Virus record (IMG/VR): IMGVR_UViG_3300045935_000034
Location: 1-59,478 of that record
Reading direction: 5' to 3' (one strand)
Length of the DNA: 59,478 nucleotides
Source: a virus
Below the pieces are notes generated by a model. The model worked only from the letters and a program-made list of their open reading frames with translations, was not told the DNA's origin and made no database searches. Of the stretch, positions 1 through 59,478 are shown in pieces (positions within the stretch are counted from its first letter, which is position 1; the number at the start of each line of letters is the position of its first letter). The translations under genes and the position numbers were made by a program.

Positions 1-197
1 TCGCCTCTTTCACGTCCGTGGTGCTCAGCCCGGCTGATCCCAGGCTGGGCGCCACGCTCGTCACCCGGCCGGGGGTAGGGGCGGTCGGATCGTCAGGACT
101 GAGGCCGCAAAAGACCGCAGCGTTAGTGACGATGGCACCCTGACAAATCATTTGCGTTGCTAACGACGTTTAACGCTGGTCGACAGGAGGCCAGAAC
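1..197. other. Left-end non-coding leader
   Basis: No convincing gene is visible. The segment is GC-rich at first and becomes more AT-rich after about 140. An inverted repeat (CAGCGTTA at 118-125, TAACGCTG at 171-178) precedes a strong Shine-Dalgarno (AGGAGG, 185-190) serving the ParB-like gene. If the window edges are the physical phage ends, packaging (cos) signals would lie here and in the last bases of the window; no overhang can be proven from one linear sequence. Confidence 0.5.
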
Positions 198-692
198 ATG
201 ACGGTGACCTCGCAGTCCTACGACGCGAAGGCTGATATTTCAGAGCTGGTCGAGCACCCGCGCAACCCGCGCCGGGGAGTCGACGCCGTGGTGTCACGCT
301 CGATCACCGCGAACGGGTTCTATGGTGCGATCATCGCGCACAGCGCGACCGGCTACGTCCTCGCGGGACACACCCGCCGTCGCGCTCTGCTCGCGCAGGG
401 CACGACCATCGCCCCGGTGCTGTGGGTCGAGTGCGACGACCGCACCGCGACGCGCATCCTGCTCGCCGACAACAAAACCGCAGAGCTGGCCGAGTGGGAT
501 AACGACATGCTCGCCGAGATGCTGCGCGACATGGGCGAGACTGAGTACCTCGGCGCGGGCTTCACGACCTACGACCTCGAAGCGCTCGCGCGTCAGCTCG
601 ACGAGTTCGAGCCGGAGCTGACCGACGAGCGCGCCGACGTCGCGAAGAAGGAGATCACGTGCCCCGCGTGCAGTCACGTGTGGACGGTCTGA
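198..692 (+). CDS. ParB-like N-terminal (sulfiredoxin-fold) domain protein
   Basis: 164 aa. A ParB N-terminal-type domain occupies about residues 12-100, with the HPRNPRR segment near 20-26 and the diagnostic GHTRRRA box at 57-63. The tail ends in CPACSHVW, half of a zinc-ribbon-like motif. True ParB proteins carry a central HTH for parS binding; none is evident here, so plasmid-type partitioning is not supported. In phages these short proteins commonly sit beside DNA-modification genes, and the next gene, 1 bp downstream, is Mom-like, so an accessory role in DNA modification is the best inference. The start is set by AGGAGG 7 bp upstream. Confidence 0.8.
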   Translation: MTVTSQSYDAKADISELVEHPRNPRRGVDAVVSRSITANGFYGAIIAHSATGYVLAGHTRRRALLAQGTTIAPVLWVECDDRTATRILLADNKTAELAEWDNDMLAEMLRDMGETEYLGAGFTTYDLEALARQLDEFEPELTDERADVAKKEITCPACSHVWTV

Positions 693-693
693 C

Positions 694-1401
694 ATGAACA
701 TCACCATCGCGCCGTGTTCGTACGCGACAGCGAACAAGGCAGTCCAGCGCTGGCACTATTCGCGGCTCATGCCGCGCGGATTCAAGGTGATCTACGCCGC
801 ATTCGAGGATGCCCGGTTTGTCGGCGTGTTCGTGTTCGGCGTCGGTGTCGGCAAAGGCACGCCGGTCAGCCACGTCGAAGTCCGCGACGCGCTCGAACTC
901 CAGCGCATCGCGTTCACCGACCACGCCGCGCCGATCTCTCAGCACATGGCCGCAGCCGTCCGCAGACTGCGCGCACATCACAGCCTGCGCCTGCTCGTCT
1001 CCTACGCCGACCCGTTCCACGGACACCACGGCGGGATCTACCAGGCGGCAGGCTGGACCTACGTCGGCACGTCCGGGCCGTCGAACATGTACCGCGCGCC
1101 CAACGGTGAACTGAAACACTCCCGCGTCGTCACGCCGACCGGCTATAACCGCCAGTTCGGCTCGATAAAACGCGCATGGAAGTCCGACGTCTTCACGAAA
1201 GTGATCATGCCGGGCAAGCATCTCTACATACTCGGGCTCGACCGGCCGACGCGACGCGCAGTGAGCGCGCTCGCCAGGCCGTATCCGCCCGCTCGCGTGC
1301 TAGGTCTCGACGGTGAGACGGCTGGGTTCCGCCCGGCAGGTGTCGGTTCGACTCCGGCAGCGCGCTCAGAACACGACCCGGTCGCCGCGGAAGCGTCCTA
1401 G
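694..1401 (+). CDS. Mom-like adenine-modification protein (GNAT-type fold)
   Basis: 235 aa as an open frame. The core resembles the Mom family, which in phage Mu converts adenine to a methylcarbamoyl derivative and blocks host restriction: an N-terminal AVQRWHYSR segment, LELQRIAF in mid-protein, and LLVSYADPFHGHHGGIYQAA followed by GWTYVGTS and a KHSR segment. The expected role is modification of virion DNA against restriction. The recognisable fold ends near residue 200 (HLYILGLDRP); the remaining residues are encoded by DNA that also folds as a tRNA (1295-1366), so the tail may be read-through rather than a domain. It lies 1 bp after the ParB-like gene, implying joint expression. Confidence 0.75.
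   Translation: MNITIAPCSYATANKAVQRWHYSRLMPRGFKVIYAAFEDARFVGVFVFGVGVGKGTPVSHVEVRDALELQRIAFTDHAAPISQHMAAAVRRLRAHHSLRLLVSYADPFHGHHGGIYQAAGWTYVGTSGPSNMYRAPNGELKHSRVVTPTGYNRQFGSIKRAWKSDVFTKVIMPGKHLYILGLDRPTRRAVSALARPYPPARVLGLDGETAGFRPAGVGSTPAARSEHDPVAAEAS
1295..1366 (+). tRNA. tRNA-Gly(TCC) or tRNA-like structure inside the 3' end of the mom-like gene
   Basis: Hand-folded cloverleaf with every stem paired. Acceptor GCGTGCT (1295-1301) pairs with AGCGCGC (1359-1365) using one G-T wobble. D-stem GTCT/AGAC (1304-1307, 1316-1319) has an 8-nt loop containing GG. Anticodon stem GCTGG/CCGGC (1321-1325, 1333-1337) holds the 7-nt loop GTTCCGC, anticodon TCC. T-stem GTCGG/CCGGC holds a canonical TTCGACT loop. 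No CCA is encoded. Positions 8 and 14, normally T and A, are A and C, which would weaken the standard core; it could be a degenerate tRNA or a tRNA mimic. It lies wholly inside the mom-like reading frame. Confidence 0.6.
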
Positions 1402-1557
1402 ACTCGAACGCCCGGGTTGCGCTCAGCCAGCCGTCGACGCCCTACGTCGTGCGCTGCTGGCGCTCACAGCGCCCTGGGACGCCGGAGAGGGCCAGGGCAC
1501 ACGTGCACGCACTGGCCCTCTCCATGGCCACGCACGCGCGAGATAAGCTCCCCGCTC

Positions 1558-1737
1558 ATGAGCGACGAGACAGCCCGCACGTGCGCCAAGTGTGGCGAGC
1601 CGCTGACCGCCGACGCGCGAGCCGCAGCGATCCTGTGCGCGTCGTGCGTCGAGCGACTGGGCGCCCCGTACTGGGACACTCGCGACGTCGAGCCGGACGG
1701 CAACGGCAGCGCGCGCGTCGTCGCCAGCGCACAGTAA
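1558..1737 (+). CDS. Small zinc-ribbon protein
   Basis: 59 aa starting at an ATG, MSDETARTCAKCGEPL. Two CxxC pairs (CAKC near residues 9-12, CASC near 31-34) form a small treble-clef or zinc-ribbon module; the rest is acidic and probably disordered. The reading frame is open upstream to 1417, but that part overlaps the end of the mom-like gene and has no ribosome site. No specific function can be assigned. Confidence 0.6.
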   Translation: MSDETARTCAKCGEPLTADARAAAILCASCVERLGAPYWDTRDVEPDGNGSARVVASAQ

Positions 1738-1743
1738 CCAGAC

Positions 1744-1775
1744 GCCAGCGCTACGTCACTGGCCGGCACAGGGCC
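1744..1775 (+). repeat. 32-bp dispersed repeat, type 1, copy 1
   Basis: Begins GCCAGCGCTACGTCACTGG and ends CCGGCACAGGGCC. It differs from the copy at 2538-2569 at one position (C against G in CGTCACT). It contains an inverted GCCAG/CTGGC pair and the recurrent core TGGCCGGCAC. The two copies are direct repeats on either side of the leftward H1-like gene and its terminator. Confidence 0.85.
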
Positions 1776-1924
1776 GACCGGGCAGGCGCCGCGCGAGCAC
1801 CGGGCCACCCGCCCGGCTGGGAGCGCCATGGGCGGCTTCGCCCTACTGCGCTCGTGCACGCGTATCGCCTCGCGGCGACCTCGCCCGGGTCGACGTCCCA
1901 CCCGCCGCAGAACGACCGCACAAA

Positions 1925-1957
1925 AAAAGGCTGAGCGCGTATCGCGCTCAGCCTTTT
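1925..1957. terminator. Bidirectional intrinsic terminator
   Basis: Perfect 15-bp stem AAAAGGCTGAGCGCG (1925-1939) and CGCGCTCAGCCTTTT (1943-1957) around a TAT loop, with A/T tracts on both outer sides. It ends rightward transcription from the mom-like region and leftward transcription of the H1-like gene that stops at 1973. Confidence 0.9.
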
Positions 1958-1972
1958 CGTGTCGGTCTAGCT

Positions 1973-2377
1973 TCAGGCGTTGGCCTGCGCGTCCTCGGCG
2001 TAGAAGTCGCGGATGCCCTGAAGGCGCGAAAGGCGCTCGTTCATCGTGTCGACAAGCACGGTGTCACCCCGGCGGCTCGCACGCCACCTGCGGTCACGCG
2101 TGATCTTGATCAGCTTCGCGCACTCGATGGCGTCGGCGGGCACGTCGTCGCTGTCGGTCGACAGTTTCGCGACGGGCTTCGGCGCGGCCTTCGTCGACTT
2201 GCTCGACTTCGCAGCGGGCTTCGCAGCGGGCTTGGCGGGCGTAGCTTTCGCGGCGGGCTTCGCGGCGGGCTTGCTCGGCTTCGCTGCGGCCTTCGGCGCT
2301 GCGGTCGGCGCTGACTTCGCGTCGCGGCGTGCAGCGGCCCGAGCGGCTTTTTCAGTCTCGGTCAGGCGAACAGTCAT
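1973..2377 (-). CDS. Histone-H1-like lysine/alanine/proline-rich DNA-binding protein
   Basis: 134 aa. Residues about 20-75 are low-complexity AAKP/KPAAKPAAK repeats, like bacterial H1-type and Lsr2/HupB tail sequences that bind DNA through charge. A more ordered C-terminal part (about 85-134, IECAKLIKITRDRRWRASRR) may form helices. Likely a nucleoid or DNA-condensing protein. It is the only leftward gene in the left 30 kb, has an AGGGAG ribosome site, a possible promoter (TTGCGA-18 bp-TAGCTT on the minus strand near 2450-2480), its own terminator, and near-identical 32-bp repeats on both sides: the features of a moron cassette. Confidence 0.7.
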   Translation of the reverse strand: MTVRLTETEKAARAAARRDAKSAPTAAPKAAAKPSKPAAKPAAKATPAKPAAKPAAKSSKSTKAAPKPVAKLSTDSDDVPADAIECAKLIKITRDRRWRASRRGDTVLVDTMNERLSRLQGIRDFYAEDAQANA

Positions 2378-2537
2378 GGCGTGCTCCCTAGCTCGGCGTC
2401 ACTCGTCGCGCCCTACGCGACTCGCTGACGCTGTCTCTCTCGTGCTTCTCCAAGCTACGGCCGCACTCCGGGCCCTCGCAACTCTCTATCCACAATGGAC
2501 TCGGTGTCCCCGGATACACAGGCGCAGAGTCACGACC

Positions 2538-2569
2538 GCCAGCGCTACGTGACTGGCCGGCACAGGGCC
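2538..2569 (+). repeat. 32-bp dispersed repeat, type 1, copy 2
   Basis: 31 of 32 bases match the copy at 1744-1775, in the same orientation. It lies in the non-coding gap before the small terminase gene. The other part of this gap (2378-2537 and 2570-2624) holds the probable promoter of the H1-like gene and an AT-rich TATATATA stretch just before the terminase ribosome site. Confidence 0.85.
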
Positions 2570-2624
2570 TACGTTCCGCGGCGAGCCGTGAACTTCCGCT
2601 ATATATAAGAGAAACAGGTGTGAT

Positions 2625-3095
2625 ATGGCCAAGCCAGGAGTGAGGCCGATGCCGACGCCTCTTCGGCTACTCACCGGAGATCAGCACAAGAACAGGTACA
2701 ACACCGACGAGCCAGCTCCCCGCGCGAGCGGTCCAGCGCTGCCCGCAGAGATCGGCGACGAGGTCGCCGAGGTATGGCATCGCGTCGTGGGCGAGCTGAC
2801 CGCAATGGGGATCGCTTACGCTGCTGACGCCGACGCACTGCGGTGCTTCTGTGAAGCCGTCGTCGTGCACCGCAAGGCGTCGTTCTTGCTCGCGCGCAGT
2901 CCCGTGCTCGTCAAGGGCACGCTCGGCGGCATGGTCCGCAACCCCGCGATTCAGGTCCAGCGCGACGCGGCGACGACAATCCGCCAGTTCGCTGCTGAGT
3001 TCGGGCTGACGCCATCTTCGCGCAGCACCATTCACGCGCAGGAGACCGGCACGAGCGAAGCCGACAACCCCTTCACCGGAACCGGCACGGGCTGA
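2625..3095 (+). CDS. Terminase small subunit (P27-like)
   Basis: 156 aa. The segment VAEVWHRVVGELTAMGI with AADADALRCFCEAVV, then a conserved hydrophobic/polar segment and NPAIQVQRDAATTIRQFAAEFGLTPSSR, fits P27-type small terminases. The C-terminal FGLTPSSR box is especially typical. It recognises phage DNA and loads the large subunit. The ATG has AGGTG 5 bp upstream. It is the first gene of the rightward virion operon, 28 bp before the large terminase. Confidence 0.85.
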   Translation: MAKPGVRPMPTPLRLLTGDQHKNRYNTDEPAPRASGPALPAEIGDEVAEVWHRVVGELTAMGIAYAADADALRCFCEAVVVHRKASFLLARSPVLVKGTLGGMVRNPAIQVQRDAATTIRQFAAEFGLTPSSRSTIHAQETGTSEADNPFTGTGTG

Positions 3096-3123
3096 GTGAC
3101 GCGACAGGGCGGGAGTCACGCCC

Positions 3124-4866
3124 ATGGCACGAACCGTTAAGCCACAGGACATCCCGAAAGTCGTTCCGCCGAGCGCGGCTGAGCTGGAGCGGCTACACCT
3201 CTCGCCCGAAGTCGGCTGGTATCTCGTGTCGCGGGGTATCGCGTTGCCGGACTGCCCGCCCAAGATCAAAACCCCTGAGGGCGGGCAGCTCGCCGGGGCC
3301 CGGTTCGACGCCGCGCGTGTCGACAGAGTGCTCAGCGTGTTCGCTCGACTGCGGCACACACAGGGCAAGTGGGCGGGCGAGCCGTTCATACCCGACTCGT
3401 GGCAGGTCGCCTACATCCTCGCGCCCGTGTTCGGCTGGGTGGCGCGCAACGATGACGGTATCTGGGCTCGTGTCACACGCCGCGTGTACATCGACATCCC
3501 GCGTAAGAACGGCAAGACGTCGCTCGCCGGTGGCATCGCGACATACCTCACGACCGCCGATGGTGAGGCCGGGGCGCAGGTCTACGCCGTGGCGAGTAGC
3601 AAAGATCAGGCCCGGTTTTGCTTCGATCCGGTGAAGAAAATCGCCGAGTCGTCGCCCGCATTGACGCCCTATGTCAAGACTTTGCAGTCACGGATCATCC
3701 ATCAGCCGTCCGGATCGTACTTCGCTGTCGTCTCGCGCGTCGCAGATGTCTTGCACGGGGCCAATATCTCCGGTGCGATCATCGATGAACTGCACATCCA
3801 CAAGACTCCCGACCTGGTCGAGGCAGTCGAGACCGGTACCGGCTCGCGCACTCAGCCGCTGATTCTGATCATCACGACTGCCGACGACGGTCGTCAGGCG
3901 ACGATCTACGCGCGGCGGCGGCACTACGTCGAGCAGCTCGCGCGTGGCGCGCTCACCGACCCCACGATGTACGGGGTGGTGTGGGCGGCAGACAAGGACG
4001 CCGACGCGTTCGTCGAGTCGACCTGGCGCGCTGCTAACCCGGGGTTCGGTATCTCGCCGTCCGCCGCGTATCTCGCGAGCGCGGCGAACGAGGCCAAGAA
4101 CTCACCGGCCGATCTGGCGAAGTTCCTGCGACTGCACTTGGGTTTGCGGACCAAGCAAGAGACGCGGTATCTCGACCTTGAGGTGTGGGACCGCAACGCA
4201 TCGATGGTCAATGAACAGAAGCTCGTCGGGCGCCACTGCTATGGCGGGCTCGACCTCGCCTCGTCGAGCGACCTCTGTGCACTCGCGTACGCCTTCCCCG
4301 ACGGGCTCGGCGGGCACGATCTCTTGTGGCGAATGTGGGCCCCTGAGGGCGCGCTCAGGAAGCTCGACGAGCGCACAGCGGGAGAGTCGCGTGTGTGGGT
4401 GGCGCGTGGCCTGCTGATCGTCACGCCCGGCGACGTCACCGATTACGACTACATCCGTTCACAGATAAATCTCGACGCCGAAAAGTTCGGCATTCGCGAA
4501 ATTGCTTACGACCCGTGGAACGCGTCGCAGCTCGTGACAGACCTCGGCAACGACGGTATATCGATGGTCACGATGCGCCAGGGATTCGCGTCGATGTCCG
4601 GCCCGACAAAAGAGTTTCAGCGGCTCATGCTCGAAGGCACGTCCGAGGTACCGCGGCTTCGGCATGGCGGTAACCCCGCCGTGCGCTGGCAGGTCGACAA
4701 CCTCGCGGTTGAAATGGACGCTGCGGGCAACGTGAAGCCCAGTAAGAAAAACAGCGGAGACAAGATTGACGCGATTGTCGCCGCGATCATGGCGCTGTCC
4801 CGCGCCGTGCACTATGTCGAGCCGCGCAGGTCCGCGTACGCCGACAACGATCTGGAGGTCGTGTGA
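3124..4866 (+). CDS. Terminase large subunit
   Basis: 580 aa, normal for the HK97/P27-associated large terminases. The ATPase has a Walker-A-like IPRKNGKTS near residues 126-133 and Walker B GAIIDELH near 217-224. The RNaseH-fold nuclease begins with GGLDLASSSDL near 372 and ends with GDKIDAIVAA near 545, supplying acidic metal ligands. It powers packaging and cuts DNA at genome ends. The start is an ATG with GGGAG 8 bp upstream; the stop overlaps the next GTG. Confidence 0.95.
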   Translation: MARTVKPQDIPKVVPPSAAELERLHLSPEVGWYLVSRGIALPDCPPKIKTPEGGQLAGARFDAARVDRVLSVFARLRHTQGKWAGEPFIPDSWQVAYILAPVFGWVARNDDGIWARVTRRVYIDIPRKNGKTSLAGGIATYLTTADGEAGAQVYAVASSKDQARFCFDPVKKIAESSPALTPYVKTLQSRIIHQPSGSYFAVVSRVADVLHGANISGAIIDELHIHKTPDLVEAVETGTGSRTQPLILIITTADDGRQATIYARRRHYVEQLARGALTDPTMYGVVWAADKDADAFVESTWRAANPGFGISPSAAYLASAANEAKNSPADLAKFLRLHLGLRTKQETRYLDLEVWDRNASMVNEQKLVGRHCYGGLDLASSSDLCALAYAFPDGLGGHDLLWRMWAPEGALRKLDERTAGESRVWVARGLLIVTPGDVTDYDYIRSQINLDAEKFGIREIAYDPWNASQLVTDLGNDGISMVTMRQGFASMSGPTKEFQRLMLEGTSEVPRLRHGGNPAVRWQVDNLAVEMDAAGNVKPSKKNSGDKIDAIVAAIMALSRAVHYVEPRRSAYADNDLEVV

Positions 4867-5147
4867 TCCTCGCAATCCTGATCGTGGTCGCATCTGTGGC
4901 GATTCTCGCGACGGGATACCTGATCGCAGAGCGACTGCTCGACGCGAGCACTGTCGTGCGCCGTCGAGTGGTTGTGAACCTCTCTGACGGGCGCGCATTC
5001 TCCGGCGTGCTGACCGCGCGCCGCCGCAGGCTGCTCGTGCTGCGCAACGCCGAGCTACTGGAAAAGGGACTGTCGCCCGTCGCTATCGATGGAGTCGTCG
5101 TGATCGAGCGTGACCGAGTCGAGTTCGTCCAGGCAGCGGGAGGCTGA
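4863..5147 (+). CDS. Small single-pass membrane protein between terminase and portal
   Basis: 94 aa from a GTG overlapping the terminase stop (GTGTGA). One N-terminal transmembrane helix (residues 1-22, MILAILIVVASVAILATGYL) is followed by a basic segment and a small beta-rich domain (VVVNLSDGRAFSGVLTARRR) reminiscent of an Sm-like or SH3-like barrel. Small proteins in this position are common in actinophages; function unknown. Tight coupling suggests co-translation with terminase and portal. Confidence 0.7.
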   Translation: MILAILIVVASVAILATGYLIAERLLDASTVVRRRVVVNLSDGRAFSGVLTARRRRLLVLRNAELLEKGLSPVAIDGVVVIERDRVEFVQAAGG

Positions 5148-5149
5148 CA

Positions 5150-7075
5150 ATGTCGTTCGTCATCTCCCAGGGGCAGATGTCCAAAGTGGAACGGACCCTG
5201 TTCCCGCACGCGCCGATGGTGCGGCTCGACGACAATCTCGTCGAAGACTACGCGCAGATATGGCGCAGTCAGCCCAACGTCCGCACCGTGGTCGACTTCC
5301 TCGCGCGCAACATCGCGCAGTTGCCCATCCAGGTGTTCCGCCGCGTGTCCGACACGGACCGTGAACGGCTCAACGATCACCCGCTCGCGCAGCTTCTCAA
5401 GCGCCCCAACTACTTCACGACCCACTACCGCGCGATTGACAGCCTGATTCACGATATGGGCATCTATGACAATGCGTTCTGGGTCAAGGTCAGGCCTGAC
5501 AGTGGCGGGCAAATGACCGGGCTCGTGCGTGTCGACCCGCGCATGGTGACCCCGATCGGCACGACCTTTATCACGAGCACCGACTACATGATTCAGGGCA
5601 ACGGCGGATATCTCACGGTGCCCGCCGATCAGATGGTGCACTTCCGGGGCTATAACCCCGACAACATGCGTTGGGGCTGCTCGCCTATCGAGACGCTGCG
5701 CCGCGTGCTGATCGAAGAGTTCCAGGCTGGGGTGTACCGCGAGCAGTTGTGGCGCAACAGCGCCCGCATGTCCGGCTATCTCTCGCGACCGACTGACGCG
5801 CCGATGTGGGGCAAGGACGACCGGGGCCGGTTCCGTGAGCAGTGGCAAGCCCAGTACGCGGGCTCAGACGGCACGCACGCGGGAGGCACGCCGATTCTCG
5901 AAGACGGCATGTCATTCACGCAGGCCGCCGTCACACCCGAGCAGGCGCAGTACCTTGAGAATCGCAAGCTCACCCGCGAGGAAGTCGCTGCGGCATACCA
6001 CATCCCGCTCCCGATGGTCGGCATCCTCGATCATGCGACGTACTCGAACATGAACCAGGCCCACGCCCAGCTCTATCAGGACACGCTCGGCCCTTGGTTT
6101 CAGCAGCTCTCTGAGGACATCGAACTCCAGTTGCTACCGGAGTTCGACGACAACGACGGCGTGTACGTCGAGTTCAACATTGCTGCGAAGCTCGCGGGCT
6201 CGTTCGAGGAGCAGGCCGCAGTTCTACAATCTGCTGTCGGCGCGCCGTACATGCTGCGCAACGAGGCACGTGCGCGACTCAACCTGCCAGAGCTCGACGG
6301 CGGCAATGAACTCGTCACGCCGCTCAATGTCCTGATCGGCGGACAGGCTAGCCCAACCGACAGCGCCCCGCCGGCAAACCCGCTCTCCGCACCGAAACAT
6401 GTTGTGCCCCTTCATAAAGCGCGCGCGTCGGTCGCCGACGTCGACAAGATCAAGGCGTTGATGGCTGCGTTTTTCGCGCGTCAGCACAAGGCCATCTCGT
6501 CCGCGGTGGGTGCAACGCCGGACCCGTCGATCGGCGATGTGTTCGACGACGAACGCTGGGACAACGAACTGACCGGGGACCTGTTCAAGACAGCGGTTCC
6601 CGTCGCGTCGGGCATCGGCCGGGCCGTGCTGGAACTGCTCGGGCTCGACACAGTGTATGACGCGGTGCGCACACATTCCTACCTGCACACGTTCGCCGAG
6701 CTTGCTGCTACCGGGATCAACGACACCACGAAAGCGGACGTCACCGAGAAGCTCACTGCCGACGAGCCGTTGGTAGCGCTACAGGAATTGTTCGACGGCT
6801 ACCAGGGCGGACGTGCCGATCAGATCGGCGAGACGCAGGGCACTGCACTGTCAGGTTTCGGCAGTGAGGAAGCCGTGAAGCAGACCGGCATGGACGGCAG
6901 CAAGACGTGGCAAGTCACGTCGAAAAACCCGCGTGCGTCACATGCCGCGATGGACGGCGAAACCGTTGGGGTGGAAGAGGAATTCTCGAACGGTGCCAAG
7001 TGGCCGGGAGACTCCTCGCTTGATGTCGACGAGCGCGCCAACTGCTCGTGTGAGGTCGTCATGTCCGTCTCGTGA
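5150..7075 (+). CDS. Portal protein fused to a MuF-like C-terminal domain
   Basis: 641 aa. Residues about 1-400 are an HK97-type portal (RTVVDFLARNIAQLPIQVFRR, RPNYFTTHYRAIDSLIHDMG, EDGMSFTQAAVTPEQAQYLE). A linker near 400-440 leads to a second region ending SHAAMDGETV...WPGDSSLDVDERANCSCEV, typical of MuF/SPP1 gp7 minor head proteins. The portal is the dodecameric DNA gate; MuF proteins enter the capsid with the DNA. The fusion explains the length and the absence of a separate MuF gene. The GGGAGG ribosome site is close upstream. Confidence 0.9.
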   Translation: MSFVISQGQMSKVERTLFPHAPMVRLDDNLVEDYAQIWRSQPNVRTVVDFLARNIAQLPIQVFRRVSDTDRERLNDHPLAQLLKRPNYFTTHYRAIDSLIHDMGIYDNAFWVKVRPDSGGQMTGLVRVDPRMVTPIGTTFITSTDYMIQGNGGYLTVPADQMVHFRGYNPDNMRWGCSPIETLRRVLIEEFQAGVYREQLWRNSARMSGYLSRPTDAPMWGKDDRGRFREQWQAQYAGSDGTHAGGTPILEDGMSFTQAAVTPEQAQYLENRKLTREEVAAAYHIPLPMVGILDHATYSNMNQAHAQLYQDTLGPWFQQLSEDIELQLLPEFDDNDGVYVEFNIAAKLAGSFEEQAAVLQSAVGAPYMLRNEARARLNLPELDGGNELVTPLNVLIGGQASPTDSAPPANPLSAPKHVVPLHKARASVADVDKIKALMAAFFARQHKAISSAVGATPDPSIGDVFDDERWDNELTGDLFKTAVPVASGIGRAVLELLGLDTVYDAVRTHSYLHTFAELAATGINDTTKADVTEKLTADEPLVALQELFDGYQGGRADQIGETQGTALSGFGSEEAVKQTGMDGSKTWQVTSKNPRASHAAMDGETVGVEEEFSNGAKWPGDSSLDVDERANCSCEVVMSVS

Positions 7076-7166
7076 TCTTCGGCTCGACCAGACCCGCCGG
7101 TCTCAGCAATGCCCTTCCCGCGCGATCGGTGGCCGGTCCTGGTCATGCCCGAAAGGAACTTGTCGG

Positions 7167-8117
7167 ATGAAAATCAAAACGTGCGCCGCGCAGATCAAGG
7201 CCGCAGGTCCCCATGAGGGCACAGAAGACGGACAGTTTGACGCGATCGTGGCGACCTACGATTTGGACTCTGTCGGCGATATGATCATGCCCGGCGCGTT
7301 CGCCGAGACCCTCGCGGAGTGGTCAGCGTCAGGCGACCCCATCCCGGTCTACTGGTCGCACCGCATGGACGACCCTGCGATGTGCATCGGCAGCGTGCTC
7401 AACGCTCAGGAAACCGAGCAGGGCTTGAAAGTCACCGCACAGCTCGACTTGGATAACCCGACAGCCGTGCAGGTGTACAAGCTCCTCAAGGGCCGCCGGG
7501 TGACGCAATTCAGTTTCGCCTACGACGTCGAAGAAGGCGCGTACGTCGAGAAGGCAGACGAGCGTTCCTATTACGAGCTGCGGAAACTCAAGCTCTACGA
7601 AGTCGGACCGACGCCGATCGGCGCGAATCAGCACACCGAACTGATCGACGTGAAGTCTGGGCTTACCGTCGAAGTGCACAGCGCAGACCGCGCCGCAGCA
7701 GCCGCGTTCGCGAAGTCGATCCGCAGCGCGCTCGCCGAACTCCCGGATACCGCTGTGGGAAACAACTCCACTGCGCCCGACGCCAAGCCCGCCGAGCAGC
7801 CCGGCGTGGCCGGCACAGGGCCCACCCCAGATTTTCAGGCCAAGGACGGCCGGAGAAACAGCAAAGCGGATGCGTCGAGCGTGCAGACGATCCACGATGC
7901 GGCAACAAATCTCGGCGCCGAATGCGAGCCCAGTGAAGAAGAGGTCACCGAGCCCGCCGACGACACCGAGGAAGACGCAGGAAAGGCCACGCTCGACACG
8001 CACGCCACGACCGAGGAGCCCGACGGGGCCAAGGCCGATGTGCCAGCGCAGGAAAGCCCCGCCTCATTCCGTCTACGCGCAGAGCTGACCTCGTCCGAGG
8101 TCGAGTTCGTTTCGTAA
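7167..8117 (+). CDS. Prohead maturation protease (HK97 family) with acidic C-terminal extension
   Basis: 316 aa from the ATG at 7167 (AAAGGAA ribosome site); the frame is open further upstream inside the portal gene but without support. The catalytic His (VYWSHRMDD, H65) and Ser (TQFSFAYDVEEG, S116) match the spacing of HK97-type proteases, and GDMIMPGAF is conserved. Residues about 190-316 are Ala/Asp/Glu/Thr-rich and probably disordered; in related phages such tails act as scaffold. The recurrent 10-mer TGGCCGGCAC lies in this tail at 7807. Confidence 0.9.
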   Translation: MKIKTCAAQIKAAGPHEGTEDGQFDAIVATYDLDSVGDMIMPGAFAETLAEWSASGDPIPVYWSHRMDDPAMCIGSVLNAQETEQGLKVTAQLDLDNPTAVQVYKLLKGRRVTQFSFAYDVEEGAYVEKADERSYYELRKLKLYEVGPTPIGANQHTELIDVKSGLTVEVHSADRAAAAAFAKSIRSALAELPDTAVGNNSTAPDAKPAEQPGVAGTGPTPDFQAKDGRRNSKADASSVQTIHDAATNLGAECEPSEEEVTEPADDTEEDAGKATLDTHATTEEPDGAKADVPAQESPASFRLRAELTSSEVEFVS

Positions 8118-8139
8118 ACCGAAGTGGGGAAACAGAACC

Positions 8140-9471
8140 ATGCCAACGCTGGAATCAGTCACGACTGAGATCAAGGACTTTCTCGGCAAGGCTCGCGACA
8201 TCGCGGACAAGGCTGAGACAGAGAACCGCGACTTCACCGACGCCGAGCGCGCCGAGATCACCGATCTCATGAAGAAGGCCGCCACTGGCAAGAAAAGCCT
8301 TGACCAGATCAAGGCCGACGCGGCAACGCGCAACGCCATCACAGACCTGGGCAACTCGATCGGCGAATACGAGCCGACCGCGACCAAGTCGACCAAGTCG
8401 GGCCTGATCGTCAACGACGGGCGCAAGTCCATCGGCGATATGTTCGTCGGCTCGCAGGGTTACACCGGCCTCGTAGCGGGCGCACCCAATGGACAGTTCG
8501 GCGAAAAAATGAGGATCCAGGGTCAGCCGACTGGATTCACGAACCTGCTGCCCGACCTGCACCGCAAGAGCCTGATCACTGGGTCGAACCCTGCGAGCGC
8601 GGGCAACATGGTGTATTCCGACCGACTCGGAATGCTCGGCGGGCTCGGCCCGTTCGAGCGCCCTCTGGTGCTGCGCCAGGTCGTCACCCCGGGCACCACC
8701 ACCAGCGACACGATCGAATACGCCAAGGTCGTCTCTGTCACGAACAACGCCGCTCCGGTCCCGGAAGCGACGACCGATGCAGCAGTCAGCGCGACGAGCC
8801 CGATCGTCACCGCCGCCCAGGCGGGCGTGAAGCCGCAGTCGGGTTTCACCACGGTGCGTCAGACCGCCGTAGTCAAGACGATTGCCCACTGGATCCCGGT
8901 GACTAAGCGGGCGCTCGCCGACGCCGCGCAGGTCAAGACCCTGATTGACAGCTTCCTGCAGTATGGCTTGGAAGAGGAACTGGAAGACCAGATGGTGTCC
9001 GGCGACGGCACCGGGGAGAACTTCACCGGTCTCGCGCACACCTCCGGTATGCAGCTCCAGGCGTGGGACACCGACGCGCTGACCACTTCGCGCAAGGCCA
9101 AGACGCTCGTCCGCTTGGTCGGCCGCTCGGTACCGAACGCGTTCGTCCTCAATCCCTACGATGTCCAGACCATCGACCTGCTCAAAGATGCGATGGCGCG
9201 CTACTACTTCGGCGGCCCGGCCACGTCCGGTGATGTGCAGACCCTCTGGGGCCTGCCGGTTGTCGAGTCACTCGCTGTCCCGATCGGTACCGGCTATGTC
9301 GGCGACTGGACGAAAGCGATCCTCTGGGACCGTCAGCAGGCCGCGGTGACCGTGACCGATTCGCACGAGGACTTCTTTGTGCGCAACCTGGTTGCTGTTC
9401 TCGCCGAGCTGCGCGCAGCGTTCGGCATCATCCAGCCGAATGCGTTCGTCCAGATCGACCTGACCGCATAA
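8140..9471 (+). CDS. Major capsid protein (HK97 fold)
   Basis: 443 aa. The N-terminal 110 residues are charged and helical (a delta-domain scaffold, FLGKARDIADKAETENRDFT), followed by the HK97 core (FERPLVLRQVVTPGTTTSDTIEY, FTTVRQTAVVKTIAHWIPVTKRALAD, VLNPYDVQTIDLLKDAMARYY, C-terminal FVRNLVAVLAELRAAFGIIQP). It forms the icosahedral shell, with the delta domain probably removed by the protease encoded just upstream. GGGGAAA precedes the ATG. Confidence 0.95.
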   Translation: MPTLESVTTEIKDFLGKARDIADKAETENRDFTDAERAEITDLMKKAATGKKSLDQIKADAATRNAITDLGNSIGEYEPTATKSTKSGLIVNDGRKSIGDMFVGSQGYTGLVAGAPNGQFGEKMRIQGQPTGFTNLLPDLHRKSLITGSNPASAGNMVYSDRLGMLGGLGPFERPLVLRQVVTPGTTTSDTIEYAKVVSVTNNAAPVPEATTDAAVSATSPIVTAAQAGVKPQSGFTTVRQTAVVKTIAHWIPVTKRALADAAQVKTLIDSFLQYGLEEELEDQMVSGDGTGENFTGLAHTSGMQLQAWDTDALTTSRKAKTLVRLVGRSVPNAFVLNPYDVQTIDLLKDAMARYYFGGPATSGDVQTLWGLPVVESLAVPIGTGYVGDWTKAILWDRQQAAVTVTDSHEDFFVRNLVAVLAELRAAFGIIQPNAFVQIDLTA

Positions 9472-9507
9472 GCGCTCGACTCCATGGTGATCAGGAGCGG
9501 CGACCGA

Positions 9508-9867
9508 ATGCACGGCCGCCCCGGGCGGTGCCCTGTCTGCCACACGATGAACGCCACGTGTGGCAGCGGGGCACCGCTCGACCTGGCCGCTGTGGACATA
9601 CCCGATCGACGGGAGAGTTTCGTGGGAACACTTGCAACCTATGACGTCGAGCTGCATGGCCAGCGCGCCCGGCTACGTCTCGACGAGCGCGACGCCCGCG
9701 CCCTGGGCGTATATGTCGACGAGGTCGCCCAGTCTGAGCCTCTACGGCTCACTGAAAACGAGCCCGGCGACGAGCAGGCAGAGCAGAAGGCGAGCACGCC
9801 GCCGCCGAACAAATCACGACGCGCCCGCAATAAGGCCGCCTACGATTCGCGCAGCAGCAACGCATGA
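9508..9867 (+). CDS. Small protein with N-terminal CxxC motif between capsid and connector genes
   Basis: 119 aa from the ATG at 9508, chosen because AGGAG (9493-9497) precedes it; an in-frame ATG at 9484 lacks a ribosome site. The N-terminus has CPVCHTMNATCG, a possible zinc site; the middle is GTLATYDVELHGQRARLRLDERDA and the tail is basic (NKSRRARNKAAYDSRSS). Proteins here in actinophages are often head-to-tail accessory or decoration proteins; no family was recognised. Confidence 0.6.
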   Translation: MHGRPGRCPVCHTMNATCGSGAPLDLAAVDIPDRRESFVGTLATYDVELHGQRARLRLDERDARALGVYVDEVAQSEPLRLTENEPGDEQAEQKASTPPPNKSRRARNKAAYDSRSSNA

Positions 9868-10418
9868 GCGCGCTCGCGACGTTCGATGATCTCCGCGTGC
9901 TCTCTCGCGCAGCGTGGTCAGACGACGACGACGAGCGCGCAGCAGCTCTGCTGGGCGTGGCCTCAACAGTGGTACGCGACTACTGCGGCTGGCAGATCAG
10001 CGCTGTGACAGATCAGACCGTGATGCTCGACGGGCCCGGCGGACACCTGCTGTCCCTGCCGTGCATGAACGTCTCGGCTGTCAGCGCAGTACAGGTCATG
10101 ATCGGTGACGGGCTCGTTGCCGTCGTCGACTACATCCCGTCCGTCAGCTCGGGAATGCTGCGGCGGCGGCGCGGCTGGCCCTCAGAGTTCTCGTCGATCG
10201 AGGTCACGTACTCGGGCGGGTATGACCCCGTCCCTGATGTTGTCGTTGCTGTGGTGTGCGCTATCGCAGACCGCGCGCAGACACTCCCCGTAGGCGTGTC
10301 ACAGGAAGCGACGGGGTTGATCAGCCGCACCTATACCGGAACCGACACGGGGCCAGTGTCGCTCAACAAAGCCGAGCGTGACGTACTCGGACCCTACCGG
10401 ATGTCGCGGGAAAGCTGA
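9864..10418 (+). CDS. Head-to-tail adaptor (HK97 gp6-like)
   Basis: 184 aa overlapping the preceding stop (ATGA). The N-terminal helical segment ERAAALLGVASTVVRDYCGW, then a beta-rich middle and the helical VPDVVVAVVCAIADRAQTLPVGVSQEATGLISRTY, are typical of connector proteins that dock beneath the portal. The C-terminal LNKAERDVLGPYR is also a common ending of this family. It acts in head completion. Confidence 0.75.
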   Translation: MSALATFDDLRVLSRAAWSDDDDERAAALLGVASTVVRDYCGWQISAVTDQTVMLDGPGGHLLSLPCMNVSAVSAVQVMIGDGLVAVVDYIPSVSSGMLRRRRGWPSEFSSIEVTYSGGYDPVPDVVVAVVCAIADRAQTLPVGVSQEATGLISRTYTGTDTGPVSLNKAERDVLGPYRMSRES

Positions 10419-10425
10419 GGTCGTC

Positions 10426-10758
10426 GTGATTCCGTTCGGCGTGCAGACGGTGACCTTGATCCGGCGCGTACTCGGCGTACCCGACGCGTACGGCAACGAC
10501 GTGTATCACGATGTGCGGGAAGCGTTGCGCCACTGCCAGGTCCAGCCGAACACCCTCACCAAAGAGGCGCTCAACGGCCGCGACCAGGTAGAAGATCGAA
10601 TGATCCTGCACGCCCCGCCAACCGCGCGATTCGAGTCCGTCGACGCTGTCGACGTCGCCGGGGTTCGCTATGAGGTGCACGGGCAACCGAAACCCTGGCC
10701 CGACTGGTCAGGCGGCGTCCACCATATCGAGGTCGTCCTACAGCGGATCGAGGGCTGA
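10426..10758 (+). CDS. Head-tail stopper / head closure protein
   Basis: 110 aa from a GTG at 10426, preceded by GAGG; the frame extends upstream to 10378 inside the adaptor gene, but that part is not needed. IPFGVQTVTLIRRVLGVPDAYGN, a conserved Cys-free beta barrel, then RFESVDAVDVAGVRYEVHGQP matches stopper-type proteins that seal the DNA channel. Position between adaptor and gp10-like gene agrees. Confidence 0.7.
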   Translation: MIPFGVQTVTLIRRVLGVPDAYGNDVYHDVREALRHCQVQPNTLTKEALNGRDQVEDRMILHAPPTARFESVDAVDVAGVRYEVHGQPKPWPDWSGGVHHIEVVLQRIEG

Positions 10759-10761
10759 GCG

Positions 10762-11133
10762 ATGACAGAGTTCACGCTCGACCCGAATATCGTCGGCGAG
10801 ATTCTGAAGAACAACTCGCAAGTACGCGACGAGTTGGGCAGCATAATCAAAAAAGGGCTCCAGGCTGCGCAGGAAATGGCCCCAGTCGGCGACATCAGCG
10901 AGTCAGCCTATGACGATGGTAGCCGTCACCCGGGCGACTACCGCGACGGTCTTCAGGGCCGGGTGGTCGTGCAGCGGTCCCGCATGATCGGTCAGGTTGT
11001 CTCGACTGATTTCAAGTCGTGGTGGATCGAGTTCGGAACAGTGAACATGAGCAAGCAACGCGTACTCGGCCGCACGATGGACTCACTGACAACTGACGGC
11101 GATACCAGGTCTGTCCTCATGGCGGGTGACTAA
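10762..11133 (+). CDS. HK97 gp10-like neck / tail-completion protein
   Basis: 123 aa. An N-terminal helix (IVGEILKNNSQVRDELGSIIKKGLQAAQEMAPVG), then a DGSRHPGDYRDGL region and a beta-hairpin VSTDFKSWWIEFGTVNMSKQRVLGRTMDSL. The WIEFGT element is characteristic of the gp10 family, which connects neck and tail. The stop overlaps the start of the next gene. Confidence 0.75.
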   Translation: MTEFTLDPNIVGEILKNNSQVRDELGSIIKKGLQAAQEMAPVGDISESAYDDGSRHPGDYRDGLQGRVVVQRSRMIGQVVSTDFKSWWIEFGTVNMSKQRVLGRTMDSLTTDGDTRSVLMAGD

Positions 11134-11528
11134 TGCCTGCGCCACTGCTGCGATTCGCTGACGTCGAAGCCGCACTAGTCGGGGCGCTGGGCAATGTGAG
11201 CGGCGTGCGACGCGTCGTCACGCTGCTGCCCGCAGCGCTCGTCGGCGTACTCCCTTTGCTGAGGGTGCAACGGTTCGGCGGCCACGACAACCGAGTAACC
11301 GACACCGCGAACGTCGACATTGAGACCCTGGCCGGCACGTACGGTCAGGCAAGCGCGCTCGCGAACCTCGTGCATACGACAGTGCTCGCGCTCGCTCACA
11401 CACCGTTACAGGGAACCATGTTCGACACAGTCGAGACTATCTCGCATCCGATATGGGTCGACTATGAGAACCCGAATGTGTCGCGTTTTGTTGCGACATA
11501 CGAGATAGCGGCCCGCGTGCTCGCCTGA
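11133..11528 (+). CDS. Tail terminator protein
   Basis: 131 aa, a small alpha/beta protein (FADVEAALVGALGNV, LPLLRVQRFGGHDNRVTDTANVDIETLAG, ASALANLVHTTVLALAHT, IWVDYENPNVSRFVATYEIAARVL). The order and the C-terminal F-V-A-T-Y-E-I strand fit the tail terminators that cap the tail tube before the head attaches. The 10-mer TGGCCGGCAC occurs inside at 11329. Confidence 0.7.
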   Translation: MPAPLLRFADVEAALVGALGNVSGVRRVVTLLPAALVGVLPLLRVQRFGGHDNRVTDTANVDIETLAGTYGQASALANLVHTTVLALAHTPLQGTMFDTVETISHPIWVDYENPNVSRFVATYEIAARVLA

Positions 11529-11618
11529 CGCTTGCCGATTCACACCCTAAACGCAGACCCGCCACCGGCCCCGCCTGCGGGGATTTCCGTTATCCGCTAT
11601 CACTGAGGAGACCCCGCG
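11529..11618. other. Short intergenic leader of the tail-tube gene
   Basis: Contains a small GC hairpin (CCCCG 11569-11573 and CGGGG 11578-11582) followed by ATTT, a weak terminator or processing site, then the strong ribosome site GAGGAGA before the tail-tube ATG. Such leaders may set the high level of tube protein relative to connectors. Confidence 0.4.
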
Positions 11619-12281
11619 ATGGCAAGCGCCACATGGGATACGTTGTTCGACGGCCGTACTGACCTCATTCGGAAGATGCTTTTCGGTTCGGTCCTGATCA
11701 AGGATTACGACCCGGCTGTATCGCTCGCGACGTTCTCCCCGTTCGACTCCACCACCGGTGGCCTGTCGAGCACGCTCGTCTCAGGCCACGGCCTGGCTGA
11801 CATGGGCTACCTGGACGAGAACGGCGTGAAGTTCGCGCCGACTACTGCGACGGCCGACACGCTCGCGTGGCAGTCACGCCTTCCGCTGCGGACCGACTTC
11901 ACCTCGTCGACCGAGAAGGCCAGCGCGGTCTTCCTCCAGTCGAGCCCTGTCGTGGAAGCTGTGTTCCACAACAAGGTCATTCCGCTGACGGACACTCTCG
12001 GGCAAGAAGCCTATGAGATCACCGACGATCTGACCCCGGCCATCATCTACCGGTCGGTGTTGTTCCTCGGCGTCGACGGCTCCGGCGCGGATGTGCAGTA
12101 CGCCTGGAAGCTTTACCCGAAAGCTCTCATGACCAAGCCGTCCGAACAGGACTGGCAGGCGAAAAAGGAAGTTCAGTACGGAATGGAATTCACTCCGTAT
12201 CCGGACCCCGTCGCCGGGTTCGCAGTCACTCGTGGCCGTGAAGGCCCAGGATGGCGTTCGCTGGCCCCGGTCACCCCATAA
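11619..12281 (+). CDS. Major tail (tube) protein
   Basis: 220 aa. TWDTLFDGRTDLIRKMLFGSVLIKDY, then a beta-sandwich region with WQSRLPLRTDFTSSTEKASAVFLQ and YAWKLYPKALMTKPSEQDWQAKKEVQYGMEFTPYPDPVAG, typical of actinophage tail-tube subunits. It polymerises around the tape measure. Very good ribosome site; next to the pseudoknot at 12293-12360 and the chaperone genes. Confidence 0.85.
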   Translation: MASATWDTLFDGRTDLIRKMLFGSVLIKDYDPAVSLATFSPFDSTTGGLSSTLVSGHGLADMGYLDENGVKFAPTTATADTLAWQSRLPLRTDFTSSTEKASAVFLQSSPVVEAVFHNKVIPLTDTLGQEAYEITDDLTPAIIYRSVLFLGVDGSGADVQYAWKLYPKALMTKPSEQDWQAKKEVQYGMEFTPYPDPVAGFAVTRGREGPGWRSLAPVTP

Positions 12282-12292
12282 GGCCCGGGTGG

Positions 12293-12360
12293 GGGCGCGT
12301 ATCCCACGGCGGGTCTGTACGCGCCCCTGCTCGGCTACACATCTTTGCCAGACCCGCCGA
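12293..12360 (+). promoter_or_regulatory. H-type RNA pseudoknot in the leader of the tail-assembly chaperone gene
   Basis: Stem 1: GGGGCGCGTA (12293-12302) with TACGCGCCCC (12319-12328), 10 perfect pairs. Stem 2: GGCGGGTCTG (12309-12318) with CAGACCCGCC (12350-12359), 10 perfect pairs plus C12308-G12360. Stem 2's 5' strand is in the loop of stem 1 and directly abuts its 3' strand, so the stems could stack coaxially, with connecting loops of 5-6 and 21 nt. It ends 30 nt before the chaperone ATG and starts 11 nt after the tube stop. It could stall, process or protect mRNA, or tune the tube/chaperone ratio. Confidence 0.75.
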
Positions 12361-12390
12361 AGATCCGCCGACGATAAGGAAAGACTTCCC

Positions 12391-12741
12391 ATGTCAGACA
12401 TTGACCTTGACGCCATTCTCGCGCAGCGAGCCGAAGCGACCGGCGAGGTAGATACCGTGCCGTTCGCCTTCGCCGGGGAAACCTGGCGCATCAAGCATCC
12501 GTTGCTCGCTGACGACGAATGGAAGGACGAACTCGAAGACGTCGACAACGCCGACGGCATCGGCATCGCGCAGCACTATATGGGCGAGGAACAGTACGCC
12601 CGTTTCGTCGCAGCCGGAGGCAGGTCCGGTTTCGTCGTGCTGATCATCCGCGAAGTCGGCAAGGAGATGACCGACCTGACCGGGGATGACAAGCGCCCTA
12701 CACGATCCTCGACATCCTCGCGCAAGCGCCGGAAGCGGTAG
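12391..12741 (+). CDS. Tail assembly chaperone (G-like, in-frame product)
   Basis: 116 aa. Acidic protein with VDTVPFAFAGETWRIKHPLL and a central ADGIGIAQHYMGEEQYARFVAAGGRSGFVVLIIREV, typical of the first of the two tail-assembly chaperones of siphoviruses; it binds the tape measure while the tube polymerises. AAGGAAAG precedes the ATG. The basic tail after residue 100 (DDKRPTRSSTSSRKRRKR) is where ribosomes probably shift to make the longer product. Confidence 0.8.
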   Translation: MSDIDLDAILAQRAEATGEVDTVPFAFAGETWRIKHPLLADDEWKDELEDVDNADGIGIAQHYMGEEQYARFVAAGGRSGFVVLIIREVGKEMTDLTGDDKRPTRSSTSSRKRRKR

Positions 12742-13085
12742 AGGCTGACCTCGCGCGGTACTACCCGCGCGGGGCTGACCAGCTCGCCGCGTACTGGCGG
12801 GGCGAGATGTCCTTGCGCCGCTTGCGGGTTCTGGTGCAGCACCTACCGGCTGACTCGGCGAGCGCCTGCATGTTGCGCGGGAACTCGTGGACAGACAAGG
12901 AATACTTGCTAGCCCTGCTGGTCGATCATCTGGCCCTGTCTCGATACGAATTCGCGAAGGCCAACGGCGGGTCACCCGACGAGCCGCAGCCCGTACACCG
13001 CCCCGGCGACGAGGCACCCGAGGACAGGCGCGAACTGTTGCGCGCTGCCCACGATTCCGTGATGGCTCAAATCAAAGGGGCGTGA
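12690..13085 (+). CDS. Tail assembly chaperone extension (T-like), reached by -1 frameshift
   Basis: This frame continues the chaperone in the -1 register: YTILDILAQAPEAVEADLAR, then YYPRGADQLAAYWRGEMSLRRLRVLVQ, ending AAHDSVMAQIKGA. That is the usual content of the G-T extension, and it has no start codon until 12807. A TGA in this frame at 12687-12689 means the shift must occur at or after 12690. The likeliest spot is around CGCCCTAC (12694-12701), where the Pro-tRNA could slip from CCT to CCC; it is not a textbook heptamer. Product: residues 1 to about 103 of the G protein plus about 130 residues. Confidence 0.75.
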   Translation, partial: QAPYTILDILAQAPEAVEADLARYYPRGADQLAAYWRGEMSLRRLRVLVQHLPADSASACMLRGNSWTDKEYLLALLVDHLALSRYEFAKANGGSPDEPQPVHRPGDEAPEDRRELLRAAHDSVMAQIKGA

Positions 13086-13091
13086 TCCGCG

Positions 13092-16000
13092 GTGGCCTCA
13101 GTCGGCGTGCTGACACTCGACATCATGCCGAGTGTTAAGGATTTCAGCGGCGATATCCAGTCGCAGATCATCGGCCCCGCAACTCAGGCGGGAGTGCGCG
13201 CCGGAGAAGGCATCTCCTCCGGCATCCTCAGGGGTGCCACAGAAGGCTCAACCGGCGCGGGTCGCGCTATCACTTCGTCGATTACCGAGTCGGGCACACG
13301 GGCCGGTTCCGAAGCTGGGAAGGTTCTTCAGACTCAGCTCGGCGCGGCAGGTGCCCGTGCTGGTCGTGAAGCCGGTACGGGTATCACTGAAGGCGTGGTG
13401 TCGGCCACGTCCCGCGCGGGCAGCGACGCTGGGCGCACACTGTCATCCAGCGTCGCGAGCGGAGGCAGGACCGGCGGGAAAGAAGCTGGGGACGCTATCG
13501 GCAGCGCGGTCGGCGACGGCGCGAAAGAGGGTGGCTCCCGAGCGAAAACCCATCTGGCTGACGGAATCCACGAAGGAGCCAAGCAGGGGACCGCGCGGTC
13601 CAAAGAGTCGATGATGTCCGGGTTCGAGGGAATCGCCAAGGGCATGGCTGCGATGTGGGCAGGCAGCAAGGCGTTCGATTTCTTCAGTGAGTCCGTGCAG
13701 GCTGCGAAGGACTACAACTCGACGAACCGGACCGTTCAAGCGACATTGCAGAATGTCGGCGCTGGCGCAGGGGTCACGACCGAGTCCTTCAAGAAACTTT
13801 CCGAAGCCAACGCCGATCTCTCGGGCGCGGGCGACACCGCACAGCTCAGTATGCAGCAAACGTTGCTGGGCTTCACAAACATCAAGAACTCCGCCTCCGA
13901 CAAAATCTTCGACAAGACCGCGCTCGCGGTCAACGACCTGTCAGCCGGCATGGGAATCGAGCTGCCCCAAGCGGCGACGACCCTCGGCAAGGCGATGGAC
14001 AACCCAGCGCAGGCGGCAACTTCGCTGCGTAAAGCGCACATCGACTTGTCGGCCGCGCAGCAGCAGTCCATTAAGGACATGGTCAAGAACGGTGACACCG
14101 CTGGGGCTCAGAAGGTAATCCTTCAGGCTGTGGAGGACCGGTACAACGGGGTGGCCGCTGCGTCAGCCACGACCGGCGCGCGCAACTCCGTTGCCATGGA
14201 GCGGATGAAGACCGACGTCGGCGAGAAGCTCTTGCCTGCCATGGGCAAGTGGACCAAGTTCATGCAGAGCGAGGTTATCCCGAAACTTACTGCGGTGATT
14301 GGGTTCCTCGGTGATCACGCGACTGAGGTCGGCACGTTGATCGGGGTCCTCGGCGGGCTCTATGTGGCGTACAAAGTGTATACCGCCGGTGTCGCGATCA
14401 TGACCGGTATTCAGACAATCTGCACCACCGTCACGGAACTGCAGGAAAAAGGCTTCGGCAAGCTGAATAGCACAATGAGAGCTAACGTCATCGTGACTAT
14501 TGTGCTGCTGATCGCTGCGCTGATTCTCGCGCTGATCTACGCGTACAATCATTGCGAGACATTCCGGAATATTGTGGACAAAGTCTGGGATGTCATCAAA
14601 AAGGTCGGCGCATTTATTGGCGACATTTTCGTGGCTATCTGGAACGCTCTCGTTGACGCGTTTCATAAAGTTGTTGAGGCGGGAAAGACTGTCGGCGAGA
14701 AGCTGTCCGGCGTCATGCACGTCATCGCGGACGCGGCCTCGTGGATGTGGGACAACGTTCTCAAGCCCGTGTGGGACAAGCTCGTTGCCGCGTTCGATTG
14801 GGTTGTCGGCGCAGCAACCGATTTCGGCAAGGGCGTGGCGAAGGGTTTCAATGTCATCAAAGACGCGGCCGTGTGGTGGTGGGACCACGTACTGCATCCG
14901 ATCTTCGATGCCTACGCTATCGCCGTCGCGGTCCTGATTGCCATCGTGTGGGTCGTGTTCGTCAAGCCGATGATCTGGCTCTTCAAGGATGTACTCGCGC
15001 CGGTATTCGTGTGGCTGTGGGAGCACGTGATCAAGCCCGTTTTCGACAAGATCGGCGACATTTTTAACTGGATCTGGAACGCGATTATTTTCATTGTCGT
15101 CGGCCTGATCAAAAAAGAAATCGAGATCCTGTTCGGCGTATTCAACTTCCTGTGGGAGAACGTCGTAAAGCCGGTGTTCAATAAGATCGGCGACATTTTT
15201 AACTGGATCTGGAACGCGATTATCTTTGTCGTCGTGGGTCTGATTAAGAAAGAAATTCAGATTCTATGCGACATCTTTAACTGGCTCTGGGATAATGTCG
15301 TCAGGCCGGTATTCAGCAAGATCGGCGATATCTTCACCTGGATTCATGACACGATTATCAGGCCAATCGTTGACAAGATAAAAGAATCTATCGACGGCTG
15401 GGGCAAGATTTTCCACTGGTTGTACGACAATGTAATCAAGCCTGTTTTTGACAAGATCGGCGAAGCGGCTAACTGGTTCTGGGACCACGTCATTCACCCG
15501 GTGTTCGACTTCATCAGCGGAAAGGTGCACGACGTCGGTCAAGCCTTCAGCGACATGGGCGACACGATCGGCGGCATCTGGGACGGGCTCAAGAAAATGG
15601 TGCACGACGGCATCCAGGCCGTCGTGAACTTGGTGTGGAACAACGGTTTGCGGCCCGTGGTCAATGCCGTACTGAAGTGGATCCCGGGCATGGACGAGCT
15701 GCCCCGCTTCGATGTCCCGCAGTTCGCGGGCGGCGGCGTGCTGTCCGGATATGCCCCCGGGCGCGACACCGTGCACGCACTGCTCTCGCCCGGCGAGGCA
15801 GTGCTCGTGCCCGAGCTGGTCCGCATGATCGGGCCCGCCGCAATTCTCGCAGCCAACGCCGACGCAGCACGTCACCGTTACCACGGTGGCGGGCTCGTCG
15901 GTCACTTCGCTGACGGCGGGATCGTCAGTGGCGCAACAGGTCCCGCCGCGAACGCATCGGGTGCACCGATGGCCGGCACAGCCGCCGGATCGGCGGCCGA

Positions 16001-17945
16001 TCTCGACGCGACGACCAAGGCAGCAACGAGCGCCGACGCTGCCATTCAGAAGCTCGCGGCCAGCATCACAGGGACACTCACGCCCGCCGAAGCTGCGCTC
16101 AGCGCGCTGATCCTGGCGCAGGTGGTGCCCACCCTCATGCTCGCTGAGCTGCACGTGGGAACTGTTCTACCCCAGCAGAATGCAGCGCTGGTCACATCGA
16201 CCGTCGCGAGCTGGATGACAATCACCGCGACGATCACCGCCAACGACAACGCAGTCACCGCGCGACAGAACGCACTCGCGCAGTTCCTCGCCGCCTCGTG
16301 GGCGGGCATCACTGCCGTGGTGAGCGCATCGACGACCGCGCAGCTCACCGCGTTCGGCGGGCTCGGCAACGGCCTGTCGGGACTGCGTGACGCTGTCGGC
16401 CTCACCGCGACATGGGTACACGACCGGTTCGCCGACATGCAGGCAACGGCGTCCGCGCCGATTCGCTGGATTCTGCAGAACCCGTTCAACGCCGGATTGA
16501 TCGCAGCCTGGAACAGTCTGGACTCAAGTTTCGCGCTGGGTAAGCATCTCGCGCCCGTAGCGATCCCGTTCGCGACTGGTGGCGAAGTCCCCGGAATCGG
16601 CAACACAGACACAGTCCGCGCGCTGCTGACCCCGGGCGAATACGTGCTGCCGAAACCTGTCGTGGACAAGTGGGGGCTCGACAACGTCCGCGCTGCGCAC
16701 GAGGCCGCGCTCGTCCCCGGAGACTGGAGCGGCGTCGAGGGAATGATTCTCGGGTTCGCAGACGGTGGCGTAGTTCCCGCGACAGGCAGCGCGCAGAGTG
16801 CTGCCCTGGCACGAGGTATCGCCTACGCGCAGTCCATGACCGGCAAGCCCTACGTCTGGGGTGGCAGCTCCACAGCGGGCACAGACTGCTCGGGTTACAT
16901 GGGGTCTATCGCCCGCGTGCTGCTGGGCTTGCCTCCGTTCCCGCGCGAGTGGGCGACTGGCGCGGTATCGGCCAGCACGCCACCGCCGCATTTCGTTCCG
17001 GGCATTGACGGGACGTTCGCGATCGGCGTCAATCCTGGGTCGCATACGGCAGGCACGCTCGCCGGAGTCAACGTGGAGTCCGGCGGTGTGCACAACAACG
17101 TGCAGTACGGCGGCAACTCTGCTGGAGCTGACGCGAGCCAGTTCCCGCTGAAATTCCATCTCCCCGAACTGGGCGGGTCCTTTGTGTCCGGTGGCGGGGG
17201 CAGCGGCTTCGACCCGTCCGCGGTCGCTACTACCGCGTTCGCCGACACCTACAAAATGATCGGTCAGATCACCGGCCTGTTCGGCGCGTCGATGATGGCC
17301 AGTCAGGGCCAGGGCGTCGCCACTGCTGGGGCCGACGCCGCGAAGTCTGCGGCCATATCGAAGATCACGGCACTGGTCGCGGACACCAGCGCGGGCAGTG
17401 CCAGCTCGGCAGGCTCGGCTGACCTTGTCGCTACTGTGCGCGGCATCGCGGCGGGCTACGGCTGGAACAACGGCGCAGAATGGGACGCGATCGACTACAT
17501 CGTGTCGCACGAGTCGAGCTGGGACCCGACCAATCAGAACAAAGTCTCCACCGCGTACGGACTGTTCCAGTTCCTTGACGGGACATGGGGCGGTACCGGC
17601 GTCGCCAAGACCAGCAATCCCACGCAACAGGCTATCGCCGGTATGCGTTACATCCACGACCGCTATACCGACCCGCTGGGCGCGAAAGCGTTCTGGGATG
17701 CCCACCACTCCTACGACAGCGGCGGCATCGTGCCCGAAGGGAACACGCTGGTAACAAACAGCTCCCGTCGCCCTGAGGCTCTGCTCAACGGTCAGCAGTG
17801 GGACGACATTCACGCGCTCGCCCTGGCGCGCGGGCGCAGCGGCGACGCGCCCAACGTGACCGTGAACGCTCGCACTGACGCCAGTCCAGAGCACATCGCT
17901 GCCGTGGTCGCTCGTCGGCTACAGCTCGCACTGAGAGTGGGATAG
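13092..17945 (+). CDS. Tape measure protein with NlpC/P60 and lytic-transglycosylase domains
   Basis: 1617 aa from a GTG. The N-terminal 190 residues are Gly/Ala-rich; coiled coils and TP901-type tape-measure sequence follow (VQAAKDYNSTNRTVQATLQN). Hydrophobic segments lie near 464-485 and 604-630. Three tandem 45-residue Trp-rich units (KIGDIFNWIWNAIIF type) occupy about 645-785. An NlpC/P60-type domain lies near 1243-1330 (GKPYVWGG, catalytic DCSG near 1266, SHTAG), and a soluble-lytic-transglycosylase-like domain near 1455-1545 (HESSWDP catalytic Glu, AYGLFQFLDGTWGG). It sets tail length and probably cuts the cell wall during DNA entry. Confidence 0.9.
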   Translation: MASVGVLTLDIMPSVKDFSGDIQSQIIGPATQAGVRAGEGISSGILRGATEGSTGAGRAITSSITESGTRAGSEAGKVLQTQLGAAGARAGREAGTGITEGVVSATSRAGSDAGRTLSSSVASGGRTGGKEAGDAIGSAVGDGAKEGGSRAKTHLADGIHEGAKQGTARSKESMMSGFEGIAKGMAAMWAGSKAFDFFSESVQAAKDYNSTNRTVQATLQNVGAGAGVTTESFKKLSEANADLSGAGDTAQLSMQQTLLGFTNIKNSASDKIFDKTALAVNDLSAGMGIELPQAATTLGKAMDNPAQAATSLRKAHIDLSAAQQQSIKDMVKNGDTAGAQKVILQAVEDRYNGVAAASATTGARNSVAMERMKTDVGEKLLPAMGKWTKFMQSEVIPKLTAVIGFLGDHATEVGTLIGVLGGLYVAYKVYTAGVAIMTGIQTICTTVTELQEKGFGKLNSTMRANVIVTIVLLIAALILALIYAYNHCETFRNIVDKVWDVIKKVGAFIGDIFVAIWNALVDAFHKVVEAGKTVGEKLSGVMHVIADAASWMWDNVLKPVWDKLVAAFDWVVGAATDFGKGVAKGFNVIKDAAVWWWDHVLHPIFDAYAIAVAVLIAIVWVVFVKPMIWLFKDVLAPVFVWLWEHVIKPVFDKIGDIFNWIWNAIIFIVVGLIKKEIEILFGVFNFLWENVVKPVFNKIGDIFNWIWNAIIFVVVGLIKKEIQILCDIFNWLWDNVVRPVFSKIGDIFTWIHDTIIRPIVDKIKESIDGWGKIFHWLYDNVIKPVFDKIGEAANWFWDHVIHPVFDFISGKVHDVGQAFSDMGDTIGGIWDGLKKMVHDGIQAVVNLVWNNGLRPVVNAVLKWIPGMDELPRFDVPQFAGGGVLSGYAPGRDTVHALLSPGEAVLVPELVRMIGPAAILAANADAARHRYHGGGLVGHFADGGIVSGATGPAANASGAPMAGTAAGSAADLDATTKAATSADAAIQKLAASITGTLTPAEAALSALILAQVVPTLMLAELHVGTVLPQQNAALVTSTVASWMTITATITANDNAVTARQNALAQFLAASWAGITAVVSASTTAQLTAFGGLGNGLSGLRDAVGLTATWVHDRFADMQATASAPIRWILQNPFNAGLIAAWNSLDSSFALGKHLAPVAIPFATGGEVPGIGNTDTVRALLTPGEYVLPKPVVDKWGLDNVRAAHEAALVPGDWSGVEGMILGFADGGVVPATGSAQSAALARGIAYAQSMTGKPYVWGGSSTAGTDCSGYMGSIARVLLGLPPFPREWATGAVSASTPPPHFVPGIDGTFAIGVNPGSHTAGTLAGVNVESGGVHNNVQYGGNSAGADASQFPLKFHLPELGGSFVSGGGGSGFDPSAVATTAFADTYKMIGQITGLFGASMMASQGQGVATAGADAAKSAAISKITALVADTSAGSASSAGSADLVATVRGIAAGYGWNNGAEWDAIDYIVSHESSWDPTNQNKVSTAYGLFQFLDGTWGGTGVAKTSNPTQQAIAGMRYIHDRYTDPLGAKAFWDAHHSYDSGGIVPEGNTLVTNSSRRPEALLNGQQWDDIHALALARGRSGDAPNVTVNARTDASPEHIAAVVARRLQLALRVG

Positions 17946-17949
17946 CCCG

Positions 17950-18870
17950 GTGTATGGCGCGAACACATGGCAGCTCGACTGGCTCACGCTCGACCCGACA
18001 CCCGACAAGCGCGACGCAGACGGCGTCCAGTGGTTCGCAACGAAAGTCGAAGGCTTCTGGGGCGCACCGAAATCCGATGTGGCGTTCACCCCGAAGGTTG
18101 CCCGCGCGGGAGTGTTCCGCGTGCCCGGCTGGAAGCGTGAGCGCATCATCACTGTGACAGCTCGCGCGTACGCCCCGACTGACGCTCTGCTGCGTCGAGC
18201 CGAGGCGCTCGTGTCGGGCCTGCTCTCCGGCGACGACGTCGAGTATCCGCTGATCTGTCAGTCCGATATCGGGCCACTGGTGTGCAGCGTGGTCCTGGAT
18301 GGCGACATCACCACGACACCGCTGACGACTGTGTCCGAACCCGGGTTCGAGTTCGCTGTGCAGGTCGCAGCGCCCGACCCGCGCAAATACACCGTTGCTT
18401 GGCAAGTCATGCAAACACGCCTGCCGTGGCCCGCCGCTGTGTCAGGGCTCGACTTTGTCAGCCCGGGTGGCATCGACTTTGAGACGACGGGCGGTATCCA
18501 CTTCGGGCTCGCGGCGTCGTCGGGCCTGATGTCGATGGCAAACCAGGGCACTGCGCCCGCGTTCCCCACGTTCGTGCTGACCGGCCCGCTGGTCACGCCG
18601 ACGATCACTACTCTCGGTGGAACGTTGACATATAACGCAACCCTCGGCGTCGGCGAGTCGATCACCATCGATACGTCAGTGCCGTCGGTGCTGGCCGGCA
18701 CGAGCTCGTCTCGTCGACATTTGGTGCACCCAGCCAATTTCGAGGCGTTTCTCATTCCAGCCGCGACCCCTGACGGTGAGCCCGGCGTACGCACTGTCGG
18801 TCTCAGCCACCTTGGCGCGGAGACCGCAGCCGGATACGTGACCGCCGAGTTTCGCTCTGCGTGGTTCTGA
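17950..18870 (+). CDS. Distal tail protein (Dit-like minor tail protein)
   Basis: 306 aa from a GTG 2 bp after the tape-measure stop. The N-terminal half (WQLDWLTLDPTPDKRDADGVQWFATKVEGFWG, REIITVTARAYA-like strand, DALLRRAEALVSGLL) corresponds to a Dit belt domain, and the C-terminal half is a beta-sandwich ending GYVTAEFRSAWF. It forms the hub linking the tube to the tip. Position directly after the tape measure supports the call. The 10-mer occurs at 18692. Confidence 0.75.
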   Translation: MYGANTWQLDWLTLDPTPDKRDADGVQWFATKVEGFWGAPKSDVAFTPKVARAGVFRVPGWKRERIITVTARAYAPTDALLRRAEALVSGLLSGDDVEYPLICQSDIGPLVCSVVLDGDITTTPLTTVSEPGFEFAVQVAAPDPRKYTVAWQVMQTRLPWPAAVSGLDFVSPGGIDFETTGGIHFGLAASSGLMSMANQGTAPAFPTFVLTGPLVTPTITTLGGTLTYNATLGVGESITIDTSVPSVLAGTSSSRRHLVHPANFEAFLIPAATPDGEPGVRTVGLSHLGAETAAGYVTAEFRSAWF

Positions 18871-18906
18871 CCCGCATCTCACTCGACTCTGCGAAAGGAA
18901 CCCCTT

Positions 18907-20088
18907 ATGCCTGCCCTCGGTACTGTCGCGACGTCGGCGCATCACGCCTGGGCCTATCAGGACCGCATCGACGCTGCCTCTGCCCGCTTCGCGTTCGCCG
19001 GTCTGCTCGCGCCGTCGCCCTCGGGCTCGGCGACCCCGTACCGCTCCGGCGTGTTCGCGTCCGGCGACACGACCAGCGCGAACGGTCCCACCCATACAGG
19101 TCTTCAGGTGCGCCCTGGGACGGGGCTCACGCCGACAGTCGAAGCGGGTCACGCTGTCGTCGACACCCCTGACAATGGGCCGTACATGGCGTCCCTGGGC
19201 GGGCAAGAGCTGCTCGTGCTCGACCCCGCCTCACCCGGCATGAGCCGCATCGACCTCGTGATCGGCCGCATCTATGACGATCAGAACTCCGCACTCGGCT
19301 CGCCGGTCGGCCAGCGAAAATTCACGGTAGAAGTCTGGACCGGTGACGCGTCGTCGGGCACGCCCGTCCGCCCGACCCCGACACCGGCCGCAGGCTGGAT
19401 ACCGCTCGCCGCGATCACCGTCGCGGCGGGTGCGTCGAGCCTCACCGCTGCGAACATCGCTGATCTGCGCGGCCCCGCGCTCGTCGCGCGTGGTGGCGCG
19501 ACGCTGCTATACGGGGCTGACTCGACCCCGGGCAGCGCTGCGCTTGCTGTACGCGGCTCACACCCGGGCGACCGGCGCTGGGTCGGGCGCTCTGACCAGT
19601 TCCACGACCAGGTATACGAGGGCTCCGCGATCGGCTGGCGCGGCGCGGGCAACGTTCACCGGTACTCGCCGAAGGCAGTTCCGACCGATCATCACTTCTA
19701 TGCAGGATGGGGCGCAGAGGCAGACTTCCTGCGCTTCACTGTGCCTGACCCGGGCGTGCCGTATCTGGTCTACCCCAGTGCGCGAGCGGCTATCACCCTG
19801 TCGAATCAATGCGCGGCTGACCTGGTGATCGTGATCGCTCACCCTGTCGCGCAGTCTGTCTCGAACTGGGTGAGGTTCGACACCTACGGCTCGGTGACCG
19901 ACAAGCTGTGCGTCCCCAACGTGGCCCCCATGCACAACGGCCCGTACACCGGAACAGTCGATGTGATCGTGCGTGTCGGGATGCGAGACCAATACAACGA
20001 ACACAACGGGTTTGTTATTAGCCCAGAGAACTTCGGGATTCAACTGTCCATCCTCGTGATGCCAGCGGCCAGCGACGACGGGGACTGA
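18907..20088 (+). CDS. Minor tail protein
   Basis: 393 aa. The N-terminal part (PYRSGVFASGDTTSANGPTHTGLQVRPGTGLTPTVEAGHAVVDTPDNGPY, PGMSRIDLVIGRIYDDQNSA, WIPLAAITVAAGASSLTAANIADLRGP) is a structural module seen in many actinophage minor tail proteins; the C-terminal 180 residues look like a beta-rich receptor-binding or carbohydrate-binding region (VRFDTYGSVTDKLC). AAAGGAA ribosome site. Role: tail tip structure, possibly host attachment. Confidence 0.7.
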   Translation: MPALGTVATSAHHAWAYQDRIDAASARFAFAGLLAPSPSGSATPYRSGVFASGDTTSANGPTHTGLQVRPGTGLTPTVEAGHAVVDTPDNGPYMASLGGQELLVLDPASPGMSRIDLVIGRIYDDQNSALGSPVGQRKFTVEVWTGDASSGTPVRPTPTPAAGWIPLAAITVAAGASSLTAANIADLRGPALVARGGATLLYGADSTPGSAALAVRGSHPGDRRWVGRSDQFHDQVYEGSAIGWRGAGNVHRYSPKAVPTDHHFYAGWGAEADFLRFTVPDPGVPYLVYPSARAAITLSNQCAADLVIVIAHPVAQSVSNWVRFDTYGSVTDKLCVPNVAPMHNGPYTGTVDVIVRVGMRDQYNEHNGFVISPENFGIQLSILVMPAASDDGD

Positions 20089-20092
20089 CCCA

Positions 20093-21235
20093 GTGCGCGA
20101 GTGGCGAGCGCTGGTCGCCGAGACAGTCAGCGGCAACGTCGTCGCCGATGTGGTGATGTCGGCATACCCTCAGTTCTCACGCAAGCTCTGCGACAAAGGG
20201 TCATGGGCAATAGATCTGGTTGTCGACGACAAGGCCAACCGCGGAATCGACTTCCACGCGTTCACCGAACCCGCGCGGTACTCGTGGATCGTCGCCTACA
20301 ACGACATGGCTGTGCAGGCCGGGCCGGTCTGGACCTATGCGTTCAAGGAAGACTCACGCACGCTCAGCGTGGCGGGCAGCGGGCTCGGCGGCCTGTTCGG
20401 CCGCAGGGTGCTGCGCAACCCTGCCGGTAACGCGGCGACGGTCGCCGACGTGTCGAACGACCTCACGTACACGGGACTCACGCTCGCGAGCATCCTCGTG
20501 GAGTTGGTCAGTGACAACGCTTCCCAGTTCGGTTACGCGTTGCCGCTCGATTGGCCGGCATTGACGCCAGGCAGCGCGCAGCGCACCTTCGCGGGCGCGG
20601 AACTCGCCAACGTGTGGGACCGGCTGACCGAATTGTCGCAAGTCATCAATGGGCCAGAGTTCGAGTTCGCCCCGGTACTCAGCGCGGGGGGATCACGCAT
20701 CCGCTGGCAGCTCGTGACCGGCTCGCCGCTGCTCGGAGACTCGGCCAGCACGAGCGTGTGGGACTATGGCGCAGCGCTGTCAGCGATCGACATCGACGTG
20801 AACGGCTCGGCGTCGCCAGTCACGCGCGTCTGGGCGAAAGGTGCAGGGCAGGACGCCGCGACGCTGACGGGCTTCGCCGAGAACGCCGATTTGATTGGCG
20901 TCGGCTATCCCGGGCTCGACTACGTCGACAGCGCCCACACCAGCGACACCAACCCCGACGACCTGACCGGGTACGCCCAGGCTGACGCGGCTGACTTCCG
21001 CACACCCGACGAAAAGTGGGCGTGCACGGTCCGTATCGATGGCCTGATCAACAGCGACGGCGTCGAGATATCACCCGGGTTCGGGTCCTGGTCGCTCGGC
21101 GACGCGCCGTTGTTCGGGCTGTCCGGTCACCCGTGGATAGCGGACGGGCTCTATCGCCGCCGGATTCTTGGCTACACACAAGCGGACCCGTCGACGCTGG
21201 CGCTCGTCATCGGCTCGACACCCATGGTGGTCTGA
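20093..21235 (+). CDS. Gp37-like tail hub protein (ReqiPepy6 Gp37 type)
   Basis: 380 aa from a GTG 4 bp after the previous stop. WRALVAETVSGNVVADVVMS, FSRKLCDKGSWAIDLVVDDK, YSWIVAYNDMAVQAGPVWTY, SGLGGLFGRRVLRNPA and the late LINSDGVEISPGFGSWSLGDAPLFGLSGHPWIADGLYRRRILGYTQ segment fit the Gp37-like family of actinophage tail proteins, analogous to the baseplate hub (Tal/gp27). It should close the distal tube and support fibres. Confidence 0.8.
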   Translation: MREWRALVAETVSGNVVADVVMSAYPQFSRKLCDKGSWAIDLVVDDKANRGIDFHAFTEPARYSWIVAYNDMAVQAGPVWTYAFKEDSRTLSVAGSGLGGLFGRRVLRNPAGNAATVADVSNDLTYTGLTLASILVELVSDNASQFGYALPLDWPALTPGSAQRTFAGAELANVWDRLTELSQVINGPEFEFAPVLSAGGSRIRWQLVTGSPLLGDSASTSVWDYGAALSAIDIDVNGSASPVTRVWAKGAGQDAATLTGFAENADLIGVGYPGLDYVDSAHTSDTNPDDLTGYAQADAADFRTPDEKWACTVRIDGLINSDGVEISPGFGSWSLGDAPLFGLSGHPWIADGLYRRRILGYTQADPSTLALVIGSTPMVV

Positions 21236-21253
21236 CAGAAACCCAGGTGCCCT

Positions 21254-21778
21254 ATGCCCATGCCTCCAGGGTCGGCGACTCCCGAGGAACAGTTCCGGTT
21301 GATTGACAAGAGGTTCGACGACCTCAGTCGGCGACGCGCAGTGCTGCCCACCGTGCAAGTGCAGCTCACGGGTGCTGTGTCATTGTTCCCCGGCGACACG
21401 CTCGCCGGGCCGAACTGGGCCGCAGCCGACGACGCGATGAACATGTTCACCGCCGCAAATCCTTGCTACATAACGGTTTCTGTGCGCGGGTGGTACGCGG
21501 TCTTTTTTCACGCGGCCATGGCCGGCACGCCCGGTGACGAAGTCGCGGTCAAAGTCACCCGCAACATGGTCAGCGTGGGCGGAGCAATCGCTACCGATGC
21601 CACGACGATCACGCCCGGCGGCGACGGCGGCGTTTGCTCAGCCAACCGTCCCCGTATCTACCTGAATGCGGGCGACGTTCTGTACTGGTCGATGTACGGG
21701 GCCTCACCTTGCACTCTTCGGCCGTCTGGTTTCAGCGTCCCCACCGAGGTAACACTCCGCTACATTGGTGGTACGTAA
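21254..21778 (+). CDS. Minor tail / tip protein with predicted jelly-roll fold
   Basis: 174 aa. The N-terminal 35 residues (EEQFRLIDKRFDDLSRRRAVLPTVQVQ) form a short helix, then a beta-rich domain (AGPNWAAADDAMNMFTAANPCYITVSVRGWYAVFFHAAMAG, RIYLNAGDVLYWSMYGAS, TEVTLRYIGGT) reminiscent of TNF/C1q-like jelly rolls used in phage tips. No family is certain. The 10-mer is at 21519. Confidence 0.55.
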   Translation: MPMPPGSATPEEQFRLIDKRFDDLSRRRAVLPTVQVQLTGAVSLFPGDTLAGPNWAAADDAMNMFTAANPCYITVSVRGWYAVFFHAAMAGTPGDEVAVKVTRNMVSVGGAIATDATTITPGGDGGVCSANRPRIYLNAGDVLYWSMYGASPCTLRPSGFSVPTEVTLRYIGGT

Positions 21779-21781
21779 GAC

Positions 21782-22147
21782 ATGCTGTCCGTGATTCTCG
21801 CGCAGGCCGCGCCGTTTGACCCGACCACATTCGTCAACTTCGGCGTGCTCGGCCTCGTGGTCTTGTCCTTGATCACCGGATGGCTATGGACAAAGCCCAG
21901 CGTGGACCGGCTTGTCGCAGAGAAAGAACGCGCCCTCGCCGACCGCGACAAGGCCGACGCTCAGCGCGATGCAATGGCGTTGGTACTCCAGGAGAAGCTA
22001 CTGCCGGTGGTGGGCGATTTCATCAACACCACCCGCGCGCTTCTCCCTGTGCTGCAAGAGATTCAGCAACTTCAGAAAGTTCTACCCCTGATTCACGAAC
22101 TGATCAAAGCAGGTGAAGCAAATGGGCCGCCGTCAAGGAAGTTCTGA
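21782..22147 (+). CDS. Membrane-anchored coiled-coil protein (lysis-associated candidate)
   Basis: 121 aa. One transmembrane helix near residues 18-36 (FGVLGLVVLSLITGWLWTK), then a charged coiled coil (VDRLVAEKERALADRDKADAQRDAMALVLQEK) and a hydrophobic helix (LPVLQEIQQLQKVLPLIHELI). This architecture occurs in actinophage lysis cassettes as a holin-like or Rz/spanin-like protein. It starts 3 bp after the preceding gene and is followed by three short genes and the endolysin. Confidence 0.55.
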   Translation: MLSVILAQAAPFDPTTFVNFGVLGLVVLSLITGWLWTKPSVDRLVAEKERALADRDKADAQRDAMALVLQEKLLPVVGDFINTTRALLPVLQEIQQLQKVLPLIHELIKAGEANGPPSRKF

Positions 22148-22148
22148 C

Positions 22149-22304
22149 GTGCCAACGAGTAACCCTTTCCCTCACCCTCACACGCCCACAGTCGACGAGG
22201 TTGACGCGCTGACCGAGCGAGCTTCGGCTCTGCTCGACGAACTACGCACGGTACTCAGCGAGATATCGGAGACGTTGCCACAGCACAGGATCGAGGCGGT
22301 ATGA
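22149..22304 (+). CDS. Short acidic helical protein
   Basis: 51 aa from a GTG at 22149, chosen over upstream starts because AAGGAA lies 8 bp before it and the previous gene stops at 22147. Proline-rich N-terminus (NPFPHPHTPTVDEVD), then one amphipathic helix (ALTERASALLDELRTVLSEISETLPQHR). Probably a small coiled-coil partner of the neighbouring proteins, which share helices of similar character. Stop overlaps the next ATG (ATGA). Confidence 0.55.
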   Translation: MPTSNPFPHPHTPTVDEVDALTERASALLDELRTVLSEISETLPQHRIEAV

Positions 22305-22471
22305 GCTTCCTACAGCGATGGTTCGGGAAACGTGCACCGCCTGCATCATCGACCCCTGAGCGCCCCGCGAACCTCGATCATCTCACTGCTAAGGCTGACG
22401 CCATCTTGGCTGAGCTGGACGACATCGTGAAGCGCCTAAACGCCAAGATGGCAGAAGGAGCACCGAAATGA
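22301..22471 (+). CDS. Short helical protein between lysis-region genes
   Basis: 56 aa, MSFLQRWFGKRAPPASS then AKADAILAELDDIVKRLNAKM. It overlaps both neighbours by 4 bp (ATGA at 22301 and 22468), strong evidence of translation. The N-terminus is basic-amphipathic (could lie on a membrane) and the C-terminal helix has a heptad-like pattern similar to the preceding 51-aa protein. Function unknown; likely part of the lysis or membrane-protein cluster. Confidence 0.6.
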   Translation: MSFLQRWFGKRAPPASSTPERPANLDHLTAKADAILAELDDIVKRLNAKMAEGAPK

Positions 22472-22908
22472 CCGACAAGGACGGACGCCCGCACTCGGTC
22501 ACGATCACCGCAGCCGAAGACTTGACCGCAGCTATGGACCGTCTCGGGATTGACATTCACGGGCTCGACCGCGCGGGAAAGCGGAATCGCCGCCTGATCT
22601 TCGCCGTCGCTGCGTCGGTGGTGCTCGACGTCGCACTGACTGTGGTTCTGGGCTTTACGGCTATCAAGGCCAACGACGCGGCTGTGTCTGCCGCATCTGC
22701 GACCGCGAGCAACGTTGTGAATGAGCAAGCGACGCGAATCGCTTGTGTAGCAACAAATGAGGCTCGCGCAGCTTCTGTCCAGCTATGGAAGGCGGTAGTC
22801 GACGCGATGGCTAAAGCGGACCCGTCGCCCGGCAACGATAAAGTCATTGCCGAACTTCGCGCCTACATCACTGTGGGATTCGCGCCCCGCGATTGCGGCA
22901 CGCCCTAG
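22468..22908 (+). CDS. Single-pass membrane protein of the lysis region
   Basis: 146 aa. After a 40-residue cytoplasmic part and a basic stretch (RAGKRNRR) there is one strong transmembrane helix (LIFAVAASVVLDVALTVVLGF, about residues 43-65), then an outside domain with two Cys (IACVATN... and PRDCGTP) that could form a disulfide. This layout is frequent just before endolysin genes in actinophages. A secondary holin or membrane regulator is plausible. Confidence 0.6.
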   Translation: MTDKDGRPHSVTITAAEDLTAAMDRLGIDIHGLDRAGKRNRRLIFAVAASVVLDVALTVVLGFTAIKANDAAVSAASATASNVVNEQATRIACVATNEARAASVQLWKAVVDAMAKADPSPGNDKVIAELRAYITVGFAPRDCGTP

Positions 22909-22928
22909 TCAGTACGGAGGAGTGAGCT

Positions 22929-23918
22929 ATGCCGGTTCTTATTGACCTGTACCAGAAGTACAACGCTATTGCGGACTGGCCGGCATTGAGCCGGGCCGTC
23001 TCGGGCGCATACGTCAAGTTCTCCGATGGCACGTGCGCTGCTGCTGTACACGCCGACGACTATGTGAAGTCGTGTCACGACAACGGAATCCCGTTCGGCG
23101 GCTACCACTTCGCCGAGCCCGGCGACCCCATCGCACAGGCCGACTGTTTCGTGGCCCTGTACAAGAAGTTCCGGCCACTGCTCGCACCCGCGCTCGACCT
23201 CGAAACCGGTGAGATCCCTCTCGGTCAGAGAAAAGCTTTCGCTCGTGCGTTTCTTGAACGCGTGCACCAGACCTACGGCACGGTCGTGCTCTACGCCAAC
23301 AGCTCGTGGCTGTGCACTCTGAATCCCGACGCGTGGCCGTATCCGTGGGACCTCACGTGGTGCGCCGAGTACGGCACGAACAGAGGTCTGCGTAATGCAG
23401 TGCGTCAGTACCCGGGCCGTGTCGACCTGCACCAGTACACGAGCCGGGGCCACATCGGCGGGGCTGTGAGCCTTGTCGACCTGTCGTGGACAGACAACCT
23501 CGCGCCGTTTCTTCTCCAGCCCAGCCACACAAGCCGAGTCGCTCCGGCCGCCGCTCGCTCGACGAAAGAGGATGACGTGTCTGTGAACTCGCACGACTAC
23601 CAGCCGACCGGTGCCGCTGACGCTGACGGCGCGGTGCCAGAGCGTTGTCACACATTCGTTGTGCCCGTGGGTTCTGCGTCTGCCATCACTGGCCGCGCGT
23701 GGCTGTCGTTCAAATGCGCGGTCGGCGCGGCGAAGTCTGTGCGCTTGATGGCGATTGGCAGCAACCCCGTGCATTACCTCGTTGACCGCACGTTCTCCCC
23801 GGTCAGCGCGGATGCGAGTCGACCGTGGATCGAAGCGCCGGATGGTGCAGATCAGTTCACGGCGTTCGTGCGATCCGAATACCCGTACTCGCTCTGCATT
23901 GAGGTGGACTCGAAATGA
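22929..23918 (+). CDS. Endolysin, GH25 (Chalaropsis-type) muramidase
   Basis: 329 aa. The N-terminal ~195 residues are a GH25 barrel: LIDLYQKYN (Asp6), AYVKFSDG, FGGYHFAEPGDP, catalytic pair in APALDLETGE (about Asp90/Glu92), VVLYANSSW, WCAEYG and DLHQYTS. It hydrolyses peptidoglycan glycan strands at lysis. The C-terminal ~110 residues, after a linker rich in Ala/Ser, form a separate beta-rich domain, probably cell-wall binding. Good ribosome site (GGAGGAG); stop overlaps the holin start. Confidence 0.9.
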   Translation: MPVLIDLYQKYNAIADWPALSRAVSGAYVKFSDGTCAAAVHADDYVKSCHDNGIPFGGYHFAEPGDPIAQADCFVALYKKFRPLLAPALDLETGEIPLGQRKAFARAFLERVHQTYGTVVLYANSSWLCTLNPDAWPYPWDLTWCAEYGTNRGLRNAVRQYPGRVDLHQYTSRGHIGGAVSLVDLSWTDNLAPFLLQPSHTSRVAPAAARSTKEDDVSVNSHDYQPTGAADADGAVPERCHTFVVPVGSASAITGRAWLSFKCAVGAAKSVRLMAIGSNPVHYLVDRTFSPVSADASRPWIEAPDGADQFTAFVRSEYPYSLCIEVDSK

Positions 23919-24265
23919 CTCACGCGAAGGCCGCAGTCGCCGTTATCGGAACCGTGATTTCCGTTGTCGTCGCATCGTTCTCGGGTGACAACACGATCTC
24001 CCCGCAAGAGTGGATCAACGTCGCCATCTCTGCTGCGACTGCGCTCGCCGTCTACACAGCGCCGAACGTTCCCGGCGCGCACGTGACCAAGTTCCTGCTC
24101 GCGATTCTCATGGCCATGCTGACGCTCGCCGTGACTCTGATCGCTGGGGGCGTGACGACTGCCGAATGGCTGCAAATCGCCATGGCCGGACTCGCCGCTG
24201 TCGGCGTTTACGCCATGAGCAACAGCGACGACGTGCCAGCTACGCCGCCACCCGTGGGCGTGTAG
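23915..24265 (+). CDS. Holin candidate
   Basis: 116 aa with three hydrophobic segments: residues 5-22 (KAAVAVIGTVISVVVASF), about 34-50 (WINVAISAATALAVYTA) and 58-100 (FLLAILMAMLTLAVTLIAGG then WLQIAMAGLAAVGVYAM). Size, topology and overlap with the endolysin stop (ATGA) fit an actinophage holin that releases or activates the lysin at the membrane. Confidence 0.75.
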   Translation: MTHAKAAVAVIGTVISVVVASFSGDNTISPQEWINVAISAATALAVYTAPNVPGAHVTKFLLAILMAMLTLAVTLIAGGVTTAEWLQIAMAGLAAVGVYAMSNSDDVPATPPPVGV

Positions 24266-24268
24266 CCG

Positions 24269-24613
24269 GTGGCCGCCGTCGACCACGACCTGTATATCGA
24301 GCAGGGCGCGACATTTACCGTCACATTCGAGTGGCGTGAAGACAGTGCGACGGGGCCGCTGATCGATACGGCGGGCTACTCGCCACGCATGCAAATCCGC
24401 CAGCGCCCAGGCTCGTCCGTGCTGCTCACCGTGGACTCCAGCATCACCGCGGTGGGCGGCATCATCGCTCTGCGCATCGGCGCTGACATCACCGCGACGC
24501 TGACCCACAGCGGCGTGTATGACATCGAACTGCACAGCGTCAGCGACTCGACCGAAGTCGTGCGTCTCGCACAGGGCGCTGTGACCCTCTCGCGTGAGGT
24601 GACAACGTCATGA
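24269..24613 (+). CDS. Beta-sandwich baseplate/fibre adaptor (BppU/LtfC-like)
   Basis: 114 aa from a [71 protein letters not shown], ending TLSREVTT: the pattern of small beta-sandwich proteins that attach fibres to tails. It overlaps the collagen-like fibre gene by 4 bp, so it may be its anchor. Confidence 0.6.
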
Positions 24614-25668
24614 CAGACACAGTCGTCGTCGTGCGCGAGCCGATCTCTGTCGTCGCCGTCGCGAGCCCCGGGCGGGGCCCTGCGGGCGTTGGTGGCCCAG
24701 CCGGACCCACCGGGCCCACCGGGGCGGCGTCGACCGTTCCCGGCCCGCCGGGAGCGGAGGGCGCTACTGGTCCCGCCGGTCCCGCAGGAGCCGCCGGAGC
24801 TGCGTCGAGCGTGCCCGGCCCAGTGGGGCCCGTCGGCCCCCCTGGAGCCGACTCGTTGATACCAGGCCCCATCGGTCCCATAGGGCCCGCTGGGGCCGAT
24901 TCAGTCGTGCCCGGTCCCGCTGGGCTTCCCGGCGCTGACTCAACTGTCCCTGGCCCCATAGGGCCTGCGGGCCCAGCAGGAGCCGACTCGACTGTCCCCG
25001 GTCCCGTGGGGCCAACCGGCGCGACCGGCGCAGCGTCCACAGTGCCCGGCCCTATAGGGCCGACCGGCGCGACCGGCGCGACCGGCGCAGCGTCGACCGT
25101 GCCGGGTCCCGTGGGTCCTGCCGGACCGACAGGACCCGCAGGGCCGACAGGTATGACAGGTGCTACCGGGGCAGCGTCCACCGTCGCGGGCCCCACCGGC
25201 CCGACCGGCGCGCCATCGACCGTTCCGGGCCCGATAGGGCCAGTAGGTCCCGCTGGGCCTACAGGGCCGACCGGCGCGACAGGTGCAACAGGTGCCACCG
25301 GTGCCACCGGTGCGGCGTCGACTGTGGCAGGCCCCACCGGCCCGACCGGCGCGGCGTCCACTGTCCCCGGACCAGTGGGGCCCGCAGGCCCAGCCGGACC
25401 GACAGGCCCCGCTGGGGCCGACTCCACCGTACCGGGCCCCACCGGCCCGACCGGGGCGGCTTCGACCGTGCCCGGACCGGCAGGCCCCACAGGCCCGACC
25501 GGGGCGGCATCGACTGTGCCCGGACCGGCAGGGCCCACGGGGCCGACTGGCGCGACCGGCGCGACTGGCGCGGCATCGACGGTTCCCGGGCCTACGGGGC
25601 TTACGGGCGCAACAGGTCCAGCCGGACCGAGCACGTACTTGCTGAGCGCGAAATGGGGGATTGACTGA
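24610..25668 (+). CDS. Collagen-like tail fibre protein
   Basis: 352 aa. After a 20-residue N-terminus ([17 protein letters not shown]) almost the whole protein is Gly-X-Y repeats ([18 protein letters not shown] units with interruptions ADSTVPGP), ending in a short non-collagen cap ([12 protein letters not shown]). It should form a trimeric triple helix projecting from the tail. The repetitive DNA makes an equally long open frame on the other strand, which is an artefact. Repeat number probably varies by slippage and recombination. Confidence 0.85.
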
Positions 25669-25669
25669 G

Positions 25670-25990
25670 ATGGCAGACGTAGCGAAGCGGTTGTGCGGCC
25701 CGGTATTGCTCACCGGCACCGTAGTCACCTACTACACGGTTCCCGCCGCCACGACGACCATTATTCGCAGCATTCACGTGAACAACGGCGGCGGCACGGC
25801 AAACACTCTCACGCTCGGAATCGGCGGGGTGACCATTGCCCTGTCGCTGTTCTATCAGTTTCCGTTGGGGGGCAACGGAGCCGTTGACTGGTCAGGTTTC
25901 CTGGTGATGAGCGCGGGCGAAACGCTGCAGGTTCTGGCGAACAACGTCAACGTGCTCTCGCTGACAGTAAGCGGGGTCGAGACCTCGTGA
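25670..25990 (+). CDS. Small beta-rich tail fibre / tip protein
   Basis: 106 aa from an ATG just after the collagen-like gene's stop. [76 protein letters not shown]: a compact beta-sandwich seen in several phage tip proteins. Likely a distal or adaptor component of the fibre complex. Stop overlaps the next ATG region. Confidence 0.6.
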
Positions 25991-26844
25991 CCATCATTCT
26001 GCGCGGTACGGACGCGGTGAACTCGGGCAAAGCCGCCGGGGCCTTGTCTCATGCGGAGGGCACGGGGCAGACCACTACCGGCGGGGCGCAGGCGCACGCC
26101 GAAGGGTCGGGCTCATCGGCGGGTGCGCAGGGGGCCCACGCGGAAGGCAGCTCCACCGCTACAGCATCCAACGCTCACGCTGAGGGGAGCGCCACGCAGG
26201 CCACCGGAAGCGGGGCACATTCGGAGGGCTCCGGCTCTGTCGCATCGGGAAACAACTCGCACGCCGAGGGAAGCTCGACCACCGCGTCGGGTTCCAGCGC
26301 GCACAGTGAAGGCGCGAACACCACCGCGTCGGGCACGAACTCCCACGCCGAGGGCGCGGGCGCCGTCGCGTCGCGGGTGGCGCAGCACGCGAAAGCCAGC
26401 AGCTTTTTCAACAGCTCCGGGGATACCCAGTACAGCAACTACGTCGCGATGTGCTTTACCACCGACGCGACTCCCACGCCGCTACTGAGTGGCAACAGTG
26501 GCCTAGTCAACACAAGCGGCACCAATACCAACGTGCTCACCCTCACTGTGAGTCGCGCCATGTACTTCCGCTTCGAATGCCTGGCCCGGCGGTACGACAC
26601 CATCGGCGAGTCGTCCGCGTGGACCATTGTCGGCGCGCTGGTTCGCGATGTGTCGGGCGTTCCCCGCTTCCTTGGCGCGCCAACGACAACCGTCTACGCC
26701 GACGCGGGCGCGGCGGCATGGACGCTGGTGCCCTCGATCGTGACCCTCGCCGGGCCGGTCTATTACCTCGCACTGACCGGAACCGGTGAGGCCGCGAAAT
26801 CGATCCGGTGGGCGGCAACCCTGCACACCACCGAATGCGGCTAG
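25987..26844 (+). CDS. HAEG-repeat fibre protein (YadA-head-like beta-roll)
   Basis: 285 aa. Residues about 20-135 contain seven or more 14-16-residue repeats with the signature (S/N)HAEG(S/T)xTxASG, as in the left-handed beta-rolls of YadA/Hep_Hag trimeric adhesin heads. After a short helix (VAQHAKASSFF) a C-terminal beta-rich domain follows (RAMYFRFECLARRYDTIGESSAWTIVGALVRDV). It probably forms a trimeric spike and may contact the cell surface. Confidence 0.7.
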   Translation: MTIILRGTDAVNSGKAAGALSHAEGTGQTTTGGAQAHAEGSGSSAGAQGAHAEGSSTATASNAHAEGSATQATGSGAHSEGSGSVASGNNSHAEGSSTTASGSSAHSEGANTTASGTNSHAEGAGAVASRVAQHAKASSFFNSSGDTQYSNYVAMCFTTDATPTPLLSGNSGLVNTSGTNTNVLTLTVSRAMYFRFECLARRYDTIGESSAWTIVGALVRDVSGVPRFLGAPTTTVYADAGAAAWTLVPSIVTLAGPVYYLALTGTGEAAKSIRWAATLHTTECG

Positions 26845-26874
26845 ACCCTCATACACAGTAAGGAAACAGTCGTC

Positions 26875-27192
26875 ATGGCTACGCTTCTCGACGCCGGAAA
26901 CTTCGCGCTGGATGCCAACGTCCGCCTACCGATGACCGCAGGTATCACGCAGGCGGCGGTGGCCATCATGAACGAAGACCCGGTCACGGTGCACCACGTG
27001 CCCCGGTGCTTGCTGGCCACGCAGGTGCTCCGCAACCCGATGTCGATGTGCGATTCCTTCGCCTGGGCCATATCCACCAACCCCACAGTGGTGGACAAGT
27101 GGACGGCGGCCGACTTCGCCGGGGCGATCGGGGATTTCCCCTACGTCATCTCGTCGGTCTGGGATGCGGTAGCCGGGGCAGCTACAGCGTAA
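26875..27192 (+). CDS. Unknown protein in the tail-fibre cluster
   Basis: 105 aa with a good ribosome site (AAGGAAA). MATLLDAGNFALDANVRLPMTAGITQAAVAIMNEDP, VLRNPMSMCDSFAWAISTNPTVVDKW, ending AVAGAATA. Largely helical with two Cys. No family is recognised; its position suggests a structural or chaperone role for fibres. Confidence 0.6.
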   Translation: MATLLDAGNFALDANVRLPMTAGITQAAVAIMNEDPVTVHHVPRCLLATQVLRNPMSMCDSFAWAISTNPTVVDKWTAADFAGAIGDFPYVISSVWDAVAGAATA

Positions 27193-27290
27193 ACAAAGCC
27201 CGCCCGGGGGCGCGGTCTGGCCGGCATAGAAGCGGCTCGTGAAATTTCCGCGCACCCCAACGTATCCCGACCCTGAGATAGGAGATCGTC

Positions 27291-30266
27291 GTGGCGCTTC
27301 CGTACGACTTTGACACTGTGCTCGTCACCGGCACTTACGTCCGGCCGGACGGCGTCGGCGCTACCGGCACGGTGACGTTTACCGCGAGCACCCGCCTGCG
27401 CTCGTCGGCTGCCCACACGTCGATCCTGCCCGGGGTCGTTGTCGCCACGCTCGACTCCGGCGGGTTCTTGTCGGTCCGGTTGCCGTGCACCAACGACCCC
27501 GATATCGCCCCGGCGGGCTGGTGGTGGGACGTGACCGAGCATTTCGGAACGGACGCGCCCTATATCAAGCGCTACGTCATGCTGTCGCCGATGGGTGACC
27601 CGATCGACTTGACCAACGTCGAGCCCGCGCTCCCGCCCACGGGGCCGCCCCCAGCGAATGGTTTGCTCACTGTGGTGGGCAAGATCCCGAACGCGGAGGG
27701 CGATATTCCCGTCAGTGTCAACGATCTGTCTGACGCGACGGTGACTGCGCCAGCGGTGGGGCAGTATCTCGGGTTCTCTGCCGGGGGCTGGGTCAACACG
27801 ACTTTGCCCGTCCCGCCGGTCCCGCTGATCACTGAGTTCAACGTCATGGCGTACGGCGCTGTCGGTAACGGCGTCGCCGACGACACAGCCGCGATCAACG
27901 CGACGATCACGGCGGCCGGTCCCTCGCGCGGCATCGTGTTTTTCCCTGCCGGTACATACCGCATCGCGACGTGGACGGGCACCCCGCACACGAGCGGGCA
28001 TCGCGCCATCACGCCTCTGCCCGGGATCACTCTCCGCGGAGCCTCGCGCGCGGCAAGCGTGATCAAGGTTGCGAACGGTGTCGGAGACTTCTTCACGATC
28101 GTCGGCCCGCCGACCCCGTCGACAGACCTCTCTGATCTCACAGTCGAAAATCTGACGTTCGATCAGAACATCACGAACAATATCGTCGTCTCGCCTGCGA
28201 CGATGGTCGCCGACTTGAACGACCGCGCGTGCGTGGTGGTCTACACGGGCAACCGCATCACGATCCGGTCGTGTCGTTTCACCAACATTGACGCGGTGTG
28301 GTGCACTGCGGTCAATGGTCCGAACAACACCGATGTCACTATCTCCGACAACTTGTATGACAGCTATGGGGTCTCCGGCGCGGCGCACGACTCGTCGGCT
28401 ATCTACACCCATGCCCTGCGCGCGCACATCGAAGACAACACTTTTGTGGGCACACGGTCGGGAAACGGTGCCCGGACAGCGATCGAGACGCATGGTGGCG
28501 GGCATGTCGTCACGGGAAACGACATCACGAATTTTCAGACCGGCATGAACATCACGGGGATTGCCAAGACTCAGGCCAACACGATCGGTACTCTGGTGGC
28601 GTGCAACAACATCAGAGGCGCAGACATCGGAATCCATCTGTGGTCGTGGGTGTACACGGGCGGTCCGACAGACTTCGGGCTGACTGACACCATCGTCGCG
28701 AGTAACACGATCGAGGTCGATTACGACGCCTGGTACGGCTCGGCGGGTCTGCATTCCGGTATCGCCATGGACCGCTCAAACGGCGTCGGCGTGAAGAATC
28801 TGTCCATCGTGGACAACATCATCAGGTTCTTGCCGTTCACCAACCCGAGTCAGGTCGGCGACTTCAGTGCGTCGGGCGTGCAGTACTACCGCTCCCCGGC
28901 GCTGACCGGGATCACTGACGAAAACATTGTCATCAGCCGCAACCTGATCACGGGCTCGCCGGGTGCCGGTATCTACATGCAGCCGAAGGCCGTCATCAAA
29001 GGCTTGCGTATCGAGGGCAACACGATCATTAATCCGGCGTTCGACGGCGGCGCCCTGTACAACTCGTCAAACCGCACGGGTATCAAGCTTTCCTCAACGC
29101 AAGACCGGCTCGACGACGTCCGGATAAACGGCAACACGATCATTGACGATCGGGCCACAGCAGTGCTCACAACGGGCATCGACATGCAGAACGTCGCGGT
29201 TCCCGTGACGAACGCCGAAGCGCTGGACAACGTGCTGCGCGTCGCCGACGCGACGGCGTCGATCCCCACGTTCCGGCCGTCAGGCACAGCGGGGACGGTG
29301 TTCTTCCTGCGTCAGCGCACGAACCGATATGTCGCGGTGACCGCGCCCACGGCGTACGGCTCGACGATCGTCGACTCTGCCGGTGGCGCGGTGTGGACGC
29401 AGACAGCAGTACCGAGCGGCGCGACCTGGTTGGCTGCTGCGTCCAGTTCGTCGACTCCGCCGAATGTGCAGTACTTCACAGCGTCGGGCACCTGGACGAA
29501 ACCCGCGCTCGCCAAAGCTGTGCACGTGTCGCTGATCGCAGGTGGCGCAGGTGGTGGATCCGGTCGGCGTGGCGCTGCGGGAAGTGTTCGCACGGGCGGC
29601 TCAGGCGGCGGCGGCGCGGGCATGAATGATCGTCTGTTCGACGCAGCCGACTTGCCCGCGACAGTCGTCGTGACGCTCGGCGCGGGCGGCGCGGGCGGCG
29701 CGGCTGTCACCGTCGACTCGACGAGCGGGAATCCCGGCATCGCGGGCGGGCCGACATTCTTCACAGCCTTCGCGCTCTGCGCGAACGGCGGGGCGGGCGT
29801 CGCGGGCAGCACCGCTGCCGCAGCAGGTGGCACGAGCGGCACGGCCAGCGCGCCGGGTGGCGCTGGCGGCGCCTCGTCGGCTACCGGTGGCGTGGGCACG
29901 GGAGCATCTCCCGCGTCAGGCGCGGCCGGTGGTGGTGCGGGAGGCGGAATTTCGGTGACCGACGTGGCCGGCAATGGTGGTCCTGGCTCGTATTCGTTGT
30001 CGGGCAACAGTTTCGCGATGGCTGGCGCCGCTGGCGTGGTCGACACGACCGCGCCGACGAGTGGTGTAGCCGCCACGGTGAAGGGCACTGCGTCGGCCGG
30101 TCCCGGCGGCGGGGCGGGCTCGATCACGACCGCAGCGCAGGCCGGTGCCGCCGGAGTCAGTTACGGCGCAGGCGGCGGCGGGGGCGGCGCGTCGCTCAAT
30201 GGCTTCGCGTCGGGCGCAGGCGGCGCGGGCAGCGCAGGATCTGCGCTGATCGTCACGTTCTTCTGA
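27291..30266 (+). CDS. Tail spike with pectate-lyase-like beta-helix and Gly-rich tip
   Basis: 991 aa from a GTG. N-terminal ~170 residues resemble a tail-attachment module. Residues about 185-650 form a right-handed beta-helix starting with FNVMAYGAVGNGVADDTAAINATITA (Pectate_lyase_3 type) and containing many N-x-I and G-N-x-I turns. After residue ~720, WTKPALAKAVHVSLIAGGAG opens a C-terminal Gly-rich glue-like domain (GGSGGGGAG). Likely a host-polysaccharide-binding or -degrading spike with a Gly-rich tip like that of T-even type adhesins. Confidence 0.85.
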   Translation: MALPYDFDTVLVTGTYVRPDGVGATGTVTFTASTRLRSSAAHTSILPGVVVATLDSGGFLSVRLPCTNDPDIAPAGWWWDVTEHFGTDAPYIKRYVMLSPMGDPIDLTNVEPALPPTGPPPANGLLTVVGKIPNAEGDIPVSVNDLSDATVTAPAVGQYLGFSAGGWVNTTLPVPPVPLITEFNVMAYGAVGNGVADDTAAINATITAAGPSRGIVFFPAGTYRIATWTGTPHTSGHRAITPLPGITLRGASRAASVIKVANGVGDFFTIVGPPTPSTDLSDLTVENLTFDQNITNNIVVSPATMVADLNDRACVVVYTGNRITIRSCRFTNIDAVWCTAVNGPNNTDVTISDNLYDSYGVSGAAHDSSAIYTHALRAHIEDNTFVGTRSGNGARTAIETHGGGHVVTGNDITNFQTGMNITGIAKTQANTIGTLVACNNIRGADIGIHLWSWVYTGGPTDFGLTDTIVASNTIEVDYDAWYGSAGLHSGIAMDRSNGVGVKNLSIVDNIIRFLPFTNPSQVGDFSASGVQYYRSPALTGITDENIVISRNLITGSPGAGIYMQPKAVIKGLRIEGNTIINPAFDGGALYNSSNRTGIKLSSTQDRLDDVRINGNTIIDDRATAVLTTGIDMQNVAVPVTNAEALDNVLRVADATASIPTFRPSGTAGTVFFLRQRTNRYVAVTAPTAYGSTIVDSAGGAVWTQTAVPSGATWLAAASSSSTPPNVQYFTASGTWTKPALAKAVHVSLIAGGAGGGSGRRGAAGSVRTGGSGGGGAGMNDRLFDAADLPATVVVTLGAGGAGGAAVTVDSTSGNPGIAGGPTFFTAFALCANGGAGVAGSTAAAAGGTSGTASAPGGAGGASSATGGVGTGASPASGAAGGGAGGGISVTDVAGNGGPGSYSLSGNSFAMAGAAGVVDTTAPTSGVAATVKGTASAGPGGGAGSITTAAQAGAAGVSYGAGGGGGGASLNGFASGAGGAGSAGSALIVTFF

Positions 30267-30277
30267 GCCGAGTCGTG

Positions 30278-30336
30278 CCAGCGGGCTGTGTGCAGGTGCC
30301 AGCTCAGCGTCACTGGCCGGCACGAGCACTCCGCAG
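30278..30336 (+). repeat. About 59-bp dispersed repeat, type 2, copy 1
   Basis: CCAGCGGGCTGTGT, three or four variable bases, GGTGCCAGCTCAGCGTCACT, then GGCCGGCAC, 7 variable bases and CCGCAG. It matches 33054-33113 nearly base for base and shares the CGTCACTGGCCGGCAC half with the type 1 repeats. It can pair GTGCC with GGCAC or GCCAG with CTGGC. Confidence 0.85.
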
Positions 30337-30619
30337 TGGAGTGCACATTCGGTTCTGCTGGCCCAACCTCGACACCGAGGCTTGTGCACGCGCCCCGGGG
30401 GCTCGCACGCTGTATGTGGTGACGAGTTCCCCGCGGCTTTCGGTCGCTCCCCTCCCAACACCCCTCAGGTCGGGGGCGACCGGATTCCATCAGGGGCTCG
30501 TCACAGGGCACTGGGATGCTGCCCAGTGTCGTCGTGTCAACCCAGCTCGCCCACGCGCCCAGGGGCGTACCCAGCCGGGCGCACGGCATGACGGGTCGTG
30601 AACCCCGACCATGACCCGA
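30337..30619. other. Non-coding gap after the tail spike
   Basis: No supported gene. Open frames on both strands here lack ribosome sites and family resemblance. Apart from the repeat at its left and the terminator at its right I see only a short inverted element (CTCCGCAGTGGAG, 30329-30341). The stretch could hold the untranslated tail of the late transcript. Confidence 0.4.
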
Positions 30620-30656
30620 AAAGAGCCCCCGCACCGTCATGGTGCGGGGGCTCTTT
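30620..30656. terminator. Bidirectional intrinsic terminator
   Basis: Perfect 16-bp stem AAAGAGCCCCCGCACC (30620-30635) and GGTGCGGGGGCTCTTT (30641-30656), loop GTCAT. It separates the rightward virion operon from the leftward block ending at 30668. Confidence 0.95.
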
Positions 30657-30667
30657 GCTGTGCGCGG

Positions 30668-31123
30668 CTACAGGCTCGCGTGCCACTCCTGCGCGCCCTC
30701 AGCAGTCATGAGATAGCCGGACGCGTCGCCGCTCGCCCCGCACGTGACACAGCCGAACTCGTCGCCCGCGAGCGCGACGCGGTGCACGTCGCTCCCGACA
30801 GCGATCACGACGACCTCAGCCCGCGTGGGCGGCACCGGGAAGTGATAGCCGCTCGTGCCCTCAGGGTCGACAATGCCGACATGCAACACGTCTCCCTGGC
30901 TGTCGACGTACAGAGCTTCCCCGCACACGGTGCACGCGCCCAGCACGCGCGTGAGCACGGCGGGGACGGGCAGCGTCGCAGTGAACACCTGGTAGTCGAC
31001 GCCTGCGTCAAGGGCGCTCTGAGCTTCGCCGAGCGTGAACCACGCGCACGCCGAGCGACGCGCGTCCTCGGCGTCAGCGCCCACCCAGAACAGCGTGACG
31101 GTGGCGGCGGGGTCGGCGTTCAT
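30668..31123 (-). CDS. Unknown protein with two CxxC zinc motifs
   Basis: 151 aa, the last gene of a leftward chain. FWVGADAEDARRSACAWFTLGEAQSALD at the start, then CTVCGEALYV near residue 64 and CVTCGASG near 125, which together could bind one zinc. Its start overlaps the stop of the upstream gene by 4 bp. No function can be assigned. It lies within the interval bracketed by the type 2 repeats. Confidence 0.65.
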   Translation of the reverse strand: MNADPAATVTLFWVGADAEDARRSACAWFTLGEAQSALDAGVDYQVFTATLPVPAVLTRVLGACTVCGEALYVDSQGDVLHVGIVDPEGTSGYHFPVPPTRAEVVVIAVGSDVHRVALAGDEFGCVTCGASGDASGYLMTAEGAQEWHASL

Positions 31124-31503
31124 CGGTACATCACCTGGCCGAACGCGGCGACCTGCAGAACCTGGTCGGCAATCACGAGCAGCAACTCCGAAGGCATTTC
31201 ACTGTTGAACCTCACAGCGTCCGCTCCGCGCTTCCCGATGTCGACGCAACGGCGACGCGTCACGACCAGCGTCCCGGTCTGCCTGAGTGGAGCCCAGGAG
31301 ATACGCCGGATAGCTTTCACGACCTGCTCATGTGTGACGGTGAACCTCTCGCCCTGCTGCTCGACATCGACGAAAGAGAACGTCCACGAGTCAGGCGTCT
31401 GGCTGAGTTCGGGCGTCCCGTACGTGCGGTAGCGCAGCAAGCCGGAGCCGAACAGGAAATTACTCGCCTCTGCGCTGGTCAGCGTCAGTTTCGCGCTGCT
31501 CAT
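31120..31503 (-). CDS. Unknown small protein
   Basis: 127 aa from the ATG at 31503, which overlaps the upstream stop (ATGA); an in-frame start 24 bp further upstream is less likely. Alpha/beta character: LTLTSAEASNFLFGSGLLRYR, TFSFVDVEQQGERFTVTHEQVVKAIRRISW, ELLLVIADQVLQVAAFG. No family recognised. It is translationally coupled to the RHH-domain gene. Confidence 0.65.
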   Translation of the reverse strand: MSSAKLTLTSAEASNFLFGSGLLRYRTYGTPELSQTPDSWTFSFVDVEQQGERFTVTHEQVVKAIRRISWAPLRQTGTLVVTRRRCVDIGKRGADAVRFNSEMPSELLLVIADQVLQVAAFGQVMYR

Positions 31504-31862
31504 AGCTGCGCCCGGAGTTCGTTGCACAGATCGTCGAGCAGCTCGCGCGTCACGCTCACCGTGACGACCGACTCGCCGTCCTGGAATTCAATGTCGACGG
31601 CGTCATCGGAGCCGGTCACGGCGAACCCCCTGGCGTTGTCCATGTGTACTGACGTGCGCATGATGCTCCCCTTCGATGCGGTCGGTGTCTGGCTATCGGC
31701 GTGCTCAGCGTCGAGCGCGATGCGGACGAGCCTTCGCAGCGCCTCAGGCTGCTTCACTTCATGAGCTGCGGCCCAGTCGTCGACTTCGGACTGAACGTCG
31801 CACGCGAACGTGACTCGTGGTCCGATGCGGGGACGTCCCGCTCCCCGTGCGAGCACGCTCAC
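31500..31862 (-). CDS. Ribbon-helix-helix-like DNA-binding protein
   Basis: 120 aa from a GTG overlapping the previous stop (GTGA); the longer frame overlaps a real gene. The N-terminus GRPRIGPRVTFACDVQSEVDDWAAAHEVKQPEALRRLVRIALD matches the usual RHH layout: a basic GRP lead, one beta-strand that reads the major groove, then two helices. The C-terminal half (FQDGESVVTVSVTRELLDDLCNEL) is a separate small domain. Likely a repressor acting on its own cassette. Confidence 0.65.
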   Translation of the reverse strand: MSVLARGAGRPRIGPRVTFACDVQSEVDDWAAAHEVKQPEALRRLVRIALDAEHADSQTPTASKGSIMRTSVHMDNARGFAVTGSDDAVDIEFQDGESVVTVSVTRELLDDLCNELRAQL

Positions 31863-32359
31863 GACGACTGCCCGCGCATCGTGTATTGCGGTGCCGGATA
31901 ACCGTTCGAGACTTTGCCGCAGTCCTCGCATTTGAGCATGGGGTGCAGGCCGCTGGGAATCCGCGCGCTGACGAAGTCGACCGAGCCGAGGCAGAACGGG
32001 CACGCGTAGTTCTCCTGGGACAGCATGTGCTCAAAGCCGAAAATCGGAATGACATCAGGCTCGGCCGGGCCGAGGTCGAACAGCAGGCGCAGCGCGGAGC
32101 CGAAGAATGTCGGCGAGATGTCGAGCGCGTGCGCCGGGGTGATCTGGTCGGCGAGCCCGCGCGCTTGCGCCTCGCAGTACAGGCGGGCGTGCTCGCGGCT
32201 CTGCATGTCGCGGTCATGGTCACTGAGCGTGCGCTCCTGCATGAATACCGTGGAGAGTCGGAGAATGTCGAGCAGCTCGGGCGTAGAGAGCGACTCGCGC
32301 TCAGACGACCACGGATCGTCTGCGATGTGGAAATACGTACCGTCTGACACGTCAGACAT
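31859..32359 (-). CDS. Unknown protein with C-terminal zinc ribbon
   Basis: 166 aa. Helical N-terminal two thirds (PELLDILRLSTVFMQERTLSDHDRDMQSREHARLYCEAQARGL), then CPFCLGSVDF (near 121) and CEDCGK (near 147), a four-Cys zinc ribbon. Upstream gene is 80 bp away, so an internal promoter or leader may exist at 32360-32438, where GGAGCC precedes the ATG. Function unknown. Confidence 0.65.
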   Translation of the reverse strand: MSDVSDGTYFHIADDPWSSERESLSTPELLDILRLSTVFMQERTLSDHDRDMQSREHARLYCEAQARGLADQITPAHALDISPTFFGSALRLLFDLGPAEPDVIPIFGFEHMLSQENYACPFCLGSVDFVSARIPSGLHPMLKCEDCGKVSNGYPAPQYTMRGQSS

Positions 32360-32438
32360 GGCGGGCTCCTTGATGCGTAAGGGAAAGGGTCGGTGTGAAG
32401 CCCGCGCGCCCCGTCGAGCAGGGCGCGCGGGCTCGTGC

Positions 32439-32678
32439 TCAGCGGGTCTCGCTCCAATTGACGACGGCGAAGCTCCCGTGCGCTGTCACTGTCGCGAGGT
32501 CTCCCAGCCACCCGCCCAGATACGCTGCGACTGCATCGACGTCGCAGAGCTGAATCATGGTCTGGTAAGCGTTGTGGCTAGCTGGTGTGCTCACGACTCG
32601 GCCGGAGTATCCGGCGTCTGTCAGTGCTCGTCGAACGAGACGTGTGCGTTCGGCTGCGGTTTTGCGAAGCGTTTCCAT
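32439..32678 (-). CDS. Unknown small protein
   Basis: 79 aa, METLRKTAAERTRLVRRALTDAGYSGRVVSTPASHNAYQTMIQLCDVDAVAAYLGGWL. A basic N-terminal helix and a mixed alpha/beta remainder. It lies 15 bp downstream of its neighbour in the same leftward unit. No recognised domain. Confidence 0.6.
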   Translation of the reverse strand: METLRKTAAERTRLVRRALTDAGYSGRVVSTPASHNAYQTMIQLCDVDAVAAYLGGWLGDLATVTAHGSFAVVNWSETR

Positions 32679-32693
32679 GAGATGCCCTCGCGC

Positions 32694-32924
32694 TCAGCGG
32701 GTCAGGAAGTGGTCGTAAATCTCGGCCCAATCGGCGTCGCGCAGCTCTGCAGTGGTCAGCTCTGACTTGTCGCTGAGGTAGCTCGTTGCGGCGACGCGGT
32801 ACGCCTCGATGTTGTCGACGGGGAACATTTCGCCGACGAGGTGCCCGCGCTTCCCCTCAGGCTCGGTGAACAGCGCCTCGAATACGAGGCGGGTCGCTGT
32901 GCTCGTGCTGCCGAATTCGGTCAT
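32694..32924 (-). CDS. Unknown small protein, first gene of the repeat-bracketed cassette
   Basis: 76 aa from the ATG at 32924, preceded by GAGGGAGAAA; the frame is open further upstream but unsupported. MTEFGSTSTATRLVFEALFTEPEGKRG, EMFPVDNIEAYRVAATSYLSDKSELTTAELRDADWAEIYDHFLTR. Acidic, helical. Upstream (32925-33053) is AT-rich for this genome and likely holds the cassette promoter. Confidence 0.6.
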   Translation of the reverse strand: MTEFGSTSTATRLVFEALFTEPEGKRGHLVGEMFPVDNIEAYRVAATSYLSDKSELTTAELRDADWAEIYDHFLTR

Positions 32925-33053
32925 CGGTTTTCTCCCTCGTGGGCGGGTCGTTGAATACGCCCAGAAAGGTACGGCCGAAAGGGCCGGGACCGGCAAATAA
33001 ATGTGTCGAATATTATCGGGCTGGTATGGAAATCCGCGGAATAGCACCGTAAT
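32925..33053 (-). promoter_or_regulatory. AT-rich upstream region of the leftward cassette
   Basis: Contains the most AT-rich run of this part of the genome (about 32990-33020: CGGCAAATAAATGTG, TCGAATATTATC). Such tracts are typical Lsr2-type targets and promoter regions in high-GC hosts. No single -35/-10 pair stands out on the minus strand, so the promoter is inferred from position and composition only. Confidence 0.35.
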
Positions 33054-33113
33054 CCAGCGGGCTGTGTATTCGGTGCCAGCTCAGCGTCACTGGCCGGCAC
33101 AGACCGACCGCAG
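33054..33113 (+). repeat. About 60-bp dispersed repeat, type 2, copy 2
   Basis: Direct repeat of 30278-30336, starting CCAGCGGGCTGTGTATTCGG and ending with TGGCCGGCAC at 33091-33100, 7 variable bases and CCGCAG. The pair brackets six leftward genes (30668-32924) with their terminator. Confidence 0.85.
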
Positions 33114-33159
33114 GTGCTCGCGCGCGCGAGCGGTTTCGGTGTGCGCGTGGGGTGATGCC

Positions 33160-33519
33160 CTAGTGGCGCTCAGGGGTCCATAGAGACGACGACGCGCGCA
33201 GCTCGCGCGAGGGTGCGCCGGGCTGCTCGGGAGCAGGGAGAGCGAGCACAGCGTGGATGACTTCGGCCGTCGAGCCGCGCAGGTGCCACACGGGGCGGGG
33301 CGTCTGGGCGTTGCCGTACTCGTCGGCGAGGAAGCGCGCAGCCCACGCGTCGGACTGTGCCATGACGGCGTAGGTGTCGACGACGCCACCGTGACGACGC
33401 TCGGCGTAGATGGCGAACAGCTCGGCGTCGTGGCCCGCCATGTGCACGAACCGGTAGCCCCGCGCGACGCTGAGACTGATCGCGGATAGGTGCTCGCGGT
33501 CGTCGTCGGGCGGCGTCAC
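33160..33519 (-). CDS. Unknown small protein
   Basis: 119 aa. REHLSAISLSVARGYRFVHMAGHDAELFAIYAERRHGGVVDTYAVMAQSDAWAARFLADEYG has an alternating strand pattern; the tail is probably disordered. Overlaps the upstream gene by 4 bp. No recognised family. Confidence 0.6.
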   Translation of the reverse strand: MTPPDDDREHLSAISLSVARGYRFVHMAGHDAELFAIYAERRHGGVVDTYAVMAQSDAWAARFLADEYGNAQTPRPVWHLRGSTAEVIHAVLALPAPEQPGAPSRELRASSSLWTPERH

Positions 33520-33881
33520 GCGCTTGCCTCTGCGGTAGGCGCGACGACGCCGTCAGGGATGCCACCCAGCGGCGGCGTCGCGCGGGCACTCCGGCCGACA
33601 GGCGAACGGGACGCCTGTCGCGGGATGGCCGGAGAGAGTTCGTGGTGCGGTGCGGGGCCGAGCAGTTCGCCCGTGCTCGTGCAGGGGGTGGCGAGCCAGA
33701 CCGTCTCGCACGCGAGGCAGGTAGGGGCGAGCCATGTCCCGCCGAGTTCGATCAGGTCGCAGCGCTGCGGCACGGGGTGAAGTCCGCACAGGGTCTCGAA
33801 AGGGTGCTCCACGCAGAGCGCGCCGCTGTCGACGCGGGCATGACGAGCGCCCTCGGCTTGCTGCCATCGCAGTCTGGGCAC
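33516..33881 (-). CDS. Unknown protein with Cys/His-rich N-terminal half
   Basis: 121 aa from a GTG with AAAGGGG 9 bp upstream. HPFETLCGLHPVPQRCDLIELGGTWLAPTCLACETVW contains C, H, C and CxxC ligands suggestive of a zinc ribbon. C-terminal 50 residues are Pro/Ala-rich. It is divergent from the WhiJ-like gene, with which it shares the control region 33882-34055. Confidence 0.6.
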   Translation of the reverse strand: MPRLRWQQAEGARHARVDSGALCVEHPFETLCGLHPVPQRCDLIELGGTWLAPTCLACETVWLATPCTSTGELLGPAPHHELSPAIPRQASRSPVGRSARATPPLGGIPDGVVAPTAEASA

Positions 33882-34055
33882 GGATTGTCCCCTTTCAGTT
33901 GGGTGACTTGCTCGTCATCCTCGTGCAATTTTGCACGGGAGCAACGTATGCTGGGCCATACGTGTCGATATTCACCCGATTGGCGTAGCGATCGTGCACC
34001 CGCGCTAAGGTGCACACTGACTGTCTGCGCCCCGCGACCACTGGAGAAACTGCCC
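33882..34055. promoter_or_regulatory. Divergent control region with three dyads
   Basis: Lies between a leftward unit and the WhiJ-like gene. Dyads: GTGCAATTTTGCAC (33923-33936, perfect), CGTATG-6-CATACG (33945-33962) and two GTGCAC hexamers in GTGCACCCGCGCTAAGGTGCAC (33994-34015). TAAGGT (34006-34011) is a good actinobacterial -10; TTGGCG (33980-33985) is a poorly spaced -35 (20 bp). The GTGCAA/TTGCAC dyads are credible operators for the adjacent regulator. Confidence 0.55.
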
Positions 34056-34955
34056 GTGACCAGCCCCGCCCCGCGTCCCAGCCTGCGTCAACGCCGAGTC
34101 GCTCGACGCCTGCGCGCGTGGCGAAAAACTCGCGGCGTGACCCTCGAAGATGTCGCGAAGCAACTGCGCTGGCACTCGGCGAAGCTCTCTCGACTCGAAC
34201 GCGCCGAGCCCCGGGGCGGGCTCGCCGGACCGGCCGAAGTCATCGCACTGGCCACAATCCTCGGTATCGACGAGGCCGAGCGTGACCGCGTCGTGTCGCT
34301 CGCTATCGCGGGCGCGGACAACGTCGGCTGGTGGCGGGCCTACACGCCCGGCGTCGTTCCCGAATACTTCGCCGACTACCTGGAGACCGAGAGCGAAGCG
34401 TCGTCGGTGTCGAACGTCGACAGCACGCTCGTTCCCGGTCTGCTGCAAACCGCCGCGTACACCGACGCTTTGCAGCGTGGCTGGCAGGGCGACGCGCCGC
34501 AGGTTGACACCGTCATGGTCGAGCGCCGCGAGCTGCGCCAGCAACGACAGGCGCGACTCGACGAGGACGGCACCGGCAAGGTTCTCGCTCTGCACTCGAT
34601 CATCGACGAGGCCGCGTTGCGCCGACTCGTCGGCGGGCCCGCCGTGATGGCCGAACAGCTCGACGTCATCGCTCGTCGCGCCGCCCAGCCGAGCATCACT
34701 GTGCAGGTGCTCGCCGCGGAACTCGGCGCGTACCCCGGGCTCGGCGTGGCGTTCCGGCTGCTGCGCTTCGATGACGAGTCGAGCGCGGTCTATATCGAGA
34801 CACTGGACTCCGGCCTGTACGTGGAGGAGCCCGACAATGTCGCGGGCTACCTTGAGATTTTCGAGCGGCTGACCACTGTCGCCCTCGATCCAGAGACGTC
34901 CCTCGCGCGGATAACGGGAATCGGTGACGAGTGGCGAACGCAGATAACGGAATGA
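34056..34955 (+). CDS. WhiJ-like XRE/DUF5753 regulator
   Basis: 299 aa from a GTG with GGAG 9 bp upstream; the frame runs open to 33642 but overlaps leftward genes. HTH at about residues 12-70 (RLRAWRKTRGVTLEDVAKQLRWHSAKLSRLERAE), then a DUF5753 domain (WWRAYTPGVVPEYFADYLETESEASSV, STLVPGLLQTAAYTDAL, DEAALRRLVGGPAVMAEQL, YIETLDSGLYVEEPDNVAGY). In Streptomyces such proteins pair with DUF397 proteins and control development. Here the DUF397 partner follows by 6 bp, so the pair may be a phage lysogeny or host-reprogramming module. Confidence 0.9.
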   Translation: MTSPAPRPSLRQRRVARRLRAWRKTRGVTLEDVAKQLRWHSAKLSRLERAEPRGGLAGPAEVIALATILGIDEAERDRVVSLAIAGADNVGWWRAYTPGVVPEYFADYLETESEASSVSNVDSTLVPGLLQTAAYTDALQRGWQGDAPQVDTVMVERRELRQQRQARLDEDGTGKVLALHSIIDEAALRRLVGGPAVMAEQLDVIARRAAQPSITVQVLAAELGAYPGLGVAFRLLRFDDESSAVYIETLDSGLYVEEPDNVAGYLEIFERLTTVALDPETSLARITGIGDEWRTQITE

Positions 34956-34961
34956 GGAACC

Positions 34962-35156
34962 ATGAGTGACCCGGTGACATGGATGAAAAGCAGCTACAGC
35001 AACGGCAACGGGAACGAGTGCGTTGAGGTCGCACAACCACCCCAGGGCCCTGTCATGGTGCGAGACAGCAAGCTCGGCGAGTCAGGCCCCGTGCTGACGC
35101 TCGCCCCCGCTGCATGGGCGGGAGTCCTGCACATCGCTGACCCAGCACAGCACTGA
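34962..35156 (+). CDS. DUF397 small protein, partner of the WhiJ-like regulator
   Basis: 64 aa. WMKSSYSNGNGNECVEVAQ, VMVRDSKLGESGPVLTLAPAAWAGVL are the conserved boxes of DUF397. The family nearly always sits next to XRE/DUF5753 genes; it is thought to counteract or modulate the regulator. AATGAGGA gives the ribosome site. The two genes form a closed rightward unit ending at a terminator. Confidence 0.9.
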   Translation: MSDPVTWMKSSYSNGNGNECVEVAQPPQGPVMVRDSKLGESGPVLTLAPAAWAGVLHIADPAQH

Positions 35157-35177
35157 CGCACTGGGCAGCTAACTGAC

Positions 35178-35213
35178 AGCGGCCCTCACGCGACGACACG
35201 CGTGGGGGCCGCT
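35178..35213. terminator. Intrinsic terminator between convergent units
   Basis: 15-bp stem AGCGGCCCTCACGCG (35178-35192) with CGCGTGGGGGCCGCT (35199-35213), one G-T pair, loop ACGACA, then GCCTGTTTT on the rightward side. It ends the WhiJ-like/DUF397 unit; the leftward chain ends at 35273 facing it. Confidence 0.9.
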
Positions 35214-35272
35214 GCCTGTTTTGTGGAGCGCCCGCGACGCTGACCCGGTAGCCGCGCACGGGACACCGGATG

Positions 35273-35920
35273 TTACGCCCCGCCCACGGGCGGCTGCGGC
35301 GGCTCCTGAGCGATCGCATACGCAGCCTTCACCGCCGCGTCGAGATCGGCCAGCGCTGCGGTGAGCGACGGCATCCACGGCCACGCGTCGTCGCCCTTCT
35401 GGGTGTAGTGACTGATCTGCGGGACACCGCCGCGACGTCGATGCACGACGAGCAGGCTTCGATCAGTCACCGCGAACCCGACCCGCACTTCCACCGAGCC
35501 GGGCCGGTCGACGAGCGCGACGTCCTCGCCGTACAGGTCGTTGCCGCGCTCCCAGCCCGCCACCGTGTCCACGTGCTGCCACGCCTCGAACACGATGGCG
35601 TGCGCCACCGGCGGGAACTCATACGTCGCACCGACATCGCGGGCGTACAGCGGGTCGCGCAGCATCGCTGCGATGGTGACGACTTCGCTCTCCGGCTCGC
35701 CGTAATCGCCCAGCGGCTGCTGTACCAGGCAGTAGCCGTCAGACGGCGCGGAGTTCGGCATCCGGCATACCTCGAACATCATCGGCCCCGCGCAGTCCCA
35801 GCCGGACTGCCCGCACGCCGACTCCATCGCGACGAGCAGGTTCGCGACGTCGCCGAGCTGGCCGGTCATGCCGTGATCGTCGGTCGCGCGGCCGAGCATC
35901 GGAATCGGGAACTCCGTCAC
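35273..35920 (-). CDS. Unknown protein downstream of the HigA-like HTH gene
   Basis: 215 aa. LGDVANLLVAMESACGQSGWDCAGPMMFEVCRMP, VVTIAAMLRDPLYARDVGATYEFPPVAHAIVFEAWQHVDTV, VRVGFAVTDRSLLVVHRRRGG. An alpha/beta protein of no recognised family; last gene of the 6.6-kb leftward chain. Its start overlaps the stop of the HigA-like gene, so a toxin or effector role is conceivable but there is no toxin motif. Confidence 0.6.
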   Translation of the reverse strand: MTEFPIPMLGRATDDHGMTGQLGDVANLLVAMESACGQSGWDCAGPMMFEVCRMPNSAPSDGYCLVQQPLGDYGEPESEVVTIAAMLRDPLYARDVGATYEFPPVAHAIVFEAWQHVDTVAGWERGNDLYGEDVALVDRPGSVEVRVGFAVTDRSLLVVHRRRGGVPQISHYTQKGDDAWPWMPSLTAALADLDAAVKAAYAIAQEPPQPPVGGA

Positions 35921-36225
35921 GGCGACGCCACCTCCGCGCTGACGTCGGTCTCATACTGCGCGAGCTTGTCGCGGAACTCCCACGCGCGGTAGGCGACCTC
36001 AGTCGACAACCACGTCTCCATGGCAATGCTCGTCGCTTGCTCCAGCTTCCATGCCATCAGCACGGTCAACGCGCTGCGCCCGTTGATCAGCTCGCTCAGG
36101 CGACTTTCGCTGACACTCGCCTTCTGCGCGAAACCCTTCTGGTCCACGCCGAGCGTGTCGATCCACTTGCGCAGCAACTCCGCTGGTGACAACGGCTTCG
36201 GGTTCGCGTACCGCTCCTCGGTCAT
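35917..36225 (-). CDS. HigA-like XRE antitoxin/repressor
   Basis: 102 aa from the ATG at 36225 (ATGA overlap); the upstream-extended frame is a shadow of the neighbour. LRKWIDTLGVDQKGFAQKASVSESRLSELINGRSALTVLMAWKLEQATSIAMETWLSTEVAYRAW follows the HigA/VapI HTH consensus including the W-L-x-x-x-x-x-Y ending. No HigB toxin is recognisable next to it, so it may be an orphan regulator used by the phage. Confidence 0.75.
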   Translation of the reverse strand: MTEERYANPKPLSPAELLRKWIDTLGVDQKGFAQKASVSESRLSELINGRSALTVLMAWKLEQATSIAMETWLSTEVAYRAWEFRDKLAQYETDVSAEVASP

Positions 36226-36623
36226 GGCGTGTCGCCGGTTGCTCGGGCGACCATGATTTCCCACGTGTGGTCGAGCGCGTCCATGATCAGCGGATCGTCG
36301 ATCGTCGCGGCGACTACTGTCACGATGCTTTCGTGACCCGCCATAGCTGACTCCTCGGTGGGGTAGCGGTTGCACAGATGGTCCATCGCGTCGTTGCCGA
36401 ACACCATGGTCTCGAAAATGATCGGCGCGAAGTACTGCCCGAACGACATATCGGTACCGAGCCAGATCGTGGAGACGTTGAACGACACCGACAGATCAGC
36501 AGCGGAGGTGATCATCGTGTTCGCGAGCCGCTGATACACCGGGTCGCTGAATAGGTTGCTCCACATCATCAGGTCGATGGGCTCGACGTTCTTGTCGTAA
36601 TACACAATCGTGAAAGGGTTCAC
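36222..36623 (-). CDS. Unknown protein
   Basis: 133 aa. MNPFTIVYYDKNVEPIDLMMWSNLFSDPVYQRLANTMI, VSTIWLGTDMSFGQYFAPIIFETMVFGNDAMDHLCNRYPTEESAMAGHESIV. Mixed alpha/beta, similar in style to the small phage proteins with a W-L-G-x-D element and a trailing HE motif seen in many actinophages; function unknown. Coupled to neighbours by 4-bp overlaps. Confidence 0.6.
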   Translation of the reverse strand: MNPFTIVYYDKNVEPIDLMMWSNLFSDPVYQRLANTMITSAADLSVSFNVSTIWLGTDMSFGQYFAPIIFETMVFGNDAMDHLCNRYPTEESAMAGHESIVTVVAATIDDPLIMDALDHTWEIMVARATGDTP

Positions 36624-36916
36624 AGCTTGCCCCTGCTCTCACTGTGGCAGCTATCGCAGACACAGAACGGCCATTGGGTAGCGGGGAACCCGCCCCGCTC
36701 GTCGAGTACCGCGTCACCGGCGAGTTCAATGCGCACCTCCAGGCGCAGCGTGCGCGCCCCGCAGTCACGGCACGCAATGCCGACGAACGGGTTCGGTATC
36801 GGCTCGTCGTTCATGCGCACGCGAATGTATGTCCGCGCGGGGGCCGTGAACGACTCGACGAGCGCTGCGACGATCTCAGGCTCCCACTCGTCCTCGTGCT
36901 CGCTGCTGCTCAACAT
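36620..36916 (-). CDS. Zinc-ribbon protein of unknown function
   Basis: 98 aa from the ATG at 36916. Helix EPEIVAALVESFTAPARTYIRVRM, then CRDCGART and CVCDSCHSE about 38 residues apart, a four-Cys zinc ribbon. The 36910-37086 gene upstream overlaps it by 7 bp. No recognised role. Confidence 0.6.
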   Translation of the reverse strand: MLSSSEHEDEWEPEIVAALVESFTAPARTYIRVRMNDEPIPNPFVGIACRDCGARTLRLEVRIELAGDAVLDERGGFPATQWPFCVCDSCHSESRGKL

Positions 36917-37086
36917 CCGACGTCCATCGGCACAGTGATGTAGACCCGTTCCCCGTCGGCGTCCAGCTCGCGCGGCAACATGCCCACGCTCAGCCGACGC
37001 GCGCGCAGCCACTCGACGAGGTCAGGCCAGAGCGCGGGATGAACGATCAGCATCCGCACCCGGTCGTCAGCTTCAGGTGGCGGCAT
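36910..37086 (-). CDS. Very small protein
   Basis: 58 aa. MPPPEADDRVRMLIVHPALWPDLVEWLRARRLSVGMLPRELDADGERVYITVPM. One beta-alpha-beta-like unit. The start was set at 37086 so that the overlap with the upstream gene (14 bp) stays small. Position in an unbroken chain of coupled genes is the main evidence. Confidence 0.5.
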   Translation of the reverse strand: MPPPEADDRVRMLIVHPALWPDLVEWLRARRLSVGMLPRELDADGERVYITVPMDVGC

Positions 37087-37348
37087 CGCTGCCTCCTGGC
37101 GGGGGCGGCTTGTCGGTGAGCGGGCTCCACAGCTTCGCCAGGCGGGCACCCGACAGCACGAGCATTCCGCAGTGCCAGTACGGCTGTCCCCATGCCCAGC
37201 GCCGCCCACGCCGGTCGTATACGACGTTGACCCCGGGCGGCGGTGGGCACCTCCAGCTCTGGTAGTTCTTGATTCGCGGCTGACGCTGCTGCCCGTCGTC
37301 GGTGTCGACGGGCGCGGGCGGGCTTCCCCGCCTGCTGATTCTGGTCAT
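37073..37348 (-). CDS. Unknown basic, proline-rich small protein
   Basis: 91 aa. MTRISRRGSPPAPVDTDDGQQRQPRIKNYQSWRCPPPPGVNVVYDRRGRRWAWGQPYWHCGMLVLSGARL. Two Cys and one His are not enough for a zinc site. Overlaps the HTH gene upstream by 4 bp. No family recognised. Confidence 0.5.
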   Translation of the reverse strand: MTRISRRGSPPAPVDTDDGQQRQPRIKNYQSWRCPPPPGVNVVYDRRGRRWAWGQPYWHCGMLVLSGARLAKLWSPLTDKPPPPGGSDAAT

Positions 37349-37626
37349 GTGAGGCTCGGCGTAGTCGGCGGATGCTCGTCGTCGAGCGACAGGCCCAGCT
37401 CGACGCAGAGCGACGCCATGACGACGCTCACCGGCACGTCGAGCGCGACGGCGAGTGACTTGATGGTCTCCGGTAGGGGGAACGTGCGCAGTTGATGGTG
37501 AACGAGGTTGCTCATTGTCGAGCGCGCGATGACAGTCGGCCGCCCGGCTGTGCGGGCAGTCATCTGCTGATAGGAAAGGTTCTGCTCATGCTTGGCGCGC
37601 TGAATGAGATGACTGATGCTCGTCAT
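37345..37626 (-). CDS. HTH (XRE-like) regulator, paralogue of the gene at 46451-46804
   Basis: 93 aa from the ATG at 37626. ISHLIQRAKHEQNLSYQQMTAR then STMSNLVHHQLRTFPLPETIKSLAVALDVPVSVVMASLCVELGL. The P-L/F-P-E-T-x-x-x-L-A-x-A-L-D-V-P core and the spacing match the probable repressor at 46451-46804 and resemble the gene at 38488-38835, so the phage carries at least three relatives. Confidence 0.75.
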   Translation of the reverse strand: MTSISHLIQRAKHEQNLSYQQMTARTAGRPTVIARSTMSNLVHHQLRTFPLPETIKSLAVALDVPVSVVMASLCVELGLSLDDEHPPTTPSLT

Positions 37627-38498
37627 GCGGGATCGCAAGGGGTGGGCGAAAATTTCGCATTGGTCGGTGTGGCCGGCACGGTGGAAATATCCCCGACCGG
37701 CGTGGCCGGCACACGGGCACCGACCCGGGGCGTTGCGCCGTTGCGCACATCGATGATGCGGAAGTTGCGATGCCCCAACGTTCCCTCCTTGTCCAGCCCA
37801 GTGACCGAGACGTCGCCGTAGTGCATCCGGACTTCCGTCTGATGGGCGAGGTGATAGTGACCGTGAATGATCGTGGCGGGCATGACACGGTCGACGATCA
37901 CCTGAAGTCGCTGTCGGTGCCGGTCAGCGCGGGCGAGATCTGCTGCCGCCCACAGCGGGCTCGGCTCGCCGAGCGCGAGCGGAACCTCTGACGGGGCGTC
38001 GTGACACACCATGACGTCGGCGTGTCCGCCGTCGAGCGCGAGCGTGGCGTCAGCGTCGGTGATCTCCTCGCCGGGCCACCAGGACAGCCCTTTGGTGCGT
38101 AGCGCTGCATCGACCGACACAGCGCCACCGAGCGCGAGCCACTCGCGGCCATGCCACGCCCAGCGATGCCCACGCGGAAGCCAGTCGATCTCGGACGCGA
38201 CGGCGACCGGCGCGGTGCACATTGGGCCGTCGCGTAGCGCGTCGAGTTGCGTGAAGTCCTCGTGATTGCCATCGACGAACATCAATTTGCCGTTCACGGC
38301 GCGCAGTGCGCGGTTCACGTCGTCGACATAGGCGAGGCCACCGCGGCCGGGCCAGATACCGAAGTCGCCGGTATGCAGCACGATGCGCGGCGACTCGTCG
38401 GGCAGCAGGTCGGGCAGCCGGGAGATCAGCGAGCGTGCCCAATTCCCGTTCGAGTGCCAGCATCCGGCCACGAGCACGTATGTAGGGTCAGCATTCAT
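37623..38498 (-). CDS. Calcineurin-like metallophosphoesterase with altered first motif
   Basis: 291 aa from the ATG at 38498. Motifs in order: VAGCWHSNG (normally D-x-H), HTGDFG, DGNHEDF, VCHDAPSEVP and IHGHYHLAHQT. Four of five metal-binding motifs are intact, but the first Asp is replaced by Cys. Family members hydrolyse phosphodiesters or phosphomonoesters; the substrate is unknown. The C-terminal tail contains two copies of VPATP, each encoded by the polar 10-mer (37670 and 37703). Confidence 0.8.
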   Translation of the reverse strand: MNADPTYVLVAGCWHSNGNWARSLISRLPDLLPDESPRIVLHTGDFGIWPGRGGLAYVDDVNRALRAVNGKLMFVDGNHEDFTQLDALRDGPMCTAPVAVASEIDWLPRGHRWAWHGREWLALGGAVSVDAALRTKGLSWWPGEEITDADATLALDGGHADVMVCHDAPSEVPLALGEPSPLWAAADLARADRHRQRLQVIVDRVMPATIIHGHYHLAHQTEVRMHYGDVSVTGLDKEGTLGHRNFRIIDVRNGATPRVGARVPATPVGDISTVPATPTNAKFSPTPCDPA

Positions 38499-38835
38499 CG
38501 CAGTTGTCGGACTCTTGCTGCGCTTCGGTTTGCGAGATGTCATACTCTGTCGACCTTCCGTACGTGGCCTGCGTGGTCGTGCGGGCGTAGACGTGACCCA
38601 GGTCAGTTGCGAACGCGGCGAACACTTCCTGCGGTGCGCAGCTCAGCGCCCCGGCGATACCTCGGATGACTTCTGGAGCGGGGATGCGCTTGACGGTGTC
38701 CGCGCGGCTGAATATCTGTTCGATGGCTGACAGGCTCAGGCCGTGCGAGTCGGCCGCAAGCTCGCGCAGCGGGGCGTTCGGCCGCCACTTCTGGCGCAGT
38801 GCGCGCACAGTCGGCAACGGGTCCGGCTCGATCAT
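38488..38835 (-). CDS. HTH regulator related to the LSY...PAP-type repressors
   Basis: 115 aa. TVRALRQKWRPNAPLRELAADSHGLSLSAIEQIFSRADTVKRIPAPEVIRGIAGALSCAPQEVFAAFATDLG follows the same layout as the HTH proteins at 37345 and 46451: helix, turn, recognition helix, P-x-P-E-V/T-I, then ALxxxPxxVxxA. Likely DNA-binding. Polar C-terminal tail. Overlaps the phosphoesterase gene by 11 bp. Confidence 0.65.
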   Translation of the reverse strand: MIEPDPLPTVRALRQKWRPNAPLRELAADSHGLSLSAIEQIFSRADTVKRIPAPEVIRGIAGALSCAPQEVFAAFATDLGHVYARTTTQATYGRSTEYDISQTEAQQESDNCDEC

Positions 38836-39113
38836 TCGTCGTCCTCAGGCTCGATTTCCAGCCCGTAGTCCGGGTGCCGGTATCCGGCCATCACCATCTC
38901 GCCGCAATATCGACAGTGATACATGCCGAGCGGGACGCCCGTGAGCTGCTGCGGATCCCACGGCCAGGGACACTCGTCGCCCTCGGTGTCGCGCGGCCCC
39001 TGGATGCCCTCTGTGGGTAGCCGAATGTCGACGGCGTCCTTGGGTTCGATCTCATGCCACATGCGCGGGTGCTCGATCTTGGGCCGACCCACGGGGCGCC
39101 CTGTGCTGCTCAT
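38832..39113 (-). CDS. Small protein with CxxC motif
   Basis: 93 aa from the ATG at 39113. GRPVGRPKIEHPRMWHEIEPKDAVDIRLPTEG, then YHCRYCGEMVMAGYRH near residues 71-86, which may bind zinc with the two His. Acidic tail. No family recognised. Start overlaps the upstream stop by 4 bp. Confidence 0.55.
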   Translation of the reverse strand: MSSTGRPVGRPKIEHPRMWHEIEPKDAVDIRLPTEGIQGPRDTEGDECPWPWDPQQLTGVPLGMYHCRYCGEMVMAGYRHPDYGLEIEPEDDE

Positions 39114-39298
39114 GTGACGCGCCGGTGGCGTGCGCGCAAGCCGTATTGAAAGACCAGGCCCGGCCACCATTTCACGTCGCACGGCTCGCAGTCCAGGAAC
39201 ACAGTCGAGCTGCGCGGCTTGATACTGACAGCGCGCACCTCGCCGCAGCGTGGGCAGCGGTGGCAATCGACCTTGTTGCGCTTGACTCTCGTCGTCAC
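39110..39298 (-). CDS. Four-Cys zinc-ribbon protein
   Basis: 62 aa from a GTG at 39298 (AGAGG ribosome site, GTGA overlap). VDCHRCPRCGEVRAV and FLDCEPCDVKWW form a classic zinc ribbon. Basic elsewhere (TTRVKRNK, ARHRR), so nucleic-acid binding is plausible. No further assignment. Confidence 0.6.
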   Translation of the reverse strand: MTTRVKRNKVDCHRCPRCGEVRAVSIKPRSSTVFLDCEPCDVKWWPGLVFQYGLRARHRRVT

Positions 39299-39678
39299 GT
39301 TGTCCTCTTCCGTCGTCGTAGGCGCGCGCTGCGTACGCACGGGACGCACTGACAGCCGTAGTAATCACTCGCGCTCGGCGTGCCGTGCCGGTCGGCGCGC
39401 AGCTCGACCGCGACGAGCACGCCGTCTATCAGCACGCGTCGCGCGAGGTGCTCGCGGCGCAGCTCGGCGCGCCGGTCGGCGTCGTTGTGCACGACGCCCG
39501 CGCGGCACCGTATGCAGTTGCACCCGTAGTAGTCGCTGACGTACGGCTTCCCGTGGTGCTCGTCGGGTACGTGGGCAGCGATGAACACGCCCTCAACGCG
39601 TACACAGCGCTGGCGGGCGCGGGCTCGGGCTCGCTGCTGGGTGGTCAGCTCAGGGGTGATGCAGGTCTGCTGGGTCAC
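39295..39678 (-). CDS. Protein with a duplicated D-Y-Y-G-C-x-C-x-x-C zinc module
   Basis: 127 aa from a GTG at 39678 (GTGA overlap). Two similar halves: VFIAAHVPDEHHGKPYVSDYYGCNCIRC and VLVAVELRADRHGTPSASDYYGCQCVPC, 45 residues apart. Each has His plus three Cys, suited to one zinc. The H-G-x-P-x-x-S-x-Y-x-G-C-x-C-x-x-C form also occurs as a single unit in small actinophage proteins. The tail is very basic (ARLRRRKR). Probably DNA-binding; function unknown. Confidence 0.65.
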   Translation of the reverse strand: MTQQTCITPELTTQQRARARARQRCVRVEGVFIAAHVPDEHHGKPYVSDYYGCNCIRCRAGVVHNDADRRAELRREHLARRVLIDGVLVAVELRADRHGTPSASDYYGCQCVPCVRSARLRRRKRTT

Positions 39679-40064
39679 GGGGCGACACTCTGGAACGTCC
39701 CTGGCGAGCCCGGCGAGCGCCACGTCTGGGTCTGGCCGTTTTTGTTCCAGCCCAAGGGGTCGGACTCCAGCTCGCCGTCGAACATCGCGGCGGCGATGAT
39801 CGTCGCGGTGAACGTGTCCGGGGTCGTTCCCGCGTAGCACCAATACCGGTCATAGATGTACGGGACATCGACCGGGGTCGTGGTGATCCTGTAGTTGTGC
39901 ATCATCCGCTGGACATCGACGAAATGATGTTCAGTGCGCACGATCCGCCAGCCACCGTCGACAGGCTCGACGAGCAGCGCTCCCGGCCCGACGAGAGGCG
40001 TCAGGAACTCGCGCAGGACTGCTATGTCAGCATGTCGGCTGAGCGCGTCTCCGTTCGTGGTCAC
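39675..40064 (-). CDS. Unknown protein
   Basis: 129 aa from a GTG at 40064 overlapping the HTH gene's stop. VLREFLTPLVGPGALLVEPVDGGWRIVRTEHHFVDVQRMMHNYRI, VPYIYDRYWCYAGTTPDTFTATIIAAAMFDGELESDPLGWNKN. Alternating strands and helices with a C-terminal extension. No family recognised. Confidence 0.6.
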   Translation of the reverse strand: MTTNGDALSRHADIAVLREFLTPLVGPGALLVEPVDGGWRIVRTEHHFVDVQRMMHNYRITTTPVDVPYIYDRYWCYAGTTPDTFTATIIAAAMFDGELESDPLGWNKNGQTQTWRSPGSPGTFQSVAP

Positions 40065-40393
40065 AGTATCTCCCGGGGTTCGATGGCAGCGGCGATAGCG
40101 CGCAGCGTCTTGGCGTGTGCAGTGAGTTCGCTGGGCAGCACTGCGGGCGGGACGGGCTCCCACGCCGCAGTGCCGGTCAAGAGCCACGCGGGGTCTGCGT
40201 TAAGAAACTCGGCGACTTTCACGACCTGCTCGGCCGACATGCGCTGACGCCCGCCCTCAATGTTGGTGATGCTCGCGCGTTGCAGGCTCAGCATGTGGCC
40301 GAGCTGTGCCTGAGTCAGCGACGCAGAGAATCGCGCCAGCGTGACCCGCTTACCGAAGTCGGTCCAGTACGCGGAATTGACCTGGGCGACCAT
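40061..40393 (-). CDS. XRE-family HTH regulator
   Basis: 110 aa. FGKRVTLARFSASLTQAQLGHMLSLQRASITNIEGGRQRMSAEQVVKVAEFLNADPAWLLTG is a canonical HTH_3 domain including the I-x-x-I-E-x-G-R recognition end. The C-terminal helix is short. It could be a lysogenic repressor or a regulator of the leftward chain; it lies 1 bp from the upstream gene. Confidence 0.8.
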   Translation of the reverse strand: MVAQVNSAYWTDFGKRVTLARFSASLTQAQLGHMLSLQRASITNIEGGRQRMSAEQVVKVAEFLNADPAWLLTGTAAWEPVPPAVLPSELTAHAKTLRAIAAAIEPREIL

Positions 40394-41002
40394 TTACCTG
40401 TTCCCGTCGTCGACGGGCATGTACTGCGCGAGCCTGACCACGAACTGCTCAGCCCCCGCCTTGTCGAGCCGCATGGTCTCGATCAGGCAGCTCCGCAGAC
40501 CCATGTCCAGGTTGACTGCCGCGAGAACGGACATGACATCGACGGCGTGCCGACGCAGAGCTTCCGGGGTCAGCTCACCGACCCTCTGATCATGCAACCG
40601 CATCAGCAGCATCGGCACGAAATGCCCCGCGAATGGGTGCGCCCCAACGGCTCGGCCAATGGCCGGCACGAAGGCTACCGGGCGCGTGGCCGCGTCTTCG
40701 ACGTTTCCCCGGTACGGCCGCATGTCTCCGGTGACAACCTTGTACGCGTCGTCATCGCTCATTTCGAGACGCTCGGTCAGCATCCGCATGATGGCCGTCG
40801 AGTGGTCGGCCTCGGTCGCTCGCGCTATCGCAGCACTGGCATACGCGAGGGCCTGACTGCGCCGCAGCGGGAAACTCTCGTCCGGGCCGACGAACACGAC
40901 CACCCCGTACGCCCCGTTGTGCGAGATATCGGACTCGACCCGCAAGGTGTAGCGCTCCAACTGCGCGTCGTCCTGCTCGTCCTGCTCGTCCTGCGTGGTC
41001 AT
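40394..41002 (-). CDS. Unknown protein
   Basis: 202 aa from the ATG at 41002. Acidic start (MTTQDEQDEQDDAQLERYTLRVESDI), YGVVVFVGPDESFPLRRSQALAYASAAIARATEADHSTAIMRMLTERLEMSDDDAYKVVTGD, LRSCLIETMRLDKAGAEQFVVRLAQYM. Repetitive helical architecture; no recognised domain. Contains the polar 10-mer at 40660 read as VPAI. Confidence 0.6.
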   Translation of the reverse strand: MTTQDEQDEQDDAQLERYTLRVESDISHNGAYGVVVFVGPDESFPLRRSQALAYASAAIARATEADHSTAIMRMLTERLEMSDDDAYKVVTGDMRPYRGNVEDAATRPVAFVPAIGRAVGAHPFAGHFVPMLLMRLHDQRVGELTPEALRRHAVDVMSVLAAVNLDMGLRSCLIETMRLDKAGAEQFVVRLAQYMPVDDGNR

Positions 41003-41364
41003 TTCCTGGCCTTCTGGTTGCGCTGCGGGGGGTTCTCCTGCGCTTGCGACAGCAGGTAGGTCCGTACCTCGTTGCGCGAGAGGCGAGCCCCTTTGACGTA
41101 GTACCCCTTCACGAGCACCGATCGACGATCGAACTTCCCGCCACCGAGCGCGGGATAGATCACCGCGGCACCGCGACAGCGCAGGCACTCTAGCTCGATC
41201 CGCCACGGCTCGCCCGCCTCGGCGCGCAGCCAGCCCTTATGCGTCGGGTTCCACGCGTGACCGATGGCGCGACACATCAGATACGCCTCGGGCGACGACG
41301 CGAGGTAGTCGTCAATGTCGGTGTCATCCGCGTTGCCCGTCACACGGCCGCGACGAATACTCAC
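40999..41364 (-). CDS. Unknown protein with Cys pairs
   Basis: 121 aa. SPEAYLMCRAIGHAWNPTHKGW, ELECLRCRGAAVIYP: C, H, H and CxxC that may bind zinc; then a basic region (VLVKGYYVKGARLSRNEVRTYLLSQAQ). Overlaps the lsr2-like gene by 4 bp and its neighbour downstream by 4 bp. Similar small proteins often accompany Lsr2-like genes in actinophages, but no function is known to me. Confidence 0.6.
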   Translation of the reverse strand: MSIRRGRVTGNADDTDIDDYLASSPEAYLMCRAIGHAWNPTHKGWLRAEAGEPWRIELECLRCRGAAVIYPALGGGKFDRRSVLVKGYYVKGARLSRNEVRTYLLSQAQENPPQRNQKARK

Positions 41365-41879
41365 GCGTTCGTCAAGGTCTGCTGGCCGTTCGTGGCGGGC
41401 CGGGACGCACCGTTGGCTCTCGCGTGCTTACGCTGGAAGTTGCTCCAGCATACGAACAACGCACCGGTCCAGCCCATCGCTTTCTTCCATGCCGGATACA
41501 CGTCGAACGGAATGCGCCCTTTTTCGCCGAGCTGTGGCCAGCCGTGAGTCATCGCCCAGTTGCGCGCGTCGAGCCGCAGTTGCTTGTACTGCTCACGCTC
41601 GACGTAGGTAGCGTCCGGCGGCGTCGACCACTCGGCAAGCTCGCTCGCGGGCGACGCTGCTGACGTGGAGGACGCCACAGTGGACGCGTGCACGACAGTG
41701 GGCGGCTTGCCCGACTTTCGTGCGTGCTCGACCCACTGCGCCATCTGGGTCTCGAACTCGGCGACGTGCTTCGCGCTCAGGTCGATGGCGTAGTCCTTGC
41801 CACGCCACCCGAACTCGACTGTACCGACTGCCTCGGTGGTCTTGTCGAAGTCATCAACCAATCGGATTTGCTGCGCCAT
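41361..41879 (-). CDS. Lsr2-like nucleoid protein
   Basis: 172 aa. The N-terminus MAQQIRLVDDFDKTTEAVGTVEFGWRGKDYAIDLSAKH is a clear Lsr2 dimerisation domain. A polar linker (about 65-100) leads to the C-terminal DNA-binding part REQYKQLRLDARNWAMTHGWPQLGEKGRIPFDVYPAWKKA, where the AT-hook-like R-G-R of Lsr2 is K-G-R. Lsr2 silences AT-rich DNA. A phage copy may silence its own accessory cassettes or antagonise the host protein. It is the first gene of the leftward chain. Confidence 0.85.
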   Translation of the reverse strand: MAQQIRLVDDFDKTTEAVGTVEFGWRGKDYAIDLSAKHVAEFETQMAQWVEHARKSGKPPTVVHASTVASSTSAASPASELAEWSTPPDATYVEREQYKQLRLDARNWAMTHGWPQLGEKGRIPFDVYPAWKKAMGWTGALFVCWSNFQRKHARANGASRPATNGQQTLTNA

Positions 41880-42019
41880 AGTCGCAGGTCAACCCCTTCC
41901 CGAAGCCGGTGGAATAATCCCCCGCGACGATCGGTGATGATCATTGCGCGTAGGGGGTGATTCAGGCCCAGGGTCCATGGGATATGGCAGAGCTAACACG
42001 GGCGTGATGATCAACCGCA
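41880..42019. promoter_or_regulatory. Region upstream of the lsr2-like gene
   Basis: Contains two direct copies of TGATGATCA (41935-41943 and 42005-42013), each with the palindrome TGATCA, 70 bp apart. They are candidate operators for the leftward chain. No clean -35/-10 pair is visible. Confidence 0.4.
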
Positions 42020-42065
42020 AGCATTCCCCGACGACTCACCCGAACGTGAGTCACCGGGGAATGCT
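42020..42065. other. 46-bp inverted repeat next to the integrase: attP or terminator candidate
   Basis: Outer arms AGCATTCCCC (42020-42029) and GGGGAATGCT (42056-42065) are perfect, inner arms GACTCAC (42033-42039) and GTGAGTC (42046-42052) are perfect, with two mismatched positions between and a short centre. It lies 29 bp beyond the integrase stop. The size and twofold symmetry match serine-integrase attP sites; a rho-independent terminator is the alternative, but no T tract follows on either side. Confidence 0.5.
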
Positions 42066-42077
42066 GACTGTGAAAGA

Positions 42078-42091
42078 GTGGTTGCCTGACG
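42078..42091 (+). repeat. Short direct repeat flanking the integrase, downstream copy
   Basis: GTGGTTGCCTGACG. The mate at 43785-43798 is GTGGTTGCCTGGCG, 13 of 14 identical, same orientation, immediately outside the other end of the integrase gene. Both copies have GAGTCAC 30-33 bp to their left. Confidence 0.6.
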
Positions 42092-42093
42092 TT

Positions 42094-43758
42094 TTACTGC
42101 GAAGTGACAACCGGCAGTGCCCCTGGCGGGGTCAGCTGGACGCGCAGGTCGAAGCCCTTGAGTCGCGTCATGCCCGCAGGTCGTTGCACGTCGCGAGAGG
42201 GGATGATGGTGACTGTCATCAGTGACTGCACGATGGCGCGCCTGTATTCAATGTCGGTGATCGTGTCGTATGCAGCGACCGGGTCAGCAGCGTCAGCAAC
42301 GCCGAGCAATGGTGATGTGGATGCAACGGTGCCGAGTTCGTAGTCCACCGCAGCGAGCTTGACTTTCAGTGGCTCGATTGCCCTCAGCATCTCCCTGAGT
42401 GCGATCAGCTCCTTGGCATACGCGTCGGCGCACTCGTCGATCAGTACACGTAGCTCAGTCGCACGTCGTCTCAGCCCGGCCACATCGACTTCTGGGTGAC
42501 TCTGTACCAGCTTCGCGCCCTGTTCGCGCAGAATCCGGCGCACTGCCTCGTTTACTACCCTGTCAGCGATATGCGTAGCTATGGACATGTGCGCACCCGC
42601 GCGGCATCGATACGTTCGATACGCGCCCTTGGGCGCCATGGACTTGCCTGTCATCATCAGGGCACCGCAGTTGCCGCAACGGTAGACACCGTTTCCGAGC
42701 TGTGGATTGTTGCCAGCTCTCGCGGTGATCCGCTCTGGGTCATTGAGCTTGGCCCGCAGTGCTCGCCACGTGTCTTCACTGATAATGGCGGGCCACTGTG
42801 CGGTGGTGAGTACTCGGTCAGACCCATCATTGACGAGGACGATTCCGGCATTGCGAGGGTTCAGCATGATGTTCCTGACAGACAGTCGGTGCCAGTGCCC
42901 GCGAATAATCGGTATGCCCCGGTCTGCGAACTCCCATACGACTTCGCGCGGCGACTGTATGTCACGTCCAGATGGGGGCGGTGCGTACATCCGTTCGACA
43001 GCCTCATAGATCAGCGCGGCCTCGTCGGGGCGTTCGTTGCTTGGCGTCTTGGCGACAAGCTCGGCGAGCATTGGCCTCGACCATGTGCACGGCGGGCAAT
43101 GCTCGTCCCATTTCGCAACGAGGCTTCGCAGGGACCTTCCGCTGAGCAGGTGCTCAGCGCCGTCCCTGATCCATCTTGCTTCGCGTTCACGTATCCGCAT
43201 TCCGTGGCGCTCATACCCGAACGCGCGTTGCCCTCCCATGAACTCGCCGGTCTTGCGTTTGCCGACCTTCGAGTCGATAACGCGCTCGGCGTCGCGCTCA
43301 GCCTCCGCAGCATCCCATGCTGCCAGCGTCCGGGCGACCGCGCGGCCATCTGCCGTGTTCAGGTTGAAACTGGGGCTCCGAATGAACCGGTACTCGATTG
43401 CCGCAGTCTCGGCGAGTTCAATCTGGTCCTCATGCTCACGCGGGCGGCGAGTGAGTCGCGCGCTGGTGTAGGCATAGATGATGCTGCCCGGGTCGCTGCG
43501 CGCGTCGCGCAAGAGGCGGTCATACTGCGGTCGCTTCTTTTTCGAGTGCTTCGATGCGCCGATGTCGTTGTCGCGATATGAGTCGACGATCACCAGCGTG
43601 GGGTCCTTTTCTATTACCGAGATCAGGCCGTTGTGCTGGAGTTCCACGCCGAGCTCGCGCCCCTCCCTGTCTCTGCTGATCCGCTCATACAAGCGAACGT
43701 GACGTGGCGTTGCGATCATTAACGGGTGCGGTGCGGCAGTGGTCATGGCGCGAGTCAC
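42094..43758 (-). CDS. Large serine integrase
   Basis: 554 aa from a GTG at 43758 (ATG at 43746 gives 550). N-terminal resolvase domain with the catalytic Ser in RLYERISRDREG (Ser28), then SARLTRRPREHEDQ, RTLAAWDAAEAERDAERV and KTGEFMGGQRAFGYERHG. A Recombinase domain (about 220-330) leads to a zinc ribbon (YRCGNCGALMMTG...YRCRAGAH), a coiled coil (RRRATELRVLIDECADAYAKEL) and a C-terminal tail. It catalyses attP x attB recombination. Expressed leftward, towards the lsr2-like gene. Confidence 0.95.
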   Translation of the reverse strand: MTRAMTTAAPHPLMIATPRHVRLYERISRDREGRELGVELQHNGLISVIEKDPTLVIVDSYRDNDIGASKHSKKKRPQYDRLLRDARSDPGSIIYAYTSARLTRRPREHEDQIELAETAAIEYRFIRSPSFNLNTADGRAVARTLAAWDAAEAERDAERVIDSKVGKRKTGEFMGGQRAFGYERHGMRIREREARWIRDGAEHLLSGRSLRSLVAKWDEHCPPCTWSRPMLAELVAKTPSNERPDEAALIYEAVERMYAPPPSGRDIQSPREVVWEFADRGIPIIRGHWHRLSVRNIMLNPRNAGIVLVNDGSDRVLTTAQWPAIISEDTWRALRAKLNDPERITARAGNNPQLGNGVYRCGNCGALMMTGKSMAPKGAYRTYRCRAGAHMSIATHIADRVVNEAVRRILREQGAKLVQSHPEVDVAGLRRRATELRVLIDECADAYAKELIALREMLRAIEPLKVKLAAVDYELGTVASTSPLLGVADAADPVAAYDTITDIEYRRAIVQSLMTVTIIPSRDVQRPAGMTRLKGFDLRVQLTPPGALPVVTSQ

Positions 43759-44011
43759 TTTCAGTCATACGTCAGACGCGAGGCGTGGTTGCCTGGCGGT
43801 TGACGCATACTGTAGTTAATGAACAACGTCGAGACAAACTTGCACAACGACACGATGCTGTGCGCTTAGACTGACACGACGTCGTGGACTGATGTTTGTG
43901 CAGCTCAGCGCGCATATGCGCTGAATCGCGCAGGGCGTTACCTGGCGAGTAACGTGAGCCCGGCTGTGAGCGTCACAGCAGCCTGACCAGCCCCGATAGG
44001 TAGTTGCGCAC
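43759..44011. promoter_or_regulatory. Upstream region of the integrase, divergent from the right-arm genes
   Basis: No supported gene. Dyads: CACGACGTCGTG (43874-43885, perfect) and TCAGCGC-6-GCGCTGA (43904-43923, with GCGCATATGCGC inside). The second copy of the integrase-flanking direct repeat is at 43785-43798. The segment is relatively AT-rich and must contain the integrase promoter and possibly an attachment site; I cannot fix -35/-10 elements. Confidence 0.45.
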
Positions 44012-44203
44012 ATGCTCGAACATCGCTCGTCTACACGCACGCCCTGCACGGGCCCTCACGCCCCGTTCTCTGTCTGCTCGTCCACGATGCTCGTCGTCGT
44101 CTGCAAGGCGTGCGGGCAGCGCTGGGCTGACGACGACATCCCCGCGGAAGTTCGCGCCCAGCTTGACGCCGCGCACGCGTTCGTCACTCTCGGTGAAGCA
44201 TGA
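44012..44203 (+). CDS. Small zinc-binding protein
   Basis: 63 aa, RTPCTGPHAPFSVCSSTMLVVVCKACGQRWADDDI. CKAC plus upstream Cys and His residues suggest a zinc ribbon; the W-A-D-D-D ending is acidic. The ATG at 44012 has AGGTAG about 8 bp upstream; a shorter start at 44087 is possible. The stop overlaps the next gene (ATGA). Confidence 0.55.
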   Translation: MLEHRSSTRTPCTGPHAPFSVCSSTMLVVVCKACGQRWADDDIPAEVRAQLDAAHAFVTLGEA

Positions 44204-44631
44204 GCACCCCGGCTATTTGTTACACGTGTCGTCGTGCTCTCGATCTTCACACGAACGAGGACGGCGCGACATACGTTCACAGCCCGCTCGACGCGGACGA
44301 CCACGAGGCGATACCGATCGTCCCCGGTCCGTCGTGGCGTGGCAGGTGCGACTTCTGCTCGCAGGGCGTCGCGGAGTTTATGTTGCCAGCGCGAGACTTC
44401 CGCGTTCCGCACGACCCAATGAGTATGAGCAACGGCGACTGGGGTGCGTGCATGATCTGCGCGCAGCTGATCACGACCGGCTTATGGGACGAGGTAGCGG
44501 AGCGGGCCACCACTTTCTATGTAACCCAGCATGGCGGTACCGATGTGGTCGAATACAAGGCTACAGTGGGGCGCTTGTACTCGGTTCTGCGACAAAACAT
44601 TATCGGTCCGATAACCGAGCTAGGAGAATAG
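44200..44631 (+). CDS. Protein with three zinc-ribbon-type Cys pairs
   Basis: 143 aa. ICYTCRRALDLH, GRCDFCSQGVAEFMLPARDF and GACMICAQLITTGLWDEVAER give three CxxC units, forming two half sites or one and a half ribbons; the middle FCS...FMLPARDF region is a recurrent phage zinc-ribbon motif. The C-terminal helix is amphipathic. Function unknown. Confidence 0.65.
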   Translation: MSTPAICYTCRRALDLHTNEDGATYVHSPLDADDHEAIPIVPGPSWRGRCDFCSQGVAEFMLPARDFRVPHDPMSMSNGDWGACMICAQLITTGLWDEVAERATTFYVTQHGGTDVVEYKATVGRLYSVLRQNIIGPITELGE

Positions 44632-44635
44632 AGCG

Positions 44636-44851
44636 GTGAGATTGACCCACGCGCAATACCGGATGTTGGTCGGATTAGGGCGTCAACGTGGCGGGAAGGC
44701 ACTCGTCGGTAACCTCTTATCGGCGTGCATCCTGGAACGACGCGGGCTCGTCGCCGTGGGCACGGCTGATCAATCTGGGCGTGCACCAGTGACACTGACC
44801 CCGCGCGGGCGTGTCCTTGCAGCCGGAGCGGGGGCCGCTCCGTGCAACTGA
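44636..44851 (+). CDS. Small winged-helix-like protein
   Basis: 71 aa from a GTG. LTHAQYRMLVGLGRQRGGKALVGNLLSACILERRGLVAVGTADQSGRAPVTLTPRGRVLAAG resembles a single winged-helix domain (helix, recognition helix, beta-hairpin wing TLTPRG). Probably a DNA-binding regulator. Its stop lies just inside the next gene's start. Confidence 0.55.
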   Translation: MRLTHAQYRMLVGLGRQRGGKALVGNLLSACILERRGLVAVGTADQSGRAPVTLTPRGRVLAAGAGAAPCN

Positions 44852-45486
44852 CAGGCGCACAGCGCGAGCATCGCGCCCAGAAAATAGCGGTCAAGATCAA
44901 GGCACGCATGACGGAGCTGTCGTTATCGCAGGCCGAGGTGGCGCGCCGTTGCAATATCAGTACGGCGACGTTCCGCAATAGGCTTCTCCGCTTCTCCTCA
45001 GCACAGCAGGACATCGTGTCACTGGCGCAATTGTCGCTCGCGATGGAGTGGCCGGTCGAATATCTCAGCAAGGTTCTCGACGGCACTTACGACCTCAGCG
45101 ACGATCCAGCGGCTTTGCCGGCCACACCGAGCCCCGCGCAAAAAACGTTGCCCCGTAAGCGGAAGGTCGTCGCCCCGCCACAAGAACGGCTCGCCGAGAG
45201 CGACCTCGATGCGCATATCAGCGCACTGGTAGCCGCCGCGCCCACGCTGACACCCGCACAGGCCGAGCGGATCAGGAACATTGTGCCCGCGCTGACGCCC
45301 GCGAAGGTCAGCAAGTTGGCTGTGAATGAACGCGCAGCGCCACCACTGGCAGAACGAGTAGCAGAGCTGGAAAGAGTGGTCGCGCGTCTCGCGCGGCACG
45401 AGCAGAGTCGCAACCTCCATCCGCCCCAGACCCCGGCGACCTCCACCAACGGGAACGGCGCTCATGAGCAGAGATATCGAGCCTGA
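44842..45486 (+). CDS. HTH protein with C-terminal coiled coil
   Basis: 214 aa from a GTG. HTH: KIKARMTELSLSQAEVARRCNISTATFRNRLLRFSSAQQDIVSLAQLSLAMEWPVEYLSKVLDG (about residues 15-80). A Pro/Ala-rich linker follows (LPATPSPAQK, written by the inverted 10-mer-related sequence at 45115), then helices (TPAQAERIRNIVPALTPAKVSKL) and a heptad segment (LAERVAELERVVARLARHEQS). Likely a regulator of early genes; oligomeric. Confidence 0.7.
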   Translation: MQLTGAQREHRAQKIAVKIKARMTELSLSQAEVARRCNISTATFRNRLLRFSSAQQDIVSLAQLSLAMEWPVEYLSKVLDGTYDLSDDPAALPATPSPAQKTLPRKRKVVAPPQERLAESDLDAHISALVAAAPTLTPAQAERIRNIVPALTPAKVSKLAVNERAAPPLAERVAELERVVARLARHEQSRNLHPPQTPATSTNGNGAHEQRYRA

Positions 45487-45769
45487 CCAGCCCGAGTATC
45501 ACGACGACGACCGCGCACCTGAAGTCGCCGAAGGCGATATCCGGTGCGGCCTGCCCAGCAAAGCCGAGCTTGCCGAAGGACTCCGTCAGATCCGCGCGGC
45601 AGCTAATTTCCACGAGTTGCAAGGCAACGTGCGGCGGGCCGAGACGCTCCGGCGGCTTGCGACGTGGGCGCAGCGGCTCGACGAGGACCCCGACTACCCG
45701 GGCGAGGGCGCGCCGCCGGACGACGTGCCTGACGCCCCAGTCGTCCCTTTCGCGCCGGGGGTGGGGTAG
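45464..45769 (+). CDS. Unknown acidic protein
   Basis: 101 aa overlapping the previous gene by 23 bp. Acidic N- and C-termini (DIEPDQPEYHDDDRAPEVAEGD; PDDVPDAPVVPF) with a central helical hairpin (KAELAEGLRQIRAAANFHELQGNVRRAETLRRLATWAQRL). No family recognised; could bind the coiled-coil protein encoded upstream. Confidence 0.55.
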   Translation: MSRDIEPDQPEYHDDDRAPEVAEGDIRCGLPSKAELAEGLRQIRAAANFHELQGNVRRAETLRRLATWAQRLDEDPDYPGEGAPPDDVPDAPVVPFAPGVG

Positions 45770-45772
45770 GTC

Positions 45773-46213
45773 GTGGGCGAGGTAACGGACAGAGATGCGA
45801 GCGACGAGCAGGACGAGCCGCATCGGATCTTCAGCGCTGTAGCGCTCGGCAGCCCGGACGTGAGGCCGAGGCGAGGACAGCGTGAGCGTCTCTTGTCGGG
45901 CGCGGACTATGTCGACTCGCTCGCGGTCACCTACCGTGACGACCATGCGTCTGCTGCGCTGTGGCGGGAGCTTGCGGGTCACCTGCGGCGTGAGGCGAAC
46001 ACGCCGCTGTGGGTGCGGCGGGCGCGTTACTGGGCACGGAGGCTTCGGTTCTCGCTCACGTTCTGGGTGCTGCTGATCGGGATGTGGCTGTGGTGGGTGT
46101 TCGACCCGTCGCACGCGCCGAACTGGGTCGTGCAGGTCATATGGACTGCCGGAGTGTTCGCCCTGGGATTCGCGCGGACAGGACTGCTGCGGCGCTGGGC
46201 GAGACGGGGCTAG
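45773..46213 (+). CDS. Membrane protein with two C-terminal helices
   Basis: 146 aa from a GTG. A ~90-residue cytoplasmic, basic domain (VDSLAVTYRDDHASAALWRELAGHLRREANTPLWVRRARYWARRLR) then FSLTFWVLLIGMWLWWVFDPS and WVVQVIWTAGVFALGFARTG as two transmembrane segments with a short outside loop. Topology suggests a membrane-located exclusion or signalling protein; no family recognised. Confidence 0.6.
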   Translation: MGEVTDRDASDEQDEPHRIFSAVALGSPDVRPRRGQRERLLSGADYVDSLAVTYRDDHASAALWRELAGHLRREANTPLWVRRARYWARRLRFSLTFWVLLIGMWLWWVFDPSHAPNWVVQVIWTAGVFALGFARTGLLRRWARRG

Positions 46214-46383
46214 CAGTACCGAGGGTCTTCGCGGGTCGCTGCGATGCGGTCGAACGCGTCGCGGTCTACCGCGGAGACGTCCTCGCCGTAGCTCATGCGC
46301 GGGGAGCCGTCCTCGTCGAGCACGTAGGCGCCGTCCACATCGGAGCGAGCGTCATCGGGCGGGTCTGGCTGCTGGCTGCCCAT
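46210..46383 (-). CDS. Short acidic protein downstream of the repressor gene
   Basis: 57 aa, MGSQQPDPPDDARSDVDGAY...EDPRYC. Highly acidic, probably partly disordered. It lies 67 bp after the repressor-like gene in the same orientation and its stop overlaps that of the convergent membrane protein by 4 bp. No clear ribosome site, so weaker than its neighbours. Confidence 0.4.
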   Translation of the reverse strand: MGSQQPDPPDDARSDVDGAYVLDEDGSPRMSYGEDVSAVDRDAFDRIAATREDPRYC

Positions 46384-46450
46384 AAGAGCGAAGCTACCCC
46401 GCGTGCCGCGCTATCGCACGCCGAGAATGATCTTGCTGCCCGCTGCCCGG

Positions 46451-46804
46451 CTAGCGTGTCGCTGGGGGCTCGTTCACTCCACGCACGCGCTCGACTCTGC
46501 GGGGGCTCGTCGCCGTGCGCGTGAACCTCGTGGGAGCCCCTGGCGCGACAGGCTCATGAATCGTGATACCGAAGCTCTCTGCGACGGCGGCAACGATCAC
46601 GCTCGGCGGGACGTCGAGCGCAGCAGCGAGCGCGAACAAAGTCTCTGGGAACGGGAACGCTCGCATCGGCTTGTGCACGAGCTTGCTGAGCGCCGCTTTG
46701 GTGAGGAACACGTACCCGGCGTCGTGTGCGCGCTTGAGCAAGTCCGGGTAGCTCAACCCCTGCTCATGCTGCGCTTTCAATATCAGGCCGCTCAGATCGG
46801 TCAC
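46451..46804 (-). CDS. Probable immunity repressor (HTH)
   Basis: 117 aa from a GTG with GGAGG 9 bp upstream. ILKAQHEQGLSYPDLLKRAHDAGYVFLTKAALSKLVHKPMRAFPFPETLFALAAALDVPPSVIVAAVAESFGI is the HTH of a common actinophage regulator family; the C-terminal 40 residues are basic and variable. It is divergent from a Cro-like HTH gene, a layout typical of lysis-lysogeny switches. Closely similar to 37345-37626. Confidence 0.75.
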   Translation of the reverse strand: MTDLSGLILKAQHEQGLSYPDLLKRAHDAGYVFLTKAALSKLVHKPMRAFPFPETLFALAAALDVPPSVIVAAVAESFGITIHEPVAPGAPTRFTRTATSPRRVERVRGVNEPPATR

Positions 46805-47027
46805 GCTGTGCCCCTCCGGTGTTTTTCACTGGGGCAATGTAACCACAGCTCACGCTGGGCCGCTGCGCCCGCCACGTCACCACTTCGGTGCAAGTGTTAC
46901 CTGAGCGTTGACGCGGCAGTGCGATCGGGCCTAGCGTTCCGTCTCACAAGCAGGTCAGTTGCGCAGCCAAGGAGACGCTTCACATCTTCCGGGATGCTGC
47001 GCCGCAACGCTTTACGGAGGGCCACTC
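46805..47027. promoter_or_regulatory. Divergent switch region between repressor and Cro-like gene
   Basis: Rightward promoter candidate TTGACG (46908-46913), 18 bp, TAGCGT (46932-46937). Leftward extended -10-like TACATT on the minus strand near 46838-46843 for the repressor. The rightward leader then runs about 85 nt to the Cro-like start, which has GGAGG (47016-47020) 7 bp upstream. No clear operator repeat was seen, though GTGCAAGTGTTACC (46889-46902) is AT-richer. Confidence 0.55.
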
Positions 47028-47285
47028 GTGGCTGTCTCAGTGCGTGTCCGCAGTGTTCCGAGGTTGGCCGAATGTGTTGCCCGCAACGGCTTTCAGGCCG
47101 ATGTGGCACGACGAGCGAGTATCTCGCGGTCTCGTCTCAATCAACTCTTGCGGGGCACCCGCGACACGGTGAGCCTGGAGCTTGCTGCCCGCCTGGAAGA
47201 CACTCTCGGCGAGTCGAGAGGCAACCTCTTCAGGTTCTCTGACGAGGCACTCGCAGCGCCGTACATTCAGAAGCTCACAGCATGA
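47028..47285 (+). CDS. Cro-like XRE regulator
   Basis: 85 aa from a GTG with GGAGG 7 bp upstream; the longer frame lacks a ribosome site. VPRLAECVARNGFQADVARRASISRSRLNQLLRGTRDTVSLELAARLEDTLGESRGNLFRF is a compact HTH_3 domain with almost nothing else, as in Cro-type proteins. Divergent from the repressor gene, hence the probable early lytic regulator. It is overlapped by the next gene (ATGA). Confidence 0.75.
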   Translation: MAVSVRVRSVPRLAECVARNGFQADVARRASISRSRLNQLLRGTRDTVSLELAARLEDTLGESRGNLFRFSDEALAAPYIQKLTA

Positions 47286-47434
47286 CTGCCACTCAGGAAA
47301 CGCACGAGCGCGCAGACATCGTTGAGACGCAACACGTCACGGACATGCTGCCCGCTCTGCTCAAGTTGAGCCAAGAGCAGCTCGACGCAGTCGCGCTCGC
47401 TCTCTGGCCTGTCTCGCCGTTCGATCCAAAGTAG
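47282..47434 (+). CDS. Small helical protein coupled to the Cro-like gene
   Basis: 50 aa, MTATQETHERADIVETQHVT then DMLPALLKLSQEQLDAVALALWPVSP. Overlaps the previous stop by 4 bp, good evidence of translation. Acidic with one amphipathic helix, the character of small phage effectors or anti-repressors; no family recognised. Confidence 0.5.
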   Translation: MTATQETHERADIVETQHVTDMLPALLKLSQEQLDAVALALWPVSPFDPK

Positions 47435-47520
47435 ACGAACGGGCACCCTCACTGCGCATATATCGCGCACCTGACTCGACCCCGATTGCCGTGCTCGCCT
47501 GGTGAAGGGATCCCCTTGTC

Positions 47521-47772
47521 ATGGGAGATCGTCCTACGCACGCCCAGATCATCCGCCCCCGTGTCGTCGAGTTCCCCCTGTGGGTGGCGTGGCGCACCGG
47601 GTACGGACTGCTGCGGGCGCGCACCGAAATGCTGGTCTTTGCCGCGCTGTGGTTGAACTTTTTCGATAGCCGACCCGTGCCGGCCAACCGTGAGCTGATC
47701 GCACTGCGGCTCGGTCTCACCCTGCTGACTGTGGTGTTCGTTGTGACCGCGCTCGGCCTGCTGCTCTCCTGA
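47521..47772 (+). CDS. Small two-helix membrane protein
   Basis: 83 aa. Basic N-terminus, then a hydrophobic stretch (TEMLVFAALWLNFFDS) and a C-terminal transmembrane helix (LGLTLLTVVFVVTALGLLLS). AAGGG lies upstream. The segment RPVPANRE is encoded by the inverted polar 10-mer (47677). Small membrane proteins in this early position often act in superinfection exclusion; unproven here. Confidence 0.55.
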   Translation: MGDRPTHAQIIRPRVVEFPLWVAWRTGYGLLRARTEMLVFAALWLNFFDSRPVPANRELIALRLGLTLLTVVFVVTALGLLLS

Positions 47773-47814
47773 TCGACTCGCTTTTCCTTTGCGCTACAGG
47801 GAAAGGATCATGTC

Positions 47815-47934
47815 ATGACGACAACCGAAACGCTCGAACTCGACGAGGTGGCAACCTCGCGCGACGTCGACACCCCTCTCTGGGACGACTTGCTCAGTCG
47901 CTATGACGCCGACGACGTCGAGCGTCAGCTATGA
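47815..47934 (+). CDS. Very small acidic protein
   Basis: 39 aa, MTTTETLELDEVATSRDVDT then PLWDDLLSRYDADDVERQL. AAAGGAT is upstream and the stop overlaps the next ATG (ATGA). About one third acidic. DNA mimicry or effector activity is conceivable for proteins of this type, but nothing specific is visible. Confidence 0.5.
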   Translation: MTTTETLELDEVATSRDVDTPLWDDLLSRYDADDVERQL

Positions 47935-48182
47935 CCGCGCCTGAGGGGGAACCGTTTAGCCGCACCAACCTCCCCGGCGGGGTGTGGCGGGCTTACCGCA
48001 AGACCACGGCCACTGCGATGACGCGGATCGAGGGCCTGTTCTGGGTCGAGACCCGCGAAGGAACGTTGTCCTGCCCTGACGGCTACCTCGCGTTGGGCGG
48101 CGATGGCTGGCCGTACCCCATCGCGGCGGACTACCACGACGCGAACTATCTGCCCACGGAGTACCCGAAGCTCTCTGTCTGA
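47931..48182 (+). CDS. Unknown small protein
   Basis: 83 aa. GGVWRAYRKTTATAMTRIEGLFWVETREGTLSCPDGYLALGGDGWPYPIAADYHDANY. Its W-x-x-Y-R-K and D-G-Y/W-P-Y-P-I segments recall small phage PGDYG-type proteins, but the match is weak. It is coupled to the 39-aa gene. Confidence 0.55.
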   Translation: MTAPEGEPFSRTNLPGGVWRAYRKTTATAMTRIEGLFWVETREGTLSCPDGYLALGGDGWPYPIAADYHDANYLPTEYPKLSV

Positions 48183-48259
48183 TCACAGCCTCGTCTGACC
48201 CGGTCCCCATCGGTGCACGTCTTCTCCTTACGCAGAGCCAGAACCTACCGGAGGTACTC

Positions 48260-48652
48260 GTGTCTACCGACCCGCCGACGACGCTCTATCACTACACCTG
48301 CAATCACGGCCTGCCCGGCATCGCGGCTGACCAGCTCGTGTTGCCGAACATCCACCCCTGGCTCGGCTACGGTCTCGCCTGGCTCACCGATCTGGACGTT
48401 CCCGACCGGCTGGGCCTGGGCTTGACCTCAGTGACGTTGTGCTGCGACCGCACAGCGCATCGGGTCGAAGTCGACAGCACAGCCGATGTCATGCACTGGC
48501 CGAAGTGGGCGCATGAGCAGCGCGTGCCGTGGCTGACCCGGCTGACCCTCGAAGGCGCAGGGTCAGCGCTGCCTATGCATTGGTGGGTCAGCACAACGCC
48601 GGTTCCGGTGCGCGCCATCGTGACCCGGATTGCCGACACGGTGACAGCGTGA
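48260..48652 (+). CDS. Possible ADP-ribosyltransferase-fold protein
   Basis: 130 aa from a GTG preceded by GGAGG. TTLYHYTCNHGLPGIAADQLVLPNIHPWLGYGLAWLTDLD, LGLTSVTLCCDRTAHRVEVD, then basic and W-rich segments. The initial H-Y-T ... G-I-x-x-x-x-L-x-P pattern resembles the start of DarT and related ADP-ribosyltransferases, and LAWLTDL fits the second strand; the usual catalytic Glu cannot be placed. Could modify host proteins or DNA. Weak call. Confidence 0.4.
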   Translation: MSTDPPTTLYHYTCNHGLPGIAADQLVLPNIHPWLGYGLAWLTDLDVPDRLGLGLTSVTLCCDRTAHRVEVDSTADVMHWPKWAHEQRVPWLTRLTLEGAGSALPMHWWVSTTPVPVRAIVTRIADTVTA

Positions 48653-48903
48653 AAGCCACCCCGCTCGACGCACTCGCCGCCGACGTGCGGAAGTGGCAAC
48701 GACTGAAGTCGGACATCGGCAAACTGCGCGCCACTGCAGCGGACCTTGAAGCGAAGTTGATTGCCGCACTCGGTGACGCCGAGGTCGGCACTGTGCGCGG
48801 CAAAGAGGAAGTCCGCTGCATTGTCAAGGAGGGCCCGCACATGCGGCGGCGTCTCGTGATCGTGCCGCGTGGTTCGGCATGGGAAGAGGGACGGCGCGCG
48901 TGA
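48649..48903 (+). CDS. Coiled-coil small protein
   Basis: 84 aa from a GTG overlapping the preceding stop (GTGA). LAADVRKWQRLKSDIGKLRATAADLEAKLIAALGDAEVGTVRGKEEVRCIVKEGPHMRRRLVIVP. Helical coiled coil then a beta-hairpin, as in accessory proteins next to phage exonucleases or recombinases. The C-terminal KEEVRC...RRRLVI resembles a minimal DNA-binding element. Function unknown. Confidence 0.6.
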   Translation: MKATPLDALAADVRKWQRLKSDIGKLRATAADLEAKLIAALGDAEVGTVRGKEEVRCIVKEGPHMRRRLVIVPRGSAWEEGRRA

Positions 48904-49169
48904 TTGCCTCAGATATGGAAGCGCTCGCGCGTATTGCCGAGGCGCACGTGAAATGGGTCCAGCACGACGGTTCGACGAGCGGGGACTGTGCCGAGTGCAT
49001 CCGGCTGTGGCCGTGCCCGACCTACGTGTGGGCGACAGACGACCGCGACTCGATGGCGTGCTGGGACCCCATCGACGACGAGGACGACGAGGACGACGAG
49101 GACGCACCGCTGTGCGACTGCCCGCCTGATGATCGGCGCCTGCACTCGACGCACGGTGATCGAGAGTGA
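48900..49169 (+). CDS. Small Cys-rich protein with acidic tract
   Basis: 89 aa from a GTG overlapping the previous stop. MEALARIAEAHVKWVQHDGSTSGDCAECIRLWPCPTYVWATDD, then an almost pure DDEDDEDDED tract and CDCPPDD. The Cys/His N-terminus (AHVKW...CAECIRLWPCPT) is common among small actinophage proteins. The acidic tract is encoded by a GACGAG repeat that could expand or contract. Confidence 0.6.
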   Translation: MIASDMEALARIAEAHVKWVQHDGSTSGDCAECIRLWPCPTYVWATDDRDSMACWDPIDDEDDEDDEDAPLCDCPPDDRRLHSTHGDRE

Positions 49170-49852
49170 CTCGGCCACGCCTGCTCGACCTGTACTGCGG
49201 CGTGGGCGGCGCGGGCGTCGGCTACTGGCTCGCCGGGTTCGACGTCGTCGGAGTCGATCACAACCCACAACCGCGCAACCCCTTGCCGTTCGAGTGCGCC
49301 GACGCGCTGGAGTACGTGCTCGACCACGGCGCGGAGTTCGACGCCATTCACGCCAGCCCGCCGTGTCAGTCGCACTGCGCGGTGACCAAGGGCAACCGTG
49401 CACGTGGCTGGCTCGACGAGCACGCCGGGTATCTGGGCGCGACACGAGCCGCGCTCGACGGGCTCGACGTGCCCTACGTCCTGGAGAACGTGCCCGGCGC
49501 GCCGATGCGGCGTGACCTGGTGCTGTGCGGGGAGATGTTCGGGCTCAACGTGATCCGGCATCGCTGGTTCGAGCTGGGCGGCTGGACAGCGAGCGCACCG
49601 GAGCACCTGGCGCACCGCGGTCGAGTCGCGGGCTTCCGCCACGGTGATTGGTTCCTGGGCAACTACTTCGCCATCTACGGCATGGGCGGCGGCAAGGGCA
49701 CCGTGGCGCAGTGGCAGGGCGCGATGGGCATCACCTGGACCAGGGACCGGCGTGAAATCGCAGAGGCGCTGCCCCCGGCCTACACCCAGCATCTCGGCAC
49801 GCAGCTCGCCGCGCACGTCACGACGAGCGGCAGGGGTCTCGTATGTCGATGA
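49166..49852 (+). CDS. DNA (cytosine-5)-methyltransferase-like
   Basis: 228 aa from a GTG. Motif I LLDLYCGVGGAGVGYWLAGF, then VVGVDHNP, motif IV HASPPCQ with the nucleophilic Cys, motif VI LENV, motif VIII RHRWFELGG, and a final PPAYTQHLGTQL (motif X-like). It lacks a large target-recognition domain, as is usual for short phage methylases. It would methylate cytosines in phage DNA and protect against restriction, complementing the mom-like gene. Confidence 0.9.
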   Translation: MTRPRLLDLYCGVGGAGVGYWLAGFDVVGVDHNPQPRNPLPFECADALEYVLDHGAEFDAIHASPPCQSHCAVTKGNRARGWLDEHAGYLGATRAALDGLDVPYVLENVPGAPMRRDLVLCGEMFGLNVIRHRWFELGGWTASAPEHLAHRGRVAGFRHGDWFLGNYFAIYGMGGGKGTVAQWQGAMGITWTRDRREIAEALPPAYTQHLGTQLAAHVTTSGRGLVCR

Positions 49853-50121
49853 TCATTCACCGCTGCACCTGCGGGCACCCAGACCTCTTCCACCTCAACG
49901 CGCGCACCCCGAATTCCGAATGCAGCTACTCGTGGTGCCCGTCGCGGTTGCACGCGTTCGACAGTGCGCCCGAAGTCATCCGCACGTGGACGTGGGACGG
50001 CGAGCTAGTCAGAGAGATCACCATCCCCGGTCAGCAGGTGCATCCCTATCAGCGGACGTGCGCATGTGACGAGTGCCTCGCGCTGTATGCGCTTCTGACC
50101 ACTACTTCCGTTACCCAGTAA
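49843..50121 (+). CDS. Small Cys/His-rich zinc protein
   Basis: 92 aa overlapping the methylase by 10 bp. HRCTCGHPDLFHLNARTPNSECSYSWCPSRLH near the start and CACDECLALYAL near the end: several CxC/CxxC pairs and His for one or two zinc sites. Middle is VIRTWTWDGELVREITIPGQ, beta-rich. No family recognised. Confidence 0.6.
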   Translation: MSMIIHRCTCGHPDLFHLNARTPNSECSYSWCPSRLHAFDSAPEVIRTWTWDGELVREITIPGQQVHPYQRTCACDECLALYALLTTTSVTQ

Positions 50122-50131
50122 GGAATTCCCC

Positions 50132-50185
50132 ATGCGAAAATTTCCCCCGCAGGCTGTGCCGGCCATCGGTCCCGGTGTCGGGTGA
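50132..50185 (+). CDS. 17-residue leader ORF before the exonuclease
   Basis: MRKFPPQAVPAIGPGVG, starting at 50132 with AAGGAA upstream and ending in a TGA that overlaps the exonuclease GTG. It contains the inverted polar 10-mer read as VPAI. It may couple exonuclease translation to upstream reading, or be fortuitous. Confidence 0.35.
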   Translation: MRKFPPQAVPAIGPGVG

Positions 50186-51216
50186 GTGCCCCGGTGCTCG
50201 ACGTCGACTCGTTCGACCCGCCACAGACAGACGTCCCGCGCGACAAGTGGAAACGGCCGCTGATCACGCCCGTGGGCGGCGGCAAGCCGGTCGCCTACAC
50301 GCGGTGCACGACCTATGTCGGCTGCCTCGAAGACATGTACAACATCAGCCTATGGCAGCAACGCATGGTCGCTCTCGGCCTCGCTGCGCGCCCTGACCTC
50401 CTGCTCTCCGTCGCGGTCGCCGACCGTGAGGACAAGAAGGCGCTCGACGCACTCGCCGACGCGGCAGCCGAGGCAGCGGGCGCACACGCGGCGGCGACGA
50501 CCGGGACGGCGTTGCACCGTCTCACCGAACGCTATGACCGGGGCGAGCTGGGGGAGTCGGACGTCTCGTTCATCCCGCCCGCCTACCGGGGCGACCTCGC
50601 CGCGTACATCGAACGCACGACGGGCATGGACATGCCGGTGATCGAACAATTCTCGGTGTGCGACGACCTCAGGGTAGGTGGCACCCCGGACCGGATTGTG
50701 GTGATCGACGGGCGCGGCTACATCGCAGACCTGAAGACGGGCTCGCTCGACTGGGGCGCGGCGAAGATGGCCATGCAGCTCGCGGTCTACGCGCACAGCA
50801 AGCCGTATGATCACCGCACAGGCGAGCGTGCCGAGTGGCCGGTGCAGGTCGACACCGAGCGCGGCATCATCATCCATCTCCCGGCGGGCACCGGACTGTG
50901 CTCGCTGCTCTGGCTCGATATCGCCACCGGCTGGGAGGGCGTCTCGCTCGCCGGGGATGTCCGGGCGTGGCGCAAGCGCAGGAACTTCCTCGATAAGTGG
51001 CCCGCCCCAACAGGTCCCGGGGAATCGGTCCCCTTGCCGGCCACAGCGCCGACCGATCTCGGCTCGCTCACGACGGCGCTTGCCGCGCTGCGGGCCACAT
51101 CCACGCTCGTCGAGCTGCGCGGGGTCTATGACCTGCTGATCGTCGCCGGGTACAAGAAAGACGACCTGCTCGCGACCTGCATTGCACGCAAGAGCGAGCT
51201 GGGTGCGTCGCTGTGA
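50182..51216 (+). CDS. PD-(D/E)XK exonuclease (RecB/Cas4-like)
   Basis: 344 aa from a GTG. YTRCTTYVGCLEDMYNISLWQQRM at the start, TGTALHRLTERYD, then GGTPDRIVVIDGRGYIADLKTG (Asp and D-x-K active site) and QLAVYAHSKPYDH. The C-terminal 70 residues are a Pro linker (LPATAPTDL, with a 10-mer-like sequence at 51034) and a helical domain. It probably processes double-strand ends for phage recombination, as RecE-type or Cas4-type nucleases do. Confidence 0.85.
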   Translation: MSAPVLDVDSFDPPQTDVPRDKWKRPLITPVGGGKPVAYTRCTTYVGCLEDMYNISLWQQRMVALGLAARPDLLLSVAVADREDKKALDALADAAAEAAGAHAAATTGTALHRLTERYDRGELGESDVSFIPPAYRGDLAAYIERTTGMDMPVIEQFSVCDDLRVGGTPDRIVVIDGRGYIADLKTGSLDWGAAKMAMQLAVYAHSKPYDHRTGERAEWPVQVDTERGIIIHLPAGTGLCSLLWLDIATGWEGVSLAGDVRAWRKRRNFLDKWPAPTGPGESVPLPATAPTDLGSLTTALAALRATSTLVELRGVYDLLIVAGYKKDDLLATCIARKSELGASL

Positions 51217-51890
51217 GCGCGCGAGGCAACGGGCGTCGCTGGGCAGCGGTGGCGGCCATCGCGGCGGGCAGCGTCACGCTGAGCGTCGCGCTGACCGGGT
51301 GCGGGTCGACAGCGTGCAGAGCGCCCAGCGCAGCACTGTCGACGAGCCTGCGCTCACTCGTCGTGGCACCGGAGGACAGCAGCGCGCCGTATGACCGGGC
51401 GAGCTGGGGCACCTGGACGACGGTCGCAGGGTGCGACACCCGCGAGCGGGTCCTCAAGCGCGACGGCGGGCACGTCGAGACCGGGCCCGGCTGCACGATC
51501 GTCGCGGGGACATGGCTGTCGCCATACGACGGGGCGCTGATCACCGTCCCGGCCGCGCTCGACATCGACCACGTGGTGCCACTCTCGCAGGCCGAACGGT
51601 CCGGGGCTCGCGACTGGACCCGCGCGCGGCGCGTCGCGTTCGCCAACGACACGGCCAACCTCTTCGCAGTGTCCGCGCACAGCAACCGCTCGAAAGGCGA
51701 CCGCGACCCCGCGACATGGCTCCCGATCACCGCGGAGTGCTGCGTCTACGTCTCGGCCTACATCGCGGTCAAAGCCGCCTACGGGCTCAGCGTCGACCAG
51801 GGCGAACACGACGCGCTCGCCCGCGTCGTCTCGACGTGCGCGACCCCGGTCAGCGGCGTCCGCCGCGTCGCCTGGACTGGTGCGCGGTGA
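51213..51890 (+). CDS. Exported DUF1524/HNH nuclease lipoprotein
   Basis: 225 aa from a GTG overlapping the exonuclease stop. Residues 1-32 form a lipoprotein signal: basic GNGRRWAAV, hydrophobic AAIAAGSVTLSVAL, lipobox LTGC. The mature part ends with DIDHVVPLSQAERSGARDWTRARRVAFANDTANLFAVSAHSNRSKGDRDPATWLP, the catalytic H-V-V-P-L and N-R-S-K-G-D elements of DUF1524 (GmrSD/HNH-like) nucleases. Predicted to be displayed outside the membrane, where it could cut DNA of superinfecting phages. Confidence 0.8.
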   Translation: MSARGNGRRWAAVAAIAAGSVTLSVALTGCGSTACRAPSAALSTSLRSLVVAPEDSSAPYDRASWGTWTTVAGCDTRERVLKRDGGHVETGPGCTIVAGTWLSPYDGALITVPAALDIDHVVPLSQAERSGARDWTRARRVAFANDTANLFAVSAHSNRSKGDRDPATWLPITAECCVYVSAYIAVKAAYGLSVDQGEHDALARVVSTCATPVSGVRRVAWTGAR

Positions 51891-52153
51891 TGCACCACGG
51901 CGTGCCGGACACCCTGATCTCTCAATGCCGCATGGGATTCGCGGTCTATCTGCTCGGCCTGCGCGTGGTGCTGATCGACATTCTCGCCGCGCACTCAGTG
52001 CTGACGTGGCTGCTCGTGCCGGTCGACATTGCTCTGATCGTGCTGCTGACCACCTGGCGCACAGCGCACCGCGAGCAGATCGAGCCCAGCCAGCCAGCCG
52101 AGACCTTACCAGCCACAAGCCCATCACCGTCTACAAAGGAGACAGCAGCATGA
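51890..52153 (+). CDS. Two-helix membrane protein next to the nuclease lipoprotein
   Basis: 87 aa from the ATG at 51890 (overlap TGATG; a GTG 3 bp upstream is also in frame). FAVYLLGLRVVLIDILAAHS and VLTWLLVPVDIALIVLLTTW are two transmembrane segments, then a cytoplasmic or external Pro/Ser-rich tail. Its immediate coupling to the lipoprotein suggests a joint membrane function, possibly exclusion. Confidence 0.6.
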   Translation: MHHGVPDTLISQCRMGFAVYLLGLRVVLIDILAAHSVLTWLLVPVDIALIVLLTTWRTAHREQIEPSQPAETLPATSPSPSTKETAA

Positions 52154-52503
52154 GGCGAAAACCACGCCCGAAGCTACAGCCCGGCGAGAACGATTACGCG
52201 GGCGTGTGCACGCTCGTCCCCGGAGGGAAGGGCCCCGTCTGCGGACAGCCCGCCACAGTGCACCTGCTCGTTGCCGGGCCCGGCGCGACCGGCTGGCTGG
52301 CACTGCCGTCGTGCGCCGAGCATGTCGACATCGGGCGACGCTGCGACGTGCTCGACGAGCACGTACATCAGGGCATGTGCGGGATGCCCTCGACGAAATG
52401 GGACACGCCCAGCAAGTCGTGCGTCCTCAACGGACTCGACAGCGAGCCCGACCGGACCGGGCACAAGCTCGTGGCGCGTGACGGCGAGCTGGTGAGCGCG
52501 TGA
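52150..52503 (+). CDS. Unknown Cys-rich protein
   Basis: 117 aa with AAGGAGA upstream and a 4-bp overlap at each end. YAGVCTLVPGGKGPVCGQPATVHLLVAGPGATGWLALPSCAEHVDIGRRC resembles a zinc finger that closes with C...H. Followed by TKWDTPSKSCVLNGLDSEPDRTGHKLVARDGELV. No family recognised. Confidence 0.6.
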   Translation: MRRKPRPKLQPGENDYAGVCTLVPGGKGPVCGQPATVHLLVAGPGATGWLALPSCAEHVDIGRRCDVLDEHVHQGMCGMPSTKWDTPSKSCVLNGLDSEPDRTGHKLVARDGELVSA

Positions 52504-52850
52504 GCCCAGCAGCGCGCAAGAACTCCGGGCGCAGATCAACTGCGCAGCGCAGGCCCACGCTGACCTACCCGTCACGCAAGGCCGCGCCCGTCAAGCGGAA
52601 GCCGTGCCCGGCGAAGTGCGGGGCGTATGTCGACGAGTTCACCGAGGCACACGGGCGCACAGTGTGGCTCGACGCGACCCCGCCGAGCGTGGACATCGAC
52701 CTTATGACCGTCGTCGAGCGGCTATATGAGTACCACGGCCCGAACGTCGGCTGGTGCTCGAAGACGCTCCCCATCCGTGGATGGCGCGAGCTGCGCCTGA
52801 TCCATGTCTGCCGCTTTCCTGCTGTATCAACGAAAAGGGGCAACTCATGA
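52500..52850 (+). CDS. Unknown basic protein with Cys motif
   Basis: 116 aa from a GTG. Basic N-terminal 35 residues (ARKNSGRRSTAQRRPTLTYPSRKAAPVKRK) then CPAKCGAYVDEFTEAHGRTVWLDATPP and GPNVGWCSKTLPIRGW; Cys and His could bind zinc. Precedes a probable ssDNA-binding protein gene by a 4-bp overlap. Function unknown. Confidence 0.6.
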   Translation: MSPAARKNSGRRSTAQRRPTLTYPSRKAAPVKRKPCPAKCGAYVDEFTEAHGRTVWLDATPPSVDIDLMTVVERLYEYHGPNVGWCSKTLPIRGWRELRLIHVCRFPAVSTKRGNS

Positions 52851-53236
52851 CCGACATGTTCGACAACCCAGGTGAACTGACCGGACTGACGTGGGAGAAC
52901 TACGTGGGGCGGCTGATGTTGCTCACTCCCACGGAGAAGGTCACCGGCATCTCGACGACGGTTGGCACGAAGGACGCCATCCGCGCCGACATTGTCGTGC
53001 TCGACGGGCCGAACTCGCCGGAGCAGTTCCGCGACGCGCTCGTGTTCCCGCTCGTGCTTCAGGGCCAGTTGCGGACCAACGTCGCCACCGGGCGCACCGT
53101 GCTCGGGCGGCTGGGTCAGGGCGACAAAAAACCCGGTCAGAACGCGCCGTGGAAGCTCGCTGACCCGACCGAGGCAGACAAGTCCATCGCGCGCGCCCAT
53201 CTCGGGCGCTCGACGAGCAACGAGGCCCCGTTCTGA
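52847..53236 (+). CDS. Possible ssDNA-binding (OB-fold) protein
   Basis: 129 aa from the ATG at 52847. LTWENYVGRLMLLTPTEKVTGISTTVGTKDAIRADIVVLDGP, FRDALVFPLVLQGQLRTNVATGRTVLGRLGQGDKKPGQNAPWKLADPTEAD. The alternating strands G-R-L-L-L...I-R-A-D-I-V-V-L and a V-L-G-R-L strand fit an OB fold; it lies between the exonuclease and primase genes, where phages encode SSB. Inference from position and strand pattern. Confidence 0.55.
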   Translation: MTDMFDNPGELTGLTWENYVGRLMLLTPTEKVTGISTTVGTKDAIRADIVVLDGPNSPEQFRDALVFPLVLQGQLRTNVATGRTVLGRLGQGDKKPGQNAPWKLADPTEADKSIARAHLGRSTSNEAPF

Positions 53237-53754
53237 TGGGCTACCCCACATACAAAGACGGCCCCACATACAAGGACGGCAGCCCGTTCGACGGCGGACC
53301 GGTCGCCACCCCCGGCCCGGACGCGGCCCCGGCGTGGTCCGGTCCGGCCCGGCTCTTCATTCTGCGGCGCGACGTCGACACCACCGGCGTGTCGGGAACC
53401 GGTGACGTCGCGGACGGCACCGAGTACCCGAACGGGTCCGTGTCGCTGTGCTGGCGCGGCCCGGCGTCGAGTGTGGCGGTGTGGTCCTGCATGGCCGACA
53501 TGCTGGCCGTACACGGGCACGGCGGCGACACGCGCGCGGTGTTCGGAGACGAGGAAGGCACTATCTGGCGACAGGGTCGAAAGGTCCCGCATCACGTCTA
53601 TGCGCAGAACGGCATCGGGCCGGACGACAGGCCATGGCCGGACGGGGATCGGCCAATCGCCACGTTCCTTAACCCGATCGACGCGCAGACAGCCACGTAC
53701 GCGATGAACACGATGTTGCTGTGGCAACGGCGGACCGGGGCATACAACCGCTAG
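53236..53754 (+). CDS. Unknown protein
   Basis: 172 aa. The N-terminus carries the near-duplicated TYKDGPTYKDGSP (also visible as a 24-bp repeat in the DNA), then LFILRRDVDTTGVSGTGDVADGTEYPNGSVSLCWRGPASSVAVWSCMADMLAVHGHGGDTRAVFGD. The R-R-D-V-D-x-T-G-x-S-G-T-G-x-V-A-x-G pattern, found in several actinophage proteins, is of unknown function. 92-bp gap to the primase gene. Confidence 0.65.
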   Translation: MGYPTYKDGPTYKDGSPFDGGPVATPGPDAAPAWSGPARLFILRRDVDTTGVSGTGDVADGTEYPNGSVSLCWRGPASSVAVWSCMADMLAVHGHGGDTRAVFGDEEGTIWRQGRKVPHHVYAQNGIGPDDRPWPDGDRPIATFLNPIDAQTATYAMNTMLLWQRRTGAYNR

Positions 53755-53846
53755 CACCACCGGCGAGCCGGTCCCGCGTGGACCGGCTCGCCGAGCTTGA
53801 CGCCTGGACCGTTACGCCTTGACCCGCCAAGCCCCTTGGAGTCGCC

Positions 53847-54542
53847 ATGCGCACCTACACGACTTGTCCCGGCTGTGGTGAGCCGATACTCCACGCGGGG
53901 CGGCGCGGCACCGTGCACGCTGGGTGTGTCGACCCTGCACAGTGGATAGACGATCTGGAGGAGGCGTTTCTTTCCGCGGTGACCGAGGAGCGCGACGAGG
54001 ACGCCGTCGCGCTGGGCCGCGCGCTCGACAACGCCGAGGGCTCCCCGCCGCGCTATCTTGCCGCCGCGCTCGCCTACGCCGCGTGGGGCTGGCCGGTGCA
54101 CCCGCTTTTCCCTGGTAGCAAAGTGCCGGCCACGGGTCACGGGTTCCGTGATGCCACAACGAGTCCCGAGGTCATCACGGCGTGGTGGGCGAAAACACCG
54201 AACGCGAACATCGGCTTGGCGACCGGGCACGCGTTCGACGTGCTCGACATCGACATGTACGTGCCGGGGACCGGACTTCGCTGGGCTGACCTGCGTGAGT
54301 CTGACGCGCTGCCCACCACGCACGGGATCGTGTCGACCGCGAGGGGTGGCCTGCACGTGTACCTGCTGCCCACGCTCGACGTCGGCAATCAGGTCGCCAC
54401 GGTGCCGGGCATCGACTGGCGCGGGCGCGGCGGCTACGTCGTCGCCCCGCCGTCGCGGCTCGACGACACCGCCGTCTGGACGTGGTCGATACGGCCGAGT
54501 CCCTACATCACCACCCAGCAAGGACGGGAACCGACGCCATGA
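53847..54542 (+). CDS. Prim-pol-type DNA primase/polymerase
   Basis: 231 aa. N-terminal zinc finger TYTTCPGCGEPILHAGRRGTVHAGC, a helical segment, then a prim-pol domain: AYAAWGWPVHPLFPGSKVPAT, DATTSPEVITAWWAKTPNANIGLATG, the D-x-D in FDVLDIDMYV, STARGGLHVYLLP, and PGIDWRGRGGYVVAPPS. These match the bifunctional DNA primase/polymerase family. It would prime phage replication with the ATPase encoded next (4-bp overlap). KVPATG is encoded by the inverted 10-mer at 54123. Confidence 0.9.
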   Translation: MRTYTTCPGCGEPILHAGRRGTVHAGCVDPAQWIDDLEEAFLSAVTEERDEDAVALGRALDNAEGSPPRYLAAALAYAAWGWPVHPLFPGSKVPATGHGFRDATTSPEVITAWWAKTPNANIGLATGHAFDVLDIDMYVPGTGLRWADLRESDALPTTHGIVSTARGGLHVYLLPTLDVGNQVATVPGIDWRGRGGYVVAPPSRLDDTAVWTWSIRPSPYITTQQGREPTP

Positions 54543-56008
54543 CCAATTACGACCACCCACTCTCGCGGATGCTGATAGCGGCCGGACTGCTGGAGCCGGA
54601 GACCCCGCCACCGGTCGGGGTGATGACGTTCGTATTGCCCGCGAGCAACCCGGACGACCCGGCGGCGACCCGTTACGCGCAGGCCGCGCTACGCAGCGAA
54701 GCGCAGGGGCTCGCCTCCTGCGCGGAGGGCGGGCGCAATCACGCGTTGAACAGGGCCGCGTACTCACTCGAAAGGCTAGTAGCGGGCGGCTATCTCGACG
54801 CGGCGCAGGTCGTCGACACGCTGACCACGGCGGCTCGCGCCTCTGGTCTCGGTGACGCTGAGATAGCTCGCACCATCGCGTCGGGAACCCGTGCGGGTGC
54901 ACAGAACCCGCGCACAGTGCAGCTCGACAGCGAGTCAGACGGCATCGCGCCCGGCTACACCCTCACCCCGGAAGACCTGATCGGGCCAGTCGCTGACCAG
55001 GCGAAAGTCAGTGACGGCACTCAGCCGCCCTACATCGGGACGTCCCCGTGGTCGTTCGTCGACCTGTCGGCGCACATCGCGGGGACGCACGAGCCGCAGG
55101 CGACCGGCGTGCTGTATCGCAGCGACGGGCTCGGCCTGTTCTATCCAGGAGAGATCTCCTGGTTGCAAGGCGAGAGCGAGTCGGGCAAGTCGTGGGTGGC
55201 GCAAATCGCGGCTGCCGAGACGATTCAGGCAGGCGGGGACGTTCTCTACATCGATTACGAGTCCAACCCCGCGCAGATGGTCGCCCGATTGAAGTATCTC
55301 GGCGTGACGGCCGAGCAGTTCTCACACTTCTTCTACATCCGGCCACAACACCCGGCGCTGTCGCTGCTGTGTATCGGCGACTTCACCTATCTGATGGGTC
55401 AGAAGTACGTCCTGGTCGTGCTCGACGGGGTCACCGACGCGTTGGGCGTCGAGGGTAAGTCGATGCTCGACAACGACGAGGTAGCCGCGTGGATGCGGAC
55501 AATCCTGCGACCGCTCGCCCAGCACACGGGCGGGGCGGTCGTCGCCGTTGATCACGTGACCAAATCGAACGACGCGCGCGGGAGGTTCCCGATCGGGGCT
55601 CAGGCGAAGCTGGCCGGAGTGACCGGCGTGGCCTACCTCGTCGAGCCGGTCACCGCGTTCGGGATGGGGATGGTCGGGGAGCTGGCGATGCGTGTCGTCA
55701 AGGATCGGCCCGGGGAAATCCGGCCACGCTGCGGTGAGTACAGGGTCAGCGACAGGTCTCAGGAGGTCGCTCGCATCACGATCGACGCGAGCGTCACGCC
55801 GTACGCCTACCGCATCGCGCCGCCCGGGAACCTCGTCATCACGGCGCGCCCAGCGCTCGAACGCTGTATCGAGGCGCTGGAAAACCTCGGCGTCAACCCG
55901 ACTGCCGGACGGCGCACCGTGGATCATTTGCTGCGCGCCAAAGGGCACGACTTCAGCGCTCGCACGATTCAGGCGGCGCTCGTTTACCTGCGTGAAAACG
56001 AGCTCTGA
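54539..56008 (+). CDS. RepA/DnaB-like replicative ATPase
   Basis: 489 aa from the ATG at 54539. A helical N-terminal region (residues ~40-115, GLASCAEGGRNHALNRAAYSLERLVAGG) precedes a RecA-like core: Walker A LQGESESGKSWVAQIAA near 220, DVLYIDYESNPAQMVARLKYLG, Walker B VLVVLDGVTDAL near 300, GGAVVAVDHVTKSND and RGRFPIGAQAKLAGVTGVAYL. A C-terminal winged-helix-like end (TAGRRTVDHLLRAKGHDFSARTIQAALVYLREN) could bind the origin just downstream. It is the helicase of the primase-helicase pair. Confidence 0.85.
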   Translation: MTNYDHPLSRMLIAAGLLEPETPPPVGVMTFVLPASNPDDPAATRYAQAALRSEAQGLASCAEGGRNHALNRAAYSLERLVAGGYLDAAQVVDTLTTAARASGLGDAEIARTIASGTRAGAQNPRTVQLDSESDGIAPGYTLTPEDLIGPVADQAKVSDGTQPPYIGTSPWSFVDLSAHIAGTHEPQATGVLYRSDGLGLFYPGEISWLQGESESGKSWVAQIAAAETIQAGGDVLYIDYESNPAQMVARLKYLGVTAEQFSHFFYIRPQHPALSLLCIGDFTYLMGQKYVLVVLDGVTDALGVEGKSMLDNDEVAAWMRTILRPLAQHTGGAVVAVDHVTKSNDARGRFPIGAQAKLAGVTGVAYLVEPVTAFGMGMVGELAMRVVKDRPGEIRPRCGEYRVSDRSQEVARITIDASVTPYAYRIAPPGNLVITARPALERCIEALENLGVNPTAGRRTVDHLLRAKGHDFSARTIQAALVYLRENEL

Positions 56009-56010
56009 GG

Positions 56011-56213
56011 GTGGTTCCCAAGGCGGTTCCGGGCCCTTTTTCGGGGAGTGGTTCCCAAAACGCCGAAAACGGTTCCCATGACGACGACGACATGACAGAT
56101 CCCCTGCGTGAGGCGGTTCCATGCATGGGAACCAAAAATCCGAAACGGTGCCTAACCGAGGGTGGTTCCCTGGCCCCCCTACTACGTAGTGGGGCCAGGG
56201 GAACCACCCTCGG
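56011..56213. other. Iteron-like array and long inverted repeat: candidate replication origin
   Basis: Eight copies of the heptamer GGTTCCC or its hexamer GGTTCC in about 200 bp: + strand at 56013, 56025 (6-mer), 56050, 56071, 56115 (6-mer), 56164; inverted GGGAACC at 56127 and 56199. The right half is a 58-bp inverted repeat (arms 56156-56177 and 56191-56213, one bulged base; loop 56178-56190 containing ACTACGTAGT). It directly follows the replication ATPase gene. Iterons beside their initiator gene are typical of theta origins. Confidence 0.6.
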
Positions 56214-56265
56214 CCATAAGAGCAAAGAGACCAGGACCACGACGAGCACGAGAGAGAGGATCACG

Positions 56266-56514
56266 ATGGACACGACCGCTCCCCACAAAGGGCAGGGAAG
56301 CTCCCGTAGGCCCGAGGACGACGCCGACCCGCAGACCGTGCACGAGCACCCTGCGGAAGTGGGCGGCACAGGCCTCCCCGGCGAGGACGGCCGCGAGGGC
56401 GTGGCCGACGCGCTCTGGGCGATTCACGCCGAGCTGGTTCACGCGAACCTGGCTCGCGAGTCGTGGGCGCGCCAGATATTCGAGCTACTCGCCGCAGCCA
56501 AGGAGGAAGCGTGA
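56266..56514 (+). CDS. Unknown helical protein
   Basis: 82 aa from the ATG at 56266 with GAGAGG upstream; the frame is open back to 56011, but that part is the repeat array. Polar disordered N-terminus (HKGQGSSRRPEDDADPQTVHEHP), then EGVADALWAIHAELVHANLARESWARQIFELLAAAKEEA as one or two amphipathic helices. No family recognised. Confidence 0.55.
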   Translation: MDTTAPHKGQGSSRRPEDDADPQTVHEHPAEVGGTGLPGEDGREGVADALWAIHAELVHANLARESWARQIFELLAAAKEEA

Positions 56515-56996
56515 TGGTTGACCATGCAGAGCGGGCGCTGATCGGGGCGGCAGCCAATCGCAAGGGCAAAGCCGCGGAACAGGCTGTCGCGCGATACCTG
56601 CGTGAGCATGGCTGGCCCGACGCGGCGCGGACGGTGCGAACCGGCTGGGCGAACGAGCGCGGCTCGCGTGCAGACGTCGGCGACATCGACGGCACGTCCC
56701 GGCTGGTGTGGCAGGTCAAGACCGGGGCGTCGGATATGTCGGGGGCGAGCGTGCCGCGCTCGCTGGCCGAGACGGTAAACCAGGCTATCGCGGCGGGCGC
56801 GGATTACGGCCTGCTCGTCGTGCGCCGCTCGGGCAAGTCCGACCCCGGGCAGTGGTGGGTGTGGCTGGGCGCTCGCGACTTCCGCGACCTGCTGCGGGGC
56901 GACGTGTTCCCGGCGGGGACGCTCGTCGATTTCCCCATCCGTGCCCAGCTCGGTGATCTCGTCGGGCTGCTGAAGACAGCCGGGTACTCGGCGTGA
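56514..56996 (+). CDS. Holliday-junction resolvase-like PD-(D/E)XK nuclease
   Basis: 160 aa from the ATG at 56514 (AAGGAGGA upstream). NRKGKAAEQAVARYLREHGWPDAARTVRTGWANERGSRADVGDIDGTSRLVWQVKTG shows the archaeal Hjc/RusA-alternative pattern: conserved Glu, then G-D-I-D and Q-V-K forming the D...E/Q-x-K active site. Continues ADYGLLVVRRSGKSDPGQWWVWL. It would resolve recombination intermediates. Stop overlaps the next GTG. Confidence 0.75.
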   Translation: MVDHAERALIGAAANRKGKAAEQAVARYLREHGWPDAARTVRTGWANERGSRADVGDIDGTSRLVWQVKTGASDMSGASVPRSLAETVNQAIAAGADYGLLVVRRSGKSDPGQWWVWLGARDFRDLLRGDVFPAGTLVDFPIRAQLGDLVGLLKTAGYSA

Positions 56997-57295
56997 GCCG
57001 CGCGGGGATGGGCGACGTGTTGCCGAACTCGTTGCCGCTGACGCCGGATCAGGATCAGGCGACCCGGCGTAGCGCGGCCCTGCTGGTAGCCACCTTCGCT
57101 CGTGACGCTGCGGATTGCGCCCAGCTACTCGACGCTCTCGGCCTCACTGTGGACGGCTCAGCGAAGCCGACGCCGCCGTGTGACCCGAAGTCGTGGGGCA
57201 TTCGGCACGGTGCTCAGCGCAACCGGCCGAAGAGGAAGAAAACGCCGGGCCAAGGAACGTCGCCGTGGTTCAACGAGTACACCAGGAGCACGTGA
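56993..57295 (+). CDS. Unknown basic protein
   Basis: 100 aa from a GTG. DQDQATRRSAALLVATFARDAADCAQLLDALGLTVDG is helical, followed by basic PKSWGIRHGAQRNRPKRKKTPGQG. Located among recombination/replication genes; may bind DNA. The frame that shares this region (starting 57102) is only an upstream extension of the following gene. Confidence 0.6.
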   Translation: MSRAGMGDVLPNSLPLTPDQDQATRRSAALLVATFARDAADCAQLLDALGLTVDGSAKPTPPCDPKSWGIRHGAQRNRPKRKKTPGQGTSPWFNEYTRST

Positions 57296-57296
57296 C

Positions 57297-58028
57297 ATGA
57301 GCGCACATCGCTGCCACCGAGGATCACGCTGCGCCGCGTGGGAGCGCGGAAACCCCGAATCCGTGCGGCTGGGCGCCGCGATCAACGCCGAGGCCGGGCT
57401 GTGCGAGACCTGCACGCGGCATCTTGCCCGCGCGCTCGACGAGCTGCCCGGCGATTACGTGAACGTCTCGGCGCTGCTAACCCCGGGCAGCCGTGGCGCG
57501 CGGGAGTTCGTCACCGGGTCGGCAGAACGGCCGATCCCGATCAGGGTCGACATAGACGCCATGCTGCGCGACATCGCGCACGAATCGGCCTGCTGGGCGG
57601 AATCCACCGCCGAGGTTCTCGGCGTCGTCGTCGACACCCAGCACGCTCGTGACGCTCGTGTCGGGTTCTCGGTGCAGAAACACACGCGCCTGCTCAGCGG
57701 GGCGCTCAGCGTGCTGCTGAGCCTGCGCGACGTCGAGCACGGGGCGTGGGCCTACGGCGATTGGATGGTGCTCGCCCGAGACGGCCTCGATGCGGCGAAC
57801 GTGTTTCTGGACCTGCACCAGCGGGCCCGGTCCGTCACGGGAGCTGTCGCCCTGGTCAACGCGCTGCCTGAGCCGTGTCCGCGCTGTGAGTCGCGGGGTT
57901 TGGAGCGCCCGGACGGCAGCGAGACGATTGCGTGCAGTGTGTGCGGTCAGTACTGGACGTGGGACGACTATCAGCGGTTGTGCACGATTGTGTGCGACCA
58001 CAACGGGTATGCGGGGTTCGCCGCGTGA
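57297..58028 (+). CDS. Protein with N- and C-terminal zinc modules
   Basis: 243 aa from the ATG at 57297. N-terminal HRCHRGSRCAAWERG and AGLCETCTRHLARALDELPGDYVNVSALL; C-terminal PEPCPRCESRGLERPDGSETIACSVCGQYWTWDDYQRL is a clear four-Cys zinc ribbon. The middle (LRDIAHESACWAESTAEVLG) is helical. This architecture is common in actinophages as an unassigned early protein. Confidence 0.7.
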   Translation: MSAHRCHRGSRCAAWERGNPESVRLGAAINAEAGLCETCTRHLARALDELPGDYVNVSALLTPGSRGAREFVTGSAERPIPIRVDIDAMLRDIAHESACWAESTAEVLGVVVDTQHARDARVGFSVQKHTRLLSGALSVLLSLRDVEHGAWAYGDWMVLARDGLDAANVFLDLHQRARSVTGAVALVNALPEPCPRCESRGLERPDGSETIACSVCGQYWTWDDYQRLCTIVCDHNGYAGFAA

Positions 58029-58408
58029 GTCCTTATCAGACGGTCGGGGATAATTGGCCCTGGCCGGCAGATACGCCAATGGAGCGCGCGCGCCGTGTCG
58101 GCCGGTCCTATCGCGACGCGCTCGCCGAGCGGGACCCGGAACGCTGCGGCTATCTCGACCGCAGAATGACCGCGCTGGGTCAGCGATGGGTGGTGCCCCG
58201 CCGGGTGACGTATGAGCCCGACGAGCTGCTCACGGTCGGCGCTGTCGCCGAGATGTGCGATGTCCAGCGTGGGACCGTCGCCCAGTGGCGTCGGCGTGGG
58301 CTTGTCGTGACGGCGACCCCTGACGGGACGCGATATCGCGTGTCAGACGTGCTCGCCTATCACGCGAGACTGCGACAACGGCGCGTCCCGGTTGGCGAAA
58401 AGGGATGA
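58025..58408 (+). CDS. MerR/excisionase-type HTH protein
   Basis: 127 aa from a GTG overlapping the previous stop. The C-terminal half LLTVGAVAEMCDVQRGTVAQWRRRGLVVTATPDGTRYRVSDVLAYH is a classic HTH_17/MerR-like DNA-binding domain of excisionases; the N-terminal half (RVGRSYRDALAERDPERCGYLDRRMTALGQRWVV) is helical. Candidate recombination directionality factor for the serine integrase, or a replication regulator. Confidence 0.7.
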   Translation: MSPYQTVGDNWPWPADTPMERARRVGRSYRDALAERDPERCGYLDRRMTALGQRWVVPRRVTYEPDELLTVGAVAEMCDVQRGTVAQWRRRGLVVTATPDGTRYRVSDVLAYHARLRQRRVPVGEKG

Positions 58409-58420
58409 CTGTACTACTGT
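58392..58420 (+). promoter_or_regulatory. Rightward promoter at the end of the HTH gene
   Basis: TTGGCG (58392-58397), 17 bp, TACTGT (58415-58420), the clearest sigma-A-type pair in the right arm. The start would lie near 58427, giving a roughly 200-nt leader before the ATG at 58630. Confidence 0.5.
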
Positions 58421-58528
58421 GGCGAGCAGGCCCCCATATGTCCACATGCCCCCGTGAAGGGCACTGCTGGTTTCGTGGGGATCTTCTCGGCAACGACGAG
58501 TAAGGGGAGTTCCTCGTCACTGCCGGAC

Positions 58529-58601
58529 ATCAGGCAAGGGCTCGTGAGGGTGCTGTGGTGCGCAACTACCTTTCTCGCGAGCCCTTGTCTGATACAGCAC
58601 C
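58529..58601 (+). promoter_or_regulatory. Structured leader RNA upstream of the terminal small genes
   Basis: Arms ATCAGGCAAGGGCTCGTGAG (58529-58548) and CTCGCGAGCCCTTGTCTGAT (58574-58593) pair in 18 of 20 positions. The loop segment GGTGCTGT (58549-58556) can also pair with ACAGCACC (58594-58601) just after the 3' arm. The stem is too long for a simple simultaneous pseudoknot with no linker, so these are probably alternative structures. No coding support in 58409-58629. Confidence 0.55.
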
Positions 58602-58629
58602 ACATCCCCCTATGGAGGGACACAGCCCC

Positions 58630-58836
58630 ATGCCCTCGATCATGATCGTGTTGGGCTGGTCGCTGATCGCACTGGCCTCACTCGCTGTCTGCTACGGCGC
58701 CGGGTTCTATCTCGGGCGTACGCATGAGCGTGAACGCAGAGCAGCACGCACACGACCGGCAGCACCGTCCGAAGTAGACGATTCAGTGCTCGACGAACAT
58801 ATCTCCCCATCCCCGCGCAAGACATGGCAGCCCTGA
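58630..58836 (+). CDS. Small membrane protein
   Basis: 68 aa from an ATG with GGAGGG upstream. MPSIMIVLGWSLIALASLAVCYGAGFYLGRTHERERRAARTRPAA: one N-terminal transmembrane helix and a basic, then acidic, cytoplasmic tail. No recognised family. Confidence 0.6.
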   Translation: MPSIMIVLGWSLIALASLAVCYGAGFYLGRTHERERRAARTRPAAPSEVDDSVLDEHISPSPRKTWQP

Positions 58837-58867
58837 CCCGCCGACACCCTCTGTGGAGTGCACACCC

Positions 58868-59104
58868 ATGAGCATCAACATCACAGCGAAGATCAAGTGT
58901 CAGAGCAAGACAGACCAGGGCGACGGCGACGACATGCGCGCCATGCTGACCTTTGCCCCGGACTACGGCGAAGGACGCAACGCATCATGGGCAGCGATGA
59001 CGCCCGCGCTCAGTCTCGTGATGACAGTGAAGGCGGCCGTTGCCGAGCAGTTCGAGCCCGGCACCGCGTATACGCTCACGTTCACCCCTGACGACGACAG
59101 CTAG
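58868..59104 (+). CDS. Unknown small protein
   Basis: 78 aa. MSINITAKIKCQSKTDQGDGDDMRAMLTFAPDYGEGRNASWAAMTPALSLVMTVKAAVAEQFEPGTAYTLTFTPDD. A beta-rich fold with one helix; similar proteins occur near the right ends of many actinophage genomes. No function known to me. Confidence 0.65.
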   Translation: MSINITAKIKCQSKTDQGDGDDMRAMLTFAPDYGEGRNASWAAMTPALSLVMTVKAAVAEQFEPGTAYTLTFTPDDDS

Positions 59105-59112
59105 CAGGGCGC

Positions 59113-59475
59113 GTGCCCACTCGCCCGCCCCGGGTGTGTGCGATGTGCGGCGCCCCGGCGCGCGGGCACTGCACGTGCCGCCCGCAGGTGCGCCGGGACA
59201 GTGACCGTGCTCGCGGCACCGCCGCCGAACGAGGCTACGGCGAGCACTGGCGTGCTGTCCGTCGTGCGTACCTGAGGGCACACCCGCTGTGCGTGCTCTG
59301 CGCCCGACTCGCGAACGTCGCAGATCACCACCCCGACACCCGCCGGGCACTGCTCGCCGAGCAGGTACCGGACCCTGATGCCTGGTACCGACTGCGGTCA
59401 TTGTGCAAGCAATGTCACGACAGGCACACGGCGCGCACCAGCCCTGGCGGGTGGACTTGGCGCAGCACACCGTGA
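59113..59475 (+). CDS. HNH endonuclease next to the genome end
   Basis: 120 aa from a GTG. VCAMCGAPARGHCTCRPQVRRDSDRARGTAAERGYGEHWRAVRRAYLRAHPLCVLCARLANVADHHPDTRR, then LRSLCKQCHDRHTA. This is the HNH fold with the structural CxxC pairs (CVLC, CKQC), the catalytic D-H-H and final His/Asn positions. HNH proteins encoded beside terminase stimulate cos cleavage in HK97-type phages, so it likely acts at the junction of the window's two edges. Confidence 0.9.
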   Translation: MPTRPPRVCAMCGAPARGHCTCRPQVRRDSDRARGTAAERGYGEHWRAVRRAYLRAHPLCVLCARLANVADHHPDTRRALLAEQVPDPDAWYRLRSLCKQCHDRHTARTSPGGWTWRSTP

Positions 59476-59478
59476 CCC

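Follow-up and report, generated by a model that had tools for sequence, protein, structure and literature searches.

In this study we analysed a viral contig of 59,478 nucleotides, here called the window, with proteins similar to those of Gordonia, Corynebacterium, Mycobacterium and Streptomyces phages. Between its genes for the major tail (tube) protein and the tail assembly chaperone lies a gap in which a sequence-only reading had placed a pseudoknot. The genes and signals around this gap are the following:

11619..12281, plus strand: gene of the 220-aa major tail (tube) protein (matches PHROG 476, major tail protein, at E 4e-44, and by tblastn the annotated major tail proteins)
12376..12380, plus strand: AAGGA, the likely Shine-Dalgarno (SD) sequence of the chaperone gene, read in the sequence
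12391..12741, plus strand: tail assembly chaperone gene, first frame, 116 aa (PHROG 5010, E 1e-34; alignment A1)
12742..13085, plus strand: continuation of the chaperone in the -1 frame, with the ORF end at 13085 (reading frames; two-frame annotation in Catfish, Dardanus and others)
13092-17945: tape measure gene, 1617 aa

The -1 frame part of the chaperone is presumably reached by programmed frameshifting. In the C-terminal region of the tape measure protein, NlpC/P60-like and lytic transglycosylase-like motifs are apparent by eye. The gap itself covers 12282-12390 and measures 109 nt, exactly as had been read. It holds five strands of interest:

12285..12301, plus strand: 5' arm of stem 1 (S1), 17 bp with three G-U, starting 3 nt past the major tail stop codon
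12307..12317, plus strand: strand A, the loop strand and 5' strand of stem 2, CGGCGGGTCTG, abutting the 3' arm of S1
12318..12334, plus strand: 3' arm of S1
12349..12359, plus strand: A'1, the 3' strand of stem 2 and first partner of A, CAGACCCGCCG (11 bp, -26.7 kcal/mol stacking)
12361..12370, plus strand: A'2, second partner of A, AGATCCGCCG (10 bp, one of them G-U; -21.5 kcal/mol), with its end 5 nt before the Shine-Dalgarno sequence

Two interlocked stems of 10 bp each had been proposed. Their topology holds, with the coordinates one base further upstream and with both stems longer than described: S1 consists of 17 uninterrupted pairs (12285-12301 with 12318-12334, counting three G-U) around a core in which GGGGCGCGTA (12292-12301) pairs with TACGCGCCCC (12318-12327), and stem 2 has 11 bp. 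The linkers are 5 nt (12302-12306), 0 nt (12307-12317 directly against 12318) and, with the long S1, 14 nt (12335-12348). Of the linker lengths given before, 5-6 and 21 nt, the 5 nt is right and the 21 nt applies to the short form of S1, giving way to 14 nt once all 17 pairs are counted.

Such a knot had been judged very unlikely to arise by chance, and the controls agree. The best H-type pair in the gap has a summed stacking of -64.3 kcal/mol (stem energies in this study are stacking sums and not pseudoknot free energies); when the gap was shuffled 20,000 times with its dinucleotides preserved, the best shuffle reached -44.6 kcal/mol, none came near the window knot, and any qualifying H-type pair at all was present in just 10.7% of the shuffles. 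A fold of the gap restricted to nested pairs also gives a strong hairpin (z -2.7). When the whole 59-kb window was scanned on both strands at the same cut-off, three further matches appeared: two, overlapping each other at 25305-25410, lie on the minus strand opposite collagen-like repeats and are caused by these repeats, and the third is one stem of a canonical U-tract terminator (30608-30656). The collagen-like Gly-Pro-Thr repeat protein encoded at 24610-25668 has 352 aa and is probably part of a tail fibre; the site at 30608-30656 is a strong intrinsic terminator on the minus strand, a 13-bp G+C stem followed by TTTT, for leftward transcription.

Almost no close relatives of the window were found by DNA or by tube protein, and homologous gaps were therefore collected through the alignment of the chaperone. 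Gaps were taken between the two genes or upstream of chaperone homologues from annotated phages, viral contigs and bacterial genomes, and prophages were added later as a hold-out. The S1 plus A:A'1 topology is present, in unrelated sequences and with 42 distinct A strands, in 44 of 74 distinct sequence clusters from Gordonia, Corynebacterium, Streptomyces, Rhodococcus and Mycobacterium phages and prophages, clusters that were split by shared 8-mers and not by phylogeny and hence are not fully independent. Across clusters, all four Watson-Crick pair types occur at nearly every one of the last six positions, at the 3' end, of the A core. A MAFFT alignment of the Corynebacterium-type group, which carries a one-base slip in the loop, was left out of the pair counts. 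The finder was fixed on phages and viral contigs before the hold-out was scored; among the 31 new prophage clusters the knot occurs in 15, with 0 of 40 shuffles as strong, and 14 of those 15 carry the second copy as well. Covariation in homologous gaps had been suggested as a check, and it is found: both stems are kept despite almost wholly different sequences, and the homologues without compensatory changes that would speak against the fold did not turn up among these gaps. By its pairing pattern the element is an H-type pseudoknot, in which the loop strand of hairpin 1 pairs with a downstream single strand so that the stems interlock, with covariation across 44 clusters. In the Catfish element, for example, the order is AAAGCGCGCCGCGTG-CCT-TGGTGGGTA-CACGCGGCGCGCTTT-cgtgtc-TACCCACCA, and in Samy the loop TGCGCGGGTC pairs with GACCCGCGCA. 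The length of S1 varies from 8 to 17 bp. The direct contact of strand A with the 3' arm of S1, noted before for the window, is conserved too, with a spacer of 0 nt in 18 of the 44 elements and of at most 1 nt in 34. In about 30 of the 74 clusters the element is absent or not recognised by the finder criteria, and some of these are bulged versions that were missed: among others, Gsput1 (L010) and the Blueberry/CaptainKirk2 group (L012, L047) have the pattern too, with a bulge in S1 that makes the finder score too weak, and L039 passes after correction of its start codon. Lambda and phiC31 have no gap at this place to house the element. Given these phages and the roughly 30 clusters without it, the element is therefore not essential to siphophage tail assembly.

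The earlier reading, supported as to the pseudoknot, was incomplete in one respect: it missed that the 3' strand of stem 2 is duplicated. In most element-bearing gaps this strand occurs as a direct repeat, so that a second copy, A'2, is able to pair with the same strand A in 35 of the 44 elements (none was detected in the other 9). At the single locus of the window the significance of A'2 is p = 0.009. With S1, A and the stronger copy fixed and the remainder shuffled, the second copy reaches p < 0.05 in 20 of 31 clusters (Fisher 7e-22). Copies pair by the very definition used by the finder, and it is therefore the permutation and swap tests, and not the pair counts, that bear statistical weight. 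Second copies of -16 kcal/mol or stronger occur in 25 of 44 elements with their own A, against 3.9% when A is swapped between loci; when the A strands were permuted among loci 20,000 times, a mean of 1.65 loci and a maximum of 8 reached this value. Chance and base composition are ruled out by the shuffles, swaps and permutation together with the window-wide and locus-wide scans; minus-strand matches in the latter look mostly like mirror images of the plus-strand elements. Individual loci show triple covariation, in which a change in A is matched in both copies: L101 has A TGGCAGGTCC with GGACCTGCCA and GGATCTGCCA, L103 and L112 have A TGTCAGGTCC with GGACCTGACA twice, and L071 has A TGGCAGATCC with GGATCTGCCA twice. 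Two mutually exclusive helices that share one strand are thus kept by covariation, as in a bistable switch that sequesters a ribosome-binding site.

The position of the second copy differs between elements. Taking predicted start codons, A'2 lies over the stretch from SD to AUG in 20 of the 35 two-copy elements, and its median 3' end is the A of the AUG. In L119 the loop CATGCGCGGTC pairs with GACCGCGCATG, the AUG included, and in L073, L078, L079 and L081 (large Gordonia, Rhodococcus and Mycobacterium phages) the loop bears CUCC, an anti-Shine-Dalgarno motif. In the remaining 15 two-copy elements A'2 is found mostly just upstream of the SD, and in the window and these 14 others blocking of the start is therefore less certain. 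A:A'1 and A:A'2 are about equally strong, with a median difference of 0.0 in both position classes. Wobbles in the extended helices (discovery used Watson-Crick pairs only, and extension was symmetric) are G-U in 38 cases and A-C in 10 when read on the plus strand (p = 6e-5). This excess supports action of the element as plus-strand RNA; neither a DNA structure nor minus-strand RNA would be expected to give it.

Since the second partner coincides with the next gene's ribosome-binding site or adjoins it, the likely function is control of translation initiation and not that of a passive spacer or expression step. We consider it probable that the late mRNA of actinobacterial siphophages carries here an RNA element that acts in cis, has two states and controls how the tail assembly chaperone is translated. 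Strand A would be displayed in the loop of S1, a long hairpin rich in G+C right behind the major tail gene. Pairing of A with the upstream copy A'1 would form the H-type pseudoknot, and pairing with the downstream copy A'2, within or abutting the ribosome-binding region of the next gene (usually the chaperone), would block or crowd the start. A'1 would then be a decoy that mimics the start region and, by holding A, leaves the chaperone start free. As A'1 is transcribed before A'2, young transcripts might tend to the open state. We infer repression by A:A'2 and interconversion of the two states; what drives the switch might be transcript age, ribosome loading or a bound protein, on any of which chaperone synthesis could depend. 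Much tube protein and little of the adjacent chaperone are made from one transcript, which is classically ascribed to start-site strength. Competition between two near-equal pairings could keep chaperone synthesis far below that of the tube protein, and a role of the element in setting the differing amounts of the two products, as the sequence-only reading had hinted, is plausible. More boldly, these elements may form a new class of phage RNA toggle. The loop strand of such a toggle would take as its partner either the ribosome-binding region of the following gene or a mimic of that region further upstream; evolution would have held the two pairings equal in energy and left their sequence free, and in actinobacterial siphophages at large the toggle would, with no outside help, time the synthesis of the chaperone or set its ratio. 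On this wider proposal we are nearly evenly divided, leaning slightly to the sceptical side.

Other functions have to be weighed against a translational switch. The element might be a static barrier, with S1 and the knot shielding the 3' end of the abundant major tail mRNA from exonucleases or slowing the polymerase, and with A'2 as a spare partner that keeps the knot folded. In favour of a barrier, a hairpin of high stability opens every element a short way past the stop codon of the major tail gene (at 3-73 nt in annotated phages), many knot-free clusters have a strong simple hairpin at the same place (L013, L072, L075, L082, L088, L092, L132 and L138), and the element keeps its place behind the major tail gene in L073, L078 and L079, in which a small protein and not the chaperone is encoded next. 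An older function of the stable hairpin by itself may be to protect the tube message or to end it. However, a barrier leaves unexplained why A'2 lies on the SD-AUG stretch in 20 clusters and why the copies are isoenergetic, and we regard it as an unlikely account of the whole element. The spread in the distance from stop codon to S1 rules out coupling to termination on the major tail gene as a general rule. Less probable again is an operator, at which one of the two pseudoknots would be bound by the tail chaperone, by the tube protein or by a host factor, with feedback on translation of the kind exerted by T4 gp32 and ribosomal protein S15. Bistable pairings are typical of protein-binding operators, and the two structural products would be natural sensors of the state of assembly, but with 42 different A strands there is, apart from a purine-rich bias of A, no conserved sequence for a shared protein to read. 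It is very improbable that the site serves processing by RNase III or another endonuclease, with the major tail mRNA cut off from the message that follows it: if stacked coaxially, the stems of 17 and 11 bp would resemble a long duplex, yet stem 1 shrinks to 8 bp in some elements and a duplicated partner at the start codon would be superfluous. We give almost no credence to the idea that the element is simply an intrinsic terminator or attenuator of the usual kind. Terminator-like hairpins are known at this place: in cluster O mycobacteriophages the major tail subunit gene is followed by a stem-loop and TTTCT (PMC4351075), and Phaux (L013) has a hairpin with TTTT. But the window site shows neither a terminator motif nor a U-tract behind the stem, only 2 of the 44 elements have 5 T or more within the 8 nt that follow S1, a U-tract is needed by the mycobacterial polymerase according to the title of Czyz et al. 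2014 (PMC3993855), and A, A'1 and A'2 are not required for termination. Action in trans on other genes of the window phage was also rejected: matches to the A' motif elsewhere number 18, with 18.7 expected.

Several known systems resemble the switch that we favour. The repZ-type pseudoknot of IncI/IncB plasmids activates translation and is tied to a leader peptide; there, too, the loop of an upstream hairpin pairs beside the Shine-Dalgarno region and controls translation in cis, but the phage element has no such leader ORF and its partner strand is duplicated. The single autoregulatory pseudoknots of rpsO/S15 and T4 gene 32, which are read by a protein, share with it an H-type pseudoknot near the ribosome-binding site of a phage or bacterial gene; the phage element differs in its second partner copy, its many phage families and its free sequence. 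Bistable expression platforms of the riboswitch type use SD, anti-SD and anti-anti-SD helices, and exclusive helices that share one strand are common to both; the masking of the ribosome-binding site by one helix would have its counterpart in the 20 elements with A'2 over the SD-AUG stretch. In contrast to such platforms, no aptamer or conserved ligand-binding core is seen in the phage element, the partners are direct repeats, and the shared strand lies in a hairpin loop. The stem-loop of the cluster O mycobacteriophages occupies the corresponding place in the late operon and is likewise a strong hairpin; unlike our element it has a U-tract and no described loop partner, and it was read as a transcription terminator (PMC4351075). 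Frameshift-stimulating pseudoknots (reviewed in PMC5009743) are likewise tied to a gene expressed by frameshifting, as the chaperone presumably is. They act 5-9 nt past a slippery heptamer inside the recoded gene, however, whereas the phage element ends at least 20 nt upstream of the chaperone start and therefore cannot stimulate the frameshift of that gene in the usual way.

No Rfam 15 family was matched at the gathering threshold in the window or in 11 related loci, and permissive thresholds gave chance-level matches alone. A search of the open-access literature, with most subscription journals outside its reach, returned no paper that describes the element. A probable RNA switch with a duplicated partner appears to be widespread in actinobacterial phages and, apparently, undescribed so far. 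Many phages of one host phylum seem to share an RNA architecture in which the sequence has fully drifted and three strands are still complementary, and this complete drift may explain its absence from sequence-based family searches. For studies of pseudoknot switches in actinobacteria, natural variants are at hand and the predictions are directly testable, and there is reason to seek duplicated-partner pseudoknots elsewhere. Some loci depart from the common layout. The Gordonia phages TinaLin and Vendetta (L008, L009) have an extra strong hairpin ahead of S1 and past the stop codon of the major tail gene, and in mycobacteriophage Redno2 (L074) the finder places a strong pseudoknot near 1971 at the chaperone start and not upstream of it. 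Upstream of 2099 in mycobacteriophage Jung (L077) there are at least three partner copies: GACCACACC, GATCACACC within tandem CCCACCAGATCACACCG repeats, and GACCGCACCA adjoining the AUG.
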